From the NCBI GenBank assembly GCA_001189275.1, contig CP012158.1, positions 1,603,704 through 1,667,703 of the forward strand: a stretch of 64,000 nt of DNA, written 5' to 3'. Origin of the DNA: Pyrobaculum sp. WP30. Lineage in GTDB: Archaea; Thermoproteota; Thermoprotei; Thermoproteales; Thermoproteaceae. This document shows, piece by piece, positions 1 to 64,000 of the stretch (positions are counted from its first letter, which is position 1; each line of letters opens with the position of its first letter). A program made the position numbers and the translations under genes. The notes below the pieces were generated by a model. It had not been told where the DNA came from. It was given only the letters and a program-made list of their open reading frames with translations, and did not search any database.

Positions 1-57
1 AGCCTCGACGCCGCCTCTGGTTAGGGAGGTGGTTGCGTAAAACATATGCGGGGGTGT

Positions 58-375
58 CTAGCAGGTGGGCTTCTCGGCGCATGGGTGTTCGGCGCAGAGG
101 GGGTGGCCCCGCGGCGCTATCACCACCACCTTCTCTGGGGGGAGGTGGGGGAGGAGGTCTGCGAAGTCTGGGTAGACGTATATCTTCTCGGCGGCGTCTA
201 GCAGAAGCAGGGCGTGGGTCTTTTTCTCTACGTGTGCCTGGACGCCGCCGTCTACCTCCTGGGGGTCTACTTGGCTGTAGTGGTCTATGTGGACGGCGCC
301 GCAGTTTTTGGCGTGTGTTAGTCCTTCTTGTCCTCCGCCTAGTATGAAGAGGGTCGGCACCCGGTTCGTCGTCAC
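58..375 (-). CDS. Small protein of unknown function
   Basis: A reading frame of 105 codons that I do not recognise. It starts with a hydrophobic strand and a Gly-rich turn (LFILGGGQEG), has a central DHYSQVD segment, and ends in a Cys/His-containing tail (HPLCAEHPCAEKPTC). It has the look of a small alpha/beta protein with possible metal-binding residues at the end. The annotated start is GTG; a second in-frame GTG five codons later, just before PTLFILGGG, fits the fold better. It lies 22 nt downstream of the RidA-family gene on the same strand, so the two may be co-transcribed. Function is unknown. Confidence 0.55.
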   Translation of the reverse strand: MTTNRVPTLFILGGGQEGLTHAKNCGAVHIDHYSQVDPQEVDGGVQAHVEKKTHALLLLDAAEKIYVYPDFADLLPHLPPEKVVVIAPRGHPLCAEHPCAEKPTC

Positions 376-397
376 CTATCTGCGCTGCGAGTCGTCA

Positions 398-808
398 TCA
401 ACCCCTTACCGCTATTACTGCAATTTCTATTAAAACATCTCTTGGCAGTCTGGCGGCTTGGACTGTGACGCGGGCGGGGGGCTTCTCCTTGAAGTATTGG
501 GCGTAGACTTCGTTGTATTCTGGGAACATGTTCATGTCGGCGAGGAAGACGAAGGCCATCGTCACGTCGTTAAGCGTGTAGCCGGCCGCCTCCAGCACAG
601 CCTTTATGTTTTCGAGGACTTGCCGGGTCTGTTCCTTTATGCCGCCTTTTACCACCTCTCCGGTTTTGGGGTCTATCGGTATTTGGCCTGACACGAAGAG
701 CATGTTGCCAGCCTTTACGGCTTGTGAATATGGACCTATGGGTTTGGGCGCCGCCTCTGTGTATATGACCTCCTTCACGGCTGGGTGTGTGTGGGCGGTA
801 ATAAACAT
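398..808 (-). CDS. ridA: RidA family enamine/imine deaminase
   Basis: A member of the RidA/YjgF/UK114 family, which hydrolyses reactive 2-aminoacrylate-type enamines and imines released by PLP enzymes. It shows the family opening ([17 protein letters not shown]), the core strand [14 protein letters not shown], and the C-terminal signature [18 protein letters not shown] containing the arginine expected to bind the substrate carboxylate. RidA proteins are usually about 125-130 residues and cytosolic trimers; the GTG at 778 would give exactly that length, while the ATG at 808 adds ten residues. A TATA-like sequence near 824-830 precedes the start and may also serve the divergent nicotinamidase gene. 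Confidence 0.93.
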
Positions 809-846
809 TACGCTAAAGTATTAAACATGGAGACGGTAGTAGTTGT

Positions 847-1458
847 ATGTTGCCCGATGTGGTCAAGGTGCCTAGGGTGACGGTTGTGGATAGGGTTTCG
901 CTTCCCGCCAAGGCAAGCGCCGTGGTTGTGGTGGATATGCAGAACGACTTCGCGCATCCTGACGGTAAGCTCTTCGGCCAGGCGTCTCGGGAGATCATCC
1001 CCCGAATAGCGGCGCTTTTGGAGAGGGCGCGGGGGAGGGGGGTGCGGGTTATATATACCAAGGATACGCACTACCCCGACGACCCTGTGGAGTTCCCCAT
1101 ATGGGGGCCCCACGTGGTTAAGGGTTCGTGGGGTTGGGAGATTGTGGATGAGCTTAAGCCGAGGGAGGGGGATGTCGTGGTGGAGAAGATGAGGTACGAC
1201 GCCTTTTTCGGCACGCCGCTTGACCACATCCTTCGTATGTACGGCGTGAAGCACCTGGTCGTGACGGGCACCGTGGCGAACATCTGCGTCCTCCACACGG
1301 TGGCCAGCGCGAGGCTTAGGCTTTACGACGTCGTCGTGCCCATAGACGCCATAGCGGCTTTAAACGAGTTCGACTACGCCGCCGCGCTTAGGCAGATGGA
1401 CTTCCTCTACAGGGTCACCCTGACGAAGACAGAGGGCGTCGAGTTCGCGAGTATATAA
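847..1458 (+). CDS. pncA: Nicotinamidase / isochorismatase-fold cysteine hydrolase
   Basis: Predicted to deamidate nicotinamide to nicotinate for NAD salvage. The isochorismatase-fold triad is visible as Asp30 (VVVDMQNDF), Lys114 (VVVEKMRYDAF) and Cys147 (TVANICVLHT). The metal-site pattern of true nicotinamidases also appears to be present: Asp73 and His75 (KDTHYP) with His89 (GPHVVKG). That favours nicotinamidase over other family members, although close amidohydrolases cannot be excluded. A TATA-like element about 27 nt upstream suits a leaderless ATG start. A nicotinate phosphoribosyltransferase, the next enzyme of the pathway, lies at 22091-23251. Confidence 0.85.
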   Translation: MLPDVVKVPRVTVVDRVSLPAKASAVVVVDMQNDFAHPDGKLFGQASREIIPRIAALLERARGRGVRVIYTKDTHYPDDPVEFPIWGPHVVKGSWGWEIVDELKPREGDVVVEKMRYDAFFGTPLDHILRMYGVKHLVVTGTVANICVLHTVASARLRLYDVVVPIDAIAALNEFDYAAALRQMDFLYRVTLTKTEGVEFASI

Positions 1459-1479
1459 AAGTCCCCTCCTTTTTCCTCC

Positions 1480-2127
1480 GTGTCAGACGTCGAGCTGGCT
1501 CTTGTGTTGGGCGCGTGGGTTTTGTTCGTCGCCGTGGTCCTCACCCGGTGGACCTACGGGCCGCTTTCGCGGCGGTTCGGCCACATGCGGGCTGTTTACT
1601 TCAACCGTAAGATAATCCACGTGCTGGCGGGCGGCGTCGTCGCGGTTTTGGTGCCTTTCTTCAGTAGCTGGGTGGTGCCCACCGCGGCGGCGCTTGCCAT
1701 AGCTCTATTTCTGTATGTTCCGCATAAGACGGGGCGTCTCCTGTGGTGGTTTCAGGACCCCGGCAACATGTACGAGGTGTCTTTCGCGGTTATGTGGGCC
1801 CTGGTGGTGGCGCTGAGCTGGGGCGTCTTAGGCGACTGGCGGCTCGGCGTTGTGCCCGCGTTGTTTATGGCGGTGGGGGACTCGGCCACGGGGGTTGTGA
1901 GGAATCTTTTGTTTAAGCGGCGGACCAAGCACTGGGCTGGCAACATTGCCATGGCCGCGGTTTCTGTCCCCATAGGCTGGTACTACCTGGGCGTCGTGGG
2001 GGCGCTGGCGGGGCTTCTGGCAAGTGCCGTGGAGAGGTTCGAGTTCCCCCCGATTGACGACAACGTGATTGTCCCCGCTACTTCGTTTCTCTTCCTTCTT
2101 CTTGCCCGCACAGTCTTCCCACTATGA
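1480..2127 (+). CDS. Polyprenol (dolichol/phytol) kinase-like membrane protein
   Basis: An integral membrane protein of 215 residues with about six to seven hydrophobic segments. It resembles the SEC59/DGK1/VTE5 group, which uses CTP to phosphorylate isoprenoid alcohols. Supporting motifs are FNRKIIHVLAGG near residue 45, GDSATGVVRNLLF near 130, the basic KHWAGN segment and the late IDDNVIVP motif. In archaea such a protein could make or recycle dolichyl phosphate for N-glycosylation; that role and the substrate are inference. GTG is the start; the TATA box (atataaaa) overlaps the stop codon of the nicotinamidase gene. The 3' end overlaps the convergent tRNA methyltransferase by 50 nt. Confidence 0.75.
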   Translation: MSDVELALVLGAWVLFVAVVLTRWTYGPLSRRFGHMRAVYFNRKIIHVLAGGVVAVLVPFFSSWVVPTAAALAIALFLYVPHKTGRLLWWFQDPGNMYEVSFAVMWALVVALSWGVLGDWRLGVVPALFMAVGDSATGVVRNLLFKRRTKHWAGNIAMAAVSVPIGWYYLGVVGALAGLLASAVERFEFPPIDDNVIVPATSFLFLLLARTVFPL

Positions 2128-3094
2128 TGTTGCTGTAGAGGCCGCCTTGGTATACCACGCGCCTGATCAACACCTCGCCGCCTACTTGGCTTAGAAACGT
2201 CTTGTACCTCGGCGTTATTACGACGTAAATGGAGCACCCCCTCGCCAGCCTCCTCATGGCTTTGCCGAGGAGGCGGTATAGCCTGCCTATCTTGCCGGGG
2301 ATTCTGAAGCCGTAGGGCGGGTTGTAGACGTACTTATCACATACGGGCCTCATGGCTCTGTGTAGCTTCGTGGAGTCGAACCAGAGGAAGTCCGCGAAGT
2401 GGTTGTGCCCCGCGTTTTTCACGGCGCCTTTGACGTGCCTCAGCGAGATGTCTACGCAGATGTAGCGGGTCTGGGGCGCCAGCTCAGCCGCCTCCGCCGC
2501 GATGGTCCCGCCTCCGCAGGTCAGGTCGCAGAGGGTCTCGCCAGGTTGCGGCTTGGCGAGCCGGAGCATGGCGTTGGCTATTACGGGGTTTAAGCTGGCG
2601 TAGTGCTCGTACGCCCTCCAGGGCCTGTCCTTCAGGCTTTTCTTAGCCACTGTGATCCACACGGCTACGTAGTCCTCCACTACGTCTACGTTTATCTCCA
2701 CATCTGGATCCACGAGGCTGATGACGACCCCCCGCTCCTTGAGCCACCTTCCCACCTCCCGCTCCACGTCGCGGGAGGTGAAGCCGTGGCTACCCACCCG
2801 CTCTGTCCGGACGCCCGCCGTGGTGTTTTTAGTGAGATAGCGGAGGGCCGCGGGGAGGCGCTCCACAGCCAGCGACACAACACCCCTTAGATCATTGGCG
2901 TGACCGTCGCCGAGGAATATGCCGAACCGCTCCACCGTCTTCAGCGAGAAGAGCGCAGGTGGCTCAACATCGACCTCCGCCACGACGCGGCCTGTCATGT
3001 ATCTGGCCCTCGCCCACCTCGTGGGGCGTCCCTCGGCCAGCTCTTCGATAACGAAATCCTCAAGACCAGGTACCGTGGTCAGTATATACTGCAC
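2078..3094 (-). CDS. trm14: THUMP-domain tRNA (guanine-N2) methyltransferase, Trm14/TrmN-like
   Basis: An N-terminal THUMP RNA-binding region (about residues 1-160) is followed by a Rossmann-fold methyltransferase with SAM motif I DLTCGGGT (190-197), the acidic end of strand 2 (VDIS, near 214) and the N2-guanine methyltransferase motif NPPYG (258-262). This architecture matches archaeal Trm14/TrmN, which makes m2G at position 6 of tRNA; Trm11-type m2G10 enzymes are the alternative. I chose the GTG at 3094 because a TATA box (ttataaac) lies about 23 nt upstream and the THUMP fold begins immediately. An in-frame extension to 3184 is possible but adds unlikely sequence. Confidence 0.88.
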   Translation of the reverse strand: MQYILTTVPGLEDFVIEELAEGRPTRWARARYMTGRVVAEVDVEPPALFSLKTVERFGIFLGDGHANDLRGVVSLAVERLPAALRYLTKNTTAGVRTERVGSHGFTSRDVEREVGRWLKERGVVISLVDPDVEINVDVVEDYVAVWITVAKKSLKDRPWRAYEHYASLNPVIANAMLRLAKPQPGETLCDLTCGGGTIAAEAAELAPQTRYICVDISLRHVKGAVKNAGHNHFADFLWFDSTKLHRAMRPVCDKYVYNPPYGFRIPGKIGRLYRLLGKAMRRLARGCSIYVVITPRYKTFLSQVGGEVLIRRVVYQGGLYSNIIVGRLCGQEEGRETK

Positions 3095-3180
3095 TGCAGG
3101 TAAGAGGAGGCGGTTTATAAAACAAGCACGGTCGCGACAGCTGGCAACGCCCCAGGTCAGCGCACCGCGGCACACACGCC

Positions 3181-3760
3181 ACAATCTTCAAGCTGAGGGG
3201 GGTCCGCCGCCTGTTTGGTTGCTTGTCTTCAACACGCCGCCGTCTTTAACCGTCTCTAGGGAACGGGACATGTCCAGGACGCCCGTGGCGACTGCGTCAC
3301 AATTCTGCTTTCAGAAAACCTCGCCTCCACACCACCTGCCGTGTTTTCCACAACGGCTATGTCCCCCGCGCCGGCGAGATGCGGCCCGGCGGCATTGACT
3401 CCGTTGGTTCTAGGCGCAGTCTTCTTTCTTACTCCGACTTTCTTATTGTTTACTACGGCGGCCTAGGGCGGTCCTCCGTCTAGCTGTGGTTTTTCCCGTC
3501 GCTGTTCTGACGCGTTGCGCCGCCTCAGCCCCACTTGGGGGGAGTTGTGACCGGTGGATGGTTGAGGTTGCTGTGGCCGTGGCTGTGGGCGCGGGCGCCT
3601 GGTGGGCACGTTTACCGTGTACAACTGCGGACGCGGGGTCAAGTCTGTGCACTACGTCGCGACGTCGTTGTGGGTTGGCCGTTGTGACGTAGTTCAAGCT
3701 GGGCTTCGTGATGGGTGGCTGACTGGCGGTGTCTGCCGATAGGGGGCGGGGTTTCTCGTA
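3181..3760 (+). pseudogene. Gene-free stretch, possibly a decayed surface-protein gene
   Basis: About 800 nt between 3095 and 3893 carry no convincing gene. On the forward strand short pieces look like protein in shifting frames: GDCVTILLSENLASTPPAVF near 3290-3350, then HNGYVPRAGEMRPGG, then YSDFLIVYYGGLGRSSV up to a stop near 3480, and GTFTVYNCGRGVKSVHYV near 3604-3660 ending at a stop near 3741. The strand-rich, Asn/Gly-rich wording resembles beta-domain surface proteins of archaea, so a frameshifted relic is plausible. This is a weak call; it may be spacer with chance open frames. No repeats or RNA were seen. Confidence 0.25.
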
Positions 3761-3893
3761 GAGAGGCGCGTCTCCTTTACGGCTCGAAATTCCGGGGCCG
3801 TGGCTTGTGTGGAGTTGCGTCTCTTCTCGTCTGGGCTTAATGGTGTCTGGTTCGTGTTTGGAAGATATTTATATCTCGTCGTATTATGCGTCG

Positions 3894-5447
3894 GTGGATA
3901 AATACGTTGTCGACAGCTCTGCAATACTGGATGGATCTCTGAAGGAGGCGGTGGTCGGCGGGAGGATCAGGGGAGCTATCTTCCTCCTCTCGGAGATGGT
4001 GGAGCACTTTGCGTCGCTTGCTAGACAGGGCGACGGGGTTGGCATAGTCGCTATGGATGAGCTTAAGGATCTGCACGACGTGGTGGAGAAGCTGGGGCTT
4101 TCCGACTTCGTGAAGATCGAGGTGGTGCCCGCCGGGAGGCGGCTTGACCCCGGCGAGTTTGACGTCTACGCCCGGCGGTTCGCCAAGGAGAACGGTTGCG
4201 TCTACGTGACGAGCGACGAGCTGGCTAGAGACGCCGCGGCTGTGCAGGGGATCCAGGTGCTTTATCTCGGCAGGCCCCGCGACGTTTTGACCATTGAGAA
4301 GTTCTTCGGGAAAGACGTCATGTCTGTCCACCTGAAGGAGGGCCTTCCGCCTTTCGGCAAGGTGGGTCGGCCGGGTAGCTGGCGCTTCGTTCAGCTTTCT
4401 GCGGATCTGCTCACTAGGCAACAGCTCGACGTAATTGTGAGGGAGCTGATTTCAGAGGCCTCCCGGCTGAGTCCCAGGACTAAGATCGAGATCAGGAGGC
4501 CGCACTCCCTGATTATCCAGCACAAGGACCACAGGATAGTCATAGTGTTCCCGCCTGTTTCGGAGCGGCTGGAGATAACCGCCACGAAGCCCGTAGTTAG
4601 GAAGAGAATCGAGGACTACAACCTAGACCCGAGGGTGTTGGAGCGGCTGGAGAAGAGCGCCGAGGGCATCTTGATAGCGGGGGCGCCGGGGGCGGGCAAG
4701 ACCACCTTCGCCCAGGCCTTGGCGGAGTTCTACCTAAGCAAGGGGAAGATCGTGAAGACTGTGGAGTCGCCCCGCGACATGGAGCTGAGCCCGCCCATCA
4801 CCCAGCTCTCCAAGAACTTGGCGACGTCGGAGGAGATACACGACATACTACTCCTCTCACGTCCCGACTACACGATCTTCGACGAGATGAGGGACACGGC
4901 GGATTTCCAGCTCTACGTTGACCTTCGGCTGGCGGGCGTCGGCATGGCCGGCGTCGTACACGCCACGTCGCCGATAGACGCCATCCAGCGCTTCATCAGG
5001 AGGGTGGAGCTGGGCATGATACCGTCGATTATCGACACTGTGATCTTCATGAAAGACGGCGAGGTGAGGAAGATCTACGCCCTCTCCATGGTGGTGAAGG
5101 TGCCCGCCGGCATGAGGGAGGAGGACCTCGCGAGGCCCGTGATCCTTGTGAAGGACTTCCTCACAGACGAGGTGGAGTACGAGATCTACGTATTCGGCGA
5201 GGAGACCTTCGTGGTCCCCATAAAGAGGGTGGAGGAGAGGGCGCCGAGCCGCAGGGTGTACTCCATGGTCATATCGGCGCTCAAGCGCTACGTGCCCCCC
5301 AGCGAGATCAAGCTGGAGGAGCGGGACGGCTTGATCGTGGTAAGGGTCCCGGAGGAGTACCTCGGCGTCGTGCTCTCCCGGGGGGTCACAAAGCTGGAGA
5401 AGCTGAGGAGGAAGCTCTCAGTGGACTTCAGGATAGAGCCCCGGTGA
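3894..5447 (+). CDS. PINA-type ATPase (PIN domain, PilT-like ATPase, KH domain)
   Basis: A 517-residue protein with an N-terminal PIN domain (VDKYVVDSSAIL with Asp7), a central ATPase with Walker A GAPGAGKTT (263-271) and an acidic IFDEMRD motif, and a C-terminal region consistent with KH-type RNA/DNA binding. This is the architecture of archaeal PINA, reported in Sulfolobus as a hexameric helicase that promotes Holliday-junction branch migration. The GTG at 3894 is preferred: a TATA box (atttatatc) sits about 25 nt upstream, and translation would begin right at the PIN strand. Its stop overlaps the start of the next gene (GTGA), so the two form an operon. Confidence 0.88.
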   Translation: MDKYVVDSSAILDGSLKEAVVGGRIRGAIFLLSEMVEHFASLARQGDGVGIVAMDELKDLHDVVEKLGLSDFVKIEVVPAGRRLDPGEFDVYARRFAKENGCVYVTSDELARDAAAVQGIQVLYLGRPRDVLTIEKFFGKDVMSVHLKEGLPPFGKVGRPGSWRFVQLSADLLTRQQLDVIVRELISEASRLSPRTKIEIRRPHSLIIQHKDHRIVIVFPPVSERLEITATKPVVRKRIEDYNLDPRVLERLEKSAEGILIAGAPGAGKTTFAQALAEFYLSKGKIVKTVESPRDMELSPPITQLSKNLATSEEIHDILLLSRPDYTIFDEMRDTADFQLYVDLRLAGVGMAGVVHATSPIDAIQRFIRRVELGMIPSIIDTVIFMKDGEVRKIYALSMVVKVPAGMREEDLARPVILVKDFLTDEVEYEIYVFGEETFVVPIKRVEERAPSRRVYSMVISALKRYVPPSEIKLEERDGLIVVRVPEEYLGVVLSRGVTKLEKLRRKLSVDFRIEPR

Positions 5448-6190
5448 CCGAGGCCGCGGCGTATTACGACGCCATAGCCCACATCTACAGCGACATCTAC
5501 CTCCGGATGGAGTACTACAGACTGCTGTATAGAAAACTCGGCGAGGTCATCGACAGATACATAAGGCCGGGGATGAGGGTTCTCGACGTCGGGGCCGGGA
5601 CGGGGTTCTGGAGCCTATATATGCGGAGGAGGGGGGCCCACGTGGTGTCGCTCGACATCTCCTTCAAATCCCTCGAGACGTGTAGATGCGGCGAGAGGAT
5701 AAACGGAGACGCCGGCCATCTGCCCCTCAAGACGGGAAGCTTCGACGCCGTGACGGCGTTCGGCAGCGTCTACAACCACATCTCGGGGCTGGCAGACGCC
5801 TTTACCTCCGCGTTGCGCGTCTTGAAGAGAGGCGGCCTCTTCATCGCCGATGTGGACAACGCCGTCTGCCTAGACATGCTCTACGAATACCTGCTGTATC
5901 AAGGCCTCGGCAGGTTGAAAAACGCGCTTCTGCGCGGCGTCGTGGAGGGCAGGTGGGAGTCGGCACACGGCGAGATACCCTTCACCTACTACTCCTACTT
6001 CTACGTGAGGGCCGCGCTGAGGAGGGCCGGCCTCAAGCTGGTGGAGGCCAGACCCGTCTACCTCCTCCCGCCGCTCCCCACCAGGCTGTTGCAGAGACGT
6101 CTCAGGCTGAGGTGGCTGGAGCGGCTCGACCACCTGCGGCCGCTGGCCCCCCTCGCCACGACCGTTGTCTACGTCGCCGTCAAAGCTTGA
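5444..6190 (+). CDS. Class I SAM-dependent methyltransferase
   Basis: A Rossmann-fold methyltransferase of 248 residues. SAM motif I is VLDVGAGTGFWS near residue 45, followed by an acidic strand end (VVSLDIS), a GDAGHLPL segment typical of motif III, and DAVTAFGSVYNH as motif IV. The closest familiar group is the broad UbiE/small-molecule methyltransferase type; the substrate cannot be read from the sequence. It starts on a GTG within the stop of the PINA-like gene and is probably translationally coupled to it. Its 3' end overlaps the convergent RNase Z gene by 11 nt. Confidence 0.85.
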   Translation: MTEAAAYYDAIAHIYSDIYLRMEYYRLLYRKLGEVIDRYIRPGMRVLDVGAGTGFWSLYMRRRGAHVVSLDISFKSLETCRCGERINGDAGHLPLKTGSFDAVTAFGSVYNHISGLADAFTSALRVLKRGGLFIADVDNAVCLDMLYEYLLYQGLGRLKNALLRGVVEGRWESAHGEIPFTYYSYFYVRAALRRAGLKLVEARPVYLLPPLPTRLLQRRLRLRWLERLDHLRPLAPLATTVVYVAVKA

Positions 6191-7043
6191 CGAGGATGGT
6201 GTCGAAGTCCTCCGGCACGTAGATGTGTGGCGGGGGCTGGACGGCCCGCGCCAGGGCCCTGTGTCTCCCCTTGTCGGGATACCTCGCGCTGACGTGGGTG
6301 AGGACGAGGACCGACGCCTTAAGCGCCCTCGCCGCCTCCACCGCGTCCGCCACGGTGGAGTGCCCCTCCTCATGGGCCTTGCGGGGATCTACGTCATCTG
6401 CGAAGGTGGCCTCATGGATCAACACGTCCACCCACTCCACGCTCCTCCACATGTCGGGGCAGGGCCCTGTGTCGCCGGTGTAGAGAAGCCGCCGGAACCT
6501 CCTATGTGAGGGGTCCGCCACCTCCTCCGGCCTGATGACGCGGCCCCCCACCTCCACCGCCTCCCCCCTGATGAGGCTGGTCAAGGCCCACCTAGGCAGG
6601 TCGGCAACCTTCGAGAGGTCGAGCTTATAGCCCACGTCCCACTCCAGAAGCCACCCGCAGGCGTCGACGGTGTGGCACACCTCCACACATCGAATCTTGA
6701 GGCGCCCCCCGTCGTAGCTGTCGCCCACCTCCACGCCAAGCCTCCCCAAGGCTTCGTGCATAGTCCTCGGCGCCAGCACTCTGAGCCTGCCCCCCAGGAA
6801 TCTGCTGGTCAGCACCAGGCCCGGGAGCCCCAACACGTGGTCTTCGTGCGAGTGGGTGATGGCCACGAGGGTGAGGGAGGCCGGCGATACGTCTATATGC
6901 AGAAGCCTATACTGAGCGCCCTCTCCGGCGTCTAGCAGAATCCTGTGCCCCAGCCAGTCTTCTAGATAAATCGCCGGCAACGTCCTCTCCGCCTTGGGTA
7001 CCGCTCCCCCCGTGCCGAGGAAAACCAGCTTGAGGAGAGGCAC
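6180..7043 (-). CDS. rnz: Ribonuclease Z (tRNA 3'-end endonuclease)
   Basis: A metallo-beta-lactamase-fold nuclease that cuts pre-tRNA just 3' of the discriminator base. It has the zinc motif H64-S-H66-E-D68-H69 in THSHEDHVLGLPG, later metal ligands in YTGDTGPC and the HEATF segment, and the family's terminal THVSARY motif. Its 287 residues fit the short RNase Z form. It should be important here because the tRNA gene in this window does not encode CCA. It lies 19 nt downstream of ksgA on the same strand, suggesting a two-gene RNA-processing operon. Confidence 0.95.
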   Translation of the reverse strand: MPLLKLVFLGTGGAVPKAERTLPAIYLEDWLGHRILLDAGEGAQYRLLHIDVSPASLTLVAITHSHEDHVLGLPGLVLTSRFLGGRLRVLAPRTMHEALGRLGVEVGDSYDGGRLKIRCVEVCHTVDACGWLLEWDVGYKLDLSKVADLPRWALTSLIRGEAVEVGGRVIRPEEVADPSHRRFRRLLYTGDTGPCPDMWRSVEWVDVLIHEATFADDVDPRKAHEEGHSTVADAVEAARALKASVLVLTHVSARYPDKGRHRALARAVQPPPHIYVPEDFDTILVKL

Positions 7044-7062
7044 GGCACCCCGGCCGAGGGAG

Positions 7063-7755
7063 TTAAAAAGCCTTCCTGGACTTGTACAGCTCGACTATTT
7101 CCTCCAGGGAGAGCTGATATACGCGTTTTTCGGAGTTAGCCAGCTTCAGCCGCCGGAGGGTTTTTCTCCTTGCCGAGAAGAGCCAGGCGGTGAACCGCTG
7201 GAACTCCTCGAAGTCTTCCACGCAGGGCTCTCTAGGCGTTAGGCGGACCACGGCGGAGTACACCTTGGGCGGCGGCTCGAAGGCCTGCGGAGGCACGACC
7301 CGGAGCACCTCCACCTGGTAGTGACACTGGACGGCCACGGTGAGGCGGCCGTAGTTTTCGCCGCCGGGCTCTGCGGCCAAGCGCTCGGCCACTTCCCTCT
7401 GCACAGTCACAACCGCCGGCAACCGGCATCTGGCGAGCTTCAGGAGGAGAGGCGACGTTATTGAATACGGTATGTTCGACACGAAGAAGTCGGCCCTGGG
7501 CCACTCCAGCTCCAGCGCGTCGCCCACAACAACCACCACGTTGGGCGGCGCCGTCTGCATCAGCGCCTCCGCGAGGGCCGCGTCCACCTCTATGGCGTAG
7601 ACCAACCTGGACTTCCGCGCCAGGGGAATCGTGAGAACGCCCTCGCCGGGCCCCACCTCGATCACATCCAAGCCGCTAGGCACGAGGCTCACTATGTACT
7701 CAGCCACGGCGTCGTCCCTCAAAAAGTGTTGCCCAAGCCTCTTCCTCCTACGCAC
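7063..7755 (-). CDS. ksgA: 16S rRNA adenine dimethyltransferase KsgA/Dim1
   Basis: Dimethylates two adjacent adenines in the terminal hairpin of 16S rRNA during small-subunit assembly. It shows the family signature KRLGQHFLRDD at the N terminus, SAM motif I EVGPGEGVLT, the acidic strand EVD, GDAL, and the catalytic motif NIPYS. The track of in-frame starts allows an ATG at 7773, but a TATA-like element (ctaaata near 7774-7781, reverse strand) lies about 22 nt upstream of the GTG at 7755, so a leaderless GTG start just before RRRKRLGQHF is preferred. Followed closely by rnz. Confidence 0.93.
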   Translation of the reverse strand: MRRRKRLGQHFLRDDAVAEYIVSLVPSGLDVIEVGPGEGVLTIPLARKSRLVYAIEVDAALAEALMQTAPPNVVVVVGDALELEWPRADFFVSNIPYSITSPLLLKLARCRLPAVVTVQREVAERLAAEPGGENYGRLTVAVQCHYQVEVLRVVPPQAFEPPPKVYSAVVRLTPREPCVEDFEEFQRFTAWLFSARRKTLRRLKLANSEKRVYQLSLEEIVELYKSRKAF

Positions 7756-7800
7756 GTACCCCACACCACCCATCTATTTAGCTCTCAACGTGGCGGGGCA

Positions 7801-7855
7801 ACCGGCGGGAGGTCCGCCGGCTGAACTGGCGCCCAGACCACGGAACCTGTGAAGT
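7801..7855 (+). ncRNA. Possible small structured RNA beginning with a perfect hairpin
   Basis: The 139-nt gap between ksgA and gatE contains a perfect 7-bp hairpin, CCGGCGG (7802-7808), loop gaggt, CCGCCGG (7814-7820), followed by a smaller CTGG-cgc-CCAG hairpin at 7825-7835. A TATA-like box (tatttagc, 7774-7781) would place a forward transcription start near 7802, exactly at the hairpin. Short single-hairpin RNAs with guide-like features are known in Pyrobaculum, but I cannot identify guide or ACA boxes with confidence. It could instead be a terminator or regulatory hairpin. The 3' end is arbitrary. Confidence 0.3.
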
Positions 7856-7912
7856 ACCCCCTCTGGACACAGCCCGGCGTCGGTGCTTTTATATATAGCT
7901 TTTGTTGGAGCC

Positions 7913-9739
7913 GTGGACTACAAGGCGCTTGGCCTCAAAACGGGGCTCGAAATACACATCCAGCTGAACACCCGCCGGAAGCTCTTCTGCCACTGCCCCC
8001 CGGTGTTGAGAGACGACGAGCCCCACTTCAAGCTTGAGAGGAGGCTCCACGTCTCTGTAAGCGAGCTGGGGGCGGTGGACCCGGCGGTGCTGTGGGAGGT
8101 GCGGAAGAGGAGGAAGTATGTGTACGAGGGGTACCGGGACACGACGTGTCTCGTGGAGCTTGACGAGGAGCCGCCCCACATGCCCGACGAGGAGACGCTG
8201 GCGACGGCCGTCGCCGTGGCCAAGCTGTTCAACGCGAAGCTCTTCGACGAGGTCCACGTCATGCGCAAAACAGTGATAGACGGGTCCAACGTCTCCGGCT
8301 TCCAACGCACCATGCTGGTGGCATACGGCGGGAGGGCCAAGATCCTAGGCTACGACATAGGGGTGGAGACCATCGCGCTGGAGGAAGACGCCGCCAGGAA
8401 GATGGGCGAGGAGGGAAAGACCGTGGTATATAGGCTGGACAGGCTCGGGATCCCCCTCATCGAAATCGCCACGGAGCCCATGACCTACACGCCGCAGCAG
8501 GTGGAGGAGGTGGCCTGGGTCATCGGCTACAGCGTCAAGATAACGGGCAAGGCCAAGAGGGGCATAGGCACTGTGAGGCAAGACGTCAACGTCTCCATAG
8601 CCGGGGGCGCCAAGACGGAGATAAAAGGCGTCCCCGACCTCTCCCTAATACCCAAAGTGATCGAATACGAGGCGGCTAGACAGGTAAACCTGCTGAAAAT
8701 AGCCGAGGAGCTGAGGAGGAGAGGCGTCCAGAAGGTGGAGCTCTCCACAGCCGACGTCACAGCCGCCTTCGCCAACAGCAAATCCAAGATAGTCCGCCGA
8801 GTCCTCGACGCGGGAGGCAAGGTAATCGCCGTGAAGGCCCCAGGCTTCCAGAAGCTCCTCGGCTTTGAGGTGCAGCCGGGCCGCCGACTCGGCACAGAGC
8901 TGGCCGACTACGTGAGGGCGTGGACCGAGCTCGGCGGCCTCCTACACAGCGACGAGCTCCCCGGCTACGGCATCACCGCGGAGGAGGTCCGCGACGTGGC
9001 TGGCAGAATAGGGGTGGACAGCTTCGTGCTCCTAATGGGCGTGGAGGAGAAGGAGCTGGAGGAGGCCGCCCGGATCGTGGCCGATAGGCTGAACATGGCG
9101 CCGCTCGGCGTGCCCGAGGAGACCAGGGCCGCGAATCCAGACGGCACAACCAAGTTCCTCCGGCCGAGGCCCGGCGCGGCGAGGATGTATCCAGAGACCG
9201 ACCTCCCGCCCATAAAAATCACCTTTGAGCTGGTGAAGAAAGCCGAGGAGGTGGCCAGGGTCAGCCTAGAGGGGAAGCTGAACGAGCTGGTGTCTATGGG
9301 CCTCAGCAGAGATCTGGCGCTCCAGCTAATCAAGTCGCCGCATCTCGAGAAGTTCGACGAATACGTGGAGAGGTTCAAGTCAGTGCCGCCGCAGCTCATA
9401 GCGACGATACTGCTAAACGTGGCGCGGGCGCTGTCGCGGGAGGGGGTAGAGGTGACGGAGGAGAAGCTTGTCTCGGTGTTTGAGGCCCTGGACAGGGGGG
9501 TGATCACTAAGGAGGCCGTGGAGGATGTCCTGCGGAACATGAAGCCAGGCGAACCCGCAGAGGAGGCGGCCAGGAGGCTCGGGCTGGTGAGGCTCAGCTA
9601 CGACGAGGTAAGGAAGATGGTGGAGGAGGTGGCGAGGGAGGTGGGGAGGGACAAGGCGCTGAGGGAGGTGATGCGGAGGTTCAGGGGGAGGGTCGACGTG
9701 GAGGACGTTAAGCGCGCACTATCTGAGTTATCTATATAA
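7913..9739 (+). CDS. gatE: Glu-tRNA(Gln) amidotransferase subunit E
   Basis: GatE, with GatD, converts Glu-tRNA(Gln) to Gln-tRNA(Gln); this route is specific to archaea. The 608-residue protein has the GatB/GatE opening GLKTGLEIHIQLNT, zinc-site cysteines in FCHCPP, the segment TVRQDVNVSI, the AspRS-like GAD insertion in the middle and a C-terminal helical YqeY-like domain. GTG at 7913 is chosen because a TATA box (tttatatata) lies about 22 nt upstream; the longer frame from 7883 would include that box. GatD and a glutaminyl-tRNA synthetase are not in the window. The nondiscriminating GluRS role fits gltX at 36014-37726. Confidence 0.95.
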   Translation: MDYKALGLKTGLEIHIQLNTRRKLFCHCPPVLRDDEPHFKLERRLHVSVSELGAVDPAVLWEVRKRRKYVYEGYRDTTCLVELDEEPPHMPDEETLATAVAVAKLFNAKLFDEVHVMRKTVIDGSNVSGFQRTMLVAYGGRAKILGYDIGVETIALEEDAARKMGEEGKTVVYRLDRLGIPLIEIATEPMTYTPQQVEEVAWVIGYSVKITGKAKRGIGTVRQDVNVSIAGGAKTEIKGVPDLSLIPKVIEYEAARQVNLLKIAEELRRRGVQKVELSTADVTAAFANSKSKIVRRVLDAGGKVIAVKAPGFQKLLGFEVQPGRRLGTELADYVRAWTELGGLLHSDELPGYGITAEEVRDVAGRIGVDSFVLLMGVEEKELEEAARIVADRLNMAPLGVPEETRAANPDGTTKFLRPRPGAARMYPETDLPPIKITFELVKKAEEVARVSLEGKLNELVSMGLSRDLALQLIKSPHLEKFDEYVERFKSVPPQLIATILLNVARALSREGVEVTEEKLVSVFEALDRGVITKEAVEDVLRNMKPGEPAEEAARRLGLVRLSYDEVRKMVEEVAREVGRDKALREVMRRFRGRVDVEDVKRALSELSI

Positions 9740-9760
9740 GTATCTCTTTTAAGGGTTCCG

Positions 9761-11026
9761 ATGGCGAAAGTATATATTGCGACGGACGTGCTGGGCTTCT
9801 TCGCGGTGGATGAGTCGGGGAACCTCGTGGATAAGGAGCTATACGAGAGAAAGCCGGAGCTCGTAGCTACTAGGCTTCTTGAGCTGGAGAGGTCGAACCC
9901 CGTCCAGGAGTTGCTGAGGTTGGTCGAGAGGCTGAGGGGGAAGGCCGAGAAGATCGTCGTGGAGGACCCGGAGCTCGCCCGCAAACTCGTCGCGGCGGTG
10001 AGGGGGGTCGATATAGTGGCGGAGAGCCCCTCCCCGGTTCTGGTGGCGTTTAGGCAGAACTTCCCCAGGTACCTCCCCACAATTGGCTTGAGCTGGGACG
10101 AGTATGGGAACCTCCTGTTTGAGGTCAGCGACTTAATCACTAGGCTTAAGCTGAGGCAAGCTGTTGAGAAGAGGGACTTATTCATCGGTCAGGCCATAAG
10201 CACGCTAGACGACGTCGACAAGATACTGAACCTGATAGCGTCTAGGATCAGGGAGTGGTACGGCCTACACTTCCCAGAGCTGGAGGAGCTCGTGCGGGAC
10301 AACAAGGAATACGTCAAGATCGTCTACCACATCGGCCACAGGTCTAAAATAGGCGAGGACAGCCTTAGGAAGGTTCTGCCGGACCTCCCCGAGGATAGAG
10401 TAAAGAGAATAGTGGAGGCGGCGAAGAAGAGCATAGGCGCAGAGATGTCGGAATGGGACCTCGACCAGCTCAGGAGCTACGCAGACACCTTCCTCAAGCT
10501 AGACGCGTACAGAGAAAGCCTAGCCACCTACATCGACGAGGCCATGAAGGAGGTGGCGCCCAATATAAGGGAGCTCGTCGGGCCCCTCCTCGGCGCCAGG
10601 CTGATAAAGCTGGCGGGAGGCCTCACGAGGATGGCCTTCCTACCCGCCTCCACCATACAGGTCCTAGGCGCCGAGAAGGCGCTGTTTAGGGCCCTCCGCA
10701 CGGGCGGGAAGCCGCCTAAACACGGCGTCATATTCCAGTACCCGGAGATATTCAGGGCACCGCGGTGGCAGAGAGGCAAGATAGCCAGGGCGCTGGCCGC
10801 CAAGCTGGCAATCGCCGCCAAGGCAGACGCGTTCACGGGCAACTTCATCGCGCCGAGACTCAAGGAGGAGCTGATGAAGAGGATCCAAGAAATAAAGACG
10901 CTCTACGCCAAGCCGCCCCCCAAGGCCCCGCAGCCGCAACCCTCCGCCAAGGCGCCGCCTCCCCCGCCGCCTAGGAGGGGGGAAGGCGGGAGGAGGCCAC
11001 CCCCCAGAAGAGGCGGCCGCCGCTGA
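9761..11026 (+). CDS. nop5: Nop5 (Nop56/58) C/D box RNP core protein
   Basis: Scaffold of archaeal box C/D RNPs that bridges L7Ae-bound guide RNA and fibrillarin for 2'-O-methylation. The N-terminal fibrillarin-binding domain is followed by the coiled coil and the Nop domain with the conserved GAEKALFRALRTGGKPPKHG-type segment near residue 305. The last 40 residues form an unusually Pro/Arg/Gly-rich tail (PPPPPPRRGEGG and RRGGRR) in place of the usual Lys-rich tail. A TATA box (tctatataag) overlaps the gatE stop and lies about 25 nt before the ATG. Fibrillarin follows directly. Confidence 0.96.
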   Translation: MAKVYIATDVLGFFAVDESGNLVDKELYERKPELVATRLLELERSNPVQELLRLVERLRGKAEKIVVEDPELARKLVAAVRGVDIVAESPSPVLVAFRQNFPRYLPTIGLSWDEYGNLLFEVSDLITRLKLRQAVEKRDLFIGQAISTLDDVDKILNLIASRIREWYGLHFPELEELVRDNKEYVKIVYHIGHRSKIGEDSLRKVLPDLPEDRVKRIVEAAKKSIGAEMSEWDLDQLRSYADTFLKLDAYRESLATYIDEAMKEVAPNIRELVGPLLGARLIKLAGGLTRMAFLPASTIQVLGAEKALFRALRTGGKPPKHGVIFQYPEIFRAPRWQRGKIARALAAKLAIAAKADAFTGNFIAPRLKEELMKRIQEIKTLYAKPPPKAPQPQPSAKAPPPPPPRRGEGGRRPPPRRGGRR

Positions 11027-11073
11027 AGGGCTTTTTCGCATTAAATTTATAAACCGCGAGATAGGGCTTTGCC

Positions 11074-11781
11074 ATGTCTATTGAAGTGGTGGACGTCAGA
11101 CCCCATGAGCATCACTACGGCGTATACATCATCAAGTTCGAGGACGGGTCGGAAAGACTCGCCACGAGGAACCTGACGCCTGGCAAAAGGGTATACGGCG
11201 AGAGACTCGTCAAGTGGGGGGGCGCGGAGTACAGGGAGTGGAACCCCTACCGCTCAAAGCTCGCCGCCGCGATAGCCAACGGCCTAAAGTACGTCCCAAT
11301 ACAGGAGGGCACGCATATACTCTACCTGGGCGCGGCCTCAGGCACAACTCCCAGCCACATGAGCGACATCGTTGGGGATAAGGGGTTGATATACTCCGTC
11401 GAGTTCTCCCCCCGCGTCTTCAGGGAATTCATGGAGAAGCTCGTGGACCAGGGGAGGAGAAACGTGGTTCCCATCCTCGGCGACGCCAGATTCCCATATC
11501 AATACGCCCACTACGTAAAAGGCGTAGACGTGGCCTACATCGACGTGGCCCAGCCAGCGCAGGCCAAGATCCTAGCCGACAACGCGGACTACTTCCTCAA
11601 ACCCGGAGGACACGTAATGCTGGTGATAAAGGCCATGAGCATAGACGTAACAGCCCCAGCCACAGAGACGTTTAAACAAGAAACCAACACGCTGAAGGAG
11701 AGGGGCTTCGACATACTAGAAGTCGTCCACCTAGAGCCCTACGACACAGCCCACGCGATGGTCGTAGCAAAAAAGAAGTAA
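11074..11781 (+). CDS. flpA: Fibrillarin, C/D RNP 2'-O-methyltransferase
   Basis: The catalytic subunit of box C/D RNPs. Its 235 residues match archaeal fibrillarin, with the conserved [27 protein letters not shown] region, SAM motif [20 protein letters not shown], the VEFSPR strand-2 end, and [13 protein letters not shown]. It lies 47 nt after nop5 but has its own strong TATA box (aaatttataaac) about 25 nt before the ATG, so it can be transcribed alone as well as with nop5. Confidence 0.97.
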
Positions 11782-11787
11782 GAAGTC

Positions 11788-12837
11788 TTAGGTCCTCAAG
11801 TATTCATCCACAAACTGGGCCGCCCTCATCCCCGAGGCGAGGGCCTTGCCGATAAGCGAGGGCCCCGTAGCCACATCGCCGGCGGCGAAGACGCCCCGGC
11901 GCGTCGTCTGCATATTCTTCTCGTCAACCTTTATCGTGCCGTCTGGGTTGAACTCGATCCCGAGGCAGGTTCCCGGCGGCGTTGGCTCCTCTCCTACGGC
12001 CACCAACACGGTGTCGAACTCCTCCTCAAACTCGCTACCGGGGATAGGTTCAGGCCTAGGCCTCCCCGACTTATCTGGGGCGCCTAGCTTCATCTTAACA
12101 AACCTAACTCTCTCCAGCCTGTCCCTGCCGAGAAACGCAACGGGGTTCAGAAGCTCCCTAAACTCTACGCCCTTGGCTATCAGCTCCGTCTCTATGGTCC
12201 TCTTGCCCGCCGGCGCCTCGTTGATGGTGCGTCTATAGGCCATCACGACCTTCTCGGCGCCTTGTAGCTTGGCCTCAAGGGCGGCGTCTACAGCAGTCAA
12301 GCCGCCGCCGACCACAAGCACTTTCTTCCCCGTTGGGTACACCTTATCCTTCGGCAGATACCCCAGCTGGTGGGCGTAGATCCTAAATAGGTAGTCCAAG
12401 GCCTTGTGCACGCCCGGCAGATCCTCCCCCGGCACGTTAAGCGACCTGCTCCTCCACGTCCCTGTGGTTATCACAACGGCGTCGTACCTCTCTACAAGGT
12501 CTTTCAAGTCCACGAAGTTTTTGACCAGCAACAACGCCTCGTGTTCATGAGGCTTCTCGCCGCAGTAGACAAAGGTAGATGTGTAGAACCTGGCCCCGGC
12601 CTCCACTAGCTCTTTAACGCCCTCTCTCACGCCCTCGCGGGGGACTCTAAAAGGCGGTATGCCGAAGATAAGCAACCCCCCGGGCTCGGGAAGCGCGTCG
12701 TATATATGCACCTCGTGGCCGCTACACAGCAGTATGCCCGCTGCGCCAAGCCCCGCAGGCCCAGCGCCTACGATAGCCACCTTCTTGCCGGTAGGCGGCT
12801 TCTTCGTGTTGGGCCTACACCTAAGCAGGAACTTCAT
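11788..12837 (-). CDS. GltD-like FAD/NAD(P)H oxidoreductase
   Basis: A flavoprotein of 349 residues with two dinucleotide-binding motifs: VAIVGAGPAGLGAAG for FAD near residue 20 and VLVVGGGLTAVDAALEA for NAD(P) near 175, and the closing FAD motif GVFAAGDVATGPSLIGKAL. It resembles the glutamate synthase small-subunit/sulfide dehydrogenase group but lacks the N-terminal iron-sulfur domain and no large glutamate synthase subunit is nearby. It probably transfers electrons between NAD(P)H and an unidentified partner such as ferredoxin. A reverse-strand TATA box (cttataagg) about 25 nt upstream supports the ATG at 12837. Confidence 0.85.
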   Translation of the reverse strand: MKFLLRCRPNTKKPPTGKKVAIVGAGPAGLGAAGILLCSGHEVHIYDALPEPGGLLIFGIPPFRVPREGVREGVKELVEAGARFYTSTFVYCGEKPHEHEALLLVKNFVDLKDLVERYDAVVITTGTWRSRSLNVPGEDLPGVHKALDYLFRIYAHQLGYLPKDKVYPTGKKVLVVGGGLTAVDAALEAKLQGAEKVVMAYRRTINEAPAGKRTIETELIAKGVEFRELLNPVAFLGRDRLERVRFVKMKLGAPDKSGRPRPEPIPGSEFEEEFDTVLVAVGEEPTPPGTCLGIEFNPDGTIKVDEKNMQTTRRGVFAAGDVATGPSLIGKALASGMRAAQFVDEYLRT

Positions 12838-12909
12838 AAGGCCCTAAAAGACCGGCCTTATAAGTTGTGGAAAACCTATTATCAATTTAAATTACTGCAT
12901 CTGTCGAAA

Positions 12910-13464
12910 TCAACAAATCTTTTTCGAAAACCTAGCCCCCAAGGAGGTGCATACGAAATCCAAGCTTATCCTAACCGCGTCGTTTACGGAGAGATAAGTC
13001 GTGTCCAGCACGAGGTCGAAGATGGAGAGGTCTCCGATGTCTATGCCGTAGATGGATAGGTACCTCCTCCGGTTGAGCTCCTCCCTGTCTCTCACCTCGC
13101 GCAGTGCCTCCTCGAGGCTCTTCCCGTCGCGGATCGCCACACGCCTGGCCCGCATCTCCCTAGACGCCTTTAGGTAGATGCAGAGATCTGCGTAGGGCCT
13201 CACAACCCACGCCGCCAGATGTCCCTCAAGCACCACGTCGCCGTTTTTCGCAAGCTCCACAGCCATGGCGTCAATCTTCCTGTCGATCTCCGGGTTAGCC
13301 TCGGCGTATTTATGAAACTCGACGAAGTCCATGCCGGACTTCTCGGCTAGTTCTCTAAATAGTGAGCCGGAGGAGACGAGGGGCACCTTCAAAACCCGCG
13401 CCAGCTCCCTCGCAATGGTGGTCTTCCCGCTACCGGGTTGCCCCGAAACCGCGACGACAACCAT
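12910..13464 (-). CDS. cmk: Cytidylate kinase, archaeal type
   Basis: Phosphorylates CMP (and dCMP) with ATP. It has the P-loop SGQPGSGKTT (7-16), the substrate strand VSSGSLFRELAE, the LEGHLAAW segment and an Arg-rich lid (RMARRVAIRDGK-like, here MRARRVAIRDGKS). The 184-residue length is that of archaeal Cmk rather than the longer bacterial enzyme. It lies 6 nt after the L34e gene on the same strand; this linkage is a familiar archaeal arrangement. Confidence 0.93.
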   Translation of the reverse strand: MVVVAVSGQPGSGKTTIARELARVLKVPLVSSGSLFRELAEKSGMDFVEFHKYAEANPEIDRKIDAMAVELAKNGDVVLEGHLAAWVVRPYADLCIYLKASREMRARRVAIRDGKSLEEALREVRDREELNRRRYLSIYGIDIGDLSIFDLVLDTTYLSVNDAVRISLDFVCTSLGARFSKKIC

Positions 13465-13470
13465 TACTCC

Positions 13471-13725
13471 TTACTTCCTCACTGCCAGCCTAAGCGCACG
13501 CGCCAGCACCTTATGTGAATAAACCCCACCATACGGCCTCCGGGGAGCTCTTATAGACACGCCGAACCTATACACCCTCATGTTCATGCCGCCAAGCTGT
13601 AGCCCAGTCACCGGACACCGCGGAACCCCCTTAGCCCTCTTTTCGTACCGCGTCGCCGTCCTCCCGCCGGGCCTTTTCACCTCCACTCTCCTAAGCCTTC
13701 GAGAACGCTGTGCCGGGCGAGGCAT
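13471..13725 (-). CDS. rpl34e: Ribosomal protein L34e
   Basis: An 84-residue basic ribosomal protein of the archaeal/eukaryotic large subunit. It opens with [20 protein letters not shown] and has the conserved [12 protein letters not shown] turn; only one cysteine of the zinc-finger pattern of other L34e proteins is kept. The ATG at 13725 is the right start: a TATA box (gcttaaaaac, reverse strand) lies about 25 nt upstream, while the long upstream extension in the same frame is spurious. It is divergent from the aEF1A gene and co-directional with cmk. Confidence 0.95.
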
Positions 13726-13798
13726 GGCAGATCGAACAGACCAGTTTTTAAGCCTTTGGAGATTCGAAAAATTTATAAGACTACAGATAACGACGCCT

Positions 13799-15133
13799 AT
13801 GCCATCGATAGTACTGCCACCAAAACCTACGGCCCTACAGAAGCCGCACTTGAACTTGGCAGTGGTGGGCCACGTCGACAACGGCAAGTCGACGCTGGTA
13901 GGGCGAGTGCTATACGAGACGGGCTACGTCGATGAGAAGGCTTTCAAAGAAATTGAGGAGATGGCTAAAAAGATGGGTAAGGAGGACTTCGCCTTCGCCT
14001 GGATCCTCGACAGGTTTAAAGAGGAGCGCGAGCGCGGCGTCACCATCGAGGCCACACACGTGGGCTTCGAAACCAGCAAGCTGTTCATAACCATCATCGA
14101 TCTGCCGGGCCACCGCGACTTCGTGAAAAACATGATCGTAGGCGCCAGCCAGGCGGACGCCGCCCTCTTCGTCATATCGGCGCGCCCGGGCGAGTTCGAG
14201 GCGGCCATCGGCCCCCAGGGGCAGGGCAGGGAGCACCTCTTCCTCATCAGAACCCTCGGCATTCAGCAACTGGTCGTCGCCGTAAACAAGATGGACGTAG
14301 TGAACTACGACCAGAAGAGATATGAACAAGTCAAGGCCGAGGTGTCGAAGTTGATGAAGTTGCTTGGCTACGATCCAAGCAAAATTCACTTCGTACCGGT
14401 TAGCGCGGCAAAAGGCGACAACGTCAAATCGAAGTCCCCCAACACGCCGTGGTACAACGGGCCTACCCTGCTCGAGGTCCTCGACACGTTCCAGCCGCCT
14501 CCAAGGCCGACTGACAAGCCGCTTAGGATGCCGATACAAGACGTCTTCACAATAACCGGCGCAGGCACCGTAGTCGTCGGCCGCGTGGAAACCGGCGTGT
14601 TGAAGGCAGGTGATAAAGTGGTGGTGGTGCCTCCTGCGAAGGTCGGCGACGTTAGGTCGATAGAGACGCACCACATGAAGCTTGAGCAGGCCCAGCCGGG
14701 CGACAACGTGGGCGTAAACGTGAGGGGTATCGGTAAGGAGGATGTGAAGCGTGGCGACGTGTTGGGTAGAGCCGACAACATACCCACGGTGGCTGAGGAG
14801 ATCGTGGCGCGCATCGTGGTGTTGTGGCACCCGACCGCCATCGGGCCCGGCTACGCACCGGTTATGCACATCCACACAGCCACCGTGCCGGTCCAGATCA
14901 CAGAGCTGATCAGCAAGCTGGATCCGCGCACCGGCCAGGCGGTGGAGCAGAAGCCGCAGTTCATCAAGCAAGGCGACGTCGCGCTCGTGAAGATAAAGCC
15001 CCTGAAGCCCGTCGTGGCTGAGAAGTTCAGCGACTTCCCGGCACTTGGCCGCTTCGCGCTCCGCGACATGGGCCGCACAATTGCCGCCGGCCAGATAATT
15101 GAGGTGAAGCCTGCCCAGGTGCAGATAAAGTAA
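13799..15133 (+). CDS. tuf: Translation elongation factor 1-alpha (aEF1A)
   Basis: The GTPase that delivers aminoacyl-tRNA to the ribosome. Its 444 residues carry G1 GHVDNGKST, the switch region with GVTIEATH, G3 DLPGHRDF, G4 NKMD and G5 SAAKGD, followed by two beta-barrel domains. The ATG at 13799 is supported by a TATA box (aatttataag) 25 nt upstream and by the usual N terminus; an upstream in-frame extension overlapping L34e is not real. The stop codon forms part of a perfect inverted repeat shared with the convergent herA gene. Confidence 0.98.
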
Positions 15134-15149
15134 CGGCTTTTTGCCGTTA
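15131..15149. terminator. Palindromic hairpin spanning two convergent stop codons
   Basis: TAACGGC (15131-15137), a TTTTT loop, then GCCGTTA (15143-15149): a perfect 7-bp inverted repeat. The left arm begins with the TAA stop of aEF1A and the right arm ends with the complement of the TAA stop of herA. Being symmetric with a T/A loop, it could end transcription in both directions. A termination role is inference; archaeal termination relies mainly on U-tracts, and the T-rich run at 15157-15170 just beyond would assist the forward transcript. Confidence 0.55.
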
Positions 15150-16724
15150 GTCTCTTTCTTCCTTTATTAGCTTGGGGGTTGTCCCGCCGTGGTGCGTCCA
15201 TCTTTGATCTACTGTTATTAGAAGCGGCGCTGGTACTGATACGCCGGTTATCAACGCCTCTGTCTCGTCTAGAGTTCTAAGAGGTCTTGGGTCGTCTAGA
15301 TGTTCTGCCACTGACGTTACATACTTAAGGTCGTTTGGGTTTATCATCCGTTTGAAAATCTGCGTCATTGCTTGAGAGGCTACGTCTTGATCCAACTTGG
15401 CTGGTCTCTGTGTTATGAGGCAGAGACCCAGCCCGAATTTTCTGCCTTCTCTGGCTATTTTCGCGACGTAGCTTCTGCTGACGGCGGACGCCGCGGCGGG
15501 GGCGAAGTTGTGGGCCTCCTCTACCACTATGAAGGTGGTGAGGTTTTTTCTCTGGGTGGCGGCCCGGTAGAGCTGGTCTAGGAGGACCGCTAGGAATATC
15601 TGCTGGTCGAGGGTGTCCAGTCCAGACACGTCGAAGATGTGGATGGCAGGCGTCGTGGTGTAGGTGTGGGGGTCTATCAGCTTGAGGGGCTCGCCTTGGT
15701 AGGCGTCTCCGTATCTGGTGAGGAACAGGGGTCTTGCGTAGAGGAGGGATCTCAGCCGGCCCTCCAGCCCGCGTAGGGCCATCTCGCCGGCGTAGCCGGG
15801 GGGCGCGGCGTGTTTCCCGCCTTCTATGACCTCTCTTATGAGTTCCTCCGCCGTGGTGAGGGGTTGCCTCTCGCCGTAGCTGGTGGCGGTCTGCCACCCC
15901 TCCTCGAGGATCCTCCTCTGGGCGTCGGTGAGCCCGTAGAGGGTGTCCAGTATCTTCTCCAGGGTGCGTAGGGGGAGGCTTCTGGGGTTTATGCCTACCC
16001 TGGTGTACGTGCGGGGTCTGCCGTATCTGCGCCTGAAGGCGTCGTCCACCGGCCCCACGTCTACCTTCCCCACTACGTAGATCTTGGTTTTCTCGGCGAC
16101 TGCGGCGCCTTCCTCCCTGAGGGGGTTCGACATGGCTGAGTACTCGCCGTGTGGGTCTACGACTAGTATGGGTATGCTTAACATGCTTAGCCTCTCTATA
16201 ATGACGCCGGCTAGCCAGCTTTTGCCCGCGCCTGTGCTGGCGAGTATGGCGCAGTGGTGTGTGACGAGCTTCTCGGCGTCTATCTTGGCGTCTATCTCGG
16301 TGCCTCTAACCTTGCCTATGGTGATGTATGTGCCCTCCTCCGGCGGCGAGAAGAACTCCTCCAGCTCCTGCTCCGTGGTTTTGTAGACGTATGTCAGAGG
16401 CTTCACGGGCTTCTGGGGTCTGTAGATCTTCCGCCCCCTCCTGGCGCCCAGCACAACGGCCTTGGCCTCGGTGTAGTAGAGGGCCTCCTCTATGCCGAGG
16501 GTTTCCTTGATCTCCTTTACGGTTTCCTCCACGTCGAATTGCGCGATGAGGCGGGGGTCGGTGGCGGCGTTTCTGTACCTAAGCGCCGCCACCCGGGAGA
16601 TCACACGCATCCCGTCTATCTCGGTGGCGACGAAGGAGCCCACGTCGAGCTCCACGCCTTGGAAGGGCTTGAATATGTAATGATATATAGAAGGCGCCTT
16701 GATGACTATCCCTATCCGCTCCAC
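15147..16724 (-). CDS. herA: HerA-family DNA helicase/translocase
   Basis: A hexameric ATPase that works with NurA, Mre11 and Rad50 in DNA end resection. It has an N-terminal HAS-barrel-like region, Walker A ASTGAGKS (162-169), the HPHGEY-like strand VDPHGEYS, Walker B with FIVVEEAHNF near residue 395, and the late ITQRPAKLD motif. At 525 residues it is of normal size. The GTG start at 16724 is preceded by a TATA box (cttaaatta) about 23 nt upstream. NurA, Mre11 and Rad50 are not seen in this window, so the gene is detached from its usual partners. Confidence 0.92.
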   Translation of the reverse strand: MERIGIVIKAPSIYHYIFKPFQGVELDVGSFVATEIDGMRVISRVAALRYRNAATDPRLIAQFDVEETVKEIKETLGIEEALYYTEAKAVVLGARRGRKIYRPQKPVKPLTYVYKTTEQELEEFFSPPEEGTYITIGKVRGTEIDAKIDAEKLVTHHCAILASTGAGKSWLAGVIIERLSMLSIPILVVDPHGEYSAMSNPLREEGAAVAEKTKIYVVGKVDVGPVDDAFRRRYGRPRTYTRVGINPRSLPLRTLEKILDTLYGLTDAQRRILEEGWQTATSYGERQPLTTAEELIREVIEGGKHAAPPGYAGEMALRGLEGRLRSLLYARPLFLTRYGDAYQGEPLKLIDPHTYTTTPAIHIFDVSGLDTLDQQIFLAVLLDQLYRAATQRKNLTTFIVVEEAHNFAPAAASAVSRSYVAKIAREGRKFGLGLCLITQRPAKLDQDVASQAMTQIFKRMINPNDLKYVTSVAEHLDDPRPLRTLDETEALITGVSVPAPLLITVDQRWTHHGGTTPKLIKEERD

Positions 16725-16762
16725 CTATCTGTGTGTGTAGCGTAATTTAAGCCCAAGGCGCG

Positions 16763-17068
16763 TTAGGATGTAATCTTCTTCACAGCGTCAATTAAGGGGG
16801 CGGGGTCCGTTATGTACGTGTGGCCGTTTCTGTCTATTATCTCGGCTCTGTCTTCGTATATATGTACGGTGTAGAGAGGCGGGTCCACCCTCACGAAGTG
16901 CTCCACTGGAAAGGCCCTCCTGACGAAGCCGTCTGCGTCGACGTATATCTTTACGAGGTGGTCTTCGTGTTGCACCACGGCCTCGTGGAGACCTCCGACG
17001 GGCTCCTTCTCGGTCTTCAGCTGGATGTTGAGCTCCTTGCCGCATACGGGGCATCTGAACTTAGCCAC
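16763..17068 (-). CDS. Small protein with a single CxxC knuckle
   Basis: A 101-residue protein I do not recognise. The N terminus KFRCPVCGKELN is a half zinc-ribbon, and the rest is strand-rich with repeated short beta segments (VKIYVDADGFVRRAF, YTVHIYEDRAEIID). With only one CxxC it may dimerise around a metal, or the knuckle may be relict. It starts on GTG with a TATA box (ctttaaaaac) about 24 nt upstream and ends just before herA on the same strand. Function unknown. Confidence 0.75.
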   Translation of the reverse strand: MAKFRCPVCGKELNIQLKTEKEPVGGLHEAVVQHEDHLVKIYVDADGFVRRAFPVEHFVRVDPPLYTVHIYEDRAEIIDRNGHTYITDPAPLIDAVKKITS

Positions 17069-17087
17069 GTAGTTAATGGGGCGGTTT

Positions 17088-18020
17088 TTAAAGTAACCTT
17101 ACGGCGAGTCTGGGGTCTAGCCGCCCCTCTTTGTACTCGTGGTAGTTGAGGATGGGGGTTTTTACCCTGTCTAGGTCGTCTATCCCTATGCGGGGGCATG
17201 CAGTGTTTATGACTAGGTCGAACTGCAGGTCGTCGATGTAGTCTGGGGATGCCTCGTCTAGGACGACGACGGTCATGCCCATAGTTGCTAGATTCCTCGC
17301 CTTTTCGTCTTGTCTCTGGCCGGGTTTCGTGGTGAGCAACACGGCGACGCGGCGCGGCGTGGCTAGGTGCGCCCGGGCCTTCAGCTTCATCAACCTGGCG
17401 AAGTCGGGCTCTACGTCTCTCACCTCGCCGCGGAACGGATCTATCTGATACACCTTGGCCTCAGGGTAGAAGAACTTTATGGTGAGCGGATAGAAGAGCC
17501 CTGTGGCCGCGACATATGCTACGGGGCCCGGCGGCTCGCCCACCCAGCACCCTGTGATGGGCTCCTTTGCGAGGGGGAGCCCGGTCTCGGCGTGGAGCTT
17601 CTCCGCGATTTTTCGATACGGCACAGGGAAGTATATCTTGCCCTCCTCAGCCGGCTTGGGCAACTGTGGAGGGGGCTTGTAGTAGACGGGTATGAAGTAC
17701 ACCTCCACGTCCTCTCTCCTCAGCCGGTAGAGGTCTGTATCCAGCCTCTCGACGGCGGCTCCTAGGTTTCGCTGGAGGAGGTGCGCTATGTTGGGGGGCA
17801 CCCCGTGGCCGAGGTGGAAGATGCGCCGGTAGGCGGGGTCCAGCCTCACGTCGCAGGACCCCCAGACGGGCCTCCCGGACACGGCGGCTCCGGTTTTCTC
17901 GGCTATCTCCACCGCCACCCACTTGAACCCGGGCGGCGCCTCTATTAGGGTATCTGGGCCGGCCTGCCAGGCGAGGGGGTGTACCTCAACTGTGTCCACG
18001 CCGCTCTTCCTGTTTACCAT
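17088..18020 (-). CDS. dph2: Diphthamide synthase Dph2 (non-canonical radical SAM)
   Basis: Catalyses the first step of diphthamide formation on the EF2 histidine, moving the 3-amino-3-carboxypropyl group from SAM. The three widely spaced cysteines that hold the iron-sulfur cluster are Cys56 (WGSCDVRLD), Cys158 (ITGCWVG) and Cys275 (NTACPRIGIDD). The length, 310 residues, fits archaeal Dph2 homodimers. The ATG at 18020 overlaps the end of topA by 35 nt; the GTG eight codons in is an alternative that would nearly remove the overlap. Likely co-transcribed with topA. Confidence 0.92.
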   Translation of the reverse strand: MVNRKSGVDTVEVHPLAWQAGPDTLIEAPPGFKWVAVEIAEKTGAAVSGRPVWGSCDVRLDPAYRRIFHLGHGVPPNIAHLLQRNLGAAVERLDTDLYRLRREDVEVYFIPVYYKPPPQLPKPAEEGKIYFPVPYRKIAEKLHAETGLPLAKEPITGCWVGEPPGPVAYVAATGLFYPLTIKFFYPEAKVYQIDPFRGEVRDVEPDFARLMKLKARAHLATPRRVAVLLTTKPGQRQDEKARNLATMGMTVVVLDEASPDYIDDLQFDLVINTACPRIGIDDLDRVKTPILNYHEYKEGRLDPRLAVRLL

Positions 18021-19800
18021 TTAAAACCGCTTCCAGCGCCCTTCTCAGCTCCTCTCTGCGTTCTTTGAGGGCTTGGTAGTATTTCTCGAACTCCGCCTTG
18101 ATTTCGGGCACGAGGTTTTTGGGGGAGATGCCGTCTTTGACTATGCTCTGGAGGGCTTTTTCCATTCTTGCGCGTACGGTGGGCTCTATGAGCTCTGGGG
18201 CGTATTTAAACAGCGCGGTGGCTAGCGCGATGCCTAGTTCGGTTGGTATACATTTCCCCCTCTGCATCTTCATGTAGCCTCTCTTGACGTTTGTGTAGAT
18301 GTGGTCTTGCATGGTGGCGTCTGTGCCTATGCCGTGTTTCCTCATGAGCGCCAGCAACTCAGATTCCGTCATCTGAGGAGGGGGCTCAGTTTCTCTCTCC
18401 ACGACTTCTACCTTGACGGCGCGTGCAACGTCTCCCACCTCGACCCGCGGGAGGGGCTTCTCTGACTGGCGCTCCCAGGAGTATATACGCCAGTACCCCT
18501 CGTCCAGCGTCTTCTGGCCCACGGCCTCCAGATGTATCTTGCCGAAGTCGGCCACTATCTTCTGCTTCTCAACTAACGCGGGTGGGCTGAGGGTGGCTAA
18601 GAAGTGGCGCACCACGAAGTCGTATATGGCCCACGCGTGGTAGCCCGCCTTGCCGAAGGTCCTGTATATCTCGGACTTGGTCGCGGCTTTTGTGGGGTAG
18701 ATGGGCGGGTGGGCCCCGTCGTCTGAGTCGCCTCTGGTGGGCCTGAACCCTCGCCTAAGTAGCTCCTCTGCGTAGTCTCCGTGTTCTGTTGCGGCGAGCT
18801 CCTGCAGAACCTCGCGGAGGTCGAGCGTCGGCGGGTATATGGTGGTCTCTGTCCTTGGGTACGATATGTAGCCGGCGCGGTACAGCTCCTCCGCCACGTC
18901 CAGCGTCTTCTTGGAGTTTATGCCAAGCCACCTGCTGGCTCTCCGCTCCAGCTCGACGGTGTCCAGGGGGTCCGGCGGCTGGACGTGGTGCGGCTTGTAG
19001 ACAGCCGCTTTAACCACCCCCTGTCTGATGGCCGCGGCTACCGCCTCGGCTTCTTTCCGCGTCTTGAACCTAATGTCGGCAGACATCTCGATTTTGTTGT
19101 CGCCTATCTCCACCAGCGCCTTGATTACGTAGTATTTCTCTGGTTTGAAATTTCTCCGTTCAAGCTCTCTGGCTACCACCATCCCGAGGACGGGGGTTTG
19201 GCAGGGCCCATAGCTCAAGAACTGTCCTTTCTGTAGGGAGTTCTTCACGGTGAGGGTGAGGAAGCGTGTAAACACGGCGCCGAGGGTTAGGTCTATCTGC
19301 ATCCTCGTGAAGACCTTTTCCGCCTGTTTGAGGTCTAGTCTCGTGGGTTTCTGAAATGCCGCTCTTATGTCTTTATACGTGACTGCGTTAAAGCGGACCC
19401 GGTACATCTTCGCGCGTCTGTTGACTAGCCTGATGACAAGCGCTGTCTCATACGCTATCGCCTCCCCCTCGACGTCGGCGTCTAGCGCCAGGTAGACCTC
19501 CTCTGCCTTATACGCCAGCGACCTAAGCGCCTTGAGGTAGGGAAGCGTCTCGCCTCTAGCCACCAACAGGGGGGGTGTCTGGAAGAGCTCCTCCGGAGGG
19601 AGCCACGTCCATATGTTCTGCCTCGCCGCGAAGTCAAAATCCATCAGATGCCCGCTGAGGCCCAGCGCGGCTGCCTCTCTGCCGTTGTATCTAAAGTAGT
19701 ACGTGGCCACCCCGTAAATCTTCTGCAACCTGTAGGTGCCGCCCAAATATTTAGCGATTGCCTGCGCCACGGAGCGCTTCTCAGCCACCATAAGGATCAC
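17986..19800 (-). CDS. topA: DNA topoisomerase IA
   Basis: Relaxes negative supercoils or decatenates DNA by single-strand passage. It begins with the TOPRIM fold; the acidic metal site is LDADVEGEA (106-114). The catalytic tyrosine is Tyr314 in YISYPRTET. At 604 residues it ends after the cleavage domains with no CxxC zinc fingers visible, consistent with topoisomerase III-like enzymes. A TATA element (atttaaat, 19821-19828) lies about 24 nt upstream of the start. The gene is divergent from the proline-rich membrane protein, whose own TATA box is only about 16 nt further on. Confidence 0.95.
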   Translation of the reverse strand: MILMVAEKRSVAQAIAKYLGGTYRLQKIYGVATYYFRYNGREAAALGLSGHLMDFDFAARQNIWTWLPPEELFQTPPLLVARGETLPYLKALRSLAYKAEEVYLALDADVEGEAIAYETALVIRLVNRRAKMYRVRFNAVTYKDIRAAFQKPTRLDLKQAEKVFTRMQIDLTLGAVFTRFLTLTVKNSLQKGQFLSYGPCQTPVLGMVVARELERRNFKPEKYYVIKALVEIGDNKIEMSADIRFKTRKEAEAVAAAIRQGVVKAAVYKPHHVQPPDPLDTVELERRASRWLGINSKKTLDVAEELYRAGYISYPRTETTIYPPTLDLREVLQELAATEHGDYAEELLRRGFRPTRGDSDDGAHPPIYPTKAATKSEIYRTFGKAGYHAWAIYDFVVRHFLATLSPPALVEKQKIVADFGKIHLEAVGQKTLDEGYWRIYSWERQSEKPLPRVEVGDVARAVKVEVVERETEPPPQMTESELLALMRKHGIGTDATMQDHIYTNVKRGYMKMQRGKCIPTELGIALATALFKYAPELIEPTVRARMEKALQSIVKDGISPKNLVPEIKAEFEKYYQALKERREELRRALEAVLNGKQEERRGHS

Positions 19801-19862
19801 AGATGGAGAGGTGCCGAGTTATTTAAATGAAAACTTTTTTATAAGTGGGCGTGGGGTGGCAT

Positions 19863-20345
19863 ATGGCCGTGGATGATAAGGAGCAGGACAAGCCTCTTAA
19901 GAGACCTCCGCCTCTGCGTCAGCAGCCTCCACAGCCTCTGCCGCAGCCTCCGCCTCCCCCTCCGCCTCAGTATCAGCAACCTCTGCCTCCGCCGCCTCCG
20001 CCTGCGCCGTACCCAATGCCTCCTGCCACTGTTAGGACTCAGCGGTCTATGCCGCCTCAGTACCAGCCTCCGCCTCCGCCTCCACCCCTTGTCCCGCAAC
20101 CTCAGCAGGAGGCTCCACCTGTTAAGAGGCCTCTGAAGCAGACCGGCGTGGAGAAGACTCAGCCGTTGCCCCTCGTTGGCATGGTGGTGGCTTTGATGGC
20201 GGCTTTGATGGGCATAATCACCGCGGTTTTATCCATGTTCAACGAGGCGCTCAGCATCCCTCTGCTTGCCGTTGCTATTGCGGGCACAAACGCGGCGCTT
20301 ATCGTCGTGGCGATGGCCATCTGGAGGCTGTTGACGCGGAGGTGA
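19863..20345 (+). CDS. Proline-rich protein with two C-terminal membrane segments
   Basis: A 160-residue protein of unknown function. Residues about 10-100 are dominated by Pro and Gln in runs such as PPPPPPPQYQQP and PPPPPPLVPQ, with basic patches at both ends (KPLKRPPP, VKRPLKQ). Two hydrophobic helices follow (LVGMVVALMAALMGIITAVL and [20 protein letters not shown]), with a basic LLTRR end. It is probably a tail-anchored membrane protein that exposes a stiff polyproline arm. The ATG at 19863 has a TATA box (tttttataag) about 22 nt upstream. Its last 47 nt overlap the convergent xpd gene. Confidence 0.8.
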   Translation: MAVDDKEQDKPLKRPPPLRQQPPQPLPQPPPPPPPQYQQPLPPPPPPAPYPMPPATVRTQRSMPPQYQPPPPPPPLVPQPQQEAPPVKRPLKQTGVEKTQPLPLVGMVVALMAALMGIITAVLSMFNEALSIPLLAVAIAGTNAALIVVAMAIWRLLTRR

Positions 20346-22059
20346 AGAACTCCGCGGTCTTCTCCGCGGCCTCCTCTAGGTGGCTAACAATCAGCGACCC
20401 CGTCAACACGTCTTTTAACTCGTTCCAGAGCTCAGGCTCCGCGTAGCGTCTGTCGAGAAACACCAACACGCCCCTGTCTTCGGGGCTTCTGAACAGCCTG
20501 CCTATTGCCTGGCGTGTGCTCACGACGGCGTGGTAGAGGTACACAGCGCTCCACGCTCTTTCCTTCAGCCTGGGCCTCAGCAGCTCCACCCTTCTGTCGA
20601 GGTAGGGGGAGGGCTCGGGGTAGGGGACTCCCACCACCACGACTGTGGATAGGAGGTTTTTTCCGTCTTTTACATACTCTACGCCTTCGACGTATCTGCC
20701 CCTCGCCACGGCGCCGATGAAGAATTTTTCCGGTAGGTTTTCCCAATCCACCTCCTGGGGCCCCTCGTACCAGTGTGGTACGGAGATCTTGAGGTATTTC
20801 CGCACCCCCTTCATGACGTCGTAGGAGGGGAACATGGCCAACACGCCGCCTGGCGACATGTTAATGGCGGTTGCAAGGCGTTCGGCTATCCGAAGGTACA
20901 TCTCTTCGGTCCTCTCCTCGAACTTTGTGGTGACCCCCACGTCAATTACGGAGAGGTAGTTGTGCCGGGGGATGAAGTCTGAGAATGATATGTCCAGCTT
21001 GACGAAGTCGGGAAGGGCGAGGCTCTCGGCGAATATCGATATGGGCAAGGTGCCGCTGATATAGACCACGTTTTTGACCCCCCTCAGCGACTCCTTAATA
21101 AGCGCTGTGGGGTCCAGTGGGTAGAGGGCGAGCGTCTTAGCCAAGTACTCGCCTCTTACCTCCGCGTAGTATCTCAGCCTGCCTCTTAGGGCGTCCCGTA
21201 GCTCTTTAACCAAGAGCAGGGGGGTGTAGGGGTTGACCTTCTCCTCGGTTTTTCTCTTGGTGATCTCCCATATGGCGTTTTCGAGGTCTAGATCCGCCAC
21301 AAGCCCCAGGACATCCCCCACGTCTACGGCGCCGGCGCTTCTCTTTATAAATGTCAAAAGCCGGTAGATTTTGGCGGCTTCGTCAAGGAAGCCGTATTTC
21401 TTCGCCTCTTTATACGCGGCCCGCAGATCGCCTTCAGACAGGACGATGCTGTGGAGCTGGGTCACGGCGTCAAACAGCGAGTGGGCTTCGTCAATTATAA
21501 CCACGCGGCCTTTGAGATCTGCGTGTTCTCTCCCAAAGACGTAGTAGTACGTAGATATGACGAGCTTGGCGCCGCTCATCTTCTGCCTGGCGTATTCGTA
21601 GGGGCAACTCTGGGAGGCACAGAGAAATTTAACGTACGTAGACACGGACCTAAGCGGTGCCTGAACCTCCCTCGGGGGGTAGTAGGCGCATCTTCCCATT
21701 CTCCTTAGGAGGCTACACTCAGCCAGAAACTCCAGGTAGTCGAGTTTCTTTAATGAGGAGTAGCAACACATGTCTTGTCGACTCTTAATAACAACGTAGT
21801 CCAGATCGACGCCTCGGTTTAAGATCTTCGACAGCTCCCTCACGGGGGGCTCCAGCTCCGCCCTAGTCCTCACCACGTAGTGCACCGACGTTTCTGTATC
21901 GAGCATGTAGCGTAGGGCTGCTGTCAACACCGCCGCGGTCTTGCCGAGACCGGTCGGCGCGTTGATTAACACAAGCTTCTCCTCTAGAAGCCCGCGGTAG
22001 ACTGCGTCGTGCACCTCCTTCTGAAAGGGCCTAAAGCCGCGATAGGGGAAGAGTTCCAC
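20299..22059 (-). CDS. xpd: XPD/Rad3-type DNA helicase
   Basis: A 5'-3' superfamily 2 helicase of 586 residues related to TFIIH XPD. Walker A is APTGLGKT (34-41) and Walker B is IIDEAH. Cysteines at 98-99, 115, 124, 147 and 152 ([27 protein letters not shown]) supply the expected 4Fe-4S cluster ligands; which four bind is not decided here. The late motif [19 protein letters not shown] is motif VI. It starts with GTG and lies 31 nt from the divergent pncB, with overlapping AT-rich promoter sequence between them. Confidence 0.93.
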
Positions 22060-22090
22060 AATTTATATAGCACATATATATTCCTCTTTG

Positions 22091-23251
22091 ATGTTCCACG
22101 TCGCCACGCCTAACGACATAGTGTCCGGCAGATCGACAGACGTCTATTTCCAGAGGACTGTCGAGGTTCTGAAAAGCGCAGAGTTGGAAGACGTGAAGGT
22201 CCGGGCGGAGTTTCACGTCTCCTCCCTCCCCAAGGATTACAAATGGGCCGTGTTCACCGGGCTGAAGGAGGTGGTGGAGGTTTTGAAGAGTAGGCGGGTT
22301 ACCCTCTACGCGTTGCCCGAGGGCACGGTGTTTTACGAGAACGACCCGGTGCTGGTGATAGAGGGCCCCTACCTGGAGTTTGCCGTGTTGGAAACTGCTG
22401 TTCTCGGCATTTTGCGCCACTATTCAAGCATATCTACTAAGGCTGCCCGCGTCAAGAAGCTCGTCGGCGACAAGACCTGTCTCTTCTTCGGCGCCCGTGC
22501 CCTCCACCCGGCGGTACAGCCCATGGCCGACCGGGCGGCGTATATAGGCGGGTGCGACGGCGTCGCCACGGTGCTCGGCGCGGAAATGATGGGGATAAAG
22601 CCGTCGGGCACCATGCCCCACGCCCTTATGATAATCTTCCGGGCTGTGGCGGGGGACCACACCCTGGCGTGGGTGTGGTTCGACAGAGCCGTCTCGGCTG
22701 ACGTGCCCCGCATAGTCCTGGCTGACACGTTTTTAGATGAGAGAGAAGAGGCGATGCTCGCCGCTAAGCTCCTCGGCAAGAGGCTCTACGGCGTTAGGCT
22801 AGACACCCCCGGTAGCAGACGGGGCAACATGCGCAGGATTGCCGAAGAGGTGAGGTGGACGCTGGATCTCCACGGCTACAAACACGTGAAGATCTTCGTC
22901 AGCGGCGGGCTGGACGAGCCCCAGATAGCGGCGTTGAGAGACTTGGCAGACGGCTTCGGCGTGGGGACCTCCATCGCCTTCCCCCCATCTGTAGACCTCG
23001 CCATGGACATCGTGGAGGTTGAGGTAAACGGGAGGTGGGTCCCCATCACCAAGAGGGGGAAGCTACCAGGTTTCAAGCAGGTGTATAAATGCGGGGTAAA
23101 ACACGTGGTTGCTAGATGGGACGAGCCCGCGCCCTGCGGCGAGCCGCTTTTGATCAAGTGGATTGAAGACGGCAAGGTCGTGAGGGAGATTCCCCACGAA
23201 AAGGAGATCAGGGAATATGTGCTGAGTCAGCTGAAGGAGCTTGAACTATAG
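22091..23251 (+). CDS. pncB: Nicotinate phosphoribosyltransferase
   Basis: Forms nicotinate mononucleotide from nicotinate and PRPP in NAD salvage. The 386-residue protein follows the archaeal family, with [10 protein letters not shown] near the N terminus, [28 protein letters not shown], the substrate loop [12 protein letters not shown] and the phosphate-binding end ISGGL/GVGTS (here [10 protein letters not shown] and [10 protein letters not shown]). ATG at 22091 is preferred to the TTG one codon earlier. TATA sequence (atttatatag) lies about 25 nt upstream. It partners functionally with the nicotinamidase at 847-1458. Confidence 0.93.
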
Positions 23252-24322
23252 CCTCTCCACGGGCTTTAGGAGTAGGCTGTAGGTGGCTTCGCCCGTGTAT
23301 ACCTTTGTATATAGGTTCAGCAAGCGCCTCCCAAGTAGCTTGGCAACCCACCTTCTAGTCCCCAGGGTTTTGGCCATGCGTGACAGTAGCCTGGATTTTT
23401 TGATCTCCTCCACGTAGGGCCGGATCATCTCTCGGTATATTCCGAAGGCGTGTCTCTCTTTTCCGTAGATCTTCAACGCGGCGTATGCGGCGACGGCCGC
23501 CGCGGCGCCTGTGGAGACGGCGTAGTAGATCCCCTCGCCGGTGGTGGCGTCCACAAGGCCAGCGGCCTCCCCCGCGAGAAGCACGTTTCGGTTGCCCACT
23601 CCGGCGACGTGGCCGAGGGAGAGCGGGTGGCCCAGCACGTTTCCTGCCTTGTAGCCTGCTTTTTCTGCGTAGTCGATGACCAGCCTCCTCATGTCGATCC
23701 AGGCGCCCCAGCCCACGCCTGCGCCTATGTTAGCCCCCTCGCCTAACGGGAAGACCCAGGCGTAACCCACCCTTTTTGTGGCGTTGATCACCACGTCGAA
23801 ATCTATGACGCAGTTGTCGGAGGGAGGCCCCTTCGCTATCGTCATATAGGCAATTGCGTGGGTTCTGTGACCCTTGTAGTTGGCAATGCCGATAGATCTG
23901 GCCACGGTGCTTGTGGCCCCGTCTGCCCCTATGATAACTCTGCCTTGATACTCCCCGGATTTACCAACAACGGTGTTGCCGTTTACAGAGACCACCTGGT
24001 CTTTTACGAAGTCCACCCCGCTTTGTTTCAGCAACGCGTAGTCGAAGTCCGGCCGTCTCGTGACTAGGATGGGCTCCTTCCGGAGGACGTATTTATAGCC
24101 CGCGGCGCGGGTTTCTATGGTCTTACAAGCGCCGTATACAGGATACTCAACCCCCAAGCGCTCCAACAGCTTCCATGTGCGGGGGGTTAGGCCACCGCCG
24201 CACGGCTTCTCCCGCGGGGGCTGAAGCCTGTCGACGACTAAGACCTTGAGCCCTAGCCTATTGGCGACCAGAGCAACGGTTGAGCCAGCGGGCCCCGCGC
24301 CTACCACCACCAAGTCGTACAT
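23246..24322 (-). CDS. Geranylgeranyl reductase family flavoprotein
   Basis: A FAD enzyme of 358 residues related to digeranylgeranylglycerophospholipid reductase, which saturates archaeal lipid chains. It has the FAD motif [14 protein letters not shown] at the N terminus, the CGGGLTPR segment, [21 protein letters not shown] and the second FAD motif [21 protein letters not shown]. Which isoprenoid it reduces cannot be told. The ATG at 24322 is used, not the longer frame to 24502 that runs through the divergent gene, because a perfect AT-rich palindrome lies about 28 nt upstream. Confidence 0.9.
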
Positions 24323-24343
24323 ATTTGCGCCTTCCGAGAGACG

Positions 24344-24357
24344 GTAAAATATTTTAC
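24344..24357. promoter_or_regulatory. Perfect 14-bp palindromic TATA-like element between divergent genes
   Basis: GTAAAATATTTTAC is a perfect palindrome. Its centre is about 28 nt from the start codon of the reverse geranylgeranyl reductase gene (24322) and about 28 nt from the GTG of the forward cysteine-cluster gene (24378). That is the distance expected for a TATA box driving leaderless transcripts, so a single symmetric element could direct both. It could alternatively be a dimeric repressor site overlapping the promoters. Confidence 0.6.
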
Positions 24358-24377
24358 TGAGACGCCAGGCGGCTCTG

Positions 24378-24791
24378 GTGTGGGAGCGGCCTGAGTGGTT
24401 TGAGGTGAAGTTCAAGTGCATAGCCTGCGGCGTCTGTTGCATAGGCACAGAAATGGAGTTGTTGGCCGAGGACATAGGAAGGATCACTGCGCGGGGGTAC
24501 AAGATGGAGGATTTCGTAGCGGAGAAAGACGGCGTGTATCGACTGAAGAACGTGGATGGACACTGCGTCTTTTACGACCCCCAGACTAGGATGTGTAAGA
24601 TCTACGACATAAGGCCTGTGGGTTGCCGCATGTATCCCCTCGTCTACGACGGCAGATCTGTAACTGTGGACAAGACGTGTCCCACGTGGGACACCGTGCC
24701 GCGGAGCGAGATCAAGCGCCTGGGCCCCTACGTCCTCCGGTTTCTGGAGGACGTGAAGTTGACTAAGATAAAGATTAGGCTAAGGTCTTGA
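24378..24791 (+). CDS. YkgJ-family cysteine-cluster protein
   Basis: A 137-residue protein with the zinc/iron-chelating pattern of the YkgJ family (UPF0153): C14-x2-C17-x2-C20-C21 (KCIACGVCC), then C63 in GHCVFYD, C73 in MCKIYD and C83 in RPVGCRMYP, plus C101 (DKTCPTW). All eight cysteines are in place, so a metal or iron-sulfur site is likely. The biochemical role of the family is poorly defined. The GTG start is fixed by the shared palindromic promoter element and by the fact that no earlier in-frame start suits it. It ends 17 nt into the convergent ribB. Confidence 0.88.
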
Positions 24792-25428
24792 CGTCTTTTG
24801 AGGTGACAATGGGCACCCCCAGCGATGCCGCCAGCTTCTCCGCTTCCTCAAAGGGCATGGCCTCGAGGTGGTCGCCCAGCGCCTCGATTATAACCACGGC
24901 GGGGGGGACGCCGGCGGCTTGGGCTAGTAAGATGGACAGCTCAGTGTGTCCCCACCGCGTGCCCGCGCGCGCGCCCAACACGGGCACGTGGCCCGGCATG
25001 TAGAAGCTCCTCCTGAACTCGTGGTAGGCGGTCTCCGGGTTCTTCAGGGCGAGCTCCACAACCCGCGCAAGTTCTCTAATAGTCAGCGCCTTGTCGGTGT
25101 CTCTAACCCCCGTTTTAGTCTTGACGTGGTTGACGTAGCCCATGAAGGCCGGCTCATCTCCGTAGGGCGCCTTCGTTGAGAAGCCCAGCCTTCTGTAGAC
25201 GTCGCTTAGAAACGTGAGCCCCAGCGATTCGCCGATTTCTTTCGTCGTGGCGAAGCAGAGGAGGCCTCCTGCGTTTTTCCGAAGCCACCTCACCAGCTGG
25301 GGAGTTACGGCGTCTGCACGGACCACGAAGTCTATCTCAGCCTCTCTATCGTCTCCGTCGTATAGCATGACAAGACCGCCTCTTTTGAGGGCTTGGATGG
25401 CTGTTTCAAGAGTGTTCACAGTCAACAT
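24775..25428 (-). CDS. ribB: 3,4-dihydroxy-2-butanone 4-phosphate synthase
   Basis: Converts ribulose 5-phosphate into the four-carbon unit of riboflavin. The family motifs are clear: [20 protein letters not shown] near the N terminus with the acidic metal ligands, and the C-terminal [22 protein letters not shown] with the conserved histidine. The 217 residues contain no GTP cyclohydrolase II domain, as is normal in archaea. An AT-rich box (aaaatataata) about 20 nt upstream suggests its own promoter, although arfC lies only 29 nt upstream on the same strand. Confidence 0.95.
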
Positions 25429-25457
25429 GTGTTGTAGGGTATTATATTTTTTGTGAA

Positions 25458-26111
25458 CTACTGTTTACAGTTGATTTTGTACGTGAGGACGACCTCCCGG
25501 CCGCATTCGCAGAGTTTTATAGAGATTAGGCTGAGGGAGAAGGGGGCTTCCTCTGTGGTGGAGTAGCCCTCGCCGTCTATAAGCGAGACGCCGTTTCCAA
25601 AGACATATGGCGTAATGGTCAAGATTATCTCGTCCACGAGACACCTCTTGAGAAACTCCCAGTTGGTCTTCCCCCCGCCCTCCAGAAGGACCTTCCTAAC
25701 GCCGCGTTTATAAAGAGTCTGGAGCACATTTGCTGGGTCTACAGATTCGCCATCTACCACGTGGACCTCCACGCCCCTGCTTCTCAGCTCCTCAATCTTT
25801 TCCGGGGAGGCCCGCATGGTGGTGAACACAAGGGTTGGGGCTGACGTGTCGAAGATGCGCAGATTCGGCGGAGCTCGGAGAGCGCCGTCGATCAACACAC
25901 GTATGGGGTTTCTGCCTTCTACGTATCTCACCGTAAGCCTGGGGTTGTCCACGATGGCCGTGTTGGCCCCCACTATTACGGCGTCTACAGACGCCCTCAA
26001 GGCGTGGAGCCTTCTCAAGTCGTGGGGACAGGATAGACGCGAAAAGCCAGTCGCGCTGGCGATCCTCCCGTCGATAGTCGCCGCGGCGGCTAGGTAGACG
26101 TATGGTCTCAT
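25458..26111 (-). CDS. arfC: 2,5-diamino-6-ribosylaminopyrimidinone 5'-phosphate reductase (RibD C-domain type)
   Basis: Reduces the ribosyl side chain of the diaminopyrimidine intermediate with NAD(P)H, the archaeal/fungal order of the riboflavin and F420 pathway. The family opening VYLAAAATIDGRIAS, the VDAVIVGANTAIVDNPRLTVR motif, RVLIDG and the VLLEGGGKTNWEFLKR motif are all present. At 217 residues it is a stand-alone reductase with no deaminase domain. It overlaps arfA by 4 nt (ATGA), so the two are translationally coupled. Confidence 0.93.
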   Translation of the reverse strand: MRPYVYLAAAATIDGRIASATGFSRLSCPHDLRRLHALRASVDAVIVGANTAIVDNPRLTVRYVEGRNPIRVLIDGALRAPPNLRIFDTSAPTLVFTTMRASPEKIEELRSRGVEVHVVDGESVDPANVLQTLYKRGVRKVLLEGGGKTNWEFLKRCLVDEIILTITPYVFGNGVSLIDGEGYSTTEEAPFSLSLISIKLCECGREVVLTYKINCKQ

Positions 26112-26773
26112 CTCACGACTTTAATGCCGACTTTGTTCACAGATCTCAAATAGTCGAGGGCCCTCGTGGCTTTGACAAAAGCGTTGTACGGCTTCTTAGC
26201 CACCCCAACGCCGGCCCTGACCTTCACGGGCAACCCCTCCGCCACTTCGTGGATAGATTCGGCGCGGGGGAGGAAAACAGCCACGTTGTCTCCTCCCAAA
26301 TAAAACGAAAGACAGCCCACCTCCTTACACCTCTCCGCCAGGTGGTTCAACAATCCGAGGATCTCCACGTAGACCTCCAGCGGACCACCGCTCGTGGTGA
26401 TGCCTGTGCTGTTTACGATGTCTACATGAGCCACCGCGGCTAGACCGCCGTCTTGGCCATCGGTTTCTGCGCAGTTGAGATACGCGGCGTATGGGGTCTC
26501 CCCAGCCCCGGAGCAATGAACCACGGGCACAGGTGATTTCTTAGCCACTTTACGCACGGCGCGCGTAATCGAGGTGTTGTCTACGTTAGTTGTCAGCGCT
26601 ATGAAAAAGTCGTGACGGAAATGATGCGGCATAGCTCCCACGGCTGTAAACGCCTCCCACAAAGCGGCTTGAAGACGTGCCTGTGTGTTCTGTATGATGT
26701 GCTCCCGGCGGGCGCCAAGCGACTCAGTCCACTCCCGGTACCCTTTAAGGGCGATCACGGTTATCTTATGCAC
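26108..26773 (-). CDS. arfA: GTP cyclohydrolase III (IIa)
   Basis: Opens the GTP ring to give the formylamino-pyrimidine at the head of riboflavin and F420 synthesis in archaea. The protein opens with ITVIALKGYREWTESLG and has FFIALTTNVD, the duplicated HVDIVNSTGIT-type motif and LGGDNVAVFLP, which together mark the two ferredoxin-like halves of this nucleotidyl-cyclase-related family. First gene of an arfA-arfC pair and divergent from arfB, 89 nt away, so the first two steps of the pathway are encoded back to back. Confidence 0.93.
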   Translation of the reverse strand: MHKITVIALKGYREWTESLGARREHIIQNTQARLQAALWEAFTAVGAMPHHFRHDFFIALTTNVDNTSITRAVRKVAKKSPVPVVHCSGAGETPYAAYLNCAETDGQDGGLAAVAHVDIVNSTGITTSGGPLEVYVEILGLLNHLAERCKEVGCLSFYLGGDNVAVFLPRAESIHEVAEGLPVKVRAGVGVAKKPYNAFVKATRALDYLRSVNKVGIKVVR

Positions 26774-26862
26774 GGCGTTGTCAACTGCCGTGTTTTTAAA
26801 AATTTGGAGTATGTCAACAAGAGTTTACTATACGTACATTAAAGAGCTCCGCTACAGACTCC

Positions 26863-27519
26863 ATGGTCTGTATAATACCGGTGGGCTCCTTTGAGCAACA
26901 CGGCCCCCACCTCCCGCCTACCGTAGACGCAGAGATCGCGCAACACGTCGCGAACGCTCTAGGGGAGAAAATAGGCGCAAGGGTCCTCCCCCCGCTGTTT
27001 TACACATGTAGCGATGAGCACAAGGGCTTCCCCCAGACAATATCGGTGTCATGCCGCCGCTTCATCCCGTATCTTGAAGACGTGGTGCGCTCAGCCGCGG
27101 AGAAATGCGGCGCGGTGATTGTTGTGGTGGGCCACGGCGGTGTGTGGGAAGCCATCAGCATGGTGACTCAGCAGATAAACTACGCGATGGGCCCCGTAGC
27201 GTTTGCAGTCAACATATGGACATACGCGGCGCCGCGCGACCACGCCGGTACAGACGAGACAAGCATATACCTCGCGACAGGCGGAAGGCTGATAGGCGAG
27301 ATGCCCGAGATATGCGAAGGCGACGTCTCCCTATTCGGCAAAATGCCCGTCCACGCCTTCTCCTCCACAGGTATCGTAGGTTGCCTAAAGCCAAGCGAGG
27401 TTTCTGCGGAGAGAGGAAGAGCACTTCTAGACAAAGCCCTTGAAAAAATGGTAAAAAAAGTCGGGGAGTTCCTCGCCCTTACTGGCCGCACCTATTCAGC
27501 GCCTCGGCAAGTTTCTTAA
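26863..27519 (+). CDS. arfB: ArfB-type formylaminopyrimidine deformylase (creatininase family)
   Basis: A creatininase-fold metal amidohydrolase of 218 residues. Metal-site motifs include IIPVGSFEQHGPHLPPTVDAEIA at the N terminus, YTCSDEHKGFPQTIS, and VGHGGVWEA followed by DHAGTDETS. The family contains creatininase, mycofactocin MftE and the archaeal deformylase ArfB; the position beside arfA and arfC makes ArfB by far the best choice. The ATG at 26863 lacks a clear box at the usual spacing: the nearest TATA-like sequence (ttactatacg) is about 34 nt away. Confidence 0.88.
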   Translation: MVCIIPVGSFEQHGPHLPPTVDAEIAQHVANALGEKIGARVLPPLFYTCSDEHKGFPQTISVSCRRFIPYLEDVVRSAAEKCGAVIVVVGHGGVWEAISMVTQQINYAMGPVAFAVNIWTYAAPRDHAGTDETSIYLATGGRLIGEMPEICEGDVSLFGKMPVHAFSSTGIVGCLKPSEVSAERGRALLDKALEKMVKKVGEFLALTGRTYSAPRQVS

Positions 27520-27676
27520 CGGCTTCCACGAGCTCCCTCAACCCCGCTATCTGTATCGTCACAACGGCAGCACCGTTTGTAGCAACGTCGCTTTCCTCTT
27601 CCTTCAGCTGAGAAAGAATTTTCTCAAGTTCGTCCTCCTCCTCTTTCTTTTGAATTTTCTTCTTCAGAATTGACAC
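27479..27676 (-). CDS. Small acidic/basic helical protein
   Basis: A 65-residue protein of unknown function. Residues 4-28 are a highly charged helix (KKKIQKKEEEDELEKILSQL) and residues 35-60 an amphipathic segment (VVTIQIAGLRELVEAVKKLAEAL), so a coiled-coil or helix-strand-helix adaptor is likely. It begins with GTG; its 3' end overlaps the convergent arfB by 41 nt. The composition is coding-like but there is no family evidence. Confidence 0.55.
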   Translation of the reverse strand: MSILKKKIQKKEEEDELEKILSQLKEEESDVATNGAAVVTIQIAGLRELVEAVKKLAEALNRCGQ

Positions 27677-27848
27677 GTAATATCAGCCGCCATAAAAGCA
27701 ACTAAAGACGGTACAGTTTCAGGAGACGGTACCGATATCAACATCATGCACTTTAACAATTCCCGTCTGCGCTAGGCATTAACTTTCTACGCCAAGCCCC
27801 GCCGTCTCCGTAACAGCAAAGGTTATATTAAACCTAGCAGGTGTTTCC

Positions 27849-28859
27849 GTGCTGGTATACTTCTCCCCTGTATTTAAGAACCACGTGCCCCCATACCGCC
27901 ACCCGGAGGCCCCAGACCGTCTGGACCATCTGCTACAAGGCGCGCAGGCGGCAGGCGCCGTAGTAAAGGAGCCGAAGCTGAGGGAAGACACGCGGCGGCT
28001 TATAGAGCTTGCACATGAGAAGAGCTACATAGAGCTGGTCAAGAGGCTGTGCCAAAGTGGACACGCATCTATAGACGGCGATACCTACATATCGCAGGGC
28101 ACCTGCGACGCGGCAACCCTCGCGGTTTCTGCCATAGCAGATGTCTTAGATAGGAGGGAGACGGCGCTCGTCGCCGCAAGACCGCCCGGCCACCACGCGG
28201 GGTTTGCCGGCAGAGCCCTAACTGCGCCCACCCAGGGCTTCTGCATCTTCAACACCGCGGCCATAGGCGCGCTGTATATAGGCGACGGAGCCGCGGTCTT
28301 AGATGTGGATGTACACCACGGCAACGGGACCCAGGAGATACTCTACGACAAGGACCTCCTCTACGTCTCCACGCATCAACACCCCTACACCCTCTACCCC
28401 GGCACCGGCTTCCCCGAGGAGGTAGGCGTCGGCAAGGGCGAGGGCTACAACGTCAACATACCGCTACCCCCGCAGACAGGCGACGACCTCTACGTAAAAG
28501 TGGTAGACGAGGTCATAGTTCCGGTCTTGAGGCAGTACGGCCCCCGCGTCGTCATAATCTCGCTTGGGTGGGACGCCCACAGAGAGGACCCGCTGGCCGA
28601 CATGAACCTAACGCTTAAGAGCTACCTCTACGTCTTCGACGCGGTGCTCAAGCTACAGACCCCCGTCGTGTTCCTCCTAGAGGGGGGCTACAACCGCGAC
28701 GTAATCAAGAGGGGGACCTACGCCCTGGTGCGCTTGGTGGAACACGGCGAGTTTGCGCCAGGGGAGTCCCAGACCGAGACAGACCTCCACGCCAGGAGGA
28801 AGTTCGAGGAGGTGATGAGAGAGGTCAAGACCCACGTCGGCAGATACTGGCGTTTATAG
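27849..28859 (+). CDS. Histone-deacetylase-family amidohydrolase
   Basis: A zinc-dependent deacetylase-fold enzyme of 336 residues. The catalytic His pair is His115-His116 (RPPGHHAGF), the zinc ligands are Asp154, His156 ([10 protein letters not shown]) and Asp242 (GWDAHREDP), and the transition-state tyrosine is Tyr281 (LEGGYN). The active site is complete, so it is expected to be active. Archaeal members may act on acetyl-lysine proteins or on acetylated polyamines and small molecules; the substrate is unknown. GTG start with a TATA-like box (gttatattaaac) near 27820-27832. Confidence 0.92.
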
Positions 28860-29714
28860 CAACTTTTCAAGCTCCTTCCGCAGGATGGGACCTGCCTTGA
28901 CCTCCGCGAACTCGTTGAGGATTGTGTCGGTACATATCAGCCTGTCGATGCAACTTCTCACTTTCTCCCTGGCGTCTCTCAGCAACTGGCAGTGGGTCAC
29001 TGCGGCGTAGACCTCTGAGGCGCCTAGAGTCCTGGCGGCTCTGCAGGCGTCTACCAACGTGCCTCCCGTTGATAAGATATCGTCTACTATGGCTACTCTT
29101 TTCCCCCTCAGATCCACGTCGTGCCGTGGGAGGAGAGCGATCGCCCCGGTCTCCCTGTCTCGGTACTTTTCAAAATAGGTGTGGGGAACCCCAAGCGACT
29201 TGGCCACCGCCTCGGCTCTTTGGATAGAGCCGAAGTCGGGGCTTAAGACCACGTCAACTTCAGAAAGCCTCTCGGCGAATTCGGAGGTTGGGTATACGTT
29301 CACCAGGGAGATGCGGGGGGTGTAGTCGGCGATATACGGCTTATGTACATCGAGCGCCACCAGCGCAGACACGGGGTAGCTCCCCAGAATCCTCAAGACG
29401 GTCTTGGAGCTTATGGGTTCGCCGGGCCTAAACCTCCTATCTTGCCGCGCATACGGGAGATACGGTATGAGGAGGATGATCTTCTGCACGCCTAAGTCGC
29501 TCAACGCGTCAAGCGTCAACACCAACTTGACCAAATTGTCGTTTACGTTTGGATAAAGGCGTGTCAACACGGCGACCTCAAGCCCCACATCTTGCGGTAG
29601 GCGGACCAAAACCTCCCCGTCGGGAAAAGTCCTCTCCTCCACCTGCTTCACGGCGCCAACGCCCTCCAAGTCCGCGGCTAGGTCAAAGGCGTTTTGAAAA
29701 ACCAGCACGTCCAT
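28854..29714 (-). CDS. prs: Ribose-phosphate pyrophosphokinase
   Basis: Makes PRPP from ribose 5-phosphate and ATP, feeding nucleotide, NAD and histidine pathways including the nicotinate phosphoribosyltransferase in this window. It has the [18 protein letters not shown] opening, [28 protein letters not shown] and the PRPP loop [13 protein letters not shown]. At 286 residues it is the shorter archaeal class. ATG at 29714 with a TATA box (gatttaaaac) about 24 nt upstream; its 3' end overlaps the HDAC-family gene by 6 nt. Confidence 0.95.
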
Positions 29715-29735
29715 GGCCCGTATAAAGTACCTGTT

Positions 29736-30524
29736 TTAAATCTGTCTATTCTCGGAGGCCCACTCCACGGCGTGTTTCAAGGTCTTCGACACGCCGCTTG
29801 TCTTCACCGCGACCACTATAATCCTGTCTGACTGCCTCCTGTATTTCTCGCCGTTGAAGTCCCCGTATATCTCCTCAATGGAGAACCCCACGCTGGACAG
29901 CATGATCCGTAGCTCGCCTAGGCTGTAGAGGGTGAGCTCCAAGACCCGCTCCCCGAGATACTGCCCAGCCCTGTATATGTGTCTAGTCTCTCTTATTCGA
30001 GAGGTCACCGGGTTGTAATACGCCGTGCTTAGCACCCTGTAGGGGCCGGCGGAGATCCAGAAGTTCCACACCTCGCCGAGGGAGGCATATATGTCCTCTA
30101 TCTTCTCCTTGTTCGCCACGTCTATTAGGAGCCGCCCACCTGGCTTAACAACGCCGGAGAGCCACGTCAAGAGCTCCATCTCCACCTCCTCCCCAAACAT
30201 CCCAAAGGTGGAGTGCATGATGTAGGCGCCGTGAAAGGCGTTACGGCGGAAAGGTAAATTCCTCACATCGGCTTGTATAACGTCGCCAAACCTTTTCGCC
30301 GTCTTCAGATACTTTATATTTACGTCGACCCCCACCACGCCGTCCCGCGGGAGGTGGGCCATATGTCTGCCGTGGCCGCACGCCACGTCAAGCACCCGCA
30401 CGCCGGGCTCCGCCTTAAGCGCCCTCTGTATAAACAACGCCTCTGCTCTTGAGACCTCCTCTCCTCTGTAATGCATCATAAAATCAAGGTAAATATCATC
30501 GAAGAACTGCTCTACCCAGCTCAC
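29736..30524 (-). CDS. SAM-dependent methyltransferase
   Basis: A class I methyltransferase of about 262 residues. After a short helical N terminus (WVEQFFDDIYLDF) comes SAM motif I VLDVACGHGRHMAHLP, an acidic VGVDVN strand, QADVRNLPF and a motif IV region GAYIMHSTFGMF. It resembles small-molecule or lipid methyltransferases; the substrate is not evident. I prefer the GTG at 30524, with a TATA box (ttataatat) about 23 nt upstream, over the frame opening at 30590. Confidence 0.85.
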   Translation of the reverse strand: MSWVEQFFDDIYLDFMMHYRGEEVSRAEALFIQRALKAEPGVRVLDVACGHGRHMAHLPRDGVVGVDVNIKYLKTAKRFGDVIQADVRNLPFRRNAFHGAYIMHSTFGMFGEEVEMELLTWLSGVVKPGGRLLIDVANKEKIEDIYASLGEVWNFWISAGPYRVLSTAYYNPVTSRIRETRHIYRAGQYLGERVLELTLYSLGELRIMLSSVGFSIEEIYGDFNGEKYRRQSDRIIVVAVKTSGVSKTLKHAVEWASENRQI

Positions 30525-30630
30525 AGTCACGGAGAACCCGCATATTATAACTTTCACATCAAGCAGCAATGGAAGACGGGGCCTAATCACGCCTGTGCAC
30601 TACTAGGACATCCTTTTACCAAGTCCCCAA

Positions 30631-31674
30631 CTACTGCTTATTCGGCAACGCCCTGAGAAGATCCTGTATGTTGCGGGCTTCTCTATGTCCAGCGGCCTTC
30701 CTCAACCTGTTCATAACGGCAAGTCCCAACCCCATCTCCTCAATCGCCGGCACAAGCCCCACGTCTACCCCTAGTCTGTCGAGGTCTCTAAGAGACTTGT
30801 AGAGGTTTTTCGCGACTTCGTATAGGTCGGCCCCCATCTGTATCACGGCGTCGGCATCTGCGCACCGCCCCATCGCGCAGAGCACGGCCACCCTCACGCC
30901 CCGCGTCTTCAGGTCCTTCGCGGCTTCTTTCAGATCGAAGTGGATTATTATCAGCGGGGTGCTCGGCGCGTAGTGTCGATACTTCATGCCGGGCGCCAGA
31001 GCTACGTCGGCCTCGGCCAAGCCCCGGGCCACCGGCGGCACCTCTATATGGCCGAAGTATTTCTCGAGCTCCTCTACTGTGAAAGGGCCCGGCCGCAACA
31101 GAACCGGCGGCTTCTTCGTCACGTCTATTATCGTGGACTCAACGCCTAAGAAGGTGGGGCCGCCGTCGATTATGACGTCCACCTCCCCGTCTAAGTCCTC
31201 AACCACGTGAGCCGCCGTGGTGGGGCTGGGGCGACCCGCCTTATTTGCGCTGGGCCCGGCGATGGGGGCCTCCAGCTCCCTTATGATAGCCAGCGGTATG
31301 GGGTGCGCAGGAGCTCTCACAGCCACGGTGTCGAGACCGGCGGTTACGCAACGGGACACGACGCCACGGGACCTCACCACCACTGTGATGGGCCCCGGCC
31401 ACACCCGCCGCAAAACGTCCACCAGCTCGTCCGGTATGTAGCCCACGGTCTCGGCCATTTCCACGGAATTCACGTGAACAATCAGGGGGTTGTCAGGCGG
31501 CCTCCCCTTCGCCTTAAAAACCTTGGCGCATCCCTCATCGCTTTGGGCATGCGTAAACAAGCCGTAGACGGTCTCGGTGGGCGCCGCCACTATGCCGTCT
31601 CTCCTCAATGCGTCGACAGCCACGCGGATAACATCCCTGTCAGGGGCGAGGGGGTCTGTACGTAGCAACAGCAC
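30631..31674 (-). CDS. sua5: Sua5 threonylcarbamoyl-AMP synthase
   Basis: Makes threonylcarbamoyl-AMP, the donor for t6A37 of ANN-decoding tRNAs. The YrdC domain shows GIVAAPTETVYGLFT, KVFKAKGRPPDNPLIVHV and GPSANKAGRPSPTT; a linker and the C-terminal Sua5 domain follow (YRHYAPSTPLIIIH onward). At 347 residues it is the two-domain Sua5 type, not stand-alone YrdC. GTG start at 31674, 22 nt from a TATA-like element that also sits at the right distance for the divergent gene. The downstream ms2t6A methylthiotransferase at 53837-55087 acts on the same base. Confidence 0.95.
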   Translation of the reverse strand: MLLLRTDPLAPDRDVIRVAVDALRRDGIVAAPTETVYGLFTHAQSDEGCAKVFKAKGRPPDNPLIVHVNSVEMAETVGYIPDELVDVLRRVWPGPITVVVRSRGVVSRCVTAGLDTVAVRAPAHPIPLAIIRELEAPIAGPSANKAGRPSPTTAAHVVEDLDGEVDVIIDGGPTFLGVESTIIDVTKKPPVLLRPGPFTVEELEKYFGHIEVPPVARGLAEADVALAPGMKYRHYAPSTPLIIIHFDLKEAAKDLKTRGVRVAVLCAMGRCADADAVIQMGADLYEVAKNLYKSLRDLDRLGVDVGLVPAIEEMGLGLAVMNRLRKAAGHREARNIQDLLRALPNKQ

Positions 31675-31690
31675 GAGAATCGGCGGGAGT

Positions 31691-31701
31691 AATATTATAA
31701 A
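31691..31701. promoter_or_regulatory. TATA element placed for both divergent genes
   Basis: AATATTATAAA lies between the GTG of sua5 (31674, reverse) and the ATG of the dehydrogenase gene (31722, forward). The gap is only 47 nt and this is its only AT-rich run, centred about 22 and 26 nt from the two starts. One TATA-binding site may therefore direct leaderless transcription both ways. Confidence 0.5.
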
Positions 31702-31721
31702 CCTTGCCCTGCACCAACTTC

Positions 31722-32537
31722 ATGGAGCACATCACCGTGGTGGGAATGGGCAACATGGGAAAAGCCTTCGCGAGGCGCGCCGCCTCCCAGGGCTTCTACG
31801 TGTTTTGGTGGAACCGCACGAGGGAGAAGGTGAGGGATGTTCCAGGCACCCCCATCTCCAAGCTGGCCGACGCCAAGGGCCTCGTGGTGGTGTTTGTCGC
31901 CGACGACAAGGCGCTCTTCGACGTGTTGCCTGAGGTGGGAGGCGACTACGTGGCTCTTTCGGGAACCTACTCGGTAGACGGCGTGAGGAGGTCTGTTGAG
32001 ATGCTGGCGGCCCGGGGGAGGAAGAGCTTCGCCATGCCTGTGGTGGGTAGCCCCCGCAACGTGGAGGCTGGCGACGCGATATATATCGTGGGGGCCCCAG
32101 ACGACGTATACACCAAGCTGAGATTTACGCTTGAGAGATTCGGCGTACTTTTCCACGTGGGAGACAGCGTAAAGGCCGCGGCGCTGAAGCTAGCCTACAA
32201 CTCGCTTCTCATATCTACGGTGGCTGTGCTGGGCGAGTCTCTCTCCCTAGCGTCTAAATACGGGGTTAAGCCCGACGTGTTTAGAGAGTTGCTGTCGCAT
32301 ACCGTGTTTAAAGATTTTGCCGCGCGGTATATAGACAGAATGCTAGGCGGCGGCACGCCTACATTCACGATCAGGAACGCCGCTAAGGATATGCGTTACG
32401 CCTCGCTGGCGGCGGGAGAGGCTGAGGCGGGCAACGTGGCGATAAGCGGCGTCAAGGCTCTGTATGAGTTGCTAACGGCTATGGGATACGGCGACGAGGA
32501 CTACGTAAAGGCGGGCGTGTTGGCGGGGAGGAAATGA
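31722..32537 (+). CDS. NAD(P)-dependent beta-hydroxyacid dehydrogenase family protein
   Basis: A 271-residue member of the 3-hydroxyisobutyrate/6-phosphogluconate dehydrogenase group, which oxidises beta-hydroxy acids or reduces the semialdehydes. The N terminus ITVVGMGNMGKAFARRA is the Rossmann motif, WWNRTREK the second strand, VVGSPRNVEAGDAIYIVGA the substrate-binding region, and KLAYNSLLIST holds the catalytic lysine position. The ATG at 31722 is fixed by the TATA element 26 nt upstream. First gene of a four-gene operon leading to asnS. Confidence 0.88.
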   Translation: MEHITVVGMGNMGKAFARRAASQGFYVFWWNRTREKVRDVPGTPISKLADAKGLVVVFVADDKALFDVLPEVGGDYVALSGTYSVDGVRRSVEMLAARGRKSFAMPVVGSPRNVEAGDAIYIVGAPDDVYTKLRFTLERFGVLFHVGDSVKAAALKLAYNSLLISTVAVLGESLSLASKYGVKPDVFRELLSHTVFKDFAARYIDRMLGGGTPTFTIRNAAKDMRYASLAAGEAEAGNVAISGVKALYELLTAMGYGDEDYVKAGVLAGRK

Positions 32538-32785
32538 CGGTGTGGGACTACGCGTTGCTTCTCGCGGTGTCGTTAATAATGTTGATTTTCTTCATGTACA
32601 TGTTCTGGAGGGAATCGCTGACGAGGGGACGGGAGAGGCTGGCCGAGGTATATACCGTGATCAAATGCGGCGACGGGGCGGAGAGAAGGAGGAAATACCA
32701 AGACGGGGACTACGTGGGGAAGCAGACGGAGGAATGCGCCGGTGGCGTCATCACAGGGATTTATAAAGAGACGCCGCAACAATAG
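32534..32785 (+). CDS. Small membrane-anchored protein
   Basis: An 83-residue protein of unknown function. Residues 3-26 form one membrane helix (YALLLAVSLIMLIFFMYMFW); a charged region follows with two cysteines about 20 residues apart (VIKCGDG and EECAGG). It overlaps the preceding dehydrogenase gene by 4 nt (ATGA) and ends 3 nt before asnS, so it is certainly transcribed with them. The short soluble part could be a small metal- or partner-binding domain. Confidence 0.75.
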   Translation: MTVWDYALLLAVSLIMLIFFMYMFWRESLTRGRERLAEVYTVIKCGDGAERRRKYQDGDYVGKQTEECAGGVITGIYKETPQQ

Positions 32786-32788
32786 GCG

Positions 32789-34084
32789 ATGGAGGTATTC
32801 AAAAAAGCGGTTCCCATATCAGAGGCTGTAAGATGGGGCGAGGGCCGCGTCACAGTTAGGGGCTGGGTCTACCGCAAGAGGGTGCTTAAGGAGAAGATCT
32901 TCCTGGTGCTGAGAGATTCCACCGGCATACTCCAGCTCGTCTTGCCGAGAGACAGATTCAAAAACGCCGAGGAGCTCAACCTGGAGTCCTCCCTTGTAGC
33001 CACGGGCACCTTGGTGAAGGAGCCACGGGCGCCGGGGGGAGTTGAGCTCCACGTGGAGAGCATAGACTGGGCCTACGCCGGCGAGCCGTACCCAATCAAC
33101 GAAGACGCCGCTGTTGCCGACAGCGAGTATCTGCTGGACGTGAGGCATCTATGGCTTAGAAGCAGGAAGATGCAGGCGGTTTTGAGGATAAGACACACGG
33201 TATTTGGCGCCTTGCACGAGTACTTCAGGAAAAACGGCTTCTACGAGGTGCAGACGCCGATGTTTATAACCGCGGCCGTGGAGGGCGGCGCCACGCTTTT
33301 CAAGGTGGACTACTTCGGCCAGCCGGTTTACCTAACCCAAAGCTCCCAGTTCTACCTAGAGGCCCTCATTTTCAGTCTCGAGAAGGTCTACGTGGTGGCG
33401 CCTAGCTTCAGGGCTGAGCCTTCGAGGACTAGGAGGCATCTGACGGAGTTTTGGCACGCTGAGATGGAGATCGCTTGGGCAGACGTTGAAGACGCGGCGC
33501 GGGTTGGGGAGGAGGTGATAAGCTACGTGGTGGAGAAGGTGTTGCAGGAGAGGCAGGAGGAGCTAAAGCTCCTAGGCCGCAGAACCGAGCCGCTTGAGAG
33601 GACGAAGCCGCCGTTTTACCGGGTGAGCTACGACGAGGCGATAGAGATTCTGCAGAAGAAGGGTGTGAAGATAGGCTGGGGCGACGACATAGGCGCCGAC
33701 GAGGAGAGGGCGCTGACGCTTGAGTTCGACAAGCCGATAGTGCTCTACGGCTTCCCGGAGAAGCTCAAGGCCTTCTACCACAGGAACAACCCCAAGAGGC
33801 CTGAGGTCACGCTCAGTTTCGACGTACTCCTCCCCGAGGGCTATGGGGAGGTCATCGGCGGCGGCGAGAGGATATACGACGCCAAGGAGCTGGTAGACAA
33901 GATCATACGTTTTGGTTTAAACCCGGAGGATTACCAGTGGTACATCGACCTAAGGAGGTACGGCTCAGTGCCGCACTCGGGCTTCGGCCTCGGCATGGAC
34001 CGCCTCACCATGTGGATCACAGGCGCGGACCACGTAAGAGACGTCGTGCCGTTTCCGCGTGACGTCAGGAGGACGCGGCCCTAA
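32789..34084 (+). CDS. asnS: Asparaginyl-tRNA synthetase
   Basis: A class IIb synthetase of 431 residues with an OB-fold anticodon domain (VTVRGWVYRKRVLKEKIFLVLRD region) and a catalytic core. Motif 2 reads FRAEPSRTRRHLTEFWHAEMEIA, the wording of AsnRS; AspRS would show the HLNE...SEMAF form instead. Motif 3 is GFGLGMDRLTMWI. It is third in an operon with the dehydrogenase, the small membrane protein and an AK6-like kinase. AsnRS versus nondiscriminating AspRS is judged from motif 2 and the HLWLRSRKM segment only. Confidence 0.9.
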   Translation: MEVFKKAVPISEAVRWGEGRVTVRGWVYRKRVLKEKIFLVLRDSTGILQLVLPRDRFKNAEELNLESSLVATGTLVKEPRAPGGVELHVESIDWAYAGEPYPINEDAAVADSEYLLDVRHLWLRSRKMQAVLRIRHTVFGALHEYFRKNGFYEVQTPMFITAAVEGGATLFKVDYFGQPVYLTQSSQFYLEALIFSLEKVYVVAPSFRAEPSRTRRHLTEFWHAEMEIAWADVEDAARVGEEVISYVVEKVLQERQEELKLLGRRTEPLERTKPPFYRVSYDEAIEILQKKGVKIGWGDDIGADEERALTLEFDKPIVLYGFPEKLKAFYHRNNPKRPEVTLSFDVLLPEGYGEVIGGGERIYDAKELVDKIIRFGLNPEDYQWYIDLRRYGSVPHSGFGLGMDRLTMWITGADHVRDVVPFPRDVRRTRP

Positions 34085-34634
34085 AGCCCTCATCGCGGGG
34101 ACGCCCGGCGTGGGCAAGACGACGCAGTGTAGAAAACTTGCGCGGTGGCTCTCCACCCGTTGCATCACCGTGGGGGATGTCTTAGCTAAAACGCCGTATG
34201 TCAGGTACATACCGGAGCTAGACACCTACGAGGTGGTGGATTTCCAAAACTCGCGGGCCTTGGTGTATATGGCCGTGGCGCCTGGCGACGTGGTGGACAC
34301 ACATGCGGTTGAGCTTTCGCCGGATCCGGAGGTTGTGGTTGTCCTCCGCAAGGCGCCTGACGTTTTGTATAGAGAGCTCGCCGAGAGGGGGTGGCCCTCG
34401 AAGAAGATACTAGACAACGTATGGGCTGAGATGCTGGATGTTGTTTACATAAAGGCGGTGGAGAGGTGGGGGGAGGTGGTTCAGATAGACGTAACCCGGA
34501 GAACCCCTGAGGAGACCTTTGAGGTTTTGAAGCTCTGCGTCGGAGAAAAGAGATGCAGTAGCGACGAGGTGGATTGGCTGGGCTACGCGGAGAAGACGGG
34601 TTTCCTAGATTTTATCGAGCGTCTGTCTCGCTAG
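34059..34634 (+). CDS. AK6/Fap7-like adenylate kinase
   Basis: A 191-residue P-loop protein with AGTPGVGKTTQCRKLA, the VVDTHAVEL strand and the VVVLRKAPDVLYRELAERGW lid-like segment, matching the archaeal putative adenylate kinase group related to Fap7/hCINAP, which has weak adenylate kinase activity and assists 40S maturation in eukaryotes. The region after residue 150 (CVGEKRCSSDEVDWLGYAEKTGFLDFIERL) is a C-terminal extension. It starts on GTG inside the end of asnS (26-nt overlap), so translational coupling is probable. Confidence 0.82.
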   Translation: MTSGGRGPKALIAGTPGVGKTTQCRKLARWLSTRCITVGDVLAKTPYVRYIPELDTYEVVDFQNSRALVYMAVAPGDVVDTHAVELSPDPEVVVVLRKAPDVLYRELAERGWPSKKILDNVWAEMLDVVYIKAVERWGEVVQIDVTRRTPEETFEVLKLCVGEKRCSSDEVDWLGYAEKTGFLDFIERLSR

Positions 34635-34998
34635 TGGTGCTCCTCTTGACGGTCTTCCTCTCGACGTGGATAAGAACCCTCCAGCCTTGTTGCGTGAGCC
34701 TCTTCAGCACCCCCCTGAGGGTGTTTTTAGGCGACGCCAAAATCACGTAATACACCACGCCCCCGGAGGTGTAAAGCCTTGCGACGTAGCGCCGACCCGC
34801 CGTGTCTTCCAACACCGTGTCTAACACGTACATGTCCTTCAGCTTCGGCATGACGGCGAGGAGATCCACCTGGATCGCCTCCAGCTCCTCCACGTACTTC
34901 ACAGGCTTTGTCCCCGTCTCTCTGAGGCCGGCGATTCTGAAGTCTAGAAAAGCCACGCCGTAATCGCGGCCGGCCCTCAGAAGAGCCACAGCTCTCAT
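34612..34998 (-). CDS. Conserved-looking protein of unknown function
   Basis: A protein of about 128 residues with an alpha/beta pattern: VALLRAGRDYGVAFLDFRI, VDLLAVMPKLKDMYVLDTVLED, ARLYTSGGVVYYVILASP and RGVLKRLTQQGWRVLIHVER. No catalytic motif is recognisable. The ATG at 34998 fits the TATA box (gattttaaac) about 26 nt upstream; a GTG two codons earlier (35004) is possible. Its 3' end overlaps the convergent AK6-like gene by 23 nt. Confidence 0.7.
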   Translation of the reverse strand: MRAVALLRAGRDYGVAFLDFRIAGLRETGTKPVKYVEELEAIQVDLLAVMPKLKDMYVLDTVLEDTAGRRYVARLYTSGGVVYYVILASPKNTLRGVLKRLTQQGWRVLIHVERKTVKRSTTSETDAR

Positions 34999-35028
34999 AT
35001 CCACAACACTGTCTGGAGGTTTAAAATC

Positions 35029-36021
35029 TTATCTCGTAAGCACGCCCAAGGCGGTCTCTAGTATCAACGCAGTTGGGTCCTCCAACTTAGGGCCACCCCT
35101 CCGCCCCATCTTAAGCATCTCCCCGACCGCCGCTAAACAGCCCTCGAGGTCTCTACACCTAAAAAACGGAGCACCTATCTTCTGGAGATACGCGTCTATG
35201 TAGTAGTCGCCGGGGAAGTAGGAAAGGGCCGGCACGCCGAGGAGAGCCGCCTCGGTGGCCATCGTGGCGCCACCTGTGACGACGCCTGCGGAGAAGTAGG
35301 CAAGTTGCAGATGGTCAACAGCCTCGGTGAGGTTAACAACGCCGTCGATGATTTGATCCGGGTACCGAGGCACGTTGACCACCACGTAGCCCCTTTTCAG
35401 AAACTCCTCCACAAGCCTCAGCCTTAATTTGGCGAAATCCCATCTGTAGTAAGAGGCGTGGACCTCCTCCGGCCTAAACACCACGTACTCCCCCCTCCTT
35501 AGCCCAAGCCGCCTTATAACCTCCTCGTCTGGGACAAATCTAGAGATCCACATGTATTCAAACACGCTGTTAAACTCCACGACGCGTTTCGGGCAGTATG
35601 CGGCCCACGCATCCCGAGGTATGGCGGAAGGCGCGATGAGCACCTCCGACAGAGGCAACGTCAGCCTATTCACATGCGTGGCATGTGGCGTGTCGTTGAG
35701 AATCACGATGGGTTTCCCCAGGCCAAACACGACGCGCGCGGCGTCGGGCGACGGAAAGCTCAACATGCCGTCGACCTCCTTGGCCACCTCGGCGAGTTGC
35801 CTCTGTCTCTCAATTCCGAACACCAACTTCTCATAGGGCGTTGCGCCGTATCTCCCAAAGCAGTTATGCGGAACGCCGTATATACGCAACATGTCGGCCA
35901 GGTGCATGTACTCGCGACACGCGATGGCTACCTCAACGCCGCGTCTCGCGCCCTCCTGGAAGAGTACGGCGGCGATCCTCGCCTGCTTAGGCGTAAGCGC
36001 GTCGAATAGAAACCTAGTCAT
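35029..36021 (-). CDS. DUF354 family protein (glycosyltransferase-like fold)
   Basis: A 330-residue protein resembling archaeal DUF354, which has a GT-B-like two-lobe fold. The N-terminal lobe begins [25 protein letters not shown]; the C-terminal lobe contains [16 protein letters not shown] and the donor-loop-like [32 protein letters not shown]. It may transfer a sugar for surface glycans, in keeping with the sugar nucleotidyltransferase two genes upstream; this is inference. ATG at 36021 overlaps the gltX stop by 8 nt. Last gene of a three-gene operon. Confidence 0.8.
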
Positions 36022-37726
36022 GGACGTATACAAAGGCGGAGGGCCCCACCTTCTTCAAGAAGCCGTACCGCATAAACTGGACGTAAGCCCCGGCCTCAAC
36101 CTTTTCGAGGAGCTTTTCACCCAAGCCCGTTTCCTCCTCCTTCTTGCCCACAGCCGCGGGCTTGATGACCCGTACCTCGACGGGGTCCACTACCCATTGG
36201 ATAATAGGTGCGCCGACTTTCCTCGCCTCCTCGACGCCGAGGCTGTGGATGCGTCCATAAGCCATGCCTCCCTCAAGCGAAGTCACCTCGATGTTTGCAA
36301 GCTCCATAAGCCTCACCACAGCCCCCTGCTTGAGGTCCCGACGCGGCACGTAAACCTCAACTCGGCCCGGCCCCAGCCTATACGTCCTCTCCCCCCTCTC
36401 TCTAAAGCTGGGGTGCAGAGGAACCTTGGCCACAAGCTCCTTCTCGGTTTCGAAGACGAGTTTCACGGGGTTCGGCACATACATGTACCGGTTGGCGATG
36501 GGCTCAATCCGCTTCCTGTTGAGGGCGAATAGGTTAGAGAGAGCCACCGTTGAGTCGGAGGGCTTTACGCCCACTGTGAGGATGAGCTCCCAGATGGCCT
36601 CAGGCAGAATACCCCGGTTCCTAAGCCCCGCAAGAGTTGGGAGGGTCAAGTCGTCGTGCCTCACCTTAAGCGCCTTGAGCTTAGACTTGCTCAGCGTCGC
36701 GCCCTCGATCCTCAGCCTCCCGAAATGAATCGTAACCGGTTGCTCCCAGCCGAAGTGCTTGAATATGTACGACTGCTTCGTGGTGTTTACGCTGTGTTCC
36801 TGCGCCCTCATCACATGGGTCACGCCCATGAGGTGGTCGTCGATAGACACCGCGAAGTTGTATGTAGGCCATGCGACGTATTTGCTCCCGACCACGGGAT
36901 GCGGCGTTTTCTCGGTATCGATGATCCTAAAGGCGACCCAATCCCTCACGCTGGGGTCTGGGTGGCTTAGGTCGGTCTTGATCCGCACCACGGCCTCCCC
37001 CTCACGGAAGTCCCCCCTGAGCATCCTCTCCCAAAGCTCCAGGTTCTCCTCAGGGCTCTGGTCTCTGTGGGGACACGCCCTCCCCTCGTTTCTCAGCCTC
37101 CTCCACTCCTCGGGTCTGCACAGATCGACATATGCGGCGCCCATCTCCAACAGCCTTTTGACGTGGTCGTAGTATATCTCCATCCTAAGCGACTGGATGT
37201 ACTCCTCGTCCCACGCCACCCCAAGCCACCTCAAGTCCTCGCGGATCGCCTCGTAGGCGTTCACCTCCTCCGTAACCAACGGCCGCTTGGTACGCGGATC
37301 CGTGTCCTCAAACCTCAAGATGAATTTGCCTCCGTATTTCAGCTTGTAGGCGTAGTTCAAAATAGCCGGCCTGGCGCTACCTAGGTGAAGCACGAAGTCT
37401 GGATTGGGGGCAAACCGCACCACCACGCCGCCCCTCACGTTGGGTAACTCCGGGAGGCTCTCTACGCCGGGGCGCTTCTGCTCAACTTTCCTCTCCTCCA
37501 GCATCTCAGGCCACCTCTCTCTAAGGATCCGCACCTGCTCTTCCTGCGACATGGCGTTGACCTGCGCCACCACCTCCTCCACCACCTGCTTCACCTCCCT
37601 GGCGCGTTGCCTCAGCTCAGGCAACTCCGCCATCAACTTAGCCATGACGGCCTTCACATCGGCTTTACCGCTGTATCTAACGGCGTTGGCCAGCGCGTAT
37701 TTCAATGCAAGCACTTCAATGTTCAT
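36014..37726 (-). CDS. gltX: Glutamyl-tRNA synthetase
   Basis: The archaeal class I GluRS of 570 residues, with a helical N-terminal extension (about residues 1-85), the HIGH-type motif HLGSARPAI, the tRNA acceptor region VDLCRPEEW, the KMSKS-type loop [10 protein letters not shown] and a beta-barrel anticodon domain. Because the window has GatE, this enzyme probably also charges tRNA(Gln) with glutamate. ATG at 37726 is preferred to 37738, and overlaps the nucleotidyltransferase stop by 11 nt, so the two are coupled. Confidence 0.95.
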
Positions 37727-38405
37727 TGTTGGCGCCAAAGAACCGATCCACCTCCTCCAGATCTTTCAAGCTGTCTACAGACTTCCAGAAGACGTCTCTA
37801 TACACCACCGCCTTGAGGCGGCGCTGTTGCGCGAGTCGGGGGAAGAGGGTCTCCTCGATGTTGCCGCGGTCTGGCAACTCCGCCAATACCCTCCTCCTGA
37901 GGGCGTACACCCCGGCGTTTATGTAGAAGCCCTCCAGGAGGGGCTTCTCGCGGAAGTGGGTGATGTATCCGTCTTTGTCGTATTCCACCACGCCGTAGGG
38001 GCTTCGGAGGGGGACTAGGGCTATGGCGCCGTCGGCGTCGCCCAGCGCCTCCACCAGCTTATCTAGAGAGAGGTTGGTCAAGACGTCGCCGTTGAGGACT
38101 ACGAAGACGTCGTCTGTGATGAAGGGCTCTGCGTTCTTGATGGCGCCCCCAGTACCCAAAGGCTCCTCCTCCACGCTGTAGAAAATCCTCACGCCCAGCC
38201 TCCTCCCATCCCCCAACGCCTCAAAAATCTTATGCTTGAGATAACCCACCGCAAGCACCACGTCAGCAACCCCAAACCCCCTCAACCACTCAATCTGCCT
38301 CACCAAAATCGGCCTACCCCCCACCGGAAGCAAAGGCTTAGGAACCTCAGAAGTCAAAGGCGCAAGCCTCTTACCAAACCCACCAGCCAAAATAACCGCC
38401 TGCAT
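37716..38405 (-). CDS. Sugar-1-phosphate nucleotidyltransferase
   Basis: A 229-residue enzyme that activates a sugar phosphate with an NTP. The N-terminal signature [29 protein letters not shown] is complete, with [12 protein letters not shown] and the metal site VVLNGDVL. It lacks the C-terminal beta-helix of longer members; glucose-1-phosphate thymidylyltransferase or mannose-1-phosphate guanylyltransferase activity are both possible. ATG at 38405 with a TATA box (gatatttataac) about 28 nt upstream; first gene of the operon with gltX and the DUF354 gene. Confidence 0.9.
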
Positions 38406-38483
38406 CAACCGTGACGGAAACCACGTTATAAATATCTTTGATCCCTAAAGCAAAATATATAAACGACATACATGAGGGGGGTC

Positions 38484-38696
38484 ATGATTATATATACGTC
38501 ACAGATACACCTAATAGAAGACGTCGAGTCCATGCTGGAGAAGTACAAGGTGAAGCCTGTCGCCGTGAAAGGCGCAAGGCTAAACTTCTACTGGCCCCCG
38601 CAACCCACCGGCGTCCCAATAAACCTGTTGAAGTACTTCCCGCCGGACATGTACGTGGTATTTAGAGGAAAAAACAACCTGATAATTGTGCCATGA
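38484..38696 (+). CDS. Unknown small protein, first gene of an overlapping cassette
   Basis: A 70-residue protein I do not recognise. It reads as beta-helix-beta: MIIYTSQIHLIEDVESMLEKY, then VAVKGARLNFYWPPQP and MYVVFRGKNNLIIVP. The ATG at 38484 is chosen because a TATA box (aatatataaac) lies about 25 nt upstream; an in-frame ATG at 38472 is also possible. Its stop overlaps the start of the next gene by 4 nt (ATGA), beginning a run of four genes joined in this way. Confidence 0.75.
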   Translation: MIIYTSQIHLIEDVESMLEKYKVKPVAVKGARLNFYWPPQPTGVPINLLKYFPPDMYVVFRGKNNLIIVP

Positions 38697-38830
38697 GAAC
38701 CCTCCAGAAGAAAAGGGTGGCGGAGCTCCCGGTCAGCCAGCAGATAAAAGACGTGTTGATCAAGGTGCTGGGCCCCAACGAGGAGGTATATGTGGAGGTT
38801 GTGGGCGGAAGGATTAGGGTGATCCTATGA
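38693..38830 (+). CDS. Unknown 45-residue protein in the overlapping cassette
   Basis: A very short gene recognisable from its setting: its ATG lies in the ATGA overlap with the preceding gene and its TGA in the ATGA overlap with the following one. The product begins MRTLQKKRVAELPVSQQI and continues KDVLIKVLGPNEEVYVEV to a GGRIRVIL end. The basic N terminus and strand-helix-strand pattern resemble small nucleic-acid-binding or antitoxin-like proteins, but no family is assigned. Confidence 0.75.
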   Translation: MRTLQKKRVAELPVSQQIKDVLIKVLGPNEEVYVEVVGGRIRVIL

Positions 38831-39252
38831 TGGTGGTTAGGTCGACCAGCATGGAGAAGGTCATCTGGCACGTGAGGTCTCTACTGCCGCAGCTGGAGTC
38901 CACGCCGATTACTCTAGCCCGCCGGCAGGTGGGCAACCACGTCATAGGCCTAGGCACCTTGGGATACCTCTACACGGCCTTGTCTTCGGTGCTCGAAACG
39001 CTGGTCGAGGCGGGGAAGATGGCAAACGACCTCAGACTCAAAGACTACACAGTCGTGATGGGGCCCGAGGAGAGCTACATAACCACAACCCCACTGCCGG
39101 AGGTGATACCGCCCCTGCCGCCTCCTAGGGAGGTCCCGCCGCTCCCCAAGCAGTCTGTTGAGCTCAACACTTTCGGTTGCCCGAACCTGACGCTGGGCAT
39201 GGTTAAGTTCTGCGTCGGCGACGTAGAAATCGCCTACTATCTATCACGATGA
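38827..39252 (+). CDS. Unknown protein with a proline-rich linker, third in the cassette
   Basis: A 141-residue protein. Residues about 1-85 are helical (MEKVIWHVRSLLPQLE and LGYLYTALSSVLETLVEAGKMANDL) followed by a strand YTVVMGPEESYITTT; a Pro-rich linker (PLPEVIPPLPPPREVPPLPK) leads to a short C-terminal piece with two cysteines (FGCPNLTLGMVKFCVGDVEIAYYL). Joined by 4-nt overlaps to the genes on both sides. No known family is evident; a helical bundle with a tethered domain that could contact the other cassette proteins is a reasonable guess. Confidence 0.75.
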   Translation: MMVVRSTSMEKVIWHVRSLLPQLESTPITLARRQVGNHVIGLGTLGYLYTALSSVLETLVEAGKMANDLRLKDYTVVMGPEESYITTTPLPEVIPPLPPPREVPPLPKQSVELNTFGCPNLTLGMVKFCVGDVEIAYYLSR

Positions 39253-39578
39253 TACTCCTCTCTCTTTCTGAGCTGGAGTCGCTGTTGACAACGCTAAGGG
39301 AATACGCCGAGAAGTACAGAACAAGCAGGCCGGCGCTGGAGGCCCTGGAGGAGAGGTGGGTTAAATTCCAGGAACTCGCCTTCGCCTTCGGCATAGAGCT
39401 GAAGCCAGCTGAAGGCGTTGAGTTCTACGCCGGCGGTCCGTTGCCCGACAACGTAGAGCTCTTGAAAAAACTTGACCGGATGATCGCCACGGTGAAGAAA
39501 CTAAAGGAGACCTATGGAGATGTCAAAGTCATCGTAGACATGGACCTATCCATAAGAAAAACCGTTTTAAAGATATAA
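39249..39578 (+). CDS. Unknown coiled-coil-like protein, fourth in the cassette
   Basis: A 109-residue protein with a long first helix (LSLSELESLLTTLREYAEKY to LEALEERWVKFQELAFAFGIEL), a Gly/Pro turn, a second helix (VELLKKLDRMIATVKKLKETYG) and a terminal strand VKVIVDMDLSIRKTVLKI. It starts within the stop of the third cassette gene (ATGA) and ends the run. The next gene, a CBS protein, has its own TATA box, so the cassette is a separate four-gene operon. Confidence 0.75.
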   Translation: MILLSLSELESLLTTLREYAEKYRTSRPALEALEERWVKFQELAFAFGIELKPAEGVEFYAGGPLPDNVELLKKLDRMIATVKKLKETYGDVKVIVDMDLSIRKTVLKI

Positions 39579-39606
39579 ATTTAAATAACTGAAAAAGTTT
39601 AGCTGT

Positions 39607-40026
39607 ATGCCTTTGGTGAAACGTAGAGAGCTCCCGTTGAGAGTTTCCGACATAATGGTTAAGGATGTGGTGACGGCCAAGGAAAACGACAAGATCAGAG
39701 ACGTGGCTATTCGCATGTATGAGAAGAAGATCGGCAGCGTGGTGGTCGTAGACGACGAGGGGAAGCCGATAGGCATAGTCACTGAGAGAGACATGGTCTA
39801 CGTAGTGGCGCGGGCGCTCGCCCCTGACACGCCTGTGTGGATGGTTATGACGGAGGATCCCATTGTGATAAATGAAAACGCCCTGGTTACAGAAGCCATG
39901 GAGAAGATGCGTGTACAAAACATTAGGCATCTGCCTGTGGTAAACGCCGAAGGCAAACTAGTGGGCATGATATCCTTTAGAGACATAGTGGACTTCACCG
40001 CGGTGTTGCTGTCCCTCGGTAAATGA
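39607..40026 (+). CDS. Twin CBS-domain protein
   Basis: A 139-residue protein made of two CBS repeats: VSDIMVKDVVTAKENDKIRDVAIRM with GSVVVVDDEGKPIGIVTERDM, and VMTEDPIVINENALVTEAMEKM with RHLPVVNAEGKLVGMISFRDIV. Such modules bind adenosine nucleotides or SAM and regulate partners. A TATA box (tttaaataac) lies about 22 nt upstream. The stop overlaps the start of the DUF309 gene by 4 nt, so the two are an operon and may work together. Confidence 0.92.
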   Translation: MPLVKRRELPLRVSDIMVKDVVTAKENDKIRDVAIRMYEKKIGSVVVVDDEGKPIGIVTERDMVYVVARALAPDTPVWMVMTEDPIVINENALVTEAMEKMRVQNIRHLPVVNAEGKLVGMISFRDIVDFTAVLLSLGK

Positions 40027-40541
40027 GATACCTCCTCATAGCGGAAAACCCTGGTTTTTCCGTTTCGCACAGAGAAGAACTCTTACGTAGGTTGAGAGCT
40101 GTCTTGCCGGTCATTGCCATGAGGATAGCCGCTGGGCACGTCGAAGTTGATGTAAAGACCGACGACTTGGAGAAAGCTGTGGCTGAGGCGGAGAAGGTCG
40201 TGGGGAGGGTCATGGAGGTGGTCGACATAACCTTTGAAGACGTAGGCGGCGGGGTGGAGAGATACGTCCACTTGTTTAATAGAGAGAGGTTTTGGGAGGC
40301 TCACAACGCCTTAGAGGGTCTCTGGAGGAAGACTAGAAACGCCACTTTGCAAGGTCTCATAATGTTAGCCGCCGCGTTTGTGAAGCTACAGGAGGGCCAG
40401 CCGGATAAGTTCGAGAGAATGTTGAAGGAGGCACTCCACTATATGAATGAAGATGTTGGGTGTATAAAGATGGGGCGGCTCCTGGAAAAGGCGGAGAAGG
40501 CGTTGCTGGAGAAAACACCTTTCAAAATAGAATGCGCTTAA
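40023..40541 (+). CDS. DUF309 domain protein
   Basis: A 172-residue protein. The N-terminal ferredoxin-like part (MRYLLIAENPGFSVSHREELLRRLRAVL and VEVDVKTDDLEKAVAEAEKVVG) is joined to a C-terminal DUF309 helical domain with the signature FNRERFWEAHNALEGLWRKTRNATLQGLIMLAAAFVKLQEG. The function of DUF309 is unknown. It is complete here, but its first and last few codons recur as a deletion remnant at 42481-42531. It originally lay tail-to-tail with sir2, judging from the sir2-like remnant right after it. Confidence 0.85.
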   Translation: MRYLLIAENPGFSVSHREELLRRLRAVLPVIAMRIAAGHVEVDVKTDDLEKAVAEAEKVVGRVMEVVDITFEDVGGGVERYVHLFNRERFWEAHNALEGLWRKTRNATLQGLIMLAAAFVKLQEGQPDKFERMLKEALHYMNEDVGCIKMGRLLEKAEKALLEKTPFKIECA

Positions 40542-40550
40542 CCTTAGCCA
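40516..40550. repeat. Left copy of a duplicated DUF309/sir2 junction
   Basis: A 35-nt segment covering the last codons of the DUF309 gene matches 42506-42540 at 32 of 35 positions. In reverse it reads as the end of sir2 (codons for KVKRILF and stop, at 40522-40545), and the same frame continues for about 45 nt more as ARDDAVRAVMA, resembling the sir2 C terminus. The left copy therefore keeps a whole DUF309 gene and a tail fragment of sir2. Confidence 0.8.
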
Positions 40551-40590
40551 TGACCGCCCTCACGGCGTCGTCCCGCGCGCAAAAAGCCTT
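40522..40590 (-). pseudogene. Remnant of a sir2 3' end
   Basis: Reverse-strand codons ARDDAVRAVMAKVKRILF plus stop align with the authentic sir2 end GKVEEVLPALVARVKDILF. Identity is partial beyond the last eight residues, so the fragment has diverged or decayed. The rest of the sir2 copy is missing; sequence from about 40590 to 40717 holds nothing I can identify, apart from a short open forward frame ending FDEVSEGHVYDLSM. Confidence 0.55.
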
Positions 40591-40717
40591 TGATGAGGTG
40601 AGCGAGGGACACGTCTACGACTTGTCCATGTAGGGATCAAAACGCCGAAGGAAAACAGTTTAAGACGGCGGGAGGGGGTTGGCGAAAAGGTTGGGCGGCG
40701 GTGTTTCGTCTGTCTCT

Positions 40718-41638
40718 CTAGAGTATCTTCACGTATTCCCTCGCCGTCGCGGCAAAAGCCAATAGCCCCTTGGGTCTATACACCTCCTTCATTTTGTCTT
40801 CATATGTTTCGTATCGCTTAAATTCCAGCTCTAGCTTGACCTCCTTCACGGCGCCGTTTTGGGCGCAGTACGCCTTCGGCGGGTTTAGGGAGAGACAAGC
40901 CTCCGACCCGTCCTTTGCCACGTATGTCTCCACCGTGTAGGGGTGGAGGATGCTCATCGGGTTCCGCCTCACCACCTCCACCATCCACGGAAATCTACGC
41001 ATAACCTTAGCTATTTCAACCAGCCTATCCCTAAGATCCAGCCACTTCCTAACCCACTCCACGCCGAAGGCTCCCAGCTCCGGCCACTCCTTCAGAAGCT
41101 CCTCCACGGGGTCGATCTTGACAACTAAAGCAGGCTCAGGCGGCTCATTCATCTTCTCCACCTCCTTCTTGTAGTCCTCTATAATCTGCCTGACACAGTC
41201 CTCCACTGCGCGGCAATGGGGCTGGTACAGCTTTACTCCATTCACGACGGGGCCACAGTAGACGTCGTATTGATTAACCCCCACACCCACCTTCACATAT
41301 TCATACCACAGCCCCACGTCATAACGGTCAGACAACTCCCACAAGGCGTCAGCCACTTGTTGCTTGATACAGCCGCCCGCGTCCTCATCCCTACGCCTCC
41401 TCCACCTCTCCTTCACCTCCCACCTCCTCCTATCCCTTGAGTGAACCCACACCCTATACCGCACGCATACTCCTTTGCGGCACCCCTCAGCCGTCAGCAT
41501 CCCCTCGTAGAGGCATCCGTCACTTGTACACCACTCCTTGGGCGGAGGCTCATACTCCACATACTGAAGAATGCCAAGTTTCTGCGGCAGTTCAAAAGCG
41601 GCGGCCGTGGCCCTAATCCTTCTGGCGGCTGTCGTCAT
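40718..41638 (-). CDS. Unknown 306-residue protein on the inserted island
   Basis: Not recognised. The N-terminal third contains several cysteines (EWCTSDGCLYEG, GCRKGVCVRY) and a strongly basic stretch WEVKERWRRRRDED. The middle has another Cys group (GGCIKQQVADALWELSDRY, YCGP, HCRAVEDCVRQ), and the C-terminal half is helical, with PVEELLKEWPELGAFGVEWVRKWLDLRDRLVEIAKVM and ending REYVKIL. Basic and Cys-rich parts hint at nucleic-acid or metal binding. The ATG at 41638 overlaps the stop of a truncated upstream gene (ATGA), so it was once the second gene of an operon whose promoter end has been lost. Confidence 0.65.
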   Translation of the reverse strand: MTTAARRIRATAAAFELPQKLGILQYVEYEPPPKEWCTSDGCLYEGMLTAEGCRKGVCVRYRVWVHSRDRRRWEVKERWRRRRDEDAGGCIKQQVADALWELSDRYDVGLWYEYVKVGVGVNQYDVYCGPVVNGVKLYQPHCRAVEDCVRQIIEDYKKEVEKMNEPPEPALVVKIDPVEELLKEWPELGAFGVEWVRKWLDLRDRLVEIAKVMRRFPWMVEVVRRNPMSILHPYTVETYVAKDGSEACLSLNPPKAYCAQNGAVKEVKLELEFKRYETYEDKMKEVYRPKGLLAFAATAREYVKIL

Positions 41639-41745
41639 ATCCACTCCTTCAAGGCCGATATGACCACCTCCACCGCCGCCCTCTCGATTAGGTAGGTACC
41701 CTTCTTGTGCCGCCTCGCGAGTCCTTTCTCCACCAGCCTCACAGA
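41635..41745 (-). pseudogene. Truncated 3' end of a winged-helix-like gene
   Basis: Reverse-strand codons VRLVEKGLARRHKKGTYLIE then RAAVEVVISALKEWI and stop look like the wing and last helix of a winged-helix DNA-binding protein. The stop overlaps the ATG of the 306-residue gene by 4 nt, the mark of a genuine operon partner. Upstream of about 41745 the frame turns into antisense of the PaREP2-like fragment, so the 5' part of the gene is gone. Confidence 0.45.
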
Positions 41746-41754
41746 TTCACCTCT

Positions 41755-42464
41755 ACCGCCCCCGACAGCATACGGCGGGAGGCGCAACGGCTTGAGAACA
41801 TGGGCCTGGAGGAGGGCAAGCATTTCACGGTGAAGATGCCGGAAGGGGACCACGATGGCTATGTGTATGTCCGTAGGGAGGGCCTTGAGCGCGCCGCGTG
41901 GCTCTCCGTACGCGGCGAGGGAGAACAGCAGAAGCTGGCGGCGGAGTTTATAGAGTACATACTCCAGAGGGCGAAGGAGAGGGGCGACGACGTTCACGAA
42001 AAAGCCAGTAAGATCGTGGAGGAGGGGATGTCAAGGGCTCCCTAACGCTAAAGGGCTTCGAGAAGGAGGTCGAAGCGGACGGCAGAAAACACAAGGTGAG
42101 GGAGGTAAGCGGAGGTGCCGAGCTTGAGGAAAGGTAGGGCGACAAGAAGTTGCTGAGGATTAAGATAACGGCTGAGGTGGACGGCATAAAGAGCGAATAC
42201 ACGATTACCTGCGGCAGGTATGGAAAGCTCAACGCGGCCTTGGGACGCGCCTACGCCAGGGCCGACGTCCCCGGCGGCAGGAAGGCAGACGCCGAGAGGC
42301 TCGCCGCCCTTATAAAGGCCCTCACGGGAAGGGAGCCGAGGATAATTGAGAGGGGCGACGGCCAGATAGTGTTGGAGTGCTATGGAGAGCACCTAGACGG
42401 CTTCGCCCGCTACGCCGAACTCGCAGAAGCCATAAGGAGATGGCAGGAGGAGACAAGCCGGTGA
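41755..42464 (+). pseudogene. PaREP2-like repeat-family gene, broken
   Basis: Pieces in two frames read as one protein resembling the Pyrobaculum PaREP2 family: EAQRLENMGLEEGKHFTVKM, then YVYVRREGLERAAWLSVRGE and AAEFIEYILQRAKERG, a frameshift near 42030, then GSLTLKGFEKEVEADGRKHKV, an in-frame TAG at 42135-42137, and LLRIKITAEVDGIKSEYTIT through ADAERLAALIKALTGREPRI to the end WQEETSR. The N-terminal part of the family is absent and the gene is not translatable as a whole. Family recognition is from memory of these proteins, not from a search. A candidate agent or passenger of the local rearrangement. Confidence 0.7.
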
Positions 42465-42480
42465 GCGTTGGCGTCACACT

Positions 42481-42531
42481 ATGAGGTACCTCCTCATGGG
42501 CTCCCCACCTTTCAAAATAGAATGTCCTTAA
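42481..42531 (+). pseudogene. Internally deleted DUF309 remnant
   Basis: ATG to TAA in frame encodes MRYLLMGSPPFKIECP. Its first five residues match the DUF309 start (MRYLLIAENPG) and its last residues match the DUF309 end (TPFKIECA); about 155 codons between are missing. At nucleotide level the first 18 nt match 16 of 18 and the end falls in the 35-nt duplicated junction. This is the right-hand partner of the duplication that encloses the island. Confidence 0.75.
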
Positions 42532-42540
42532 CCCTAGCCA
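42506..42540. repeat. Right copy of the duplicated DUF309/sir2 junction
   Basis: Matches 40516-40550 at 32 of 35 positions. Here the reverse strand carries the true end of sir2 and the forward strand the deletion remnant of DUF309. Distance between the copies is about 1.99 kb. Confidence 0.8.
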
Positions 42541-43276
42541 CCAGCGCAGGCAACACCTCCTCTACCTTCCCCCTAAGTATATGATCTGCGAAGAAGTCGT
42601 AGAAGGTCTCGTCGGCGTTTATAATCACCAACTTCGCCCCACGTTTCTTGGCAGTAATCGGTAGCTGGTTGGCGGGATACACAGCCAGAGAGGTGCCCAC
42701 CGCTAGAAAAACCTCAGCCATCTCGGCAAGCATAAAGGCCTCTCTCAACGCTTGTTGTGGAAGAGGTTCGCCGAAGAAAACCACATCTGGCTTCAAGACG
42801 CCTCCGCATTTGGGACATCTAGGCGCGCCGGCAGTCCGCCACCTCAACGCCTCTGTGAGGGGGTATCTCGCGCCGCATTTGACACATACGGCGTCTCTCA
42901 GCGCTCCGTGTAGCTCAATCACGTTTTTACTACCCGCCGCTTGGTGTAGCATGTCTACGTTTTGCGTAACCACGGCGCATAACTTCCCCAGTTTTTCAAG
43001 CTCAGCAAGCGCATAGTGTGCCGGGTTTGGCTTCACGTCGAAGGCAGGCAGTAGATACTGCACGAAGAGGTCCCAAACCTCATCTGGGTTCTTGTAGAAG
43101 TACTCTACGTCGAACTTCTCGGGATCTACAACTCTCCAAACGCCCTGGGGGCCTCTGAAGTCGGGGATTCCACTTGGAGTAGACACACCAGCGCCGGTCA
43201 AAGCTACTGTGCAGCTGGACCTTGCGATGAGTGAGGCAACCTCGTCGAGGTCTTCAGTTGAGAAACCCACCTCCAT
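42512..43276 (-). CDS. sir2: Sir2-family NAD-dependent protein deacylase
   Basis: A sirtuin of 254 residues that removes acyl groups from lysines using NAD. Motifs: GAGVSTPSGIPDFRGPQG for NAD binding, VTQNVDMLHQAAG, catalytic HG in IELHGALRD, four zinc cysteines in CVKCGARYP and CPKCGG, and the GTSLAVYPANQLP end of the Rossmann fold. In Sulfolobus, Sir2 deacetylates the chromatin protein Alba. Its N-terminal codons overlap the upstream membrane-protein gene by 73 nt, so they probably share a transcript. Confidence 0.95.
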   Translation of the reverse strand: MEVGFSTEDLDEVASLIARSSCTVALTGAGVSTPSGIPDFRGPQGVWRVVDPEKFDVEYFYKNPDEVWDLFVQYLLPAFDVKPNPAHYALAELEKLGKLCAVVTQNVDMLHQAAGSKNVIELHGALRDAVCVKCGARYPLTEALRWRTAGAPRCPKCGGVLKPDVVFFGEPLPQQALREAFMLAEMAEVFLAVGTSLAVYPANQLPITAKKRGAKLVIINADETFYDFFADHILRGKVEEVLPALVARVKDILF

Positions 43277-43839
43277 ACAGAGTAGAGCCAGTAGAAGTAT
43301 AAAAATCCCACTGTAACAAGACTTATAATTACGTAAAACGTAGCGCTGAAAGGCCTAAAACCGACTGACCCGGTGGCGACTCTCACGAGATAGAGGTCGC
43401 GTGTAAACACGTCGATGAGATACACCCACGCCGCGAACCAAACCAGCGCCAGCGCAAACACCCCCAGAGCCAAAGCCCCGACACCCAAGAACCTCCCCAC
43501 CTCCTCAGGTCTTGTGATCTGCACCTCTCCAGGCGTAACTGCGGGAAAAAGAGACGTGAGCTGGAGCCAGAGAAACGCAGAGAGCAACTGCGTGCCTACC
43601 CCCGACAGCACGAAGAGCCAGATGGCGGCTGTGTACTCCGCGCCGAGCCAGACGCCGGCAAGCCGGTCCCAATAGGCGTTTTTCAGATCTTCCAACTCAC
43701 GGTGCGTACGGGTAAGCACGACGCCAATAAGCGCTACGGAGGCTATGCTGGCCGCCGCGGAGGCCGTTGTTTGCCCGGCGATGCTAAGCCCCAGAGAGGC
43801 GGCGTAGAGGATCAACGCGGCGTATATATACGGGGTCAT
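43204..43839 (-). CDS. Multi-span membrane protein of unknown function
   Basis: A 211-residue protein with about six hydrophobic segments: two at the N terminus (IYAALILYAASLGLSIAG and SIASVALIGVVL), a charged loop RTHRELEDLKNAYWDRL, then AAIWLFVLSGVGTQLLSAFL, LGVGALALGVFALALVWFAAWV and FYVIISLVTVGFLYFYWLYSV. No transporter signature is evident. The C-terminal 24 codons overlap sir2. A TATA-like region (tatatacca, reverse) lies close to the start. Confidence 0.75.
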   Translation of the reverse strand: MTPYIYAALILYAASLGLSIAGQTTASAAASIASVALIGVVLTRTHRELEDLKNAYWDRLAGVWLGAEYTAAIWLFVLSGVGTQLLSAFLWLQLTSLFPAVTPGEVQITRPEEVGRFLGVGALALGVFALALVWFAAWVYLIDVFTRDLYLVRVATGSVGFRPFSATFYVIISLVTVGFLYFYWLYSVWRWVSQLKTSTRLPHSSQGPAAQ

Positions 43840-43892
43840 GCATATTAACGCAGGCGGTGGTATATAAGAGTGACGAGGATGAACCCCACCGA

Positions 43893-44303
43893 CTAGTGAC
43901 GAGGTCGTTGCTCGCCGATTATCCTCACCCTCCTAGGCACGGCGACGTCTGGCCTGAGCTCCAGGACCTTGTCGCCGTAGCCGCACACAGGCCTTTCATT
44001 CAGCGGCTGTCCTTTGGCCCACCCCGTCACAGCTTCGCCGCTTATCCACACAATGGTCAGAGGGATCTTTGTGTTTTTCATCCAGAAGCAGTACGTCCCG
44101 TTTCTGGGGAAGAAAAATACCATGCCGACTGAGCCGACACCTCTGGGGTCGTATGAGGACACGTTCATGTAGCCCAGCGTCCACCTGACCTCGTTGTCGG
44201 CAACATACACCGGGTGGGTTATGCCGTCTAGAGAGGCCGTGGCGACTGAGGAAAAAGGGGATATTAAGAGGAGAAGAGGGGGCAGTATCAGCTGTAGAGC
44301 CAT
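43893..44303 (-). CDS. Secreted DUF192 family protein
   Basis: A 136-residue protein with an N-terminal signal peptide (LILPPLLLLISPFSSVATA) and a DUF192 domain: RWTLGYMNVSS, GMVFFFPRNGTYCFWMKNTKIPLTIVWI and the VLELRPDVAVP end. DUF192 proteins are small extracellular beta-barrels of uncertain function, often with a MxNT motif as seen here (MKNTK). It overlaps the end of the solute-binding protein gene by 16 nt and is probably its operon partner. Confidence 0.88.
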   Translation of the reverse strand: MALQLILPPLLLLISPFSSVATASLDGITHPVYVADNEVRWTLGYMNVSSYDPRGVGSVGMVFFFPRNGTYCFWMKNTKIPLTIVWISGEAVTGWAKGQPLNERPVCGYGDKVLELRPDVAVPRRVRIIGEQRPRH

Positions 44304-45112
44304 TTCTCGATCCAGGCACTTATCAGCCGCTCCATCTCACCCGTCTGCAACATGTCGTATATTACGGCATCAACCTCTATTTTCAGGTCGTAGGCACACA
44401 GCGGCATGGCGACCGCGCTGTAGCGGACACCGAGGCTGTATACAGGCTCGAACTCGGGGAACCTGCTCACTATTGCCTTCCCCACCACGCCGCCCACCAC
44501 GATGGCGTCTAGATCGCCCTTACGCAGAGCTTCCACCATGTAGGGATACACCTTGTCGTATCTCACAATCTTGGAGTAGTTGCCCAGAGTTTTTTCAGCC
44601 CAGCTCTCTTGCACGGTGCCCACCTGCACGCCTACGGCCCTGCCCTTGAGGTCCTCCACGCTCTTGATCTGCGAGCCCTTCCTGGCGATAACAACGGAGG
44701 AGTCCGCCTGGTAGGGTATGGAGAAGAGCACTTGCCTCTCCCTATCGGGCGTTATGGACATGTCGGCTATCACGATGTCTACATCACCTCTCTTAACCGC
44801 CTCTATAAGCGCCGAAAACTTCATATCCCGCACCTCAAGGCTGACGCCCAGCCTCTCGGCAATCCTCCTGGCGATTTCAATATCTATGCCTACTACCTTC
44901 CCATTTTCCACATACTCATAGGGGGGCCAATCAGCAGACGTTCCCACCACCAGCTTGCCCCTCTTCTTAACGGCGTCTACGGAGGTGGGACAGGCTTGTT
45001 GGGTAGTGGTTTGTTGTTGCGTGGCGGCGGGTTGCTGTGGCGCGAATAGAGCCATCAACAAGGCGCCGACGGCTACTCCGACGAGGAGACCCACCACAAA
45101 TTTATAATCCAT
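44288..45112 (-). CDS. Family 3 solute-binding protein (amino-acid type)
   Basis: A 274-residue extracytoplasmic receptor. An N-terminal membrane anchor/signal (VVGLLVGVAVGALLMALFA) and a Gln/Thr-rich linker, common in archaeal surface receptors, precede the type II periplasmic-binding fold: GKLVVGTSADWPPYEYVENGKVVGIDIEIA, SALIEAVKRGDVDIVIADMSIT, DLKGRAVGVQVGT and the terminal MERLISAWIEKW. The sequence fits an ABC importer for polar amino acids, but no permease or ATPase gene lies within this window. Confidence 0.9.
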   Translation of the reverse strand: MDYKFVVGLLVGVAVGALLMALFAPQQPAATQQQTTTQQACPTSVDAVKKRGKLVVGTSADWPPYEYVENGKVVGIDIEIARRIAERLGVSLEVRDMKFSALIEAVKRGDVDIVIADMSITPDRERQVLFSIPYQADSSVVIARKGSQIKSVEDLKGRAVGVQVGTVQESWAEKTLGNYSKIVRYDKVYPYMVEALRKGDLDAIVVGGVVGKAIVSRFPEFEPVYSLGVRYSAVAMPLCAYDLKIEVDAVIYDMLQTGEMERLISAWIEKWLYS

Positions 45113-45401
45113 GGCGGTTGTTCAACAGGTAATTAAATGTTGAGGCTCGGTCGGCTCGACCGGTGAAGAGGCTAGACGACACTGAAACTTCGGCCCTGGC
45201 CACGGTCTCCCGCCAGACGCGCTCCTGCCAGAAGTAGTCGTCGCTGTCTAGGAAATTGACCCAGTCCTCCTCCCTCCTCAGCTCATCTTCCACAAAGTAG
45301 AGCCCCAGCCCTCTGCGGCCCTGCTCCTTGTGGAAGCTGTCTAGAGACGCCGCGAGGGCCCTCATGTTGACGCCGGTGGTTCCGACGACAACGGCGCGTA
45401 C
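45102..45401 (-). pseudogene. Degraded or truncated gene with lost start codon
   Basis: Reverse-strand codons from 45401 read VRAVVVGTTGVNMRALAASL, continue SFHKEQGRRGLGLYFVEDEL and end STFNYLLNNRHGL. The first strand plus GTTGVN loop resembles the N terminus of a P-loop-type protein lacking the GK[ST]. The position where a leaderless start is expected, about 22 nt from the TATA palindrome at 45418-45429, holds GTA instead of GTG or ATG, and the product is much shorter than a P-loop enzyme. A start at the internal ATG (45366) cannot be ruled out. Confidence 0.45.
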
Positions 45402-45417
45402 GGAGAGGCGGTATAAT

Positions 45418-45429
45418 GTATATATATAC
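45418..45429. promoter_or_regulatory. Perfect 12-bp palindromic TATA element
   Basis: GTATATATATAC lies between the forward winged-helix gene (ATG 45454) and the reverse degraded gene (codon at 45401), about 30 and 22 nt from them. It fits a shared TATA box of a divergent pair of which one member has decayed. Confidence 0.5.
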
Positions 45430-45453
45430 GATACGCGACTTATAACTGTAAAG

Positions 45454-45762
45454 ATGTGTGAAATACTGGCGAAGTACCTTGTGGAGATAGTCGCCGGGGC
45501 GCGGGGCAACATAGTGAGCTTTGTAGTTGGCGACGTGGCGCGGTGGGCCGAGACAAAAATGAGGCCGAGCAGATCCGTGGTGTTTAAGGTTGCCAACATG
45601 GCGGAGGCCCTGCTGGCCGCCGGTTACTTGGAGAAGATAGGCAAGAAATACATCCTGCGGAGAGACACGCCGCTGTGGGTCAAGGCCCAGGCCGGCGATG
45701 TGGATGGGCTCTGCGACATAATCGAAAGCGCGTTGTTTAACTACACCAAGGTGGTTAAGTAA
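45454..45762 (+). CDS. Small winged-helix-like protein
   Basis: A 102-residue protein. Helices CEILAKYLVEIVAGARGNIVSFVVGDVARWAE and SRSVVFKVANMAEALLAAGYLEKIGKKYILRRDTPLW look like a winged helix: the recognition-helix region followed by a wing (LEKIGKKYILRRD). It is likely a transcription factor or DNA-binding regulator; targets are unknown. The ATG at 45454 is chosen from the TATA spacing, rather than the longer frame from 45328 that crosses the divergent promoter. Confidence 0.72.
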   Translation: MCEILAKYLVEIVAGARGNIVSFVVGDVARWAETKMRPSRSVVFKVANMAEALLAAGYLEKIGKKYILRRDTPLWVKAQAGDVDGLCDIIESALFNYTKVVK

Positions 45763-45817
45763 AGCGCATTAATACATTCTAACTGAAACAGATAAATAAA
45801 CGAGCGGGGAGGTCTGT

Positions 45818-46042
45818 GTGTGGCTAATCATGGGGGTTTTGCTAAACATAGCCTCCTTCGCGCTGTGTGTGCTAGGCCAGACGCTGGTAGCCGCGTCTGT
45901 ATATTTGGTTAGCTTGGCGCTTATCTTCATTGGAGGACGGGGGAGGAAAGAGAAGAGGGAGAAGAAGAGGCAGGTGGAGACTAGGCAAGAGCCCACCCCC
46001 GACGAGATTAAGAGGAGGCCCGTCTCGGCACCTGAGATATGA
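45818..46042 (+). CDS. Small membrane protein linked to a ParA/MinD-like ATPase
   Basis: A 74-residue protein with two adjacent membrane helices (IMGVLLNIASFALCVLG and LVAASVYLVSLALIFIGG) and a very basic, hydrophilic C-terminal tail (KEKREKKRQVETRQE). GTG start with a Shine-Dalgarno-like ggggaggt a few nt upstream. It overlaps the ATPase gene by 4 nt (ATGA). The pairing suggests a membrane tether or partner for the ATPase; that is inference. Confidence 0.75.
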   Translation: MWLIMGVLLNIASFALCVLGQTLVAASVYLVSLALIFIGGRGRKEKREKKRQVETRQEPTPDEIKRRPVSAPEI

Positions 46043-46803
46043 AGAAGCTGATCTTCCTCTCGGGGACTAAGGGAGGCACCGGAAAGACCACTCTAGCCTT
46101 AAACTCAGCAGTGTTATTAGCCTTTTTATGGAGGGACGTAGCCCACTACCCCGTGGCCTTTTTAGACCTAACGCCGAACGTAGGGACGGCGGCTCTTATA
46201 CTCCTGGGAGATCCCCTCGCGACGTGGGGCAGACCTTCTCTGTCGGACTTCGCAGGTGGGAACATCGCAGACCCCTTGAGGGCCTTCTACATAAGGAGGT
46301 GGAACACCGAGAAGGGGGCCTTTCAGCTGGTCTTTACCTACATGGCGCAAGACGTCCCGCTGACGAGGCGGCATCTGGAATATGTGATACAGATGGTGGA
46401 GTCCCGCCTCAAGCCCAAGGTTCTCTTTTTCGATGCGCCTCCCCTCTCGGCGGGTAGCCCCCTCGCGGGGCTTGTGGACTACGTAGTGCCTGTGGTTACG
46501 CCCGACGTCTCGGCGGTTGAGGCCACCAAGAGCTACGTGGATCTCGTCGGCGGCAGGAGGCTTAGGCCGGTCCTCAACATGTACATACCTGAGTACTCCA
46601 TCAGCGCGGTACACGGCATGCCCTGGGAGCTGGTGATAGAGAAGACCTTGGGCGAGCGGCCCCACGTTATACCTTTTGACAAGCTTCTGCAGGCGGCGAG
46701 GCAGGCCCTGGAAGTAGAGGTGCTGAAGCTAAGGCCTGGGGAGTCCCCAGGGGTGAAGGCCCTTGCGGAGTACGCCCGCTACCTCGCCGCTACGGTTGGC
46801 TAG
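46039..46803 (+). CDS. ParA/MinD-family ATPase
   Basis: A 254-residue deviant-Walker ATPase. The N terminus LIFLSGTKGGTGKTTLALNSA carries the KGGTGKT signature with the extra lysine, and VLFFDAPPL is the Walker B region. PVAFLDLTPNVG is the switch-like strand. The family positions DNA, proteins or membrane machines. There is no ParB-like gene beside it; instead it follows a small membrane protein, so a role at the membrane, as for MinD-like or Get3-like proteins, is plausible. Confidence 0.85.
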   Translation: MKKLIFLSGTKGGTGKTTLALNSAVLLAFLWRDVAHYPVAFLDLTPNVGTAALILLGDPLATWGRPSLSDFAGGNIADPLRAFYIRRWNTEKGAFQLVFTYMAQDVPLTRRHLEYVIQMVESRLKPKVLFFDAPPLSAGSPLAGLVDYVVPVVTPDVSAVEATKSYVDLVGGRRLRPVLNMYIPEYSISAVHGMPWELVIEKTLGERPHVIPFDKLLQAARQALEVEVLKLRPGESPGVKALAEYARYLAATVG

Positions 46804-47551
46804 CGCCGACGCACTGCTCCACCTCGTGGAGAACCAGCGGAAGGGCCTTGAGGCTTCTCACCATGTAGGCTCTGCAGGGCACCGATTCCGCAACCTCCTT
46901 CTTAGTGTACTGCCCCCTCCTGTCGACAAGGACGGCGCCGTAGCTAGCCATCAAGGCGCCTAGGAAGTCCTCGTAGAAGTCGTCTCCCACGTGGAGGTAG
47001 ACGTCGGGCTCCGCGTCTCCCAGCAGAAGCATCTTGGCTGCTTCGAAAACCTGGATGGAGGGCTTAACGTAGCCTATGTCGTCGGCGTATAGTTGCAGAT
47101 CCACGAGTTGCGATATGCCGAGGCTCTCCAGTAGTCTCCTCGTGGCTTGGGACCGCCAGAACAAGACGTTGGAGATTATGCCGACCTTGTAGCCCTCGGC
47201 CTTAGCCAGCTTTATAGCCTCAACGGCGTCTTCAAATGGCGCCACCTCGAGGCGGGAGACGGCGTCGTCCACGGCGTCTTGCACTTGGTGGACGTCGAAA
47301 AAGACCCCTACCCCCCTGTCGCGTAGCTGTTTATACATGTCGAGGAGCGTGTATATGGGAGGCACCACCTCGTGCTTCTCCCTACGCGCCAGCTTCATCT
47401 TCCGCCGCTCATCGTTGACAAGCGCCTGGACCGTCTGGTGAGGTAGCCTTCCGCCGAGGGCCTTGTGGATTGCGTCAACAACTGTTTTTATAGCTGGTTC
47501 GATCGGAATGAGCGTGCCCCAGACGTCAAACGTCACCATCTTGCTACTCAC
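46790..47551 (-). CDS. HAD-superfamily hydrolase
   Basis: A 253-residue phosphatase-like protein. Motif I is TFDVWGTL, where the first Asp is the nucleophile; the usual second Asp is replaced by Trp, as in dehalogenase-like or phosphonatase-like HAD proteins with DxWGT. Motif II is GIISNV, the lysine is in GYVKPS, and motif III is HVGDDFYEDFLGA. A four-helix cap lies between motifs I and II. Start GTG 47551 or ATG 47539. The 5' end overlaps the start region of the surface-protein gene on the other strand. Confidence 0.9.
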   Translation of the reverse strand: MSSKMVTFDVWGTLIPIEPAIKTVVDAIHKALGGRLPHQTVQALVNDERRKMKLARREKHEVVPPIYTLLDMYKQLRDRGVGVFFDVHQVQDAVDDAVSRLEVAPFEDAVEAIKLAKAEGYKVGIISNVLFWRSQATRRLLESLGISQLVDLQLYADDIGYVKPSIQVFEAAKMLLLGDAEPDVYLHVGDDFYEDFLGALMASYGAVLVDRRGQYTKKEVAESVPCRAYMVRSLKALPLVLHEVEQCVGASQP

Positions 47552-49952
47552 GGCATTGATAATCCTCGCCTATAAAAGCATCTCCGCCATCTCTGTGGAG
47601 CCTGGCTTCGTGAACGCCTTCACCTATACCAACCTCACTATAAGAGGCGCTACTAAGGTGCAGGCGGTGGAGGGCGCAGTCGTCGACTTCAACATAACGC
47701 GCGGCGACGCCATATACCTCGGCTTGAAGCCGTTGCGGCGGGAGGGCAACGTGACGTTGAGGGTGGACAACCAGACCATCCAGCTCGGGATAGACCAAGC
47801 CTGTCGAATTGAGATAGAAGCGGCCAACATGACTTCCAAGATCAGCCTAAACGTGACCCAGCAGGGTTGCGGAGACGTGAGGCTCTACATCAACGGCACC
47901 AAGATGCCAGGCCTCCGCGTGTCGTATGTACCTCAGTATTCCGGCGTGTATCAGGTGTTGGCTACCAGCGGCGTGTTTTACGAAAAGACGCGCGTGGTTG
48001 TAATCCCCAACATCACCGTGTCTGGCAACGTCTACGGGGAGGTCATGCGGATACTGCTCACGCCGCCTCCCAGGCGGGCGTCGGCGAGTCTCGGCCTCCT
48101 CGCAGTGTCTCTAAGGGAGGGAGTGGCGGAGGTGGACACCTGGGCCGTGGGCGCCGGCAACTACACCCTGCGCCTCCTCATGGAAGGCGTCGCGGTGCAG
48201 TATCCCGTGTCTATTGCGCGGGCAACGCCAACGCTTGTGGTGCTCCACAAGGCCGAGTACATCTACGGCGAGGGGATAAACGCCACCGTGAGGGTGTTTG
48301 TGGGGCGGCGGGAGTACCGCGCAGCTGTGCAGATATCTGTAAACCAGACGTACCCCGCGGTGGTGAGGGCTCCCTCTGCACTGGTCTTTCCTATGCTCGA
48401 CGTGGGGACATACCAGATCACGGCGAGTGTTTTGGGGGATAGAAACGTGACCTCTGTAACCGGCGTCAGCGTCTTCCGCGTGTTGCCGGCGCCGGTGCGG
48501 CTAGACGTGAAGATCAACGGCACTTTCTCAAACCCATACATAGTGGAGTACGGCAAGGTTTTGTTGGTCTCTGCGGATGTCTCCTCTCTCGTCAAGCCCC
48601 AGGGGGAGGTGAAGACGTATCTAGACGGCAGATCAGCCCCGTTCCTCATCGACACCTTGAGAATTGGTGCGGGTCCCCACAACCTCACGGTGGTGTTTAC
48701 GCCGGCCAACAGGAACTTCATACCTGCAGGGTTCTCCACGCTGGTCTACGTAACGCCGTCTACTCCTGTGGTGGAGGTTAACAAGACCTTTTCCGTCGTC
48801 TACGGGGAGGAGCTCGTGGTGCCGATCCGCGTCAGTCTCTACGGCAGGCCCATAAACGCCACGGCGACTGTGGAACTAGCCGGGCGGCCGCGTCTCCTCA
48901 ACTACACGGTCCAGGTGCGGAACGGAGTAGGCGTCTTGAGGGCGAAAGGACTCCCCGCGGGCACATACCTCGGCACAGTCTCCATAGTGGAGACCCCGGG
49001 CTTGCTGGGCGCCAAGGCCGTCTTCAACGTCTTCGTCAGTAGCGCCGTTGTGAAGGTGGTGCTCGACGTGCCGACCAGGGGGGTGTACGGCGAGTTGATA
49101 CCCGTGAGGATTGCGGTGAAGCCTGGAGACGTGCCGGGCAGGCTTCACCTAATCATCAACGGAACTGCGGTCTATGTGGGGAACTCCTCCAGCTACAATG
49201 GCTGGTGGTCGCCGCCCCGCGGCGGCGTTTTCCAGGTGGCGGCCAGGTTTGAGAGCCTAGACCCCAACTACGCCAGCACAGACAACGTGACGTACATCTA
49301 CGTAGATAGGGCGCAGTGTACCATACGTTTCGCGCTGAGAGGCGACTTGGCGTCTAACGATACGGTGTATGTGCTCAGGAGGTACGAAGTCCAGCGGCTC
49401 ACCCCTCTGCCTGTACGCATCCTCATAAACGGCACACCCGGAGGCCCGGAGGTTGTGTTTAACAAGACGGGGGTGTACAACGTTACGGTGTATTTCCCAG
49501 GTGACGACAGCTACTACCCATGCGGCGCATCTCAGCGCTACACGGCAGTTAGAAACCCGGCGTCGGTCTCCATATTGGCGGCGAGAAGGGTGGCCCTCAT
49601 AGACGGCGGTCTCCCCCTAGTCGTGACGGTGACAAGCCCCGTGGGGCAGGAGGAGGGGGAGGTGGCGGTGTATAAAATCAACAAGACCCTAAACAGAACC
49701 GACGTGGAGCTCCTCGCCCTGAAAAAAACGGCCAAGGTGACGCTTACATTCAGCGACACCGGCGTCTACGAGATATATGCCGAGTTCCTCGGCAACGGTT
49801 TCCTCCTCCCAAACAGATCCAACGTGGTCACAGTCACCGTGGAGAGCAGCTACTTCGGAGTTCCCACCTTCCTCCTCGTCGTCTACCTAATCCCAATGAC
49901 CCTTGGGTTTGCGGCGGCCTACGTCTTTAGACGTATCAAGAAAAGTCTCTAA
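47508..49952 (+). CDS. Large surface protein with Ig-like repeats and C-terminal anchor
   Basis: An 814-residue extracellular protein. The N terminus ILLLTALIILAYKSISAI is a signal peptide; the C terminus FLLVVYLIPMTLGFAAAYVF followed by RRIKKSL is a membrane anchor. Between them lie several Ig-like beta domains, each with wording such as VYGEELVVPIRV, EYGKVLLVSADV, VYGELIPVRIAV and GTYQITASV or GVYNVTVYFPGD. Many NxS/T sequons are visible, so heavy N-glycosylation is likely. ATG at 47508 has a TATA-like box (gtttttatag) about 19 nt upstream. Likely part of the cell envelope. Confidence 0.85.
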   Translation: MSVPQTSNVTILLLTALIILAYKSISAISVEPGFVNAFTYTNLTIRGATKVQAVEGAVVDFNITRGDAIYLGLKPLRREGNVTLRVDNQTIQLGIDQACRIEIEAANMTSKISLNVTQQGCGDVRLYINGTKMPGLRVSYVPQYSGVYQVLATSGVFYEKTRVVVIPNITVSGNVYGEVMRILLTPPPRRASASLGLLAVSLREGVAEVDTWAVGAGNYTLRLLMEGVAVQYPVSIARATPTLVVLHKAEYIYGEGINATVRVFVGRREYRAAVQISVNQTYPAVVRAPSALVFPMLDVGTYQITASVLGDRNVTSVTGVSVFRVLPAPVRLDVKINGTFSNPYIVEYGKVLLVSADVSSLVKPQGEVKTYLDGRSAPFLIDTLRIGAGPHNLTVVFTPANRNFIPAGFSTLVYVTPSTPVVEVNKTFSVVYGEELVVPIRVSLYGRPINATATVELAGRPRLLNYTVQVRNGVGVLRAKGLPAGTYLGTVSIVETPGLLGAKAVFNVFVSSAVVKVVLDVPTRGVYGELIPVRIAVKPGDVPGRLHLIINGTAVYVGNSSSYNGWWSPPRGGVFQVAARFESLDPNYASTDNVTYIYVDRAQCTIRFALRGDLASNDTVYVLRRYEVQRLTPLPVRILINGTPGGPEVVFNKTGVYNVTVYFPGDDSYYPCGASQRYTAVRNPASVSILAARRVALIDGGLPLVVTVTSPVGQEEGEVAVYKINKTLNRTDVELLALKKTAKVTLTFSDTGVYEIYAEFLGNGFLLPNRSNVVTVTVESSYFGVPTFLLVVYLIPMTLGFAAAYVFRRIKKSL

Positions 49953-50048
49953 GGAGGTCGGGCGACTCGGCGATTTAGTGATTTACGTCATCGGCGTAAT
50001 AGCGTGATTTTCGAAAAAATAAATATTAAAGAGGTCTCTCTAGACCCC

Positions 50049-50441
50049 ATGCTTGCGGTGCCGCCCGCGGTGATCGTGGTGCCGCTGGCTTCTAAAGAGC
50101 AGGTGTACCAGACTGTGAACTACGTGGTAGGCCGGCTTAGGCAGATAGAGGCGCCTCTCCGCCACGTGCATTCAGACGCCCCTCTTTACGTGGAGAGCCG
50201 CGTCGGGAAAGACGGCTCGGCGGAGCGCATCGACGTATATTTAGCCACCTCCACAGGCGACTTTGCAAACGTGTTGCCGCCGAGGGAGGAGATCAGGGAG
50301 GGCTTTATCGAGAAGTCGGCGGTGGTGCACATAGCACAAGGCGTTGCCGTGGTTTATCGGTATAACTTGGGGGGTGAGCCTAAACTGGTGGAGGTAGTCA
50401 TATATACAGTAGGCGGGGTCTACAGAGATTTCCGGCTGTAA
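50049..50441 (+). CDS. Small protein of unknown function
   Basis: A protein of about 130 residues: MLAVPPAVIVVPLASKEQVY, then a helix (YQTVNYVVGRLRQIE), DVYLATSTGDFANVLPPREE, then three strands (AVVHIAQGVAVVYRYNLGG, LVEVVIYTVGGVYRDF). It has an alpha/beta layout without known motifs. The ATG at 50049 is selected because a TATA box (aaataaatattaaa) lies about 25 nt upstream; the frame opens with GTG at 50004, which would place the box inside the gene. Confidence 0.7.
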   Translation: MLAVPPAVIVVPLASKEQVYQTVNYVVGRLRQIEAPLRHVHSDAPLYVESRVGKDGSAERIDVYLATSTGDFANVLPPREEIREGFIEKSAVVHIAQGVAVVYRYNLGGEPKLVEVVIYTVGGVYRDFRL

Positions 50442-50468
50442 CCTTTAAATAGATGTGCACACGGCGCA

Positions 50469-50798
50469 ATGATGTCATCAATCGGCATAGACGACTTCAG
50501 ACGCGTGGATCTCCGGGTGGCTAAGGTGATAGAAGCCGCAAAGGTGGAGGGCTCCAAGAAGCTGATTAAGCTGGTGGTGGACCTCGGCGCCGAGAAGCGG
50601 CAAATAATCGCAGGTCTCGCGGAGTATTACAAGCCCGAGGACCTGGTGGGGAAATACGTCGTGGTCGTGGCTAACCTCCAGCCCAAGAAGATGATAGGGC
50701 TTGAGAGCCAAGGCATGCTCCTGGCCACCTGCGACAAGCCGGTTCTCCTAACGATAGAGAAGGGCGGGGATGAACATGTGGGGGAGCGCATCTGTTAA
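50469..50798 (+). CDS. Stand-alone tRNA-binding (EMAP-II/MetRS C-terminal type) OB-fold protein
   Basis: A 109-residue OB-fold protein matching the tRNA-binding domain that is fused to the C terminus of MetRS in many organisms: DDFRRVDLRVAKVIEAAKVEGSKKLIKLVVDLG, KRQIIAGLAEYY and YVVVVANLQPKKMIGLESQGMLLA. It probably dimerises and increases tRNA affinity of MetRS, encoded separately at 52135-53847. TATA box (cctttaaata) about 25 nt upstream. Its end overlaps uppS by 29 nt. Confidence 0.92.
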   Translation: MMSSIGIDDFRRVDLRVAKVIEAAKVEGSKKLIKLVVDLGAEKRQIIAGLAEYYKPEDLVGKYVVVVANLQPKKMIGLESQGMLLATCDKPVLLTIEKGGDEHVGERIC

Positions 50799-51492
50799 AG
50801 TACCCACCCACATAGCGATTATACCCGACGGGAACAGAAGATACGCGAAGAAAACAGGCCTAGACTTCTACCACGCCTACAGAAGAGGCGTGGAGAAGGT
50901 GCGTAGCTTCTTGACCTGGGCCTTGGAGTACCGCGAGATAAAAAACGTCACCTTCTTCGCCCTCTCCACGGAGAACCTTCAGCGGAGTAGACTGGAGCTC
51001 GAGATCCTCTTCAGAATATTCGAAGAAGAATTTAGACGTACGCTCGAGGACCCGCTGATACACGAAAACAAAGTCAGGATGAGGTTCATAGGCGATAGAA
51101 GCATTGTGCCAGGCAGAATCGCCAAGTTCATGGAGGAACTGGAGTCGCTGACCCGCAACTACTCCAACTACCACCTCACCTTCGCCCTGGGCTACGGCGG
51201 CAGGGCCGAGGTGGTGCGGTGCATAAAACGAATACTGACGGGTGAGGTGAAGATGGCTGAGATAACTGAGGAGTCCCTCTTCCAGTGCCTAGACACAAGG
51301 GACCTCCCCAACCCGGAGCCAGACGTCGTGTTGAGAACAGGCGGCGAGAAAAGGCTCAGCAACTTCCTGCTTTATCAATCCGCCTACTCAGAGCTCATCT
51401 TTCTAGATAAGCTCTGGCCAGAGATAGAAAAAGAGGACCTGGCATACGTCGTTGAGGAGTATTCCCGGCGTCAACGAAGATTCGGCCGTTGA
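50770..51492 (+). CDS. uppS: Cis-prenyltransferase (undecaprenyl/dolichyl diphosphate synthase type)
   Basis: Elongates allylic diphosphates with IPP in cis to make long polyprenyl diphosphates, in archaea for dolichyl-phosphate sugar carriers. Motifs: HIAIIPDGNRRYAKK with the catalytic Asp, HAYRRGVEKV, FFALSTENLQRS, and the C-terminal PDVVLRTGGEKRLSNFLLYQSAYSELIFLDKLWPE. 240 residues, normal length. Works upstream of the polyprenol-kinase-like protein at 1480-2127 in the same lipid-carrier pathway (inference). Confidence 0.94.
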   Translation: MNMWGSASVKVPTHIAIIPDGNRRYAKKTGLDFYHAYRRGVEKVRSFLTWALEYREIKNVTFFALSTENLQRSRLELEILFRIFEEEFRRTLEDPLIHENKVRMRFIGDRSIVPGRIAKFMEELESLTRNYSNYHLTFALGYGGRAEVVRCIKRILTGEVKMAEITEESLFQCLDTRDLPNPEPDVVLRTGGEKRLSNFLLYQSAYSELIFLDKLWPEIEKEDLAYVVEEYSRRQRRFGR

Positions 51493-52109
51493 TGGTCGTC
51501 GGCGTATTCTTCGTCTTCTTAGCTGTTTTTATATCACATCTCATACCGTTTCTCCCCGTCCCCGGCTACTTAGCCACTGTCACCTACGTGACCTCTGCTA
51601 GAGGTAACATAATGGACATGGCGGCGGTGGTGTTGGCCACGGCGTTCGGTGCGGCTTTGGGAAAGCTCGTAGTGTTTCTCTACGGCTACGGCGTCGGCAA
51701 GGCCGTTATGGGTGAAGAGCTGGTGTACGCCAAGAAGCTTTTTGATAAGGTCTCGAAATGGGGTATCGATGTTGCGGTGTTTATATTCGCAGTGTCGCCG
51801 CTTGTAGACGATGTGCTTTACATACCTCTCGGCGCAGCTGGCTACAACGTAAGACGTTTCTTCTTCTCCCTACTGGCAGGAAAGTTAGTGTTGGCAACCG
51901 CCATAGTGATATTCGCGGATGCGACGCTCGCCGTATTGGACCAAGTCTTTGGAAATTCTTGGATCTCCTCAGCGGTCCTCGCAGCGATTACGATCGTGTT
52001 AACCATCTTAGTTCTGCGAATCAAGTGGTCTAAGGTGTTGGCCGCCTATGAAATTGGCGGCGTCCGCGAGGCGGTAAAGGCCGCGTTGAGGTCTATTGTG
52101 GGGAAATAA
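51492..52109 (+). CDS. DedA/VTT-like small membrane protein
   Basis: A 205-residue membrane protein with about five segments. The stretch [23 protein letters not shown] near the N terminus, the [18 protein letters not shown] region and [31 protein letters not shown] resemble the VTT/SNARE-associated family, which includes lipid scramblases and flippases such as DedA. Directly after uppS (TGATG overlap), suggesting a role with polyprenyl carriers; recent work links DedA-family proteins to recycling of such carriers. The assignment is moderate because overall similarity is judged by eye. Confidence 0.65.
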
Positions 52110-52134
52110 TATAAACTCCGCCGTTCCTCTCCAC

Positions 52135-53847
52135 GTGGGAAGATTCGTCATAGGCTCGGCGTGGCCCTACGTCCAGACGGTGCCTCATCTGGGCAACTTG
52201 ATAGGCTCCGTCTTGTCGGCCGACGTCTACGCCAGGTACCTCAGACTTAGGGGGCATAAAGTGGTTTTCGTGTCTGGAAGCGACATGCACGGCACGCCGA
52301 TCGAGGTGGAGGCGATCCAGCTGGGCGTCGACCCGGCGGAGTACGCCAGTAAGATGCACCAAATGGTGGCGGAACTGTTTAGGAGGTGGAACATCTCCTT
52401 CGACCTCTACACCCACACCCACTCGGAGACCCACATAAAGTTCGCCCAAGACTTCTTCCTCAAGATTTATGAAAACGGGTACATCTTCACCAAAGAGGAA
52501 GAGGTGCCGTACTGCCCCAGGGACAAGATATACCTACCCGACCGCTTCATAATCGGCAAATGCCCCTACTGCGGATATGAAAGAGCTAGGGGCGACCAAT
52601 GCGAGAACTGCGGAAGGCTTCTAGACCCGAAGCAGTTGGTAGAGCCGCGGTGCGCCATCTGCGGCTCCAAGCCGGAGTGGAGAACCACGCGGCACTGGTA
52701 CCTTGACCTCAGGAAGCTGGAGGACAGGATAAGGAGGTACGTAGAGGAGAACCCGCACCTGCCGCAGAACGCCAAGGAGATGTCGCTGGGCATGTTAAAG
52801 GAGGGTCTGCGGCCCCGCGCCATCACTAGAGACAACAGGTGGGGCATCCCGGCGCCGTTTCCAGGCGCCGAGGGGAAGACCATCTACGTCTGGTTCGAGG
52901 CCGTCCTTGGCTACATATCCGCCGTCATTGAGCACTTCAGACGGCTGGGGAGGGAGGAGGAGTGGGCCCAGTTCTGGAAAAACCCCGAGGCCAGGGTGGT
53001 CTTCTTCGTGGGTAAAGACAACATACCTTTCCACGTCATTATACTCCCCGCGCTTCTCCTGGCAAACGGAGGCAGCTACACCATGCCGACCACCACGGCC
53101 TCCACCGAGTACCTGCTGTATGAGGGGGACAAGTTCTCCAAGAGCAGGAGGTGGGGCATCTGGATAGACGAGGCGCTTCAGCTCCTCCCCCCGGACTACT
53201 GGAGGTTCGTGTTGGTGTACATACGCCCAGAGAACAGAGACACGAACTTCACCTGGTCCGTCGCATTGGAGATAATCAACAAGGTCATGAACGACGATGT
53301 GGGCAACTACGTCAACCGCGTCCTCTCCTTTATAAAGAGCCGGATGGGCGGCGTCGTGCCCCCGCCGGGCAGGCCAGCCCCCGAAGACGAAAACTTCATC
53401 GCAAGAGTCACCGAGCTGTTTAAGAAGGCGGAGAGGCACTACGACGCCATAGAGCTGAAAGACGCGCTCCACGCGCTGGTGGAGATGGCGAGGGAGGGAA
53501 ACCGCTACCTAAACACGCGGGCCCCCTGGGATCTGGTCAAAACCGACGTGGAGGCGGCGCAGGCGGTGCTCCACCGCGCCTACTGGTCCCTGAAGATGCT
53601 TGCGGTCGGCCTCGCGCCTGTGGCGCCAGACGGCGCCTACCAGCTGTGGAGGATGATGGGCGAGTCCGCGGAGCTGAGGTGGGATGAGGCATATAAGCCG
53701 CCGAAGCCAGGCGCCGCGCTGGGCGAGGTGAGGCCCCTCTTCAGGAAAATAACTGAGGCGGAGGTGAAGACGCTTCTACAAAAACTGGAGGAGCTGAGGA
53801 GCCAGAAAGCCGCCAGAAAATTCCCCTGGGAGCAGGTTATATTATAA
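52135..53847 (+). CDS. metG: Methionyl-tRNA synthetase, lacking the C-terminal tRNA-binding domain
   Basis: A class I synthetase of 570 residues. The HIGH-type motif is [10 protein letters not shown], two zinc knuckles follow ([19 protein letters not shown] and the second CAICG), and the KMSKS loop is KFSKSRRWG. The anticodon-binding helical domain follows, but the OB-fold appendix is absent; it is encoded separately at 50469-50798. The GTG at 52135 is supported by a TATA box (aataatataaac) about 25 nt upstream that overlaps the end of the previous gene. Confidence 0.95.
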
Positions 53848-55087
53848 TTTCGCCGTATAGATACACGGGGCTCGCCGCCACAAGGGTCACGTCGATAAAC
53901 CTCCCCATGAGCCCGTCGCCGGATCCTCTCTTAACCACCACCTGTCTGTAGTCGCTGGCGCGCCCAACCACCAGCCCGTGATCCACCTCGTCCACAAGCA
54001 CCGCATCTCTCTGCCCGACGCGGAGCCCGTTCCGGAGGTGGGCGACTCTCAAGGCGACTTGAGACAGGGTCTTGCTCCTCCTCTTCTTCTCGGCGTCTGG
54101 CACCTGCCGGGGCATCACCGCAGCCTCGGTGAAGGGCCTTGGGCTGAACCGCGCCACGTGGACTTTGTCGAACTGTAGCTCCTCCACCAGCCTTACGCTG
54201 GCGTCGAAGTCCTCCTCGTCCTCGCCCGGGAACCCCACGATGATGTCTGTGGCTATGAATACGTGGTTGCCCAGCACCTGCCTGATTTTACGCAAAAGGG
54301 CGCGGTATTCGTCCACCGTATATCTCCTGCCCATCGCCTTCAACACGCGGTCGCTACCAGACTGCACAGGAAGGTGGAAGTACCTGTACACCCTGTGGTC
54401 CCGCTTCGCGATGTCCAAAAGCTGGTCGGCGAATTTCTCAAACACCCAAGGCTCCGACATGCCTATCCTCACACGATACTCGCCATCTACGTCGCGCAGA
54501 ATCCTCTCCAGAAGGTCAGGCAGACTCCAGCCCGGTCTCCACCGCATATCAAAGCCGTAGGTTATGACGTCTTGACCCGTGAGGTATATCTCCCGCGCGC
54601 CTTTGGCCACGGCTTCCTTCACATGGCGAATCACGTCATCTGGATCTGCGCTCTTCACGTAGCCCGCGCCGCCTCTTGTGTACTTAGTGGCGCAGAAGGT
54701 GCAGTTGCCCAGGCAACCCACCTGGAGAGGCACGGTGTAGATGACGCCGCCGTCGTGCCTAGGGAGGATCCTCATCTCCCTCTCCCGCCCGCCCTCCACC
54801 TCCGCGGGGTAGAGCAACCTGGCGCGGGGCGCCGCGGTCTTCACCGTGTACGGCCTAAGCCTGACGAGGCACCCGGCGACGACCATCTCCTTGCCTAATG
54901 TAGCTAGCTCCCTAATCCTCGCCAGCTGTCTAACCTCCCCATCTTCCCTCACGGCGCAGGTGTAGACCAAGACGAGGTCTGCCTCCTCGGCCGTGGAGGC
55001 CTCCTCGTAGCCTAGCCTCTGCCTGATCACCTCTGCGTCTGCCTTGGCAAGCCAGCAGCCGTACGTCTCGACGTATGCCCTACCCAC
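53837..55087 (-). CDS. tRNA ms2t6A methylthiotransferase (MtaB/CDKAL1 type)
   Basis: A two-cluster radical SAM enzyme that adds a methylthio group to t6A37. The UPF0004 domain has Cys11, Cys44 and Cys73 (TYGCWLA, YTCAVRE, AGCLV); the radical SAM motif is C125-x3-C129-x2-C132 (CLGNCTFC). A TRAM domain closes the protein, ending VYLYGEII. At 416 residues it fits the archaeal e-MtaB group. Depends on t6A made through Sua5 (30631-31674). Confidence 0.92.
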
Positions 55088-55111
55088 GGGAAACGTCCCC
55101 GAGCCTGAGAT

Positions 55112-55414
55112 TTAAGCTTGATGCTGAGGGCAAAGGGTTTTACGGTGTATCGAATAGGAGACTTTGTTCTCCTCGAAGTCGCGTCTCTCGTCTATCTCGA
55201 GAAGACAGCCGCAGGCAGGCTCCACATATATCCTCTTCACTGAATACGTAGGTCCATCCGCCACCTTACGCATCCTCATCTCCCCCGACTCTATGGAATA
55301 CGTCGCGATCTCCCCCCTCTTCACAAGCCTCCCCCACTTCTCCAGCAGGCTGGATATCTCCTCAGGCAACTCCCCCTCAAATATGTACGTCTTGCTTCTA
55401 GTAACTTTCTGCAT
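55112..55414 (-). CDS. Unknown small protein with a CGC motif
   Basis: A 100-residue protein: YIFEGELPEEISSLLEKWGRLVKRGEI, then strands with SIESGEMRMRKVADG and YVEPACGCLLEIDERRD, ending RKTLCPQHQA. The CGC plus C-x2-H near the end could form a small metal site. ATG at 55414; a T-rich TATA-like box (ttttttattt, 55432-55441) lies about 22 nt upstream and is close to that of the divergent folP. Function unknown. Confidence 0.68.
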   Translation of the reverse strand: MQKVTRSKTYIFEGELPEEISSLLEKWGRLVKRGEIATYSIESGEMRMRKVADGPTYSVKRIYVEPACGCLLEIDERRDFEENKVSYSIHRKTLCPQHQA

Positions 55415-55448
55415 CAACTTTATTTACGACAGAAATAAAAAAGTTGAC

Positions 55449-56345
55449 GTGCAAAAAATAAGGGGGAAGCTAGGCGGGGTGGAGATAGGCGACGGCCACC
55501 CCACTAGGATAATGGCGGTTCTAAACCTCTCGCCTGAGTCCTTCTACAAGGGCTCCGTGGCGCTGGGAGCCGCCGTGGAGAGGGCGTTGGAGCTTGAGAA
55601 GTATTCAGACTTCCTAGACGTAGGGGCCATGTCCACAGCGCCGTATCTAGAGACGTGGATCCCCCCCGAGAAAGAGCTGGAGAGACTCAAGGCCGTCCTC
55701 CCGGACATCGTGAAAAACGTAAAGATCCCAATAAGCGTAGACACCTACCGGCCGCAGGTGGCGGAATACGCGCTCAAGATGGGGGCGTCGATAATAAACG
55801 ACGTGACCGGGGGCTGGCTGTACCCAGATATGTGCCGCGTCGCCGCGGACCACGGAGCCTCCGTCGTGCTCATGGCAAGAGAAAAAACGCCCAAGAAAGG
55901 TCGGCAACCCATCGACCGCGTGTTGGAGGCGTTGAGGGGGTCTGTCGAGCGTTTTGAGCAGTGCGGCGTAGACCCCGAGAGGATAGCGGTGGACCCAGGC
56001 ATAGGGTTCCCGCTTCTGCCCCCCAGAGATGAGCCATACGTCGTGAGGGGCGAGTACAGACACGGCGACGAGAACTGGCCCTGGTGGAAATGGGACCTCC
56101 ACATAATCGCCTACCTGCCCAAGCTGAGGGCGCTTGGGAAGCCCGTAGTGATAGGAGTCTCCCGCAAGTCCTTCCTAAGAAGGGTGGCGGGGGTGGACAG
56201 CCCGGAGGAGGTTCTGCCGGCGTCAGTAGCCGCGGAGGCGGTGGCAGTGCTTAACGGGGCCCACGTGGTGAGGACGCACAACCCCCGCGAGACGAGGCAG
56301 GCGGCGAAACTAGGCGAGGCGCTGAGGCTAGTAGACAGAGCCTAA
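55449..56345 (+). CDS. folP: Dihydropteroate synthase-like protein
   Basis: A TIM-barrel pterin enzyme of 298 residues: MAVLNLSPESFYKG at the start of the barrel, DVGAMSTAP, PISVDTYRP, ASIINDVTGG, DPGIGFP and VIGVSRKSFLRR follow the dihydropteroate synthase order. In archaea it would serve folate-like or methanopterin-like cofactor synthesis; related archaeal proteins can act on other pterin substrates, so the exact reaction is uncertain. GTG at 55449 is about 29 nt from a TATA-like tttatttacg; long in-frame extension upstream is antisense to the neighbouring gene. Confidence 0.85.
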   Translation: MQKIRGKLGGVEIGDGHPTRIMAVLNLSPESFYKGSVALGAAVERALELEKYSDFLDVGAMSTAPYLETWIPPEKELERLKAVLPDIVKNVKIPISVDTYRPQVAEYALKMGASIINDVTGGWLYPDMCRVAADHGASVVLMAREKTPKKGRQPIDRVLEALRGSVERFEQCGVDPERIAVDPGIGFPLLPPRDEPYVVRGEYRHGDENWPWWKWDLHIIAYLPKLRALGKPVVIGVSRKSFLRRVAGVDSPEEVLPASVAAEAVAVLNGAHVVRTHNPRETRQAAKLGEALRLVDRA

Positions 56346-56915
56346 AAACTCCAGCAAAAGCTCCACGAACTCTTTAGGCTTGTCTAGATACGCGGCGTGT
56401 CCAGCCCCCCTCAGCATCGCTGTTTTCACGTTTCTGCCGCGTAGCACTTGGGCGTTGGAAGGCGGCGAGACCTCGTCTAGCTCGCCCCACACCGCGAGGA
56501 TGGGGGTCTCCACCTCCTCAAGCGCCTTCAGCAACTCGCCGACGAGCCCCACGGGGCCCACAACCACGGCCGCCTTGGCGGGGAGCCGCTGGGCGAGATA
56601 CCACAGCACCACCTCGCCCGAGGCGCTCGGCCCCACCAGCGGCGGATCCGCCAGGCCCAAGGCGTCGAGCACATGCCGCAGGTACCTGGCGTATTCAAGT
56701 CTAGGCGCGTGGAACCGGTCACTCTTTGTCCTCACGCCGTATGGCATGTCTACGGCATATACGGCGTACCGCCGAGCCAACGCGTCAAAGACGCCGCACT
56801 CCACCCAGGTCTCTGCGTTGAAGGACCAGCCGTGTAGAAGCACAAGCGGCTTCCCGGAGCCGCCAGCTATAAGCCTAACCTTCCTGCCGGCGACGGTGAT
56901 GTACTGCTCATTCAT
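56328..56915 (-). CDS. Alpha/beta hydrolase, ABHD14-like
   Basis: A 195-residue hydrolase. The oxyanion segment is VLLHGWSFNAETW, the nucleophile Ser97 lies in VGPSASGEV, and Asp147 (GELDEVSPP) and His173 (GAGHAAYL) complete the triad. The PSxSG nucleophile elbow, in place of the usual GxSxG, resembles the ABHD14/CIB group, some of which deacetylate lysine; esterase activity is equally possible. The gene overlaps folP at its 3' end by 18 nt and the THUMP gene at its 5' end by 8 nt. Confidence 0.85.
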   Translation of the reverse strand: MNEQYITVAGRKVRLIAGGSGKPLVLLHGWSFNAETWVECGVFDALARRYAVYAVDMPYGVRTKSDRFHAPRLEYARYLRHVLDALGLADPPLVGPSASGEVVLWYLAQRLPAKAAVVVGPVGLVGELLKALEEVETPILAVWGELDEVSPPSNAQVLRGRNVKTAMLRGAGHAAYLDKPKEFVELLLEFLGSVY

Positions 56916-57435
56916 GTGCCGAGCGCGCCCGCATGAGAGAGAAGTTTTCGGACTCCCGTATCACCGACACGCCGGTTCTGCTGGGGAACATCTCGATCCA
57001 CACCACCTTGTCGGGCTTCGTCAAGTCCACCTTCCTGTTGACGGCCTTCGCCACGTATTCGATGACGGACACCCTGTCGAACTTCACGCCGCGTTTCTTC
57101 AGCTCTATCTTAAACGTCTCCTCCGGGGCTATGAGGCGCCCCGCAAGCTCGCCGACTGCCCGCTGTATCTCGTCGAGGTCGCTCTTAACCACGGCCATTA
57201 TAGGCGTGGCTCTGAGCACGAACCTTGGGATGTAGTAGCCGCTGTTGACGACGTCTATGAGCATCTTTACAAACTCCACGGGGTCGCCCTCCACCTTCGC
57301 CGTGAGGAGGCCGTCGAAGCCGGTAAACCAGACCTCTTCTACCTTCCGCCCCACTATATCGCCTATGCGGTACAACTCCTCCATACACAGCCGCTCCAGA
57401 CGCCAACCCGTGGCCACAACCAAATTCCAACTCAT
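56908..57435 (-). CDS. Stand-alone THUMP domain protein
   Basis: A 175-residue protein consisting essentially of a THUMP-type RNA-binding domain: WNLVVATGWRLERLCMEELYRIG at the N terminus, then EVWFTGFDGLLTAKVEGDPVEFVKML, RATPIMAVVKSDLDEI, and the THUMP core FKIELKKRGVKFDRVSVIEYVAKAVNRKVDLTKPDKVVWIEMF. It resembles THUMPD1/Tan1, an adaptor for tRNA acetylation, but no NAT10/TmcA-type acetyltransferase is in this window. ATG at 57435 with TATA box (atttaaat, centre 57461) about 26 nt upstream. Confidence 0.85.
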   Translation of the reverse strand: MSWNLVVATGWRLERLCMEELYRIGDIVGRKVEEVWFTGFDGLLTAKVEGDPVEFVKMLIDVVNSGYYIPRFVLRATPIMAVVKSDLDEIQRAVGELAGRLIAPEETFKIELKKRGVKFDRVSVIEYVAKAVNRKVDLTKPDKVVWIEMFPSRTGVSVIRESENFSLMRARSAHE

Positions 57436-57454
57436 GATTAAGTCCTTTCCCAAC

Positions 57455-57465
57455 TATATTTAAAT
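57455..57465. promoter_or_regulatory. TATA element between THUMP gene and possible small RNA
   Basis: TATATTTAAAT, with the palindromic core ATTTAAAT. It is about 26 nt upstream of the THUMP gene start on the reverse strand and about 26 nt upstream of the first base of a strong stem (57487) on the forward strand. It therefore could fire both ways. Confidence 0.45.
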
Positions 57466-57484
57466 CACTTCCAAAGCGGTGGGC

Positions 57485-57575
57485 AACCCGTCGTACAGCA
57501 AAGCCGTACAGACCCGCCGCAGGTGCATCTGCGGAGCCCGGCGACGGGCGTTATCACCGATGCTCTGAAGGACTG
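57485..57575 (+). ncRNA. Possible structured small RNA with a three-way fold
   Basis: No frame is open here, but the sequence folds well. CCCGTCG (57487-57493) pairs perfectly with CGACGGG (57542-57548). Inside are GTAC-a-GC-aaa-GC-c-GTAC (57493-57509) and a perfect 6-bp hairpin CCGCAG-gtgcat-CTGCGG (57517-57534). The outer stem starts exactly where the upstream TATA element would begin a forward transcript. The region ends before the TATA box (tttatatag, 57580-57588) of the next gene. It is too short for SRP RNA, lacks the RNase P core words I could look for, and no clear C/D or ACA boxes were found. The 3' end is a guess. Confidence 0.45.
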
Positions 57576-57608
57576 TAGGTTTATATAGTACATTCATCTT
57601 TATTCTCA

Positions 57609-58379
57609 ATGGATACGACGCTGATTCTGCTTTCTATACTCACGGTAGCCGTGGCGGTGTTAGGTTTCGTCACATATAGACTCATCAAGTCGCTTGAATT
57701 CTACCTAATTCCGCTCTACGCAGAGTTGGTAAGGAAGAGAGAACGGGATTACGTGTTGATAGAATTTTTAACCTCTCTACTCGTCTCCAAGGGGTTGATC
57801 ACAGACGCCGAAGCCCACGCTTTAAGAAACGTGGCCGCCACTGGACCTTTAACTATGGAGGATCTCGACAGAGTAGACGAGATACTTGAGAAAGACCCTA
57901 CCCAGTTAACTTTAGAGGAGATACTAGACGTGAAGAAAGTGGCATATAAGCTCTTAGGGAGACTCGACAAGAAGTCGTTGAAGCTGGGTATGAAATTGCT
58001 CCGATACGTCGCCAATGTGGAGGAGGCCCTGTTAGGCGGAATGAAAGCTGTGGTCAGCCGCCAGACTGAGAAGGTGGAGATATCATACGACCACGAAAGC
58101 TGTACAGTGTATCTAGTGTCTCATAAACGCGACGGCACAGTAGAAAAAGCCCAAGGACCCGACATACAATGCGTCACAGAGACGATAGCAGTGTTGAGAG
58201 CTCTCGCAAAAAGAAGCGAAAATGTAAACAAGGAGTTGGCAGAAAAGGCCCTGGCAAGATATAGTAAATGTAAAGAAAGCGACGCCGCCGGCTGCAAGGC
58301 GTTGAGAGAAGCCCTCGGGCCGCTTGAGAAAAAATCTCTCGACATACTACTTACGCAGAAAAACTGGGAGCTACGCTAG
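57609..58379 (+). CDS. Unknown protein with one N-terminal membrane helix
   Basis: A 256-residue protein. Residues 4-25 form a membrane helix (TLILLSILTVAVAVLGFVTY); the rest is mainly helical and charged, including TLEEILDVKKVAYKLLGRLD and a late Cys-containing part (YDHESCTVYLV, DIQCVTE, YSKCKESDAAGCKALREAL). No domain is recognised. Its base composition is more AT-rich than its neighbours (many aaa, ata, tta codons), which could indicate foreign origin. TATA box about 24 nt before the ATG. Confidence 0.7.
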   Translation: MDTTLILLSILTVAVAVLGFVTYRLIKSLEFYLIPLYAELVRKRERDYVLIEFLTSLLVSKGLITDAEAHALRNVAATGPLTMEDLDRVDEILEKDPTQLTLEEILDVKKVAYKLLGRLDKKSLKLGMKLLRYVANVEEALLGGMKAVVSRQTEKVEISYDHESCTVYLVSHKRDGTVEKAQGPDIQCVTETIAVLRALAKRSENVNKELAEKALARYSKCKESDAAGCKALREALGPLEKKSLDILLTQKNWELR

Positions 58380-58474
58380 GTTTAGACAGTCAAGTAGTCT
58401 CGTAAGTCTCTCTTGGCTCGTCGAAATCGATAAAATGGGCCCGACTATGGGTCTGTTGAGAAGAATTGAGGCGA

Positions 58475-58565
58475 TGCGGCGGCCGGGATTCGAACCCGGG
58501 ATCAACGGCTTTCTTCGTTGTGGCGTGGAAGGCCGCCATCCTAAACCAGGCTAGACTACCGCCGC
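58475..58565 (-). tRNA. tRNA-Gly (anticodon UCC) with a 15-nt intron
   Basis: Acceptor stem GCGGCGG/CCGCCGC with discriminator A; the T arm reads CCCGGGTTCGAATCCCGG, a canonical T loop. The anticodon stem GCGGC/GCCGT closes after removal of an intron at 58511-58525, leaving a loop CTTCCAA with anticodon TCC. The intron lies at the standard 37/38 site. Exon CTTC can pair with intron GAAG, giving a 4-bp helix with 3-nt bulges CAC and AAA, which is the bulge-helix-bulge form cut by the archaeal splicing endonuclease. CCA is not encoded. TATA box (atttaaaaag) about 25 nt upstream. Mature length 76 nt. Confidence 0.95.
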
Positions 58566-58631
58566 TGTGTCTATTGATGCCTCTCTTTTTAAATTTTGGG
58601 GCGTCTCGTTTATATAGGTGCAGTGTGATGG

Positions 58632-59591
58632 ATGGACATGGAAGTGGTTAGGTTGGGTCGAACGGATATGAGGGTTTCCCGTATTGGGATGGGGGCCTGG
58701 CAGTTTTCCGGTGACGCGTGGGGCGCCGTAAGCTACGAGCAAGCCAAGGCGGTTGTGGCTAAGGCCGTGGATGTGGGCATAAACTTCTTCGACACCGCGG
58801 CTGTGTATGGGCGGGGGAGGAGCGAGGAGTACCTTGGCAGGGCCGTAAAGGAGCTGGGTCTCCGAGACGGGGTTTACATAGCCACGAAGATACACGGCGA
58901 GTGGCTGAGGCGTGTGGACATATTGACGGCGGTGGAGAACCAGCGGAGGAGGCTCGGCGTGGACGCCATAGACCTCTACCAGATACACTGGCCTGCATGT
59001 TGGCACAACACACCCATCTGCGAGACCATGAAAACCCTGGAGGAGCTGGTAAACAAGGGCCTAGTGAGGTACATCGGCGTAAGTAATTTCCCGGTTCAGC
59101 TCCTCGACTACGCCAGGACGTGCCTCTCCCACACCGACGTGGTGACGTCGCAGAACAGATACAACCTGGTGGAGCGCGAGGCGGATAAGGAGCTTCTTCC
59201 GTATCTACGGCGGGAGGGCATAGTCCTCATCGCCTGGAGCCCGCTGGCCAAGGGGGTCCTCACGGGGAAGTACACGCCGGAGAATCCGCCGGCGTTTGAA
59301 GACGTCAGGCGGAACGACCCCCTCTTCACGCCGCATAACTTGAAGCTGGCGTGGCCGCTGGTGGAGGAGATAAGGCGCCTCGCCGCGGCCTACGGCAAGA
59401 CCCCGGCCCAGGTGGCGCTTAACTGGCTGGTCAGAGACCCGTGGATATACCCCATCCCCGGCGCTAAGACGCCTGAGCAGGCGGTGGAGAACGCAGGGGC
59501 AACGGGCTGGATGCTTTCAGACGACGACTGGAAGAGGCTCGACAGACTCGGCTGGGAGACCTCGCAGAGGATAATCTACGTGACTTGGTGA
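58632..59591 (+). CDS. Aldo/keto reductase
   Basis: A 319-residue NAD(P)H-dependent oxidoreductase of the TIM-barrel AKR family. The catalytic tetrad is visible: Asp in NFFDTAAVYG, Tyr in AAVYGRG, Lys in IATKIHG and His in QIHWP. The YIGVSNFPV strand and PIPGAKTPEQAVENAGA coenzyme-binding segment follow. The substrate cannot be inferred. ATG at 58632 (a second ATG two codons on); TATA box (gtttatatagg) about 20 nt upstream. Followed by the complex I-like genes, without evident functional link. Confidence 0.92.
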   Translation: MDMEVVRLGRTDMRVSRIGMGAWQFSGDAWGAVSYEQAKAVVAKAVDVGINFFDTAAVYGRGRSEEYLGRAVKELGLRDGVYIATKIHGEWLRRVDILTAVENQRRRLGVDAIDLYQIHWPACWHNTPICETMKTLEELVNKGLVRYIGVSNFPVQLLDYARTCLSHTDVVTSQNRYNLVEREADKELLPYLRREGIVLIAWSPLAKGVLTGKYTPENPPAFEDVRRNDPLFTPHNLKLAWPLVEEIRRLAAAYGKTPAQVALNWLVRDPWIYPIPGAKTPEQAVENAGATGWMLSDDDWKRLDRLGWETSQRIIYVTW

Positions 59592-59607
59592 GCTCCCGGC
59601 AAACCTC

Positions 59608-59661
59608 CCGCAGCCGAGGGGGCCTGAGCCGCGTCTTTGGAAGTTTTTCGGCTTTCTGCGG
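59608..59661. other. Imperfect inverted repeat after the aldo/keto reductase gene
   Basis: CCGCAG-CCGA (59608-59617) can pair with TCGG-cttt-CTGCGG (59648-59661), with a bulge and a 30-nt loop. It lies between the reductase stop and the nuoB TATA box, includes a short T-run (59644-59648), and may be part of a transcription terminator. The fold is weak enough to be chance in GC-rich sequence. Confidence 0.3.
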
Positions 59662-59727
59662 CGTGTTGTCTACGGAGGATTTATGTTGTGGTAGCAACAT
59701 ATATAAGGGGATTTCAACAATGTAGCT

Positions 59728-60294
59728 ATGTCGCAGGCATTGAGGGAGTTTTTGCTCAAGAAGGCTAAGCTAGAGTCGCTGTTTAAGTGGGGGGTTCGGT
59801 GGAGCCTCTGGCCTGTGCACCTAGTTACATCTTGTTGCGGCGTGGAGGTTGCCCACACCTCTGGCCCCGGCTTCGACGCGGAGAGGTGGGGCGTGCTTCC
59901 CTTCCACACCATGAGGCAGTCAAACGTCTTACTTGTGGAGGGCACCATCACGAGGAAGATGGCGAAGGTCCTTAAGCAGGTCTACGAGCAGATGCCCGAG
60001 CCTAAATACGTAATTGCCATGGGCGCCTGCGCGGTTAGGGGAGGTCTCTTCTGGAACTCCTACCACGTGGTGCAGGTGGACACGGTGGTGCCGGTGGATG
60101 TCTACATCTCCGGCTGTCCGCCGACGCCGGAGGCGGTCATCAGGGCGTTTATGATGGTGCACAACAAGATCAAGGGGAAGCCCGGCCCCTACGTGGAGCC
60201 CGTCAAGGTCGACCTAACGCCGTTTCTCCCGCCGCCGCCCAAGCCGCCTGCAAAACCCGCGCCTCAACAGGCACAGCAAGCCCCAGCGGCGTAG
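59728..60294 (+). CDS. nuoB: Complex I-like subunit B, copy 1
   Basis: The NuoB/NDUFS7-type subunit that holds the terminal N2 4Fe-4S cluster. All four ligands are present: C36-C37 (TSCCGVE), C101 (MGACAVRG) and C130 (ISGCPPTPEA). The protein has 188 residues; the last 40 form a Pro/Ala/Gln-rich tail (PPPPKPPAKPAPQQAQQ), which is unusual. A TATA box (catatataag) about 27 nt upstream and the start of nuoC one nt after its stop show a nuoB-nuoC operon. A second, tail-less copy lies at 62375-62818 on the other strand. Confidence 0.93.
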   Translation: MSQALREFLLKKAKLESLFKWGVRWSLWPVHLVTSCCGVEVAHTSGPGFDAERWGVLPFHTMRQSNVLLVEGTITRKMAKVLKQVYEQMPEPKYVIAMGACAVRGGLFWNSYHVVQVDTVVPVDVYISGCPPTPEAVIRAFMMVHNKIKGKPGPYVEPVKVDLTPFLPPPPKPPAKPAPQQAQQAPAA

Positions 60295-60295
60295 T

Positions 60296-60829
60296 ATGGC
60301 GGCGAAGTTCCCGCCCAAATGCCCGCCGCAGGGCGACCACCCACTGCTTGAAAAGGTCAAGCAGACGTTCGGCGGCGCGGTGCTGAACCACGGCGTAACC
60401 CCCGAGGGGCACCTCTGTGTGTTGGTCCCGCCTGACAAGATCAGGGATGTGGCGGCCGCCGTCAAGAACATGGGTTTTGACCACGTCCTCTCGCTAAGCG
60501 CCGTGGATTACGCGGCCGAGGGAAGGTTCATGGTGACGTACATCTTCGCCTCCTACCTAACCCCCGAGCTCAGAAGCCAGCTTCTACACATAAGAGCCGA
60601 GATACCCCGCGACAACCCCAAAATCGCCTCCATAGCCGACATATACCCCTCAGCCGACTACGAGGAAAGGGAATGCCACGAGATGTTCGGAATATGGTTC
60701 GAAGGCAACCCACACATGGGCAAACGATTCATCCTAGACCCCGACTGTTGCGTAGATGAAAAAACCGGCAAACCGCTTTACCCACTGCGCAAAGACTACA
60801 AGGTCCCAGACTGGGGCCTAACGGGTTAA
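60296..60829 (+). CDS. nuoC: Complex I-like subunit C (30 kDa)
   Basis: A 177-residue peripheral-arm subunit. The 30-kDa signature is DYEERECHEMFGIWFEGNPHMGKRFILDPD, preceded by the typical FDHVLSLSAVDYAAEGRFMVTYIFASYL. It is not fused to NuoD, unlike in some bacteria; NuoD is encoded separately on the other strand. Starts right after the nuoB stop, so both are translated together. The C-terminal KDYKVPDWG motif is intact. Confidence 0.94.
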   Translation: MAAKFPPKCPPQGDHPLLEKVKQTFGGAVLNHGVTPEGHLCVLVPPDKIRDVAAAVKNMGFDHVLSLSAVDYAAEGRFMVTYIFASYLTPELRSQLLHIRAEIPRDNPKIASIADIYPSADYEERECHEMFGIWFEGNPHMGKRFILDPDCCVDEKTGKPLYPLRKDYKVPDWGLTG

Positions 60830-60881
60830 GGCGGCCTCACGAAGACTCAACCAGGTTTAATGCGACTGTGTAACTAGATGT

Positions 60882-61163
60882 TTATCGTTGTTGATGTTGC
60901 GGAACGGAGCCGTGTATTGGGTATCGTCTAAACGCGACTACCGTTTTTCTCTGGTTTGCGTAGGCCACAAGCTGTTCTAGGTTTACGGCTGGCACGTAGG
61001 CGATCCTCTTCTCGTCTATGGGGACGCCTATCATCGCCGTCTCGTTCGGCCTAATCACGCCGACGTCTCTCAGCTTCTGTATTAAGTCAACGACGTGGGC
61101 TTTTCCGTCTATCTCCACGACGACCTCCCGCTTGTGGTCCAGGTCGAAGAGCCGGATCTGCAT
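60882..61163 (-). CDS. Small protein next to nuoD
   Basis: A 93-residue protein beginning MQIRLFDLDHKREVVVEIDG. Predicted fold is beta-rich with a helix (HVVDLIQKLRDVGVIR); the wording KAHVVDLIQKL and the start MQIRLFDL resemble small ubiquitin-like or MoaD-like proteins, but the C terminus lacks a GG ending. It begins one nt after the nuoD stop, so it is almost surely co-transcribed with the complex I genes and may be a lineage-specific accessory part. Confidence 0.65.
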   Translation of the reverse strand: MQIRLFDLDHKREVVVEIDGKAHVVDLIQKLRDVGVIRPNETAMIGVPIDEKRIAYVPAVNLEQLVAYANQRKTVVAFRRYPIHGSVPQHQQR

Positions 61164-61164
61164 A

Positions 61165-62388
61165 CTACCTATCTGCCTCCGGCGGGAAGTAGCCGAAGGA
61201 CATGTAGACCGCAGGCATGTCGGCTAGTCTGCCGCCCTTCATGGCCTCCACCATGGCGCGGAGGTTGCGCCAGCTGGGTGTCACGAAGCGCATCCGGTGC
61301 ACCCGTTGCAAACCTGTGGCCCAGAGGTGGACCAGCGTGGCGCCTCTCGTAGCCTCGGCAACTGCGAGGTACTCCCCCGGCTCGGGGTATATGTAGGTGT
61401 AGACCCCCAGCACGCCGCCTACCCCCTCCCGCCTGTACTCGGGATTTTTAAATAAAAGCGCCTGGTCGATTACATCGCCCTCCGGAAGAGCCTTTAGGAC
61501 CTGCTCCACGATAGACATGGATTCGTACATCTCGCGCCACCTAACAAGCGTCCGCGCCCACGCGTCGCCGTCTTTCTCCACCACAACCTCGAAATCCACG
61601 TCGCCGTATGCGTCGTAGGGATGAACCTTGCGCACGTCGTAGTCTATACCTGAGGCCCTGGCGAAGGGCCCCACGACGCCCAGCTCCGCTGTCTTCTTCG
61701 CGTCGACTATGCCGACGCCCTCCAGCCGGGCCTTGGTAACTGGGTTGTCGAGGAATAGGGTTTTGAAGTCCTTCAGCTTCCTCCTCGTCACCTCTAGAAG
61801 CCGCTTCACGGCCTCCACATGGTCCGGCTTGACGTCGCGCCGCACCCCGCCGGGGACCGGGTAGGCTATTGTGGTCCGCGCCCCGGCGATCTTGGCGAAG
61901 ACCTCTGCATACATGTCCATGAGGGCGAAGCCCCACATAAACGCCGTGGTGTGGCCCAGGAAGACGCCCAGCAGAGCCAAGTCGTAGAGATGTGTCCTTA
62001 CTCTGCTGAGCTCCGCCATCAACACGCGGAGGTACTTGGCGCGCGGCGGCGGCTCGAGGCCGAGGGCCTTCTCCAGGGCAAGAATAAGGGGGTAGGTGAT
62101 GTTCATTGAATCCATTATGGAGGCCTTCTCCACGAGCGGAATCAGCGTCCAGTAGGGCCGGTTCTCAGCAAGCTTCTCAACCCCCCTATGTACGAAGCCG
62201 GGGTCCGGCACCACGTCCACGATTATGTCCCCGTCAACGACGACGAAAAGCCGCATGTGTCCCGACCCGGGGTGCTGCGGCCCCACCACAAGCGTCAGCC
62301 CCCGCCCCCCTCCCCTCAGCTCCTCCTCAGACTGGACGAAGAAGGTGCGGCCTACCTCTAGGTTGAAGGGCCACTCAGTTTTCTGCAT
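61165..62388 (-). CDS. nuoD: Complex I-like subunit D (49 kDa)
   Basis: A 407-residue subunit that forms part of the quinone site with NuoB and is related to the large subunit of NiFe hydrogenases. Motifs: LVVGPQHPGSGHMRLFV near the N terminus, VPDPGFVHRGVEKLAENRPY, DSMNITYPLILALEKALGLEPPPRAKYLRVLMAEL, and AVAEATRGATLVHLWATG. The Ni-binding CxxC pairs of hydrogenases are absent, as expected for complex I. It overlaps the upstream nuoB by 14 nt. Confidence 0.95.
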   Translation of the reverse strand: MQKTEWPFNLEVGRTFFVQSEEELRGGGRGLTLVVGPQHPGSGHMRLFVVVDGDIIVDVVPDPGFVHRGVEKLAENRPYWTLIPLVEKASIMDSMNITYPLILALEKALGLEPPPRAKYLRVLMAELSRVRTHLYDLALLGVFLGHTTAFMWGFALMDMYAEVFAKIAGARTTIAYPVPGGVRRDVKPDHVEAVKRLLEVTRRKLKDFKTLFLDNPVTKARLEGVGIVDAKKTAELGVVGPFARASGIDYDVRKVHPYDAYGDVDFEVVVEKDGDAWARTLVRWREMYESMSIVEQVLKALPEGDVIDQALLFKNPEYRREGVGGVLGVYTYIYPEPGEYLAVAEATRGATLVHLWATGLQRVHRMRFVTPSWRNLRAMVEAMKGGRLADMPAVYMSFGYFPPEADR

Positions 62389-62818
62389 GGGCTATCTGCT
62401 CCTGGACCTTCGTCACGGCTTTTAGGACGGCCTCGGGGGTGGGGGGGCAGCCGGAGACGTAGGCGTGTACCGGCAAGACCTTGGCGGCAGGCACCATGTG
62501 GTAGCTTCCGTAGAATACGCCGCCTTTTATGGCGCAGGCGCCCATGGCCACCACGTATTTAGGCTCAGGCATCTGCTCATATATGTATTTTACAAACTTC
62601 GCCATCTTGAGGGTGATGGTACCTTCAATTATGAGGATGTTGCTCTGGCGGAGGCTCCCCATGGGCAACATGCCGAACCTCTCGGCGTCGTAGGCTGAGC
62701 CGAATAGGTGGCCCACCTCTACGCCGCAGCAGGCGGTGACGAGATGCGGCGGCCAGAGAGACCACTTGGTGCCCCACCTGGCTAGTCTCGAAACGGCCTG
62801 GGAGACAAGGGTCTTCAT
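62375..62818 (-). CDS. nuoB: Complex I-like subunit B, copy 2
   Basis: A second NuoB of 147 residues with all N2 cluster ligands: C30-C31 (TACCGVE), C95 (MGACAIKG), C124 (VSGCPPTPEA). It is closely similar to copy 1 in core (WSLWPPHLVTACCGVEVGH against WSLWPVHLVTSCCGVEVAH) but lacks the Pro-rich tail. A TATA box (acctttaaaa) about 26 nt upstream gives nuoB-nuoD their own promoter, separate from nuoA-nuoH. As it is coupled to nuoD, it is more likely the standard partner. Confidence 0.94.
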   Translation of the reverse strand: MKTLVSQAVSRLARWGTKWSLWPPHLVTACCGVEVGHLFGSAYDAERFGMLPMGSLRQSNILIIEGTITLKMAKFVKYIYEQMPEPKYVVAMGACAIKGGVFYGSYHMVPAAKVLPVHAYVSGCPPTPEAVLKAVTKVQEQIAHAEN

Positions 62819-62908
62819 GATGCTTAACCCTTTATGTTTTTTTAAAGGTTTCTGAAATTTTATATAATTAAAAATTCCGGATATGAGGAGCTTTACTTAG
62901 CCAACTGC

Positions 62909-63274
62909 CTAACCCCACCTCCTTACGTCAGCCAGGAGCTTGAAGTAGCGCCACACCACGGCAACTACGGCGGCGATCGCGACGACGAGAGCCGCCGCAA
63001 GCGGGGCGAGGGCTGCGCGGCCGGCGTCGGCGGTCAGCACCGCCACGAGGGCCAGCCCCACCGCCGCCTCCACCACGGTGACTAGGTAGACGTAGCCGAA
63101 GTACTGCATGAGGAGACGTCTCTGGACAGGGCCGTACGGCGGCCCGCCTGCCTCGAACCTCCTCTCCTTGGTTTCTGAGGGCCGCCTCGGCGAGAACAGA
63201 TACCCGACTACAACTAGGAGAACCAATACTGCGAGAAACAGGGCGATGAACAAGACGACTGCTACCATATCCAC
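62909..63274 (-). CDS. nuoA: Complex I-like subunit A (ND3)
   Basis: A 121-residue three-helix membrane subunit: first helix VVLFIALFLAVLVLLVVVGYLF, loop SPRRPSETKERRFEAGGPPYGPVQRR, second helix region LLMQYFGYVYLVTVVEAAVGLALVAVL with the conserved acidic residue, and third helix ALVVAIAAVVAVVWRYF. The loop position that usually reads ECG, with the redox-sensitive cysteine, is EAG here. It overlaps nuoH by 13 nt. Confidence 0.85.
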   Translation of the reverse strand: MDMVAVVLFIALFLAVLVLLVVVGYLFSPRRPSETKERRFEAGGPPYGPVQRRLLMQYFGYVYLVTVVEAAVGLALVAVLTADAGRAALAPLAAALVVAIAAVVAVVWRYFKLLADVRRWG

Positions 63275-64000
63275 GCCGCCAGAAGAGACCAGAGGACAGC
63301 CGCCGCCGACAGCGCCAGCAACTGGCCCCAGCCTATCCTAAGCGCCTGGTCAATCCGGTAGCGGGGATATATGGCGCGTACCAGCATCGCCGGCAGGACG
63401 AACACCCCCATCTTGGCTAGGGTGATCAACACGCCTAGCACCCCCGCCGCGGGTAGCCAGCCGCCAAGGAACAAAACGGCGCCCAGCAGGGAGAGGACGT
63501 AGAGCTTGACGTAGTTAGCGCCGAAGGCGTAGATGAAGAGGGTGGAGCCGTACTCGGTGTAGGGGCCCAGCACCACCTCAGGCTCAGCCTCCGGTATCTC
63601 AAAGGGGAAGCGTGTGGTGGCCATCAGTAGGGCCACTAGGTAGACGACGAAGGCTAGGGGGTTTAGCAAGACGCCCCAGAGGCCGCTCTGCACCTCGACG
63701 ACCTTGTGCGGGTCGGCAGTGCCGTAGAGGAGGAACATGGCCAAGGCGGCGAGCAGAAGCGGCACTTCGTAGGCCGCAGTCAGCAGTATCTCCCTCATGG
63801 CGCCGATGTAGGTGAACTTGTCGGCCTCTGTCCACGCCATGGCCACCATCAACACGGCGACTAGGAGCACCAGCACCACGGCGATGGCGAGGCCGTAGGA
63901 ATGCGGCGCCATCACGACGCCGGGCGCCGCGGCGATGAAGACGACGGGGAGACCCTCCGCGAAAAAAAGCAGAATAGGCGTGGCGGCGAAAAGCAGTCTG
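63262..64000 (-). CDS. nuoH: Complex I-like subunit H (ND1), 5' end beyond window
   Basis: A polytopic membrane subunit at the quinone entry site. The frame is open to the window edge (reading LLFAATPILLFFAEGLPVVFIAAAPGVVMAPHSYG at its visible start), so the N terminus is missing. Landmarks: DKFTYIGAMREILLTAAYEVPLLLAAL, TTRFPFEIPEAEPEVVLGPYTEYG (the conserved RxPFDxPE-like motif, here RFPFEIPEAE) and the terminal PRYRIDQALRIGWGQLLALSAA. At least six helices are visible. Cotranscribed with nuoA. Confidence 0.93.
   Translation of the reverse strand, partial: RLLFAATPILLFFAEGLPVVFIAAAPGVVMAPHSYGLAIAVVLVLLVAVLMVAMAWTEADKFTYIGAMREILLTAAYEVPLLLAALAMFLLYGTADPHKVVEVQSGLWGVLLNPLAFVVYLVALLMATTRFPFEIPEAEPEVVLGPYTEYGSTLFIYAFGANYVKLYVLSLLGAVLFLGGWLPAAGVLGVLITLAKMGVFVLPAMLVRAIYPRYRIDQALRIGWGQLLALSAAAVLWSLLAAWIW

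Follow-up and report, generated by a model that had tools for sequence, protein, structure and literature searches.

Four family-wide genes of Thermoproteaceae as a probable cytosolic accessory module of the type IV pilus

The products of four small overlapping genes of Pyrobaculum sp. WP30 are probably cytosolic accessory parts that act as a module at the motor of the main type IV pilus (T4P) of the Thermoproteaceae. We give this reading a rough probability of 0.68. The genes lie on the forward strand of the window, a contiguous stretch of 64,000 nucleotides from a 1.99 Mb Pyrobaculum-like genome (G000, genus g1). They are assigned to the T4P because they are located in the pilus cluster in two lineages and because most Pyrobaculum genomes have a rare promoter in common between these genes and pilus genes. 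That the four genes are associated with the T4P in some way is likely, and more so than the specific placement at the motor.

Organization of the four genes

Gene 1 (P0001, 38484..38696) encodes 70 amino acids, gene 2 (P0002, 38693..38830) 45, gene 3 (P0003, 38827..39252) 141 and gene 4 (P0004, 39249..39578) 109, all on the plus strand. ORF analysis placed ATGA junctions at 38693, 38827 and 39249. These coordinates confirm the first-pass annotation, which had described four ORFs joined by three ATGA overlaps behind one TATA box. The single TATA box was found within a BRE/TATA-like element, AAAGCAAAATATATAA, at 38447..38462 on the plus strand. Given the position of the box, the mRNA is probably leaderless and begins at the ATG at 38484. 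This start codon was set from the alignment of gene 1 homologues (MI..T), which confirms it, and from the spacing to the TATA box.

The junctions are retained in related genomes. Genes 1 and 2 overlap by four nucleotides in all 18 measurable genomes, and genes 2 and 3 do so in 17 of 19, the other two having a gap of 2 nucleotides (+2). The junction of genes 3 and 4 is an overlap wherever these genes adjoin (-4, -1 or -14). An ATGA overlap is weak evidence by itself; one also joins the two genes that come next in the window, which encode CBS-domain and DUF309 proteins. Gene order is the same in all examined Thermoproteaceae except G007, in which gene 4 is located on a separate contig, apart from genes 1 to 3. 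The strict coupling proposed earlier is therefore not absolute, and gene 4 is separable from the other three.

Conservation and phyletic range

Homologues of genes 1 to 4 are present in all 19 Thermoproteaceae genomes examined, which represent three genera. Within Pyrobaculum the third codon position varies most in all four genes, and pN/pS is 0.23 for gene 1, 0.34 for gene 2, 0.27 for gene 3 and 0.22 for gene 4; the genes are under purifying selection. The 45-codon gene 2, which had been proposed as a true gene despite its length, occurs in every one of these genomes, and its pN/pS and invariable overlap with gene 1 bear this proposal out. Loss of the reading frames or of the gene order in close relatives had been named as grounds for rejecting the set, and both are kept over the three genera. 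Gene 1 is frameshifted in the small draft genome G010 (L051:7106-8407). In the same genome the CBS-domain and propeller genes are likewise frameshifted or interrupted (L051:7106-8407, L144), which probably reflects sequencing errors.

In a sample of 300 genomes from the phylum, no homologue of gene 4 was found beyond the Thermoproteaceae. For genes 3 and 4, the other genomes of the class that were examined gave no convincing match. One gene 4 match in G264 (2.2e-4) was rejected, as the sequence resembles a ribbon-helix-helix coiled-coil protein and the other three genes are absent. Genes 1 to 4 are real, conserved and restricted to the family, and are not chance ORFs.

Features of the encoded proteins

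Profile searches of the four proteins against Pfam, NCBIfam, PHROGs, PADLOC and the PDB gave no usable match, in agreement with the initial view that none carries a recognizable motif. A match of each protein to an unrelated known family, which would have dissolved the set, was not obtained in these searches. An Rfam scan gave no match. No membrane segment was found in any of the four proteins (none above KD 1.6). The small gene 2 product is basic, with a net charge of +3, as had been noted. The gene 3 product consists of a strand-helix-helix-strand-strand core, a proline-rich linker and a C-terminal hairpin region with a cysteine pair (C118 and C129). Both the linker and the pair had been pointed out previously, and the alignment shows the two cysteines to be invariant. 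Disulfides are usual in Pyrobaculum proteins, and C118 and C129 plausibly form one. In the AF2 model of this protein (pLDDT 73) a strand-helix-helix-strand arrangement is seen, and the linker and the C-terminal part are weak. The gene 4 product was modeled (pLDDT 78) as a helical hairpin with terminal strands, in which helices H6-46 and H69-89 account for the long helix predicted from the sequence.

Comparison of the models of proteins 3 and 4 with the PDB (Foldseek, VIA-align) returned only generic helical hairpins, none at Z >=8, which does not equal a new fold. Prefoldin resembles the long helical hairpin of protein 4, and 1fxk_A ranks second among the matches (Z 6.7, rmsd 4.7, 88 aligned residues). 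However, this score is tied with those of many unrelated coiled coils, and no Pfam prefoldin match was obtained. Two candidates were discarded: a likeness of the gene 3 product to Roadblock/MglB, judged by eye, was unsupported, and a derivation of genes 1 to 4, or of the 71-aa pilus protein described below, as paralogues of one strand-helix-strand unit was suggested by alike architectures but gave non-significant profile comparisons.

Linkage to the type IV pilus cluster

In the two draft genomes of genus g3 (L058, L059) all four genes are part of the T4P cluster. The order there is pilin, second pilin, platform, ATPase, a gene for a 71-aa protein, a gene for a 168-aa membrane protein and genes 1 to 4, which begin 48 bp past the 168-aa gene and are convergent with a gene for an 854-aa secreted propeller-like protein. 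In G007 (L047/L099), a single draft that is alone in its lineage, genes 1 to 3 are located between the pilin and propeller genes and a set of wHTH-like, platform, ATPase, 71-aa and 170-aa genes, in an orientation that differs from that in g3. These three drafts are all the genomes in which linkage was found. In both lineages the pilins adjoin the propeller gene and the T4P core. A tree of the platform proteins does not place g3 and G007 as sisters; in it, G007 is the earliest branch of g1, at a modest support of 87/82. The remaining genomes examined have three separate sets, consisting of the pilin and propeller genes, the platform, ATPase, 71-aa and 170-aa genes, and genes 1 to 4; in all, 16 of the 19 genomes have the module away from pilus genes.

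By its sequence features, the linked locus is that of an archaeal T4P system, with a T2SSE/ArlI ATPase, a TadC/UpsF/ArlJ-like platform and pilins with a class III signal peptide. The ATPase matches Pfam T2SSE (1.9e-25) and the archaellum motor ArlI/FlaI (8e-50). The platform protein has about nine hydrophobic segments and matches UpsF over most of its length, at 1.1e-10, which is under the curated equivalog cut-off. The pilin is homologous to the P. arsenaticum pilin 6w8u (E 3.8e-18). A platform orthologue occurs in the same 19 genomes as genes 1 to 4, with marginal matches only elsewhere in the class. This common range is weak evidence, because genes 1 to 4 and the pilus set are both simply family-wide.

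The pilus ATPase gene is always followed by two genes, one for the 71-aa protein, in which two cysteines are invariant, and the other for a membrane protein of about 170 aa (L091:10815-11027 and 11027-11536 in G000; homologues in L058, L059 and L092-L102). Among the members scanned, neither protein matched a Pfam or NCBIfam family. Profile comparisons revealed no homology between these two proteins and proteins 1 to 4. Downstream of the propeller gene of G000 (L100:7429-15990) there are genes for pilin-like or secreted proteins of 453, 147, 1099 and 231 aa, and similar-looking sets are located directly before the platform gene in Thermoproteus (L095, L096).

A promoter element in common with pilus genes

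The gene 1 promoter AAAGCAAAATATATAA resembles that of the T4P platform operon in Pyrobaculum, AAAGYAAAATATTTAA, and that of the pilin gene, ACCACAAAATATWTAA, or ACAGCAAAATATTTAA in G004 and G005. The pattern was first drawn from two sites, and circularity was removed by a search with the gene 1 element only and by a matrix built without gene 1. With up to two mismatches, the 16-mer of gene 1 has 0 to 13 sites per whole Pyrobaculum genome, and these include the platform promoter in 8 of 11 genomes and the pilin promoter in two (G004 and G005). The matrix derived from the pilin and platform promoters only scored the gene 1 promoter at 27.0 bits, first of about 128,000 window positions, the next reaching 15.8. 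In seven of the ten Pyrobaculum genomes (G000, G001, G003, G004, G005, G008 and G009) gene 1 is preceded by a site of at least 22 bits, and the site in G010 is weak, at 10.9. The matrix scan gave no such element for gene 1 of P. calidifontis (G002) or of G006, and none was seen in Thermoproteus. Throughout 343 kb of Pyrobaculum DNA, all sites of at least 19 bits precede gene 1, the platform gene, the pilin gene or the post-propeller region, the two sites in the last group being assigned by position. The whole-genome scan with the 16-mer is the stronger test, because pilus loci are over-represented in the 343 kb set. A promoter close to the element was also observed before a Nudix-like hydrolase gene in G004 (L142:1074) and G001 (L143:1731).

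Linkage and promoter also bear on a different assignment, in which genes 1 to 4 encode an independent cytosolic housekeeping complex of the Thermoproteaceae, for example in nucleic-acid binding or protein handling. The nearness to pilus genes would then be a leftover of an ancestral gene order, and the promoter would merely be of a similar strong type. The presence of a single copy family-wide, the smallest genomes included, agrees with such a complex, as does the separation from pilus genes in most genomes. It is also consistent with the lack of any sequence or fold match that joins one of proteins 1 to 4 to a known T4P part. However, the linkage occurs in two non-sister lineages and in differing orientations, and the promoter has a rare element that elsewhere occurs mainly before pilus genes. 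A housekeeping complex is therefore considered unlikely, and membership in the T4P system is preferred.

Downstream boundary of the operon

The CBS-domain gene starts at 39607, directly after gene 4, and a DUF309 gene follows the module in Pyrobaculum, via the CBS-domain gene, and in Thermoproteus. An energy- or metabolite-sensing operon formed with these two genes would agree with the arrangement in five of six Thermoproteus genomes, in which gene 4 either overlaps the DUF309 gene or directly adjoins it. However, the CBS-domain gene was found next to the module only in Pyrobaculum and in neither of the other genera, and in Pyrobaculum a separate TATA-like box precedes its start by 22-30 bp. 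Likewise, the DUF309 gene is unlinked in g3 and was not found in G007. A sensing operon is thus very improbable, and gene 4 is probably the last gene of the operon. Still less credible is a set of genes from a mobile element, a virus or a defence system, which small genes of no known family in an archaeon might bring to mind. Searches of PADLOC, of phage records and of viral contigs gave no match, the matches in PHROGs were marginal only, and every family member has the genes in collinear order, unlike what is seen for mobile genes.

Two further observations concern the DNA downstream of the module. The stretch at 40719-42460, which contains a 308-aa ORF and its neighbours, is repeated upstream of the pilus platform operon (L091:304-1005, 5969-6991 and 7101-7603) with 71-81% DNA identity and probably belongs to a lineage-specific repeat family. 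A gene for a ParA/MinD-like ATPase (GTKGGTGKTT) at 46039-46803 follows the DUF309 gene at a distance of about 5.5 kb, and P. calidifontis has a similar gene near the module (L042:13831-14595). MinD-like ATPases linked to T4P in Thermoproteales are described in a survey of these systems (PMC4858521).

Proposed role and relation to known systems

The first-pass annotation had considered the four genes a possible undescribed small machine. That they are undescribed and act together is supported, but they probably do not constitute a machine in their own right, as neighbourhood and promoter point to an accessory part of the T4P. The proteins are cytosolic, small and of alpha/beta type, and their genes have the promoter type of the platform and ATPase genes, all of which suggests cytosolic proteins that scaffold or regulate the base of the pilus. 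The cell would produce the products of genes 1 to 4 along with the pilus motor. Their helical hairpins and terminal strands would provide the contacts by which they assemble against the cytosolic side of the UpsF/TadC-like platform and the ArlI-like ATPase. The linked 71-aa protein and the membrane protein of about 170 aa would probably join them. Such an assembly may support or regulate pilus extension, in a role like that of ArlX or ArlCDE in the archaellum. For a physical complex of the four products the chances are about even. A scaffold or regulator of the motor, rather than for instance a chaperone, is a somewhat weaker proposal, and within the pilus system the proteins might instead chaperone assembly or form a complex for signalling. 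More tentatively still, proteins 1 to 4 might form with the 71-aa and about 170-aa proteins a novel cytosolic motor complex, a ring or a switch, that controls extension or retraction of a T4P without a PilT-type ATPase.

In the archaellum, ArlX of Crenarchaeota forms a ring around ArlI/ArlH, and ArlC/D/E of Euryarchaeota are soluble partners that act together (PMC8978795). The likeness lies in the proposed role only, that of cytosolic proteins around an ArlI-type ATPase and an ArlJ-type platform (PMC8978795). ArlX has a transmembrane segment, which proteins 1 to 4 lack, and shares no sequence match with them; they have no Pfam or NCBIfam match to the ArlC, ArlD or ArlE families either, and the module consists of four separate small proteins. 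We know of no comparable small-protein module in the Aap locus of Sulfolobus. The Aap pilus is nevertheless similar as a crenarchaeal T4P of the same core type (PMC11178785).

According to the Thermoproteales survey, clade 4E systems have a membrane protein and a cytoplasmic protein, and T4P loci hold further small cytoplasmic proteins with no assigned role (PMC4858521). The linked locus is like the systems described there in its ATPase, TadC-like platform, membrane protein and small cytoplasmic protein, with pilins often apart, and the platform locus appears to fit the clade 4E description (PMC4858521). The sections of the survey that were consulted describe no T4P link of the four-gene module (PMC4858521). 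A neighbourhood survey of Pyrobaculum and Thermoproteus would miss it, because the module lies away from the T4P locus there.

The filament structure of the Pyrobaculum pilus has been solved for P. arsenaticum, and the virus PFV2 uses the pilus as its receptor (PMC7347861). What is known of the assembly machinery comes from gene surveys only, and the present analysis adds four family-wide proteins without known relatives as testable candidate pilus parts. It also illustrates how rare linked genomes and a common promoter element can reveal the machine to which a dispersed operon belongs. Archaea have no PilT homologues, and the Aap pilus of Sulfolobus retracts without PilT (PMC11178785). Because archaeal pili can retract in this way, cytosolic partners of the motor yet to be recognized are a missing piece. 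If the motor complex of proteins 1 to 4 with the 71-aa and about 170-aa proteins is true, it would represent a third solution beside ArlX and ArlCDE.

Follow-up and report, generated by a model that had tools for sequence, protein, structure and literature searches.

The small island that lies between the DUF309 and sir2 genes in a 64,000-nt stretch of the Pyrobaculum sp. WP30 genome (hereafter the window) is very probably a PaREP2 element that inserted long ago, duplicated its target and has since decayed; for the insertion we infer staggered nicks followed by fill-in. A 35-nt direct repeat at the DUF309/sir2 junction flanks the island (40516-40550 and 42506-42540, Table 1), with 32 of 35 positions identical. 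When the two flanks are compared with each other, this repeat yields a local alignment score of 26, against a maximum of 13 for shuffled sequence, and its score is reached rarely or never under cross-flank and pseudo-element nulls. The junction repeat proposed in a preliminary description of this DNA is real.

Table 1. Features of the DUF309/sir2 junction and the island, in window coordinates
Feature	Coordinates	Strand	Remarks
DUF309 gene, intact, left neighbour, 172 aa	40023..40541	+	Pfam PF03745, E 5.5e-17; syntenic in nine other Pyrobaculum genomes
Left target copy	40516..40550	+	3′ end of DUF309 and ~9 nt from the sir2 end that overlaps it
Left edge of inserted DNA	40551..40635	-	degenerate fragment of the 308-aa gene, residues 235-269, one stop; tblastn E 4e-4
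308-aa gene (A gene) of the PaREP2 element, intact frame, outward-facing	40718..41644	-	79% aa identity to the L039 copy
Truncated 3′ end of partner gene	41641..41741	-	last ~33-35 residues; overlaps the A-gene start
Internal deletion junction	41741..41742		blast boundaries; other copies have 1-3.3 kb here, including the LAGLIDADG-like part of PaREP2b
PaREP2b 3′-end remnant	41742..42464	+	last 240 residues (921-1160 of the L047 protein); two frames, 64% and 60% aa identity
DNA between PaREP2b stop and 35-nt repeat	42465..42505	+	not common to other element copies
Second piece of right target copy (or templated filler)	42481..42497	+	first 17 nt of DUF309
Right target copy	42506..42540	+	includes the sir2 stop codon
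sir2-type deacetylase gene, intact, right neighbour, 254 aa	42512..43276	-	Pfam PF02146, E 1.1e-50

Both junction copies carry one whole gene and a remnant of the other, much as had been described. On the left, the whole DUF309 gene (PF03745) is accompanied by a sir2 remnant, which had been taken to run to 40717. Mapping of the breakpoints retains 40516-40550 as DUF309 and sir2 sequence and places the end of sir2 homology at about 40550; the adjoining 40551-40635 is island sequence, a piece of the 308-aa gene rather than of sir2, with blastn matches to loci L042, L043, L048, L049 and L052. On the right stand the whole sir2 gene (PF02146) and the mini-frame MRYLLMGSPPFKIECP, whose 42481-42497 part is the start of DUF309, matching the window's own gene (40023-40039) at 16/17 positions and that of the closest relative, G008, at 17/17. 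For comparison, the longest exact match to the G008 locus among random 41-mers from the window (n = 2000) was 15.

PaREP2 is a multi-copy element, and the island is one of its copies in a decayed state, with the middle missing and the PaREP2b end broken. Used as a query against its own genome it gave 45 matches, mostly in two blocks that meet at 41741/41742. Other copies have 1 to 3.3 kb between these blocks, and the window copy therefore lacks the middle of the element. The gene in the left block had been given 306 residues and has 308; a Pfam scan of it returned no significant match, and it is weakly similar to a protein in the Pyrobaculum genome that contains L086 (30% over 161 aa). The truncated end next to it was correctly read as that of an operon partner, as its last 33-35 residues recur at 70-82% in front of the 308-aa gene in L039, L040, L041, L042 and L047. 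The right half of the island is the 3′ end of PaREP2b, from the known PaREP2/PaREP2b repeats of Pyrobaculum (PF07775). This gene is indeed frameshifted (near 42027), and it also has an in-frame TAG at 42135-42137. Its DNA is 75-76% identical to other copies in the same genome; its two fragments score 17.0 and 12.8 bits against a curated PF07775 cut-off of 20.4, which several same-genome copies pass.

Among the copies of this genome, conserved sequence extends from the stop codon of one outward-facing gene to approximately that of the other, with little in common outside. No terminal motif common to these copies was found at the ends near the two stop codons, so the true ends of the PaREP2 element stay undefined. 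In the genome that holds L086, L088 and L089, the full-length element consists of two left-facing genes followed by a right-facing 351-aa gene and a PaREP2b of >1000 aa; the L086 element stops at its repeat, and those at L088 and L089 reach further left. PaREP2b is patchily distributed, being absent from G002, G004, G007 and G010 and present in tens of copies in other Pyrobaculum genomes.

Comparison with relatives defines the site before insertion. The alignment proposed in the preliminary description recovers an empty site in nine other Pyrobaculum genomes, in which the CBS, DUF309 and sir2 genes are present and the latter two are directly convergent, with no island. In G008 (locus L010), DUF309 and sir2 overlap by 20 bp (1498-1517), and the duplicated stretch corresponds to approximately L010 1493-1526, that is, the whole overlap and a few nucleotides on each side. 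The ancestral site was this convergent pair with overlapping ends. Because the duplication spans the overlap and one copy was kept with each gene, both DUF309 and sir2 are whole despite the insertion. All three derived changes lie in the left target copy, and the right copy is identical to the G008 empty site from 42507 on. The right copy probably once extended back to the DUF309 start, a duplication of at least 528 bp, and later lost ~475 bp; alternatively, a 35-bp duplication was accompanied by a templated 17-nt filler.

The flanks of other copies show that the window is not an isolated case. From five Pyrobaculum genomes we took loci around PaREP2b matches and also island-like copies. For every element, the 800 nt on its left were compared with the flank on its right, with cross-locus pairs serving as the null. 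Flanking repeats at p < 0.01 were detected in 18 of 85 loci, including two, L108 and L129, at which the repeats coincide with tRNA genes. These two were dropped as target duplications. In G003 the flanks of L129 lie apart. Strong direct repeats (score ≥ 18.5) flank 14 of the 83 remaining PaREP2-type loci; of 1000 control intervals taken from other parts of the window, 0 have them. Among the 14 is L147, where the match detected was a second piece of the target copy and not the 44-bp repeat; L105 has a 24-nt flanking repeat (compared with distant relatives). The 69 of 83 loci with no strong repeat may owe this to age, or not every insertion may produce one. These locus-specific repeats, found in several species, support the earlier suggestion that the island is a footprint of PaREP spread.

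For eight insertions, the window included, an empty site in a relative allowed the duplication to be measured as the overlap of the element's two flanks on the relative's single copy. The target duplications range from ~35 to 165 bp, and those in which one copy has lost internal sequence are longer. L127 and L147, both compared within a genome pair ~96% identical there, give overlaps of 41 and 44 bp, respectively. On G008 the overlaps are 165 and 42 bp for the two elements of L040 and 62 bp for L044. The L045 overlap is ~60 bp and adjoins a 103-nt repeat, and that of L086, compared with three species, is 38 bp for two of them and 47 bp for the other. As long, variable duplications also occur at these other PaREP2 copies, they are part of how the element inserts. 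PaREP2 copies are thus dispersed, present or absent at orthologous sites and associated with target site duplications, as in transposable elements. Deletion within one target copy, previously proposed for the window, is also seen at L147, where the left copy lacks ~150 bp kept in the right copy; the pattern would be the same as that in the window, whose right copy would lack ~475 bp. Beside the right target copy of L147 (6589-6696) lie ~115 nt of the left flank, inverted and 82% identical, which suggests template switching during insertion.

At all eight insertions, the neighbours on both sides are essentially intact. In the window, as at L147, two convergent genes overlap at their 3′ ends, and these ends are the target; the target at L127 is a divergent promoter region of ~50 bp. 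At L040, L044, L045 and L086 the duplicated stretch includes the ends or starts of genes, which leaves each neighbour with a copy of its own; the final codons of a methylase at L086 fall just outside the repeat, inside the element. Since these eight sites are survivors, selection alone could give the sparing pattern, with no need for targeting.

Together, these findings suggest how such insertions may arise. The duplications point to nicks in the two target strands at positions separated by tens to hundreds of bp. The PaREP2 element would be joined in at the nicked target, and filling of the gaps by host polymerase would leave the target duplicated on both sides. Selection would then keep mainly those insertions whose duplication spares both neighbours, and in the window the right target copy would probably have lost ~475 bp after insertion.

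A candidate for the nicking step is PaREP2b, in which we detected a LAGLIDADG-like domain. A PaREP2b protein from the window's genome (L039) matches LAGLIDADG_3 at 24.1 bits (Pfam cut-off 22.5). When a profile of 28 PaREP2b sequences was compared with one of Thermoproteaceae LAGLIDADG proteins, the probability of a match was 87-91%. It did not exceed 4.9% for gap-trimmed column shuffles and stayed below 1% for reversed, sir2 and 308-aa controls; column shuffling without trimming produced a spuriously strong match, and the gap-trimmed controls were relied on instead. All 23 PaREP2b members that extend to the first motif have its GDG unchanged, in a family with a mean column identity of 25%, and the second LAGLIDADG-like motif is degenerate. 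The domain and its catalytic acidic residue are found in PaREP2b of relatives, and the window copy is without this region. AlphaFold models of PaREP2b made without an alignment were poor (mean pLDDT 49), and because of this their PDB matches (E > 0.2, I-DmoI, I-OnuI and I-AniI among them) were set aside and not used as evidence.

On this sequence evidence PaREP2b is the best candidate for the nicking enzyme, an assignment that we make only tentatively. LAGLIDADG enzymes cut with 4-nt staggers, far shorter than the PaREP2 duplications. Possibly, PaREP2 represents a distinct class of archaeal transposable element, mobilized by its own LAGLIDADG-family protein through widely staggered nicks that duplicate tens to hundreds of bp, a proposal about which we remain doubtful. 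If it is correct, the long duplication would let PaREP2 enter compact, even overlapping, gene junctions with neither gene broken. There is a real chance that the mechanism is new.

PaREP2b may also be the C-terminal end of giant open frames, as at L151 (31-9723) and at loci in G003 and G009; these reach >3200 aa in Thermoproteus sp. CP80 and up to 4725 aa in G003. Weak matches to LPD3 (large polyvalent protein) occur in 5 of 25 PaREP2b members. A genome scan with a single PaREP2b protein found one relative, in Thermoproteus sp. CP80, and two scans of viral contigs found none.

Other explanations bear on the mechanism or on the insertion itself. PaREP2 DNA could be captured passively, when host end-joining repairs a staggered or resected break and fill-in and template switching make both the duplications and the local fillers; no insertion enzyme of the element's own would be required. 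This account, which rivals the proposed mechanism and not the insertion, fits the variable duplication lengths, the lack of inverted repeats and the locally copied pieces beside repeats (the inverted 115-nt left-flank match at L147 and the 17-nt DUF309 start in the window). Capture would, however, have to take up one family repeatedly, with limits close to the same pair of stop codons in the window's genome, and to do so tens of times in certain species but never in others, and we regard it as rather unlikely. A conventional transposase acting in trans, of the kind that makes direct repeats of 8-514 bp in IS1634 and IS1549 (PMC2266710), would account for the long duplications and make PaREP2b irrelevant to insertion. 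We find this improbable, given that nine elements have no terminal inverted repeats and that no transposase match was found among the PaREP2 proteins scanned.

The preliminary description left room for either a tandem duplication or a large target duplication with an insertion, followed by deletion, and this outline is supported. Taken alone, the two junction copies in the window would fit a tandem duplication of the DUF309-sir2 junction on which PaREP2 landed later by chance. Duplications nevertheless adjoin PaREP2 at the seven other sites with an empty-site comparison, and none of the 1000 control intervals has a strong repeat, making such a coincidence very improbable. We therefore prefer target duplication, because repeats flank other PaREP2 copies and the empty sites of relatives are single-copy. 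Homologous import of a junction from a diverged strain, with no insertion, would explain why the right copy is closer to G008 than the left copy is. Both flanks nonetheless align to G008 at similar identity and the island's family is found genome-wide, leaving import with hardly any credibility.

A PaREP2 insertion with target duplication, the reading we favor, can be set beside known systems. PaREP2b has already been called a putative transposon, and many regions in which P. oguniense differs from P. arsenaticum harbour PaREP2 and other PaREP elements (PMC3558965). The long duplications and empty sites turn this putative transposon into one with visible insertion events, in a family present in tens of copies in some Pyrobaculum genomes whose way of moving has so far been unexplained, and the LAGLIDADG-like domain names a candidate enzyme for that movement. 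In the searchable literature, outside which most subscription journals lie, we found no description of PaREP2 target duplications, of the sparing of neighbours or of the LAGLIDADG-like domain. An element that enters overlapping genes and leaves them unbroken would show how very compact genomes tolerate insertions.

The closest parallels each differ in some respect. IS1634 and IS1549 likewise make long target duplications of variable length (8-514 bp), for which there was no mechanistic model at the time of review (PMC2266710). They belong, however, to an IS family with transposases and terminal repeats, whereas PaREP2 showed no terminal inverted repeats (best score 8 over 120-nt ends of nine elements, the window's included) and no Pfam match to a DDE transposase in the element proteins scanned. 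LAGLIDADG homing endonucleases share with PaREP2b a LAGLIDADG_3-type domain with an invariant GDG. Unlike these homing systems, PaREP2 lies outside introns and inteins, its eight sites being gene junctions or shared gene ends, and it occupies many unrelated gene junctions with long duplications. Casposons are archaeal mobile elements with target duplications and an enzyme from outside the usual transposase families (PMC9939771), a description that PaREP2 would share, its enzyme being a candidate. They have ~15 bp duplications, terminal inverted repeats and Cas1, by contrast, with no sign of these in PaREP2.

Next to the island, the gene adjoining sir2 (window 43229-43892) is 71% identical to a relative at another locus of this genome (L048 8310-8966), with a short stretch at 96%. 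That relative is fused to a further C-terminal domain, which recurs in a neighbouring gene.
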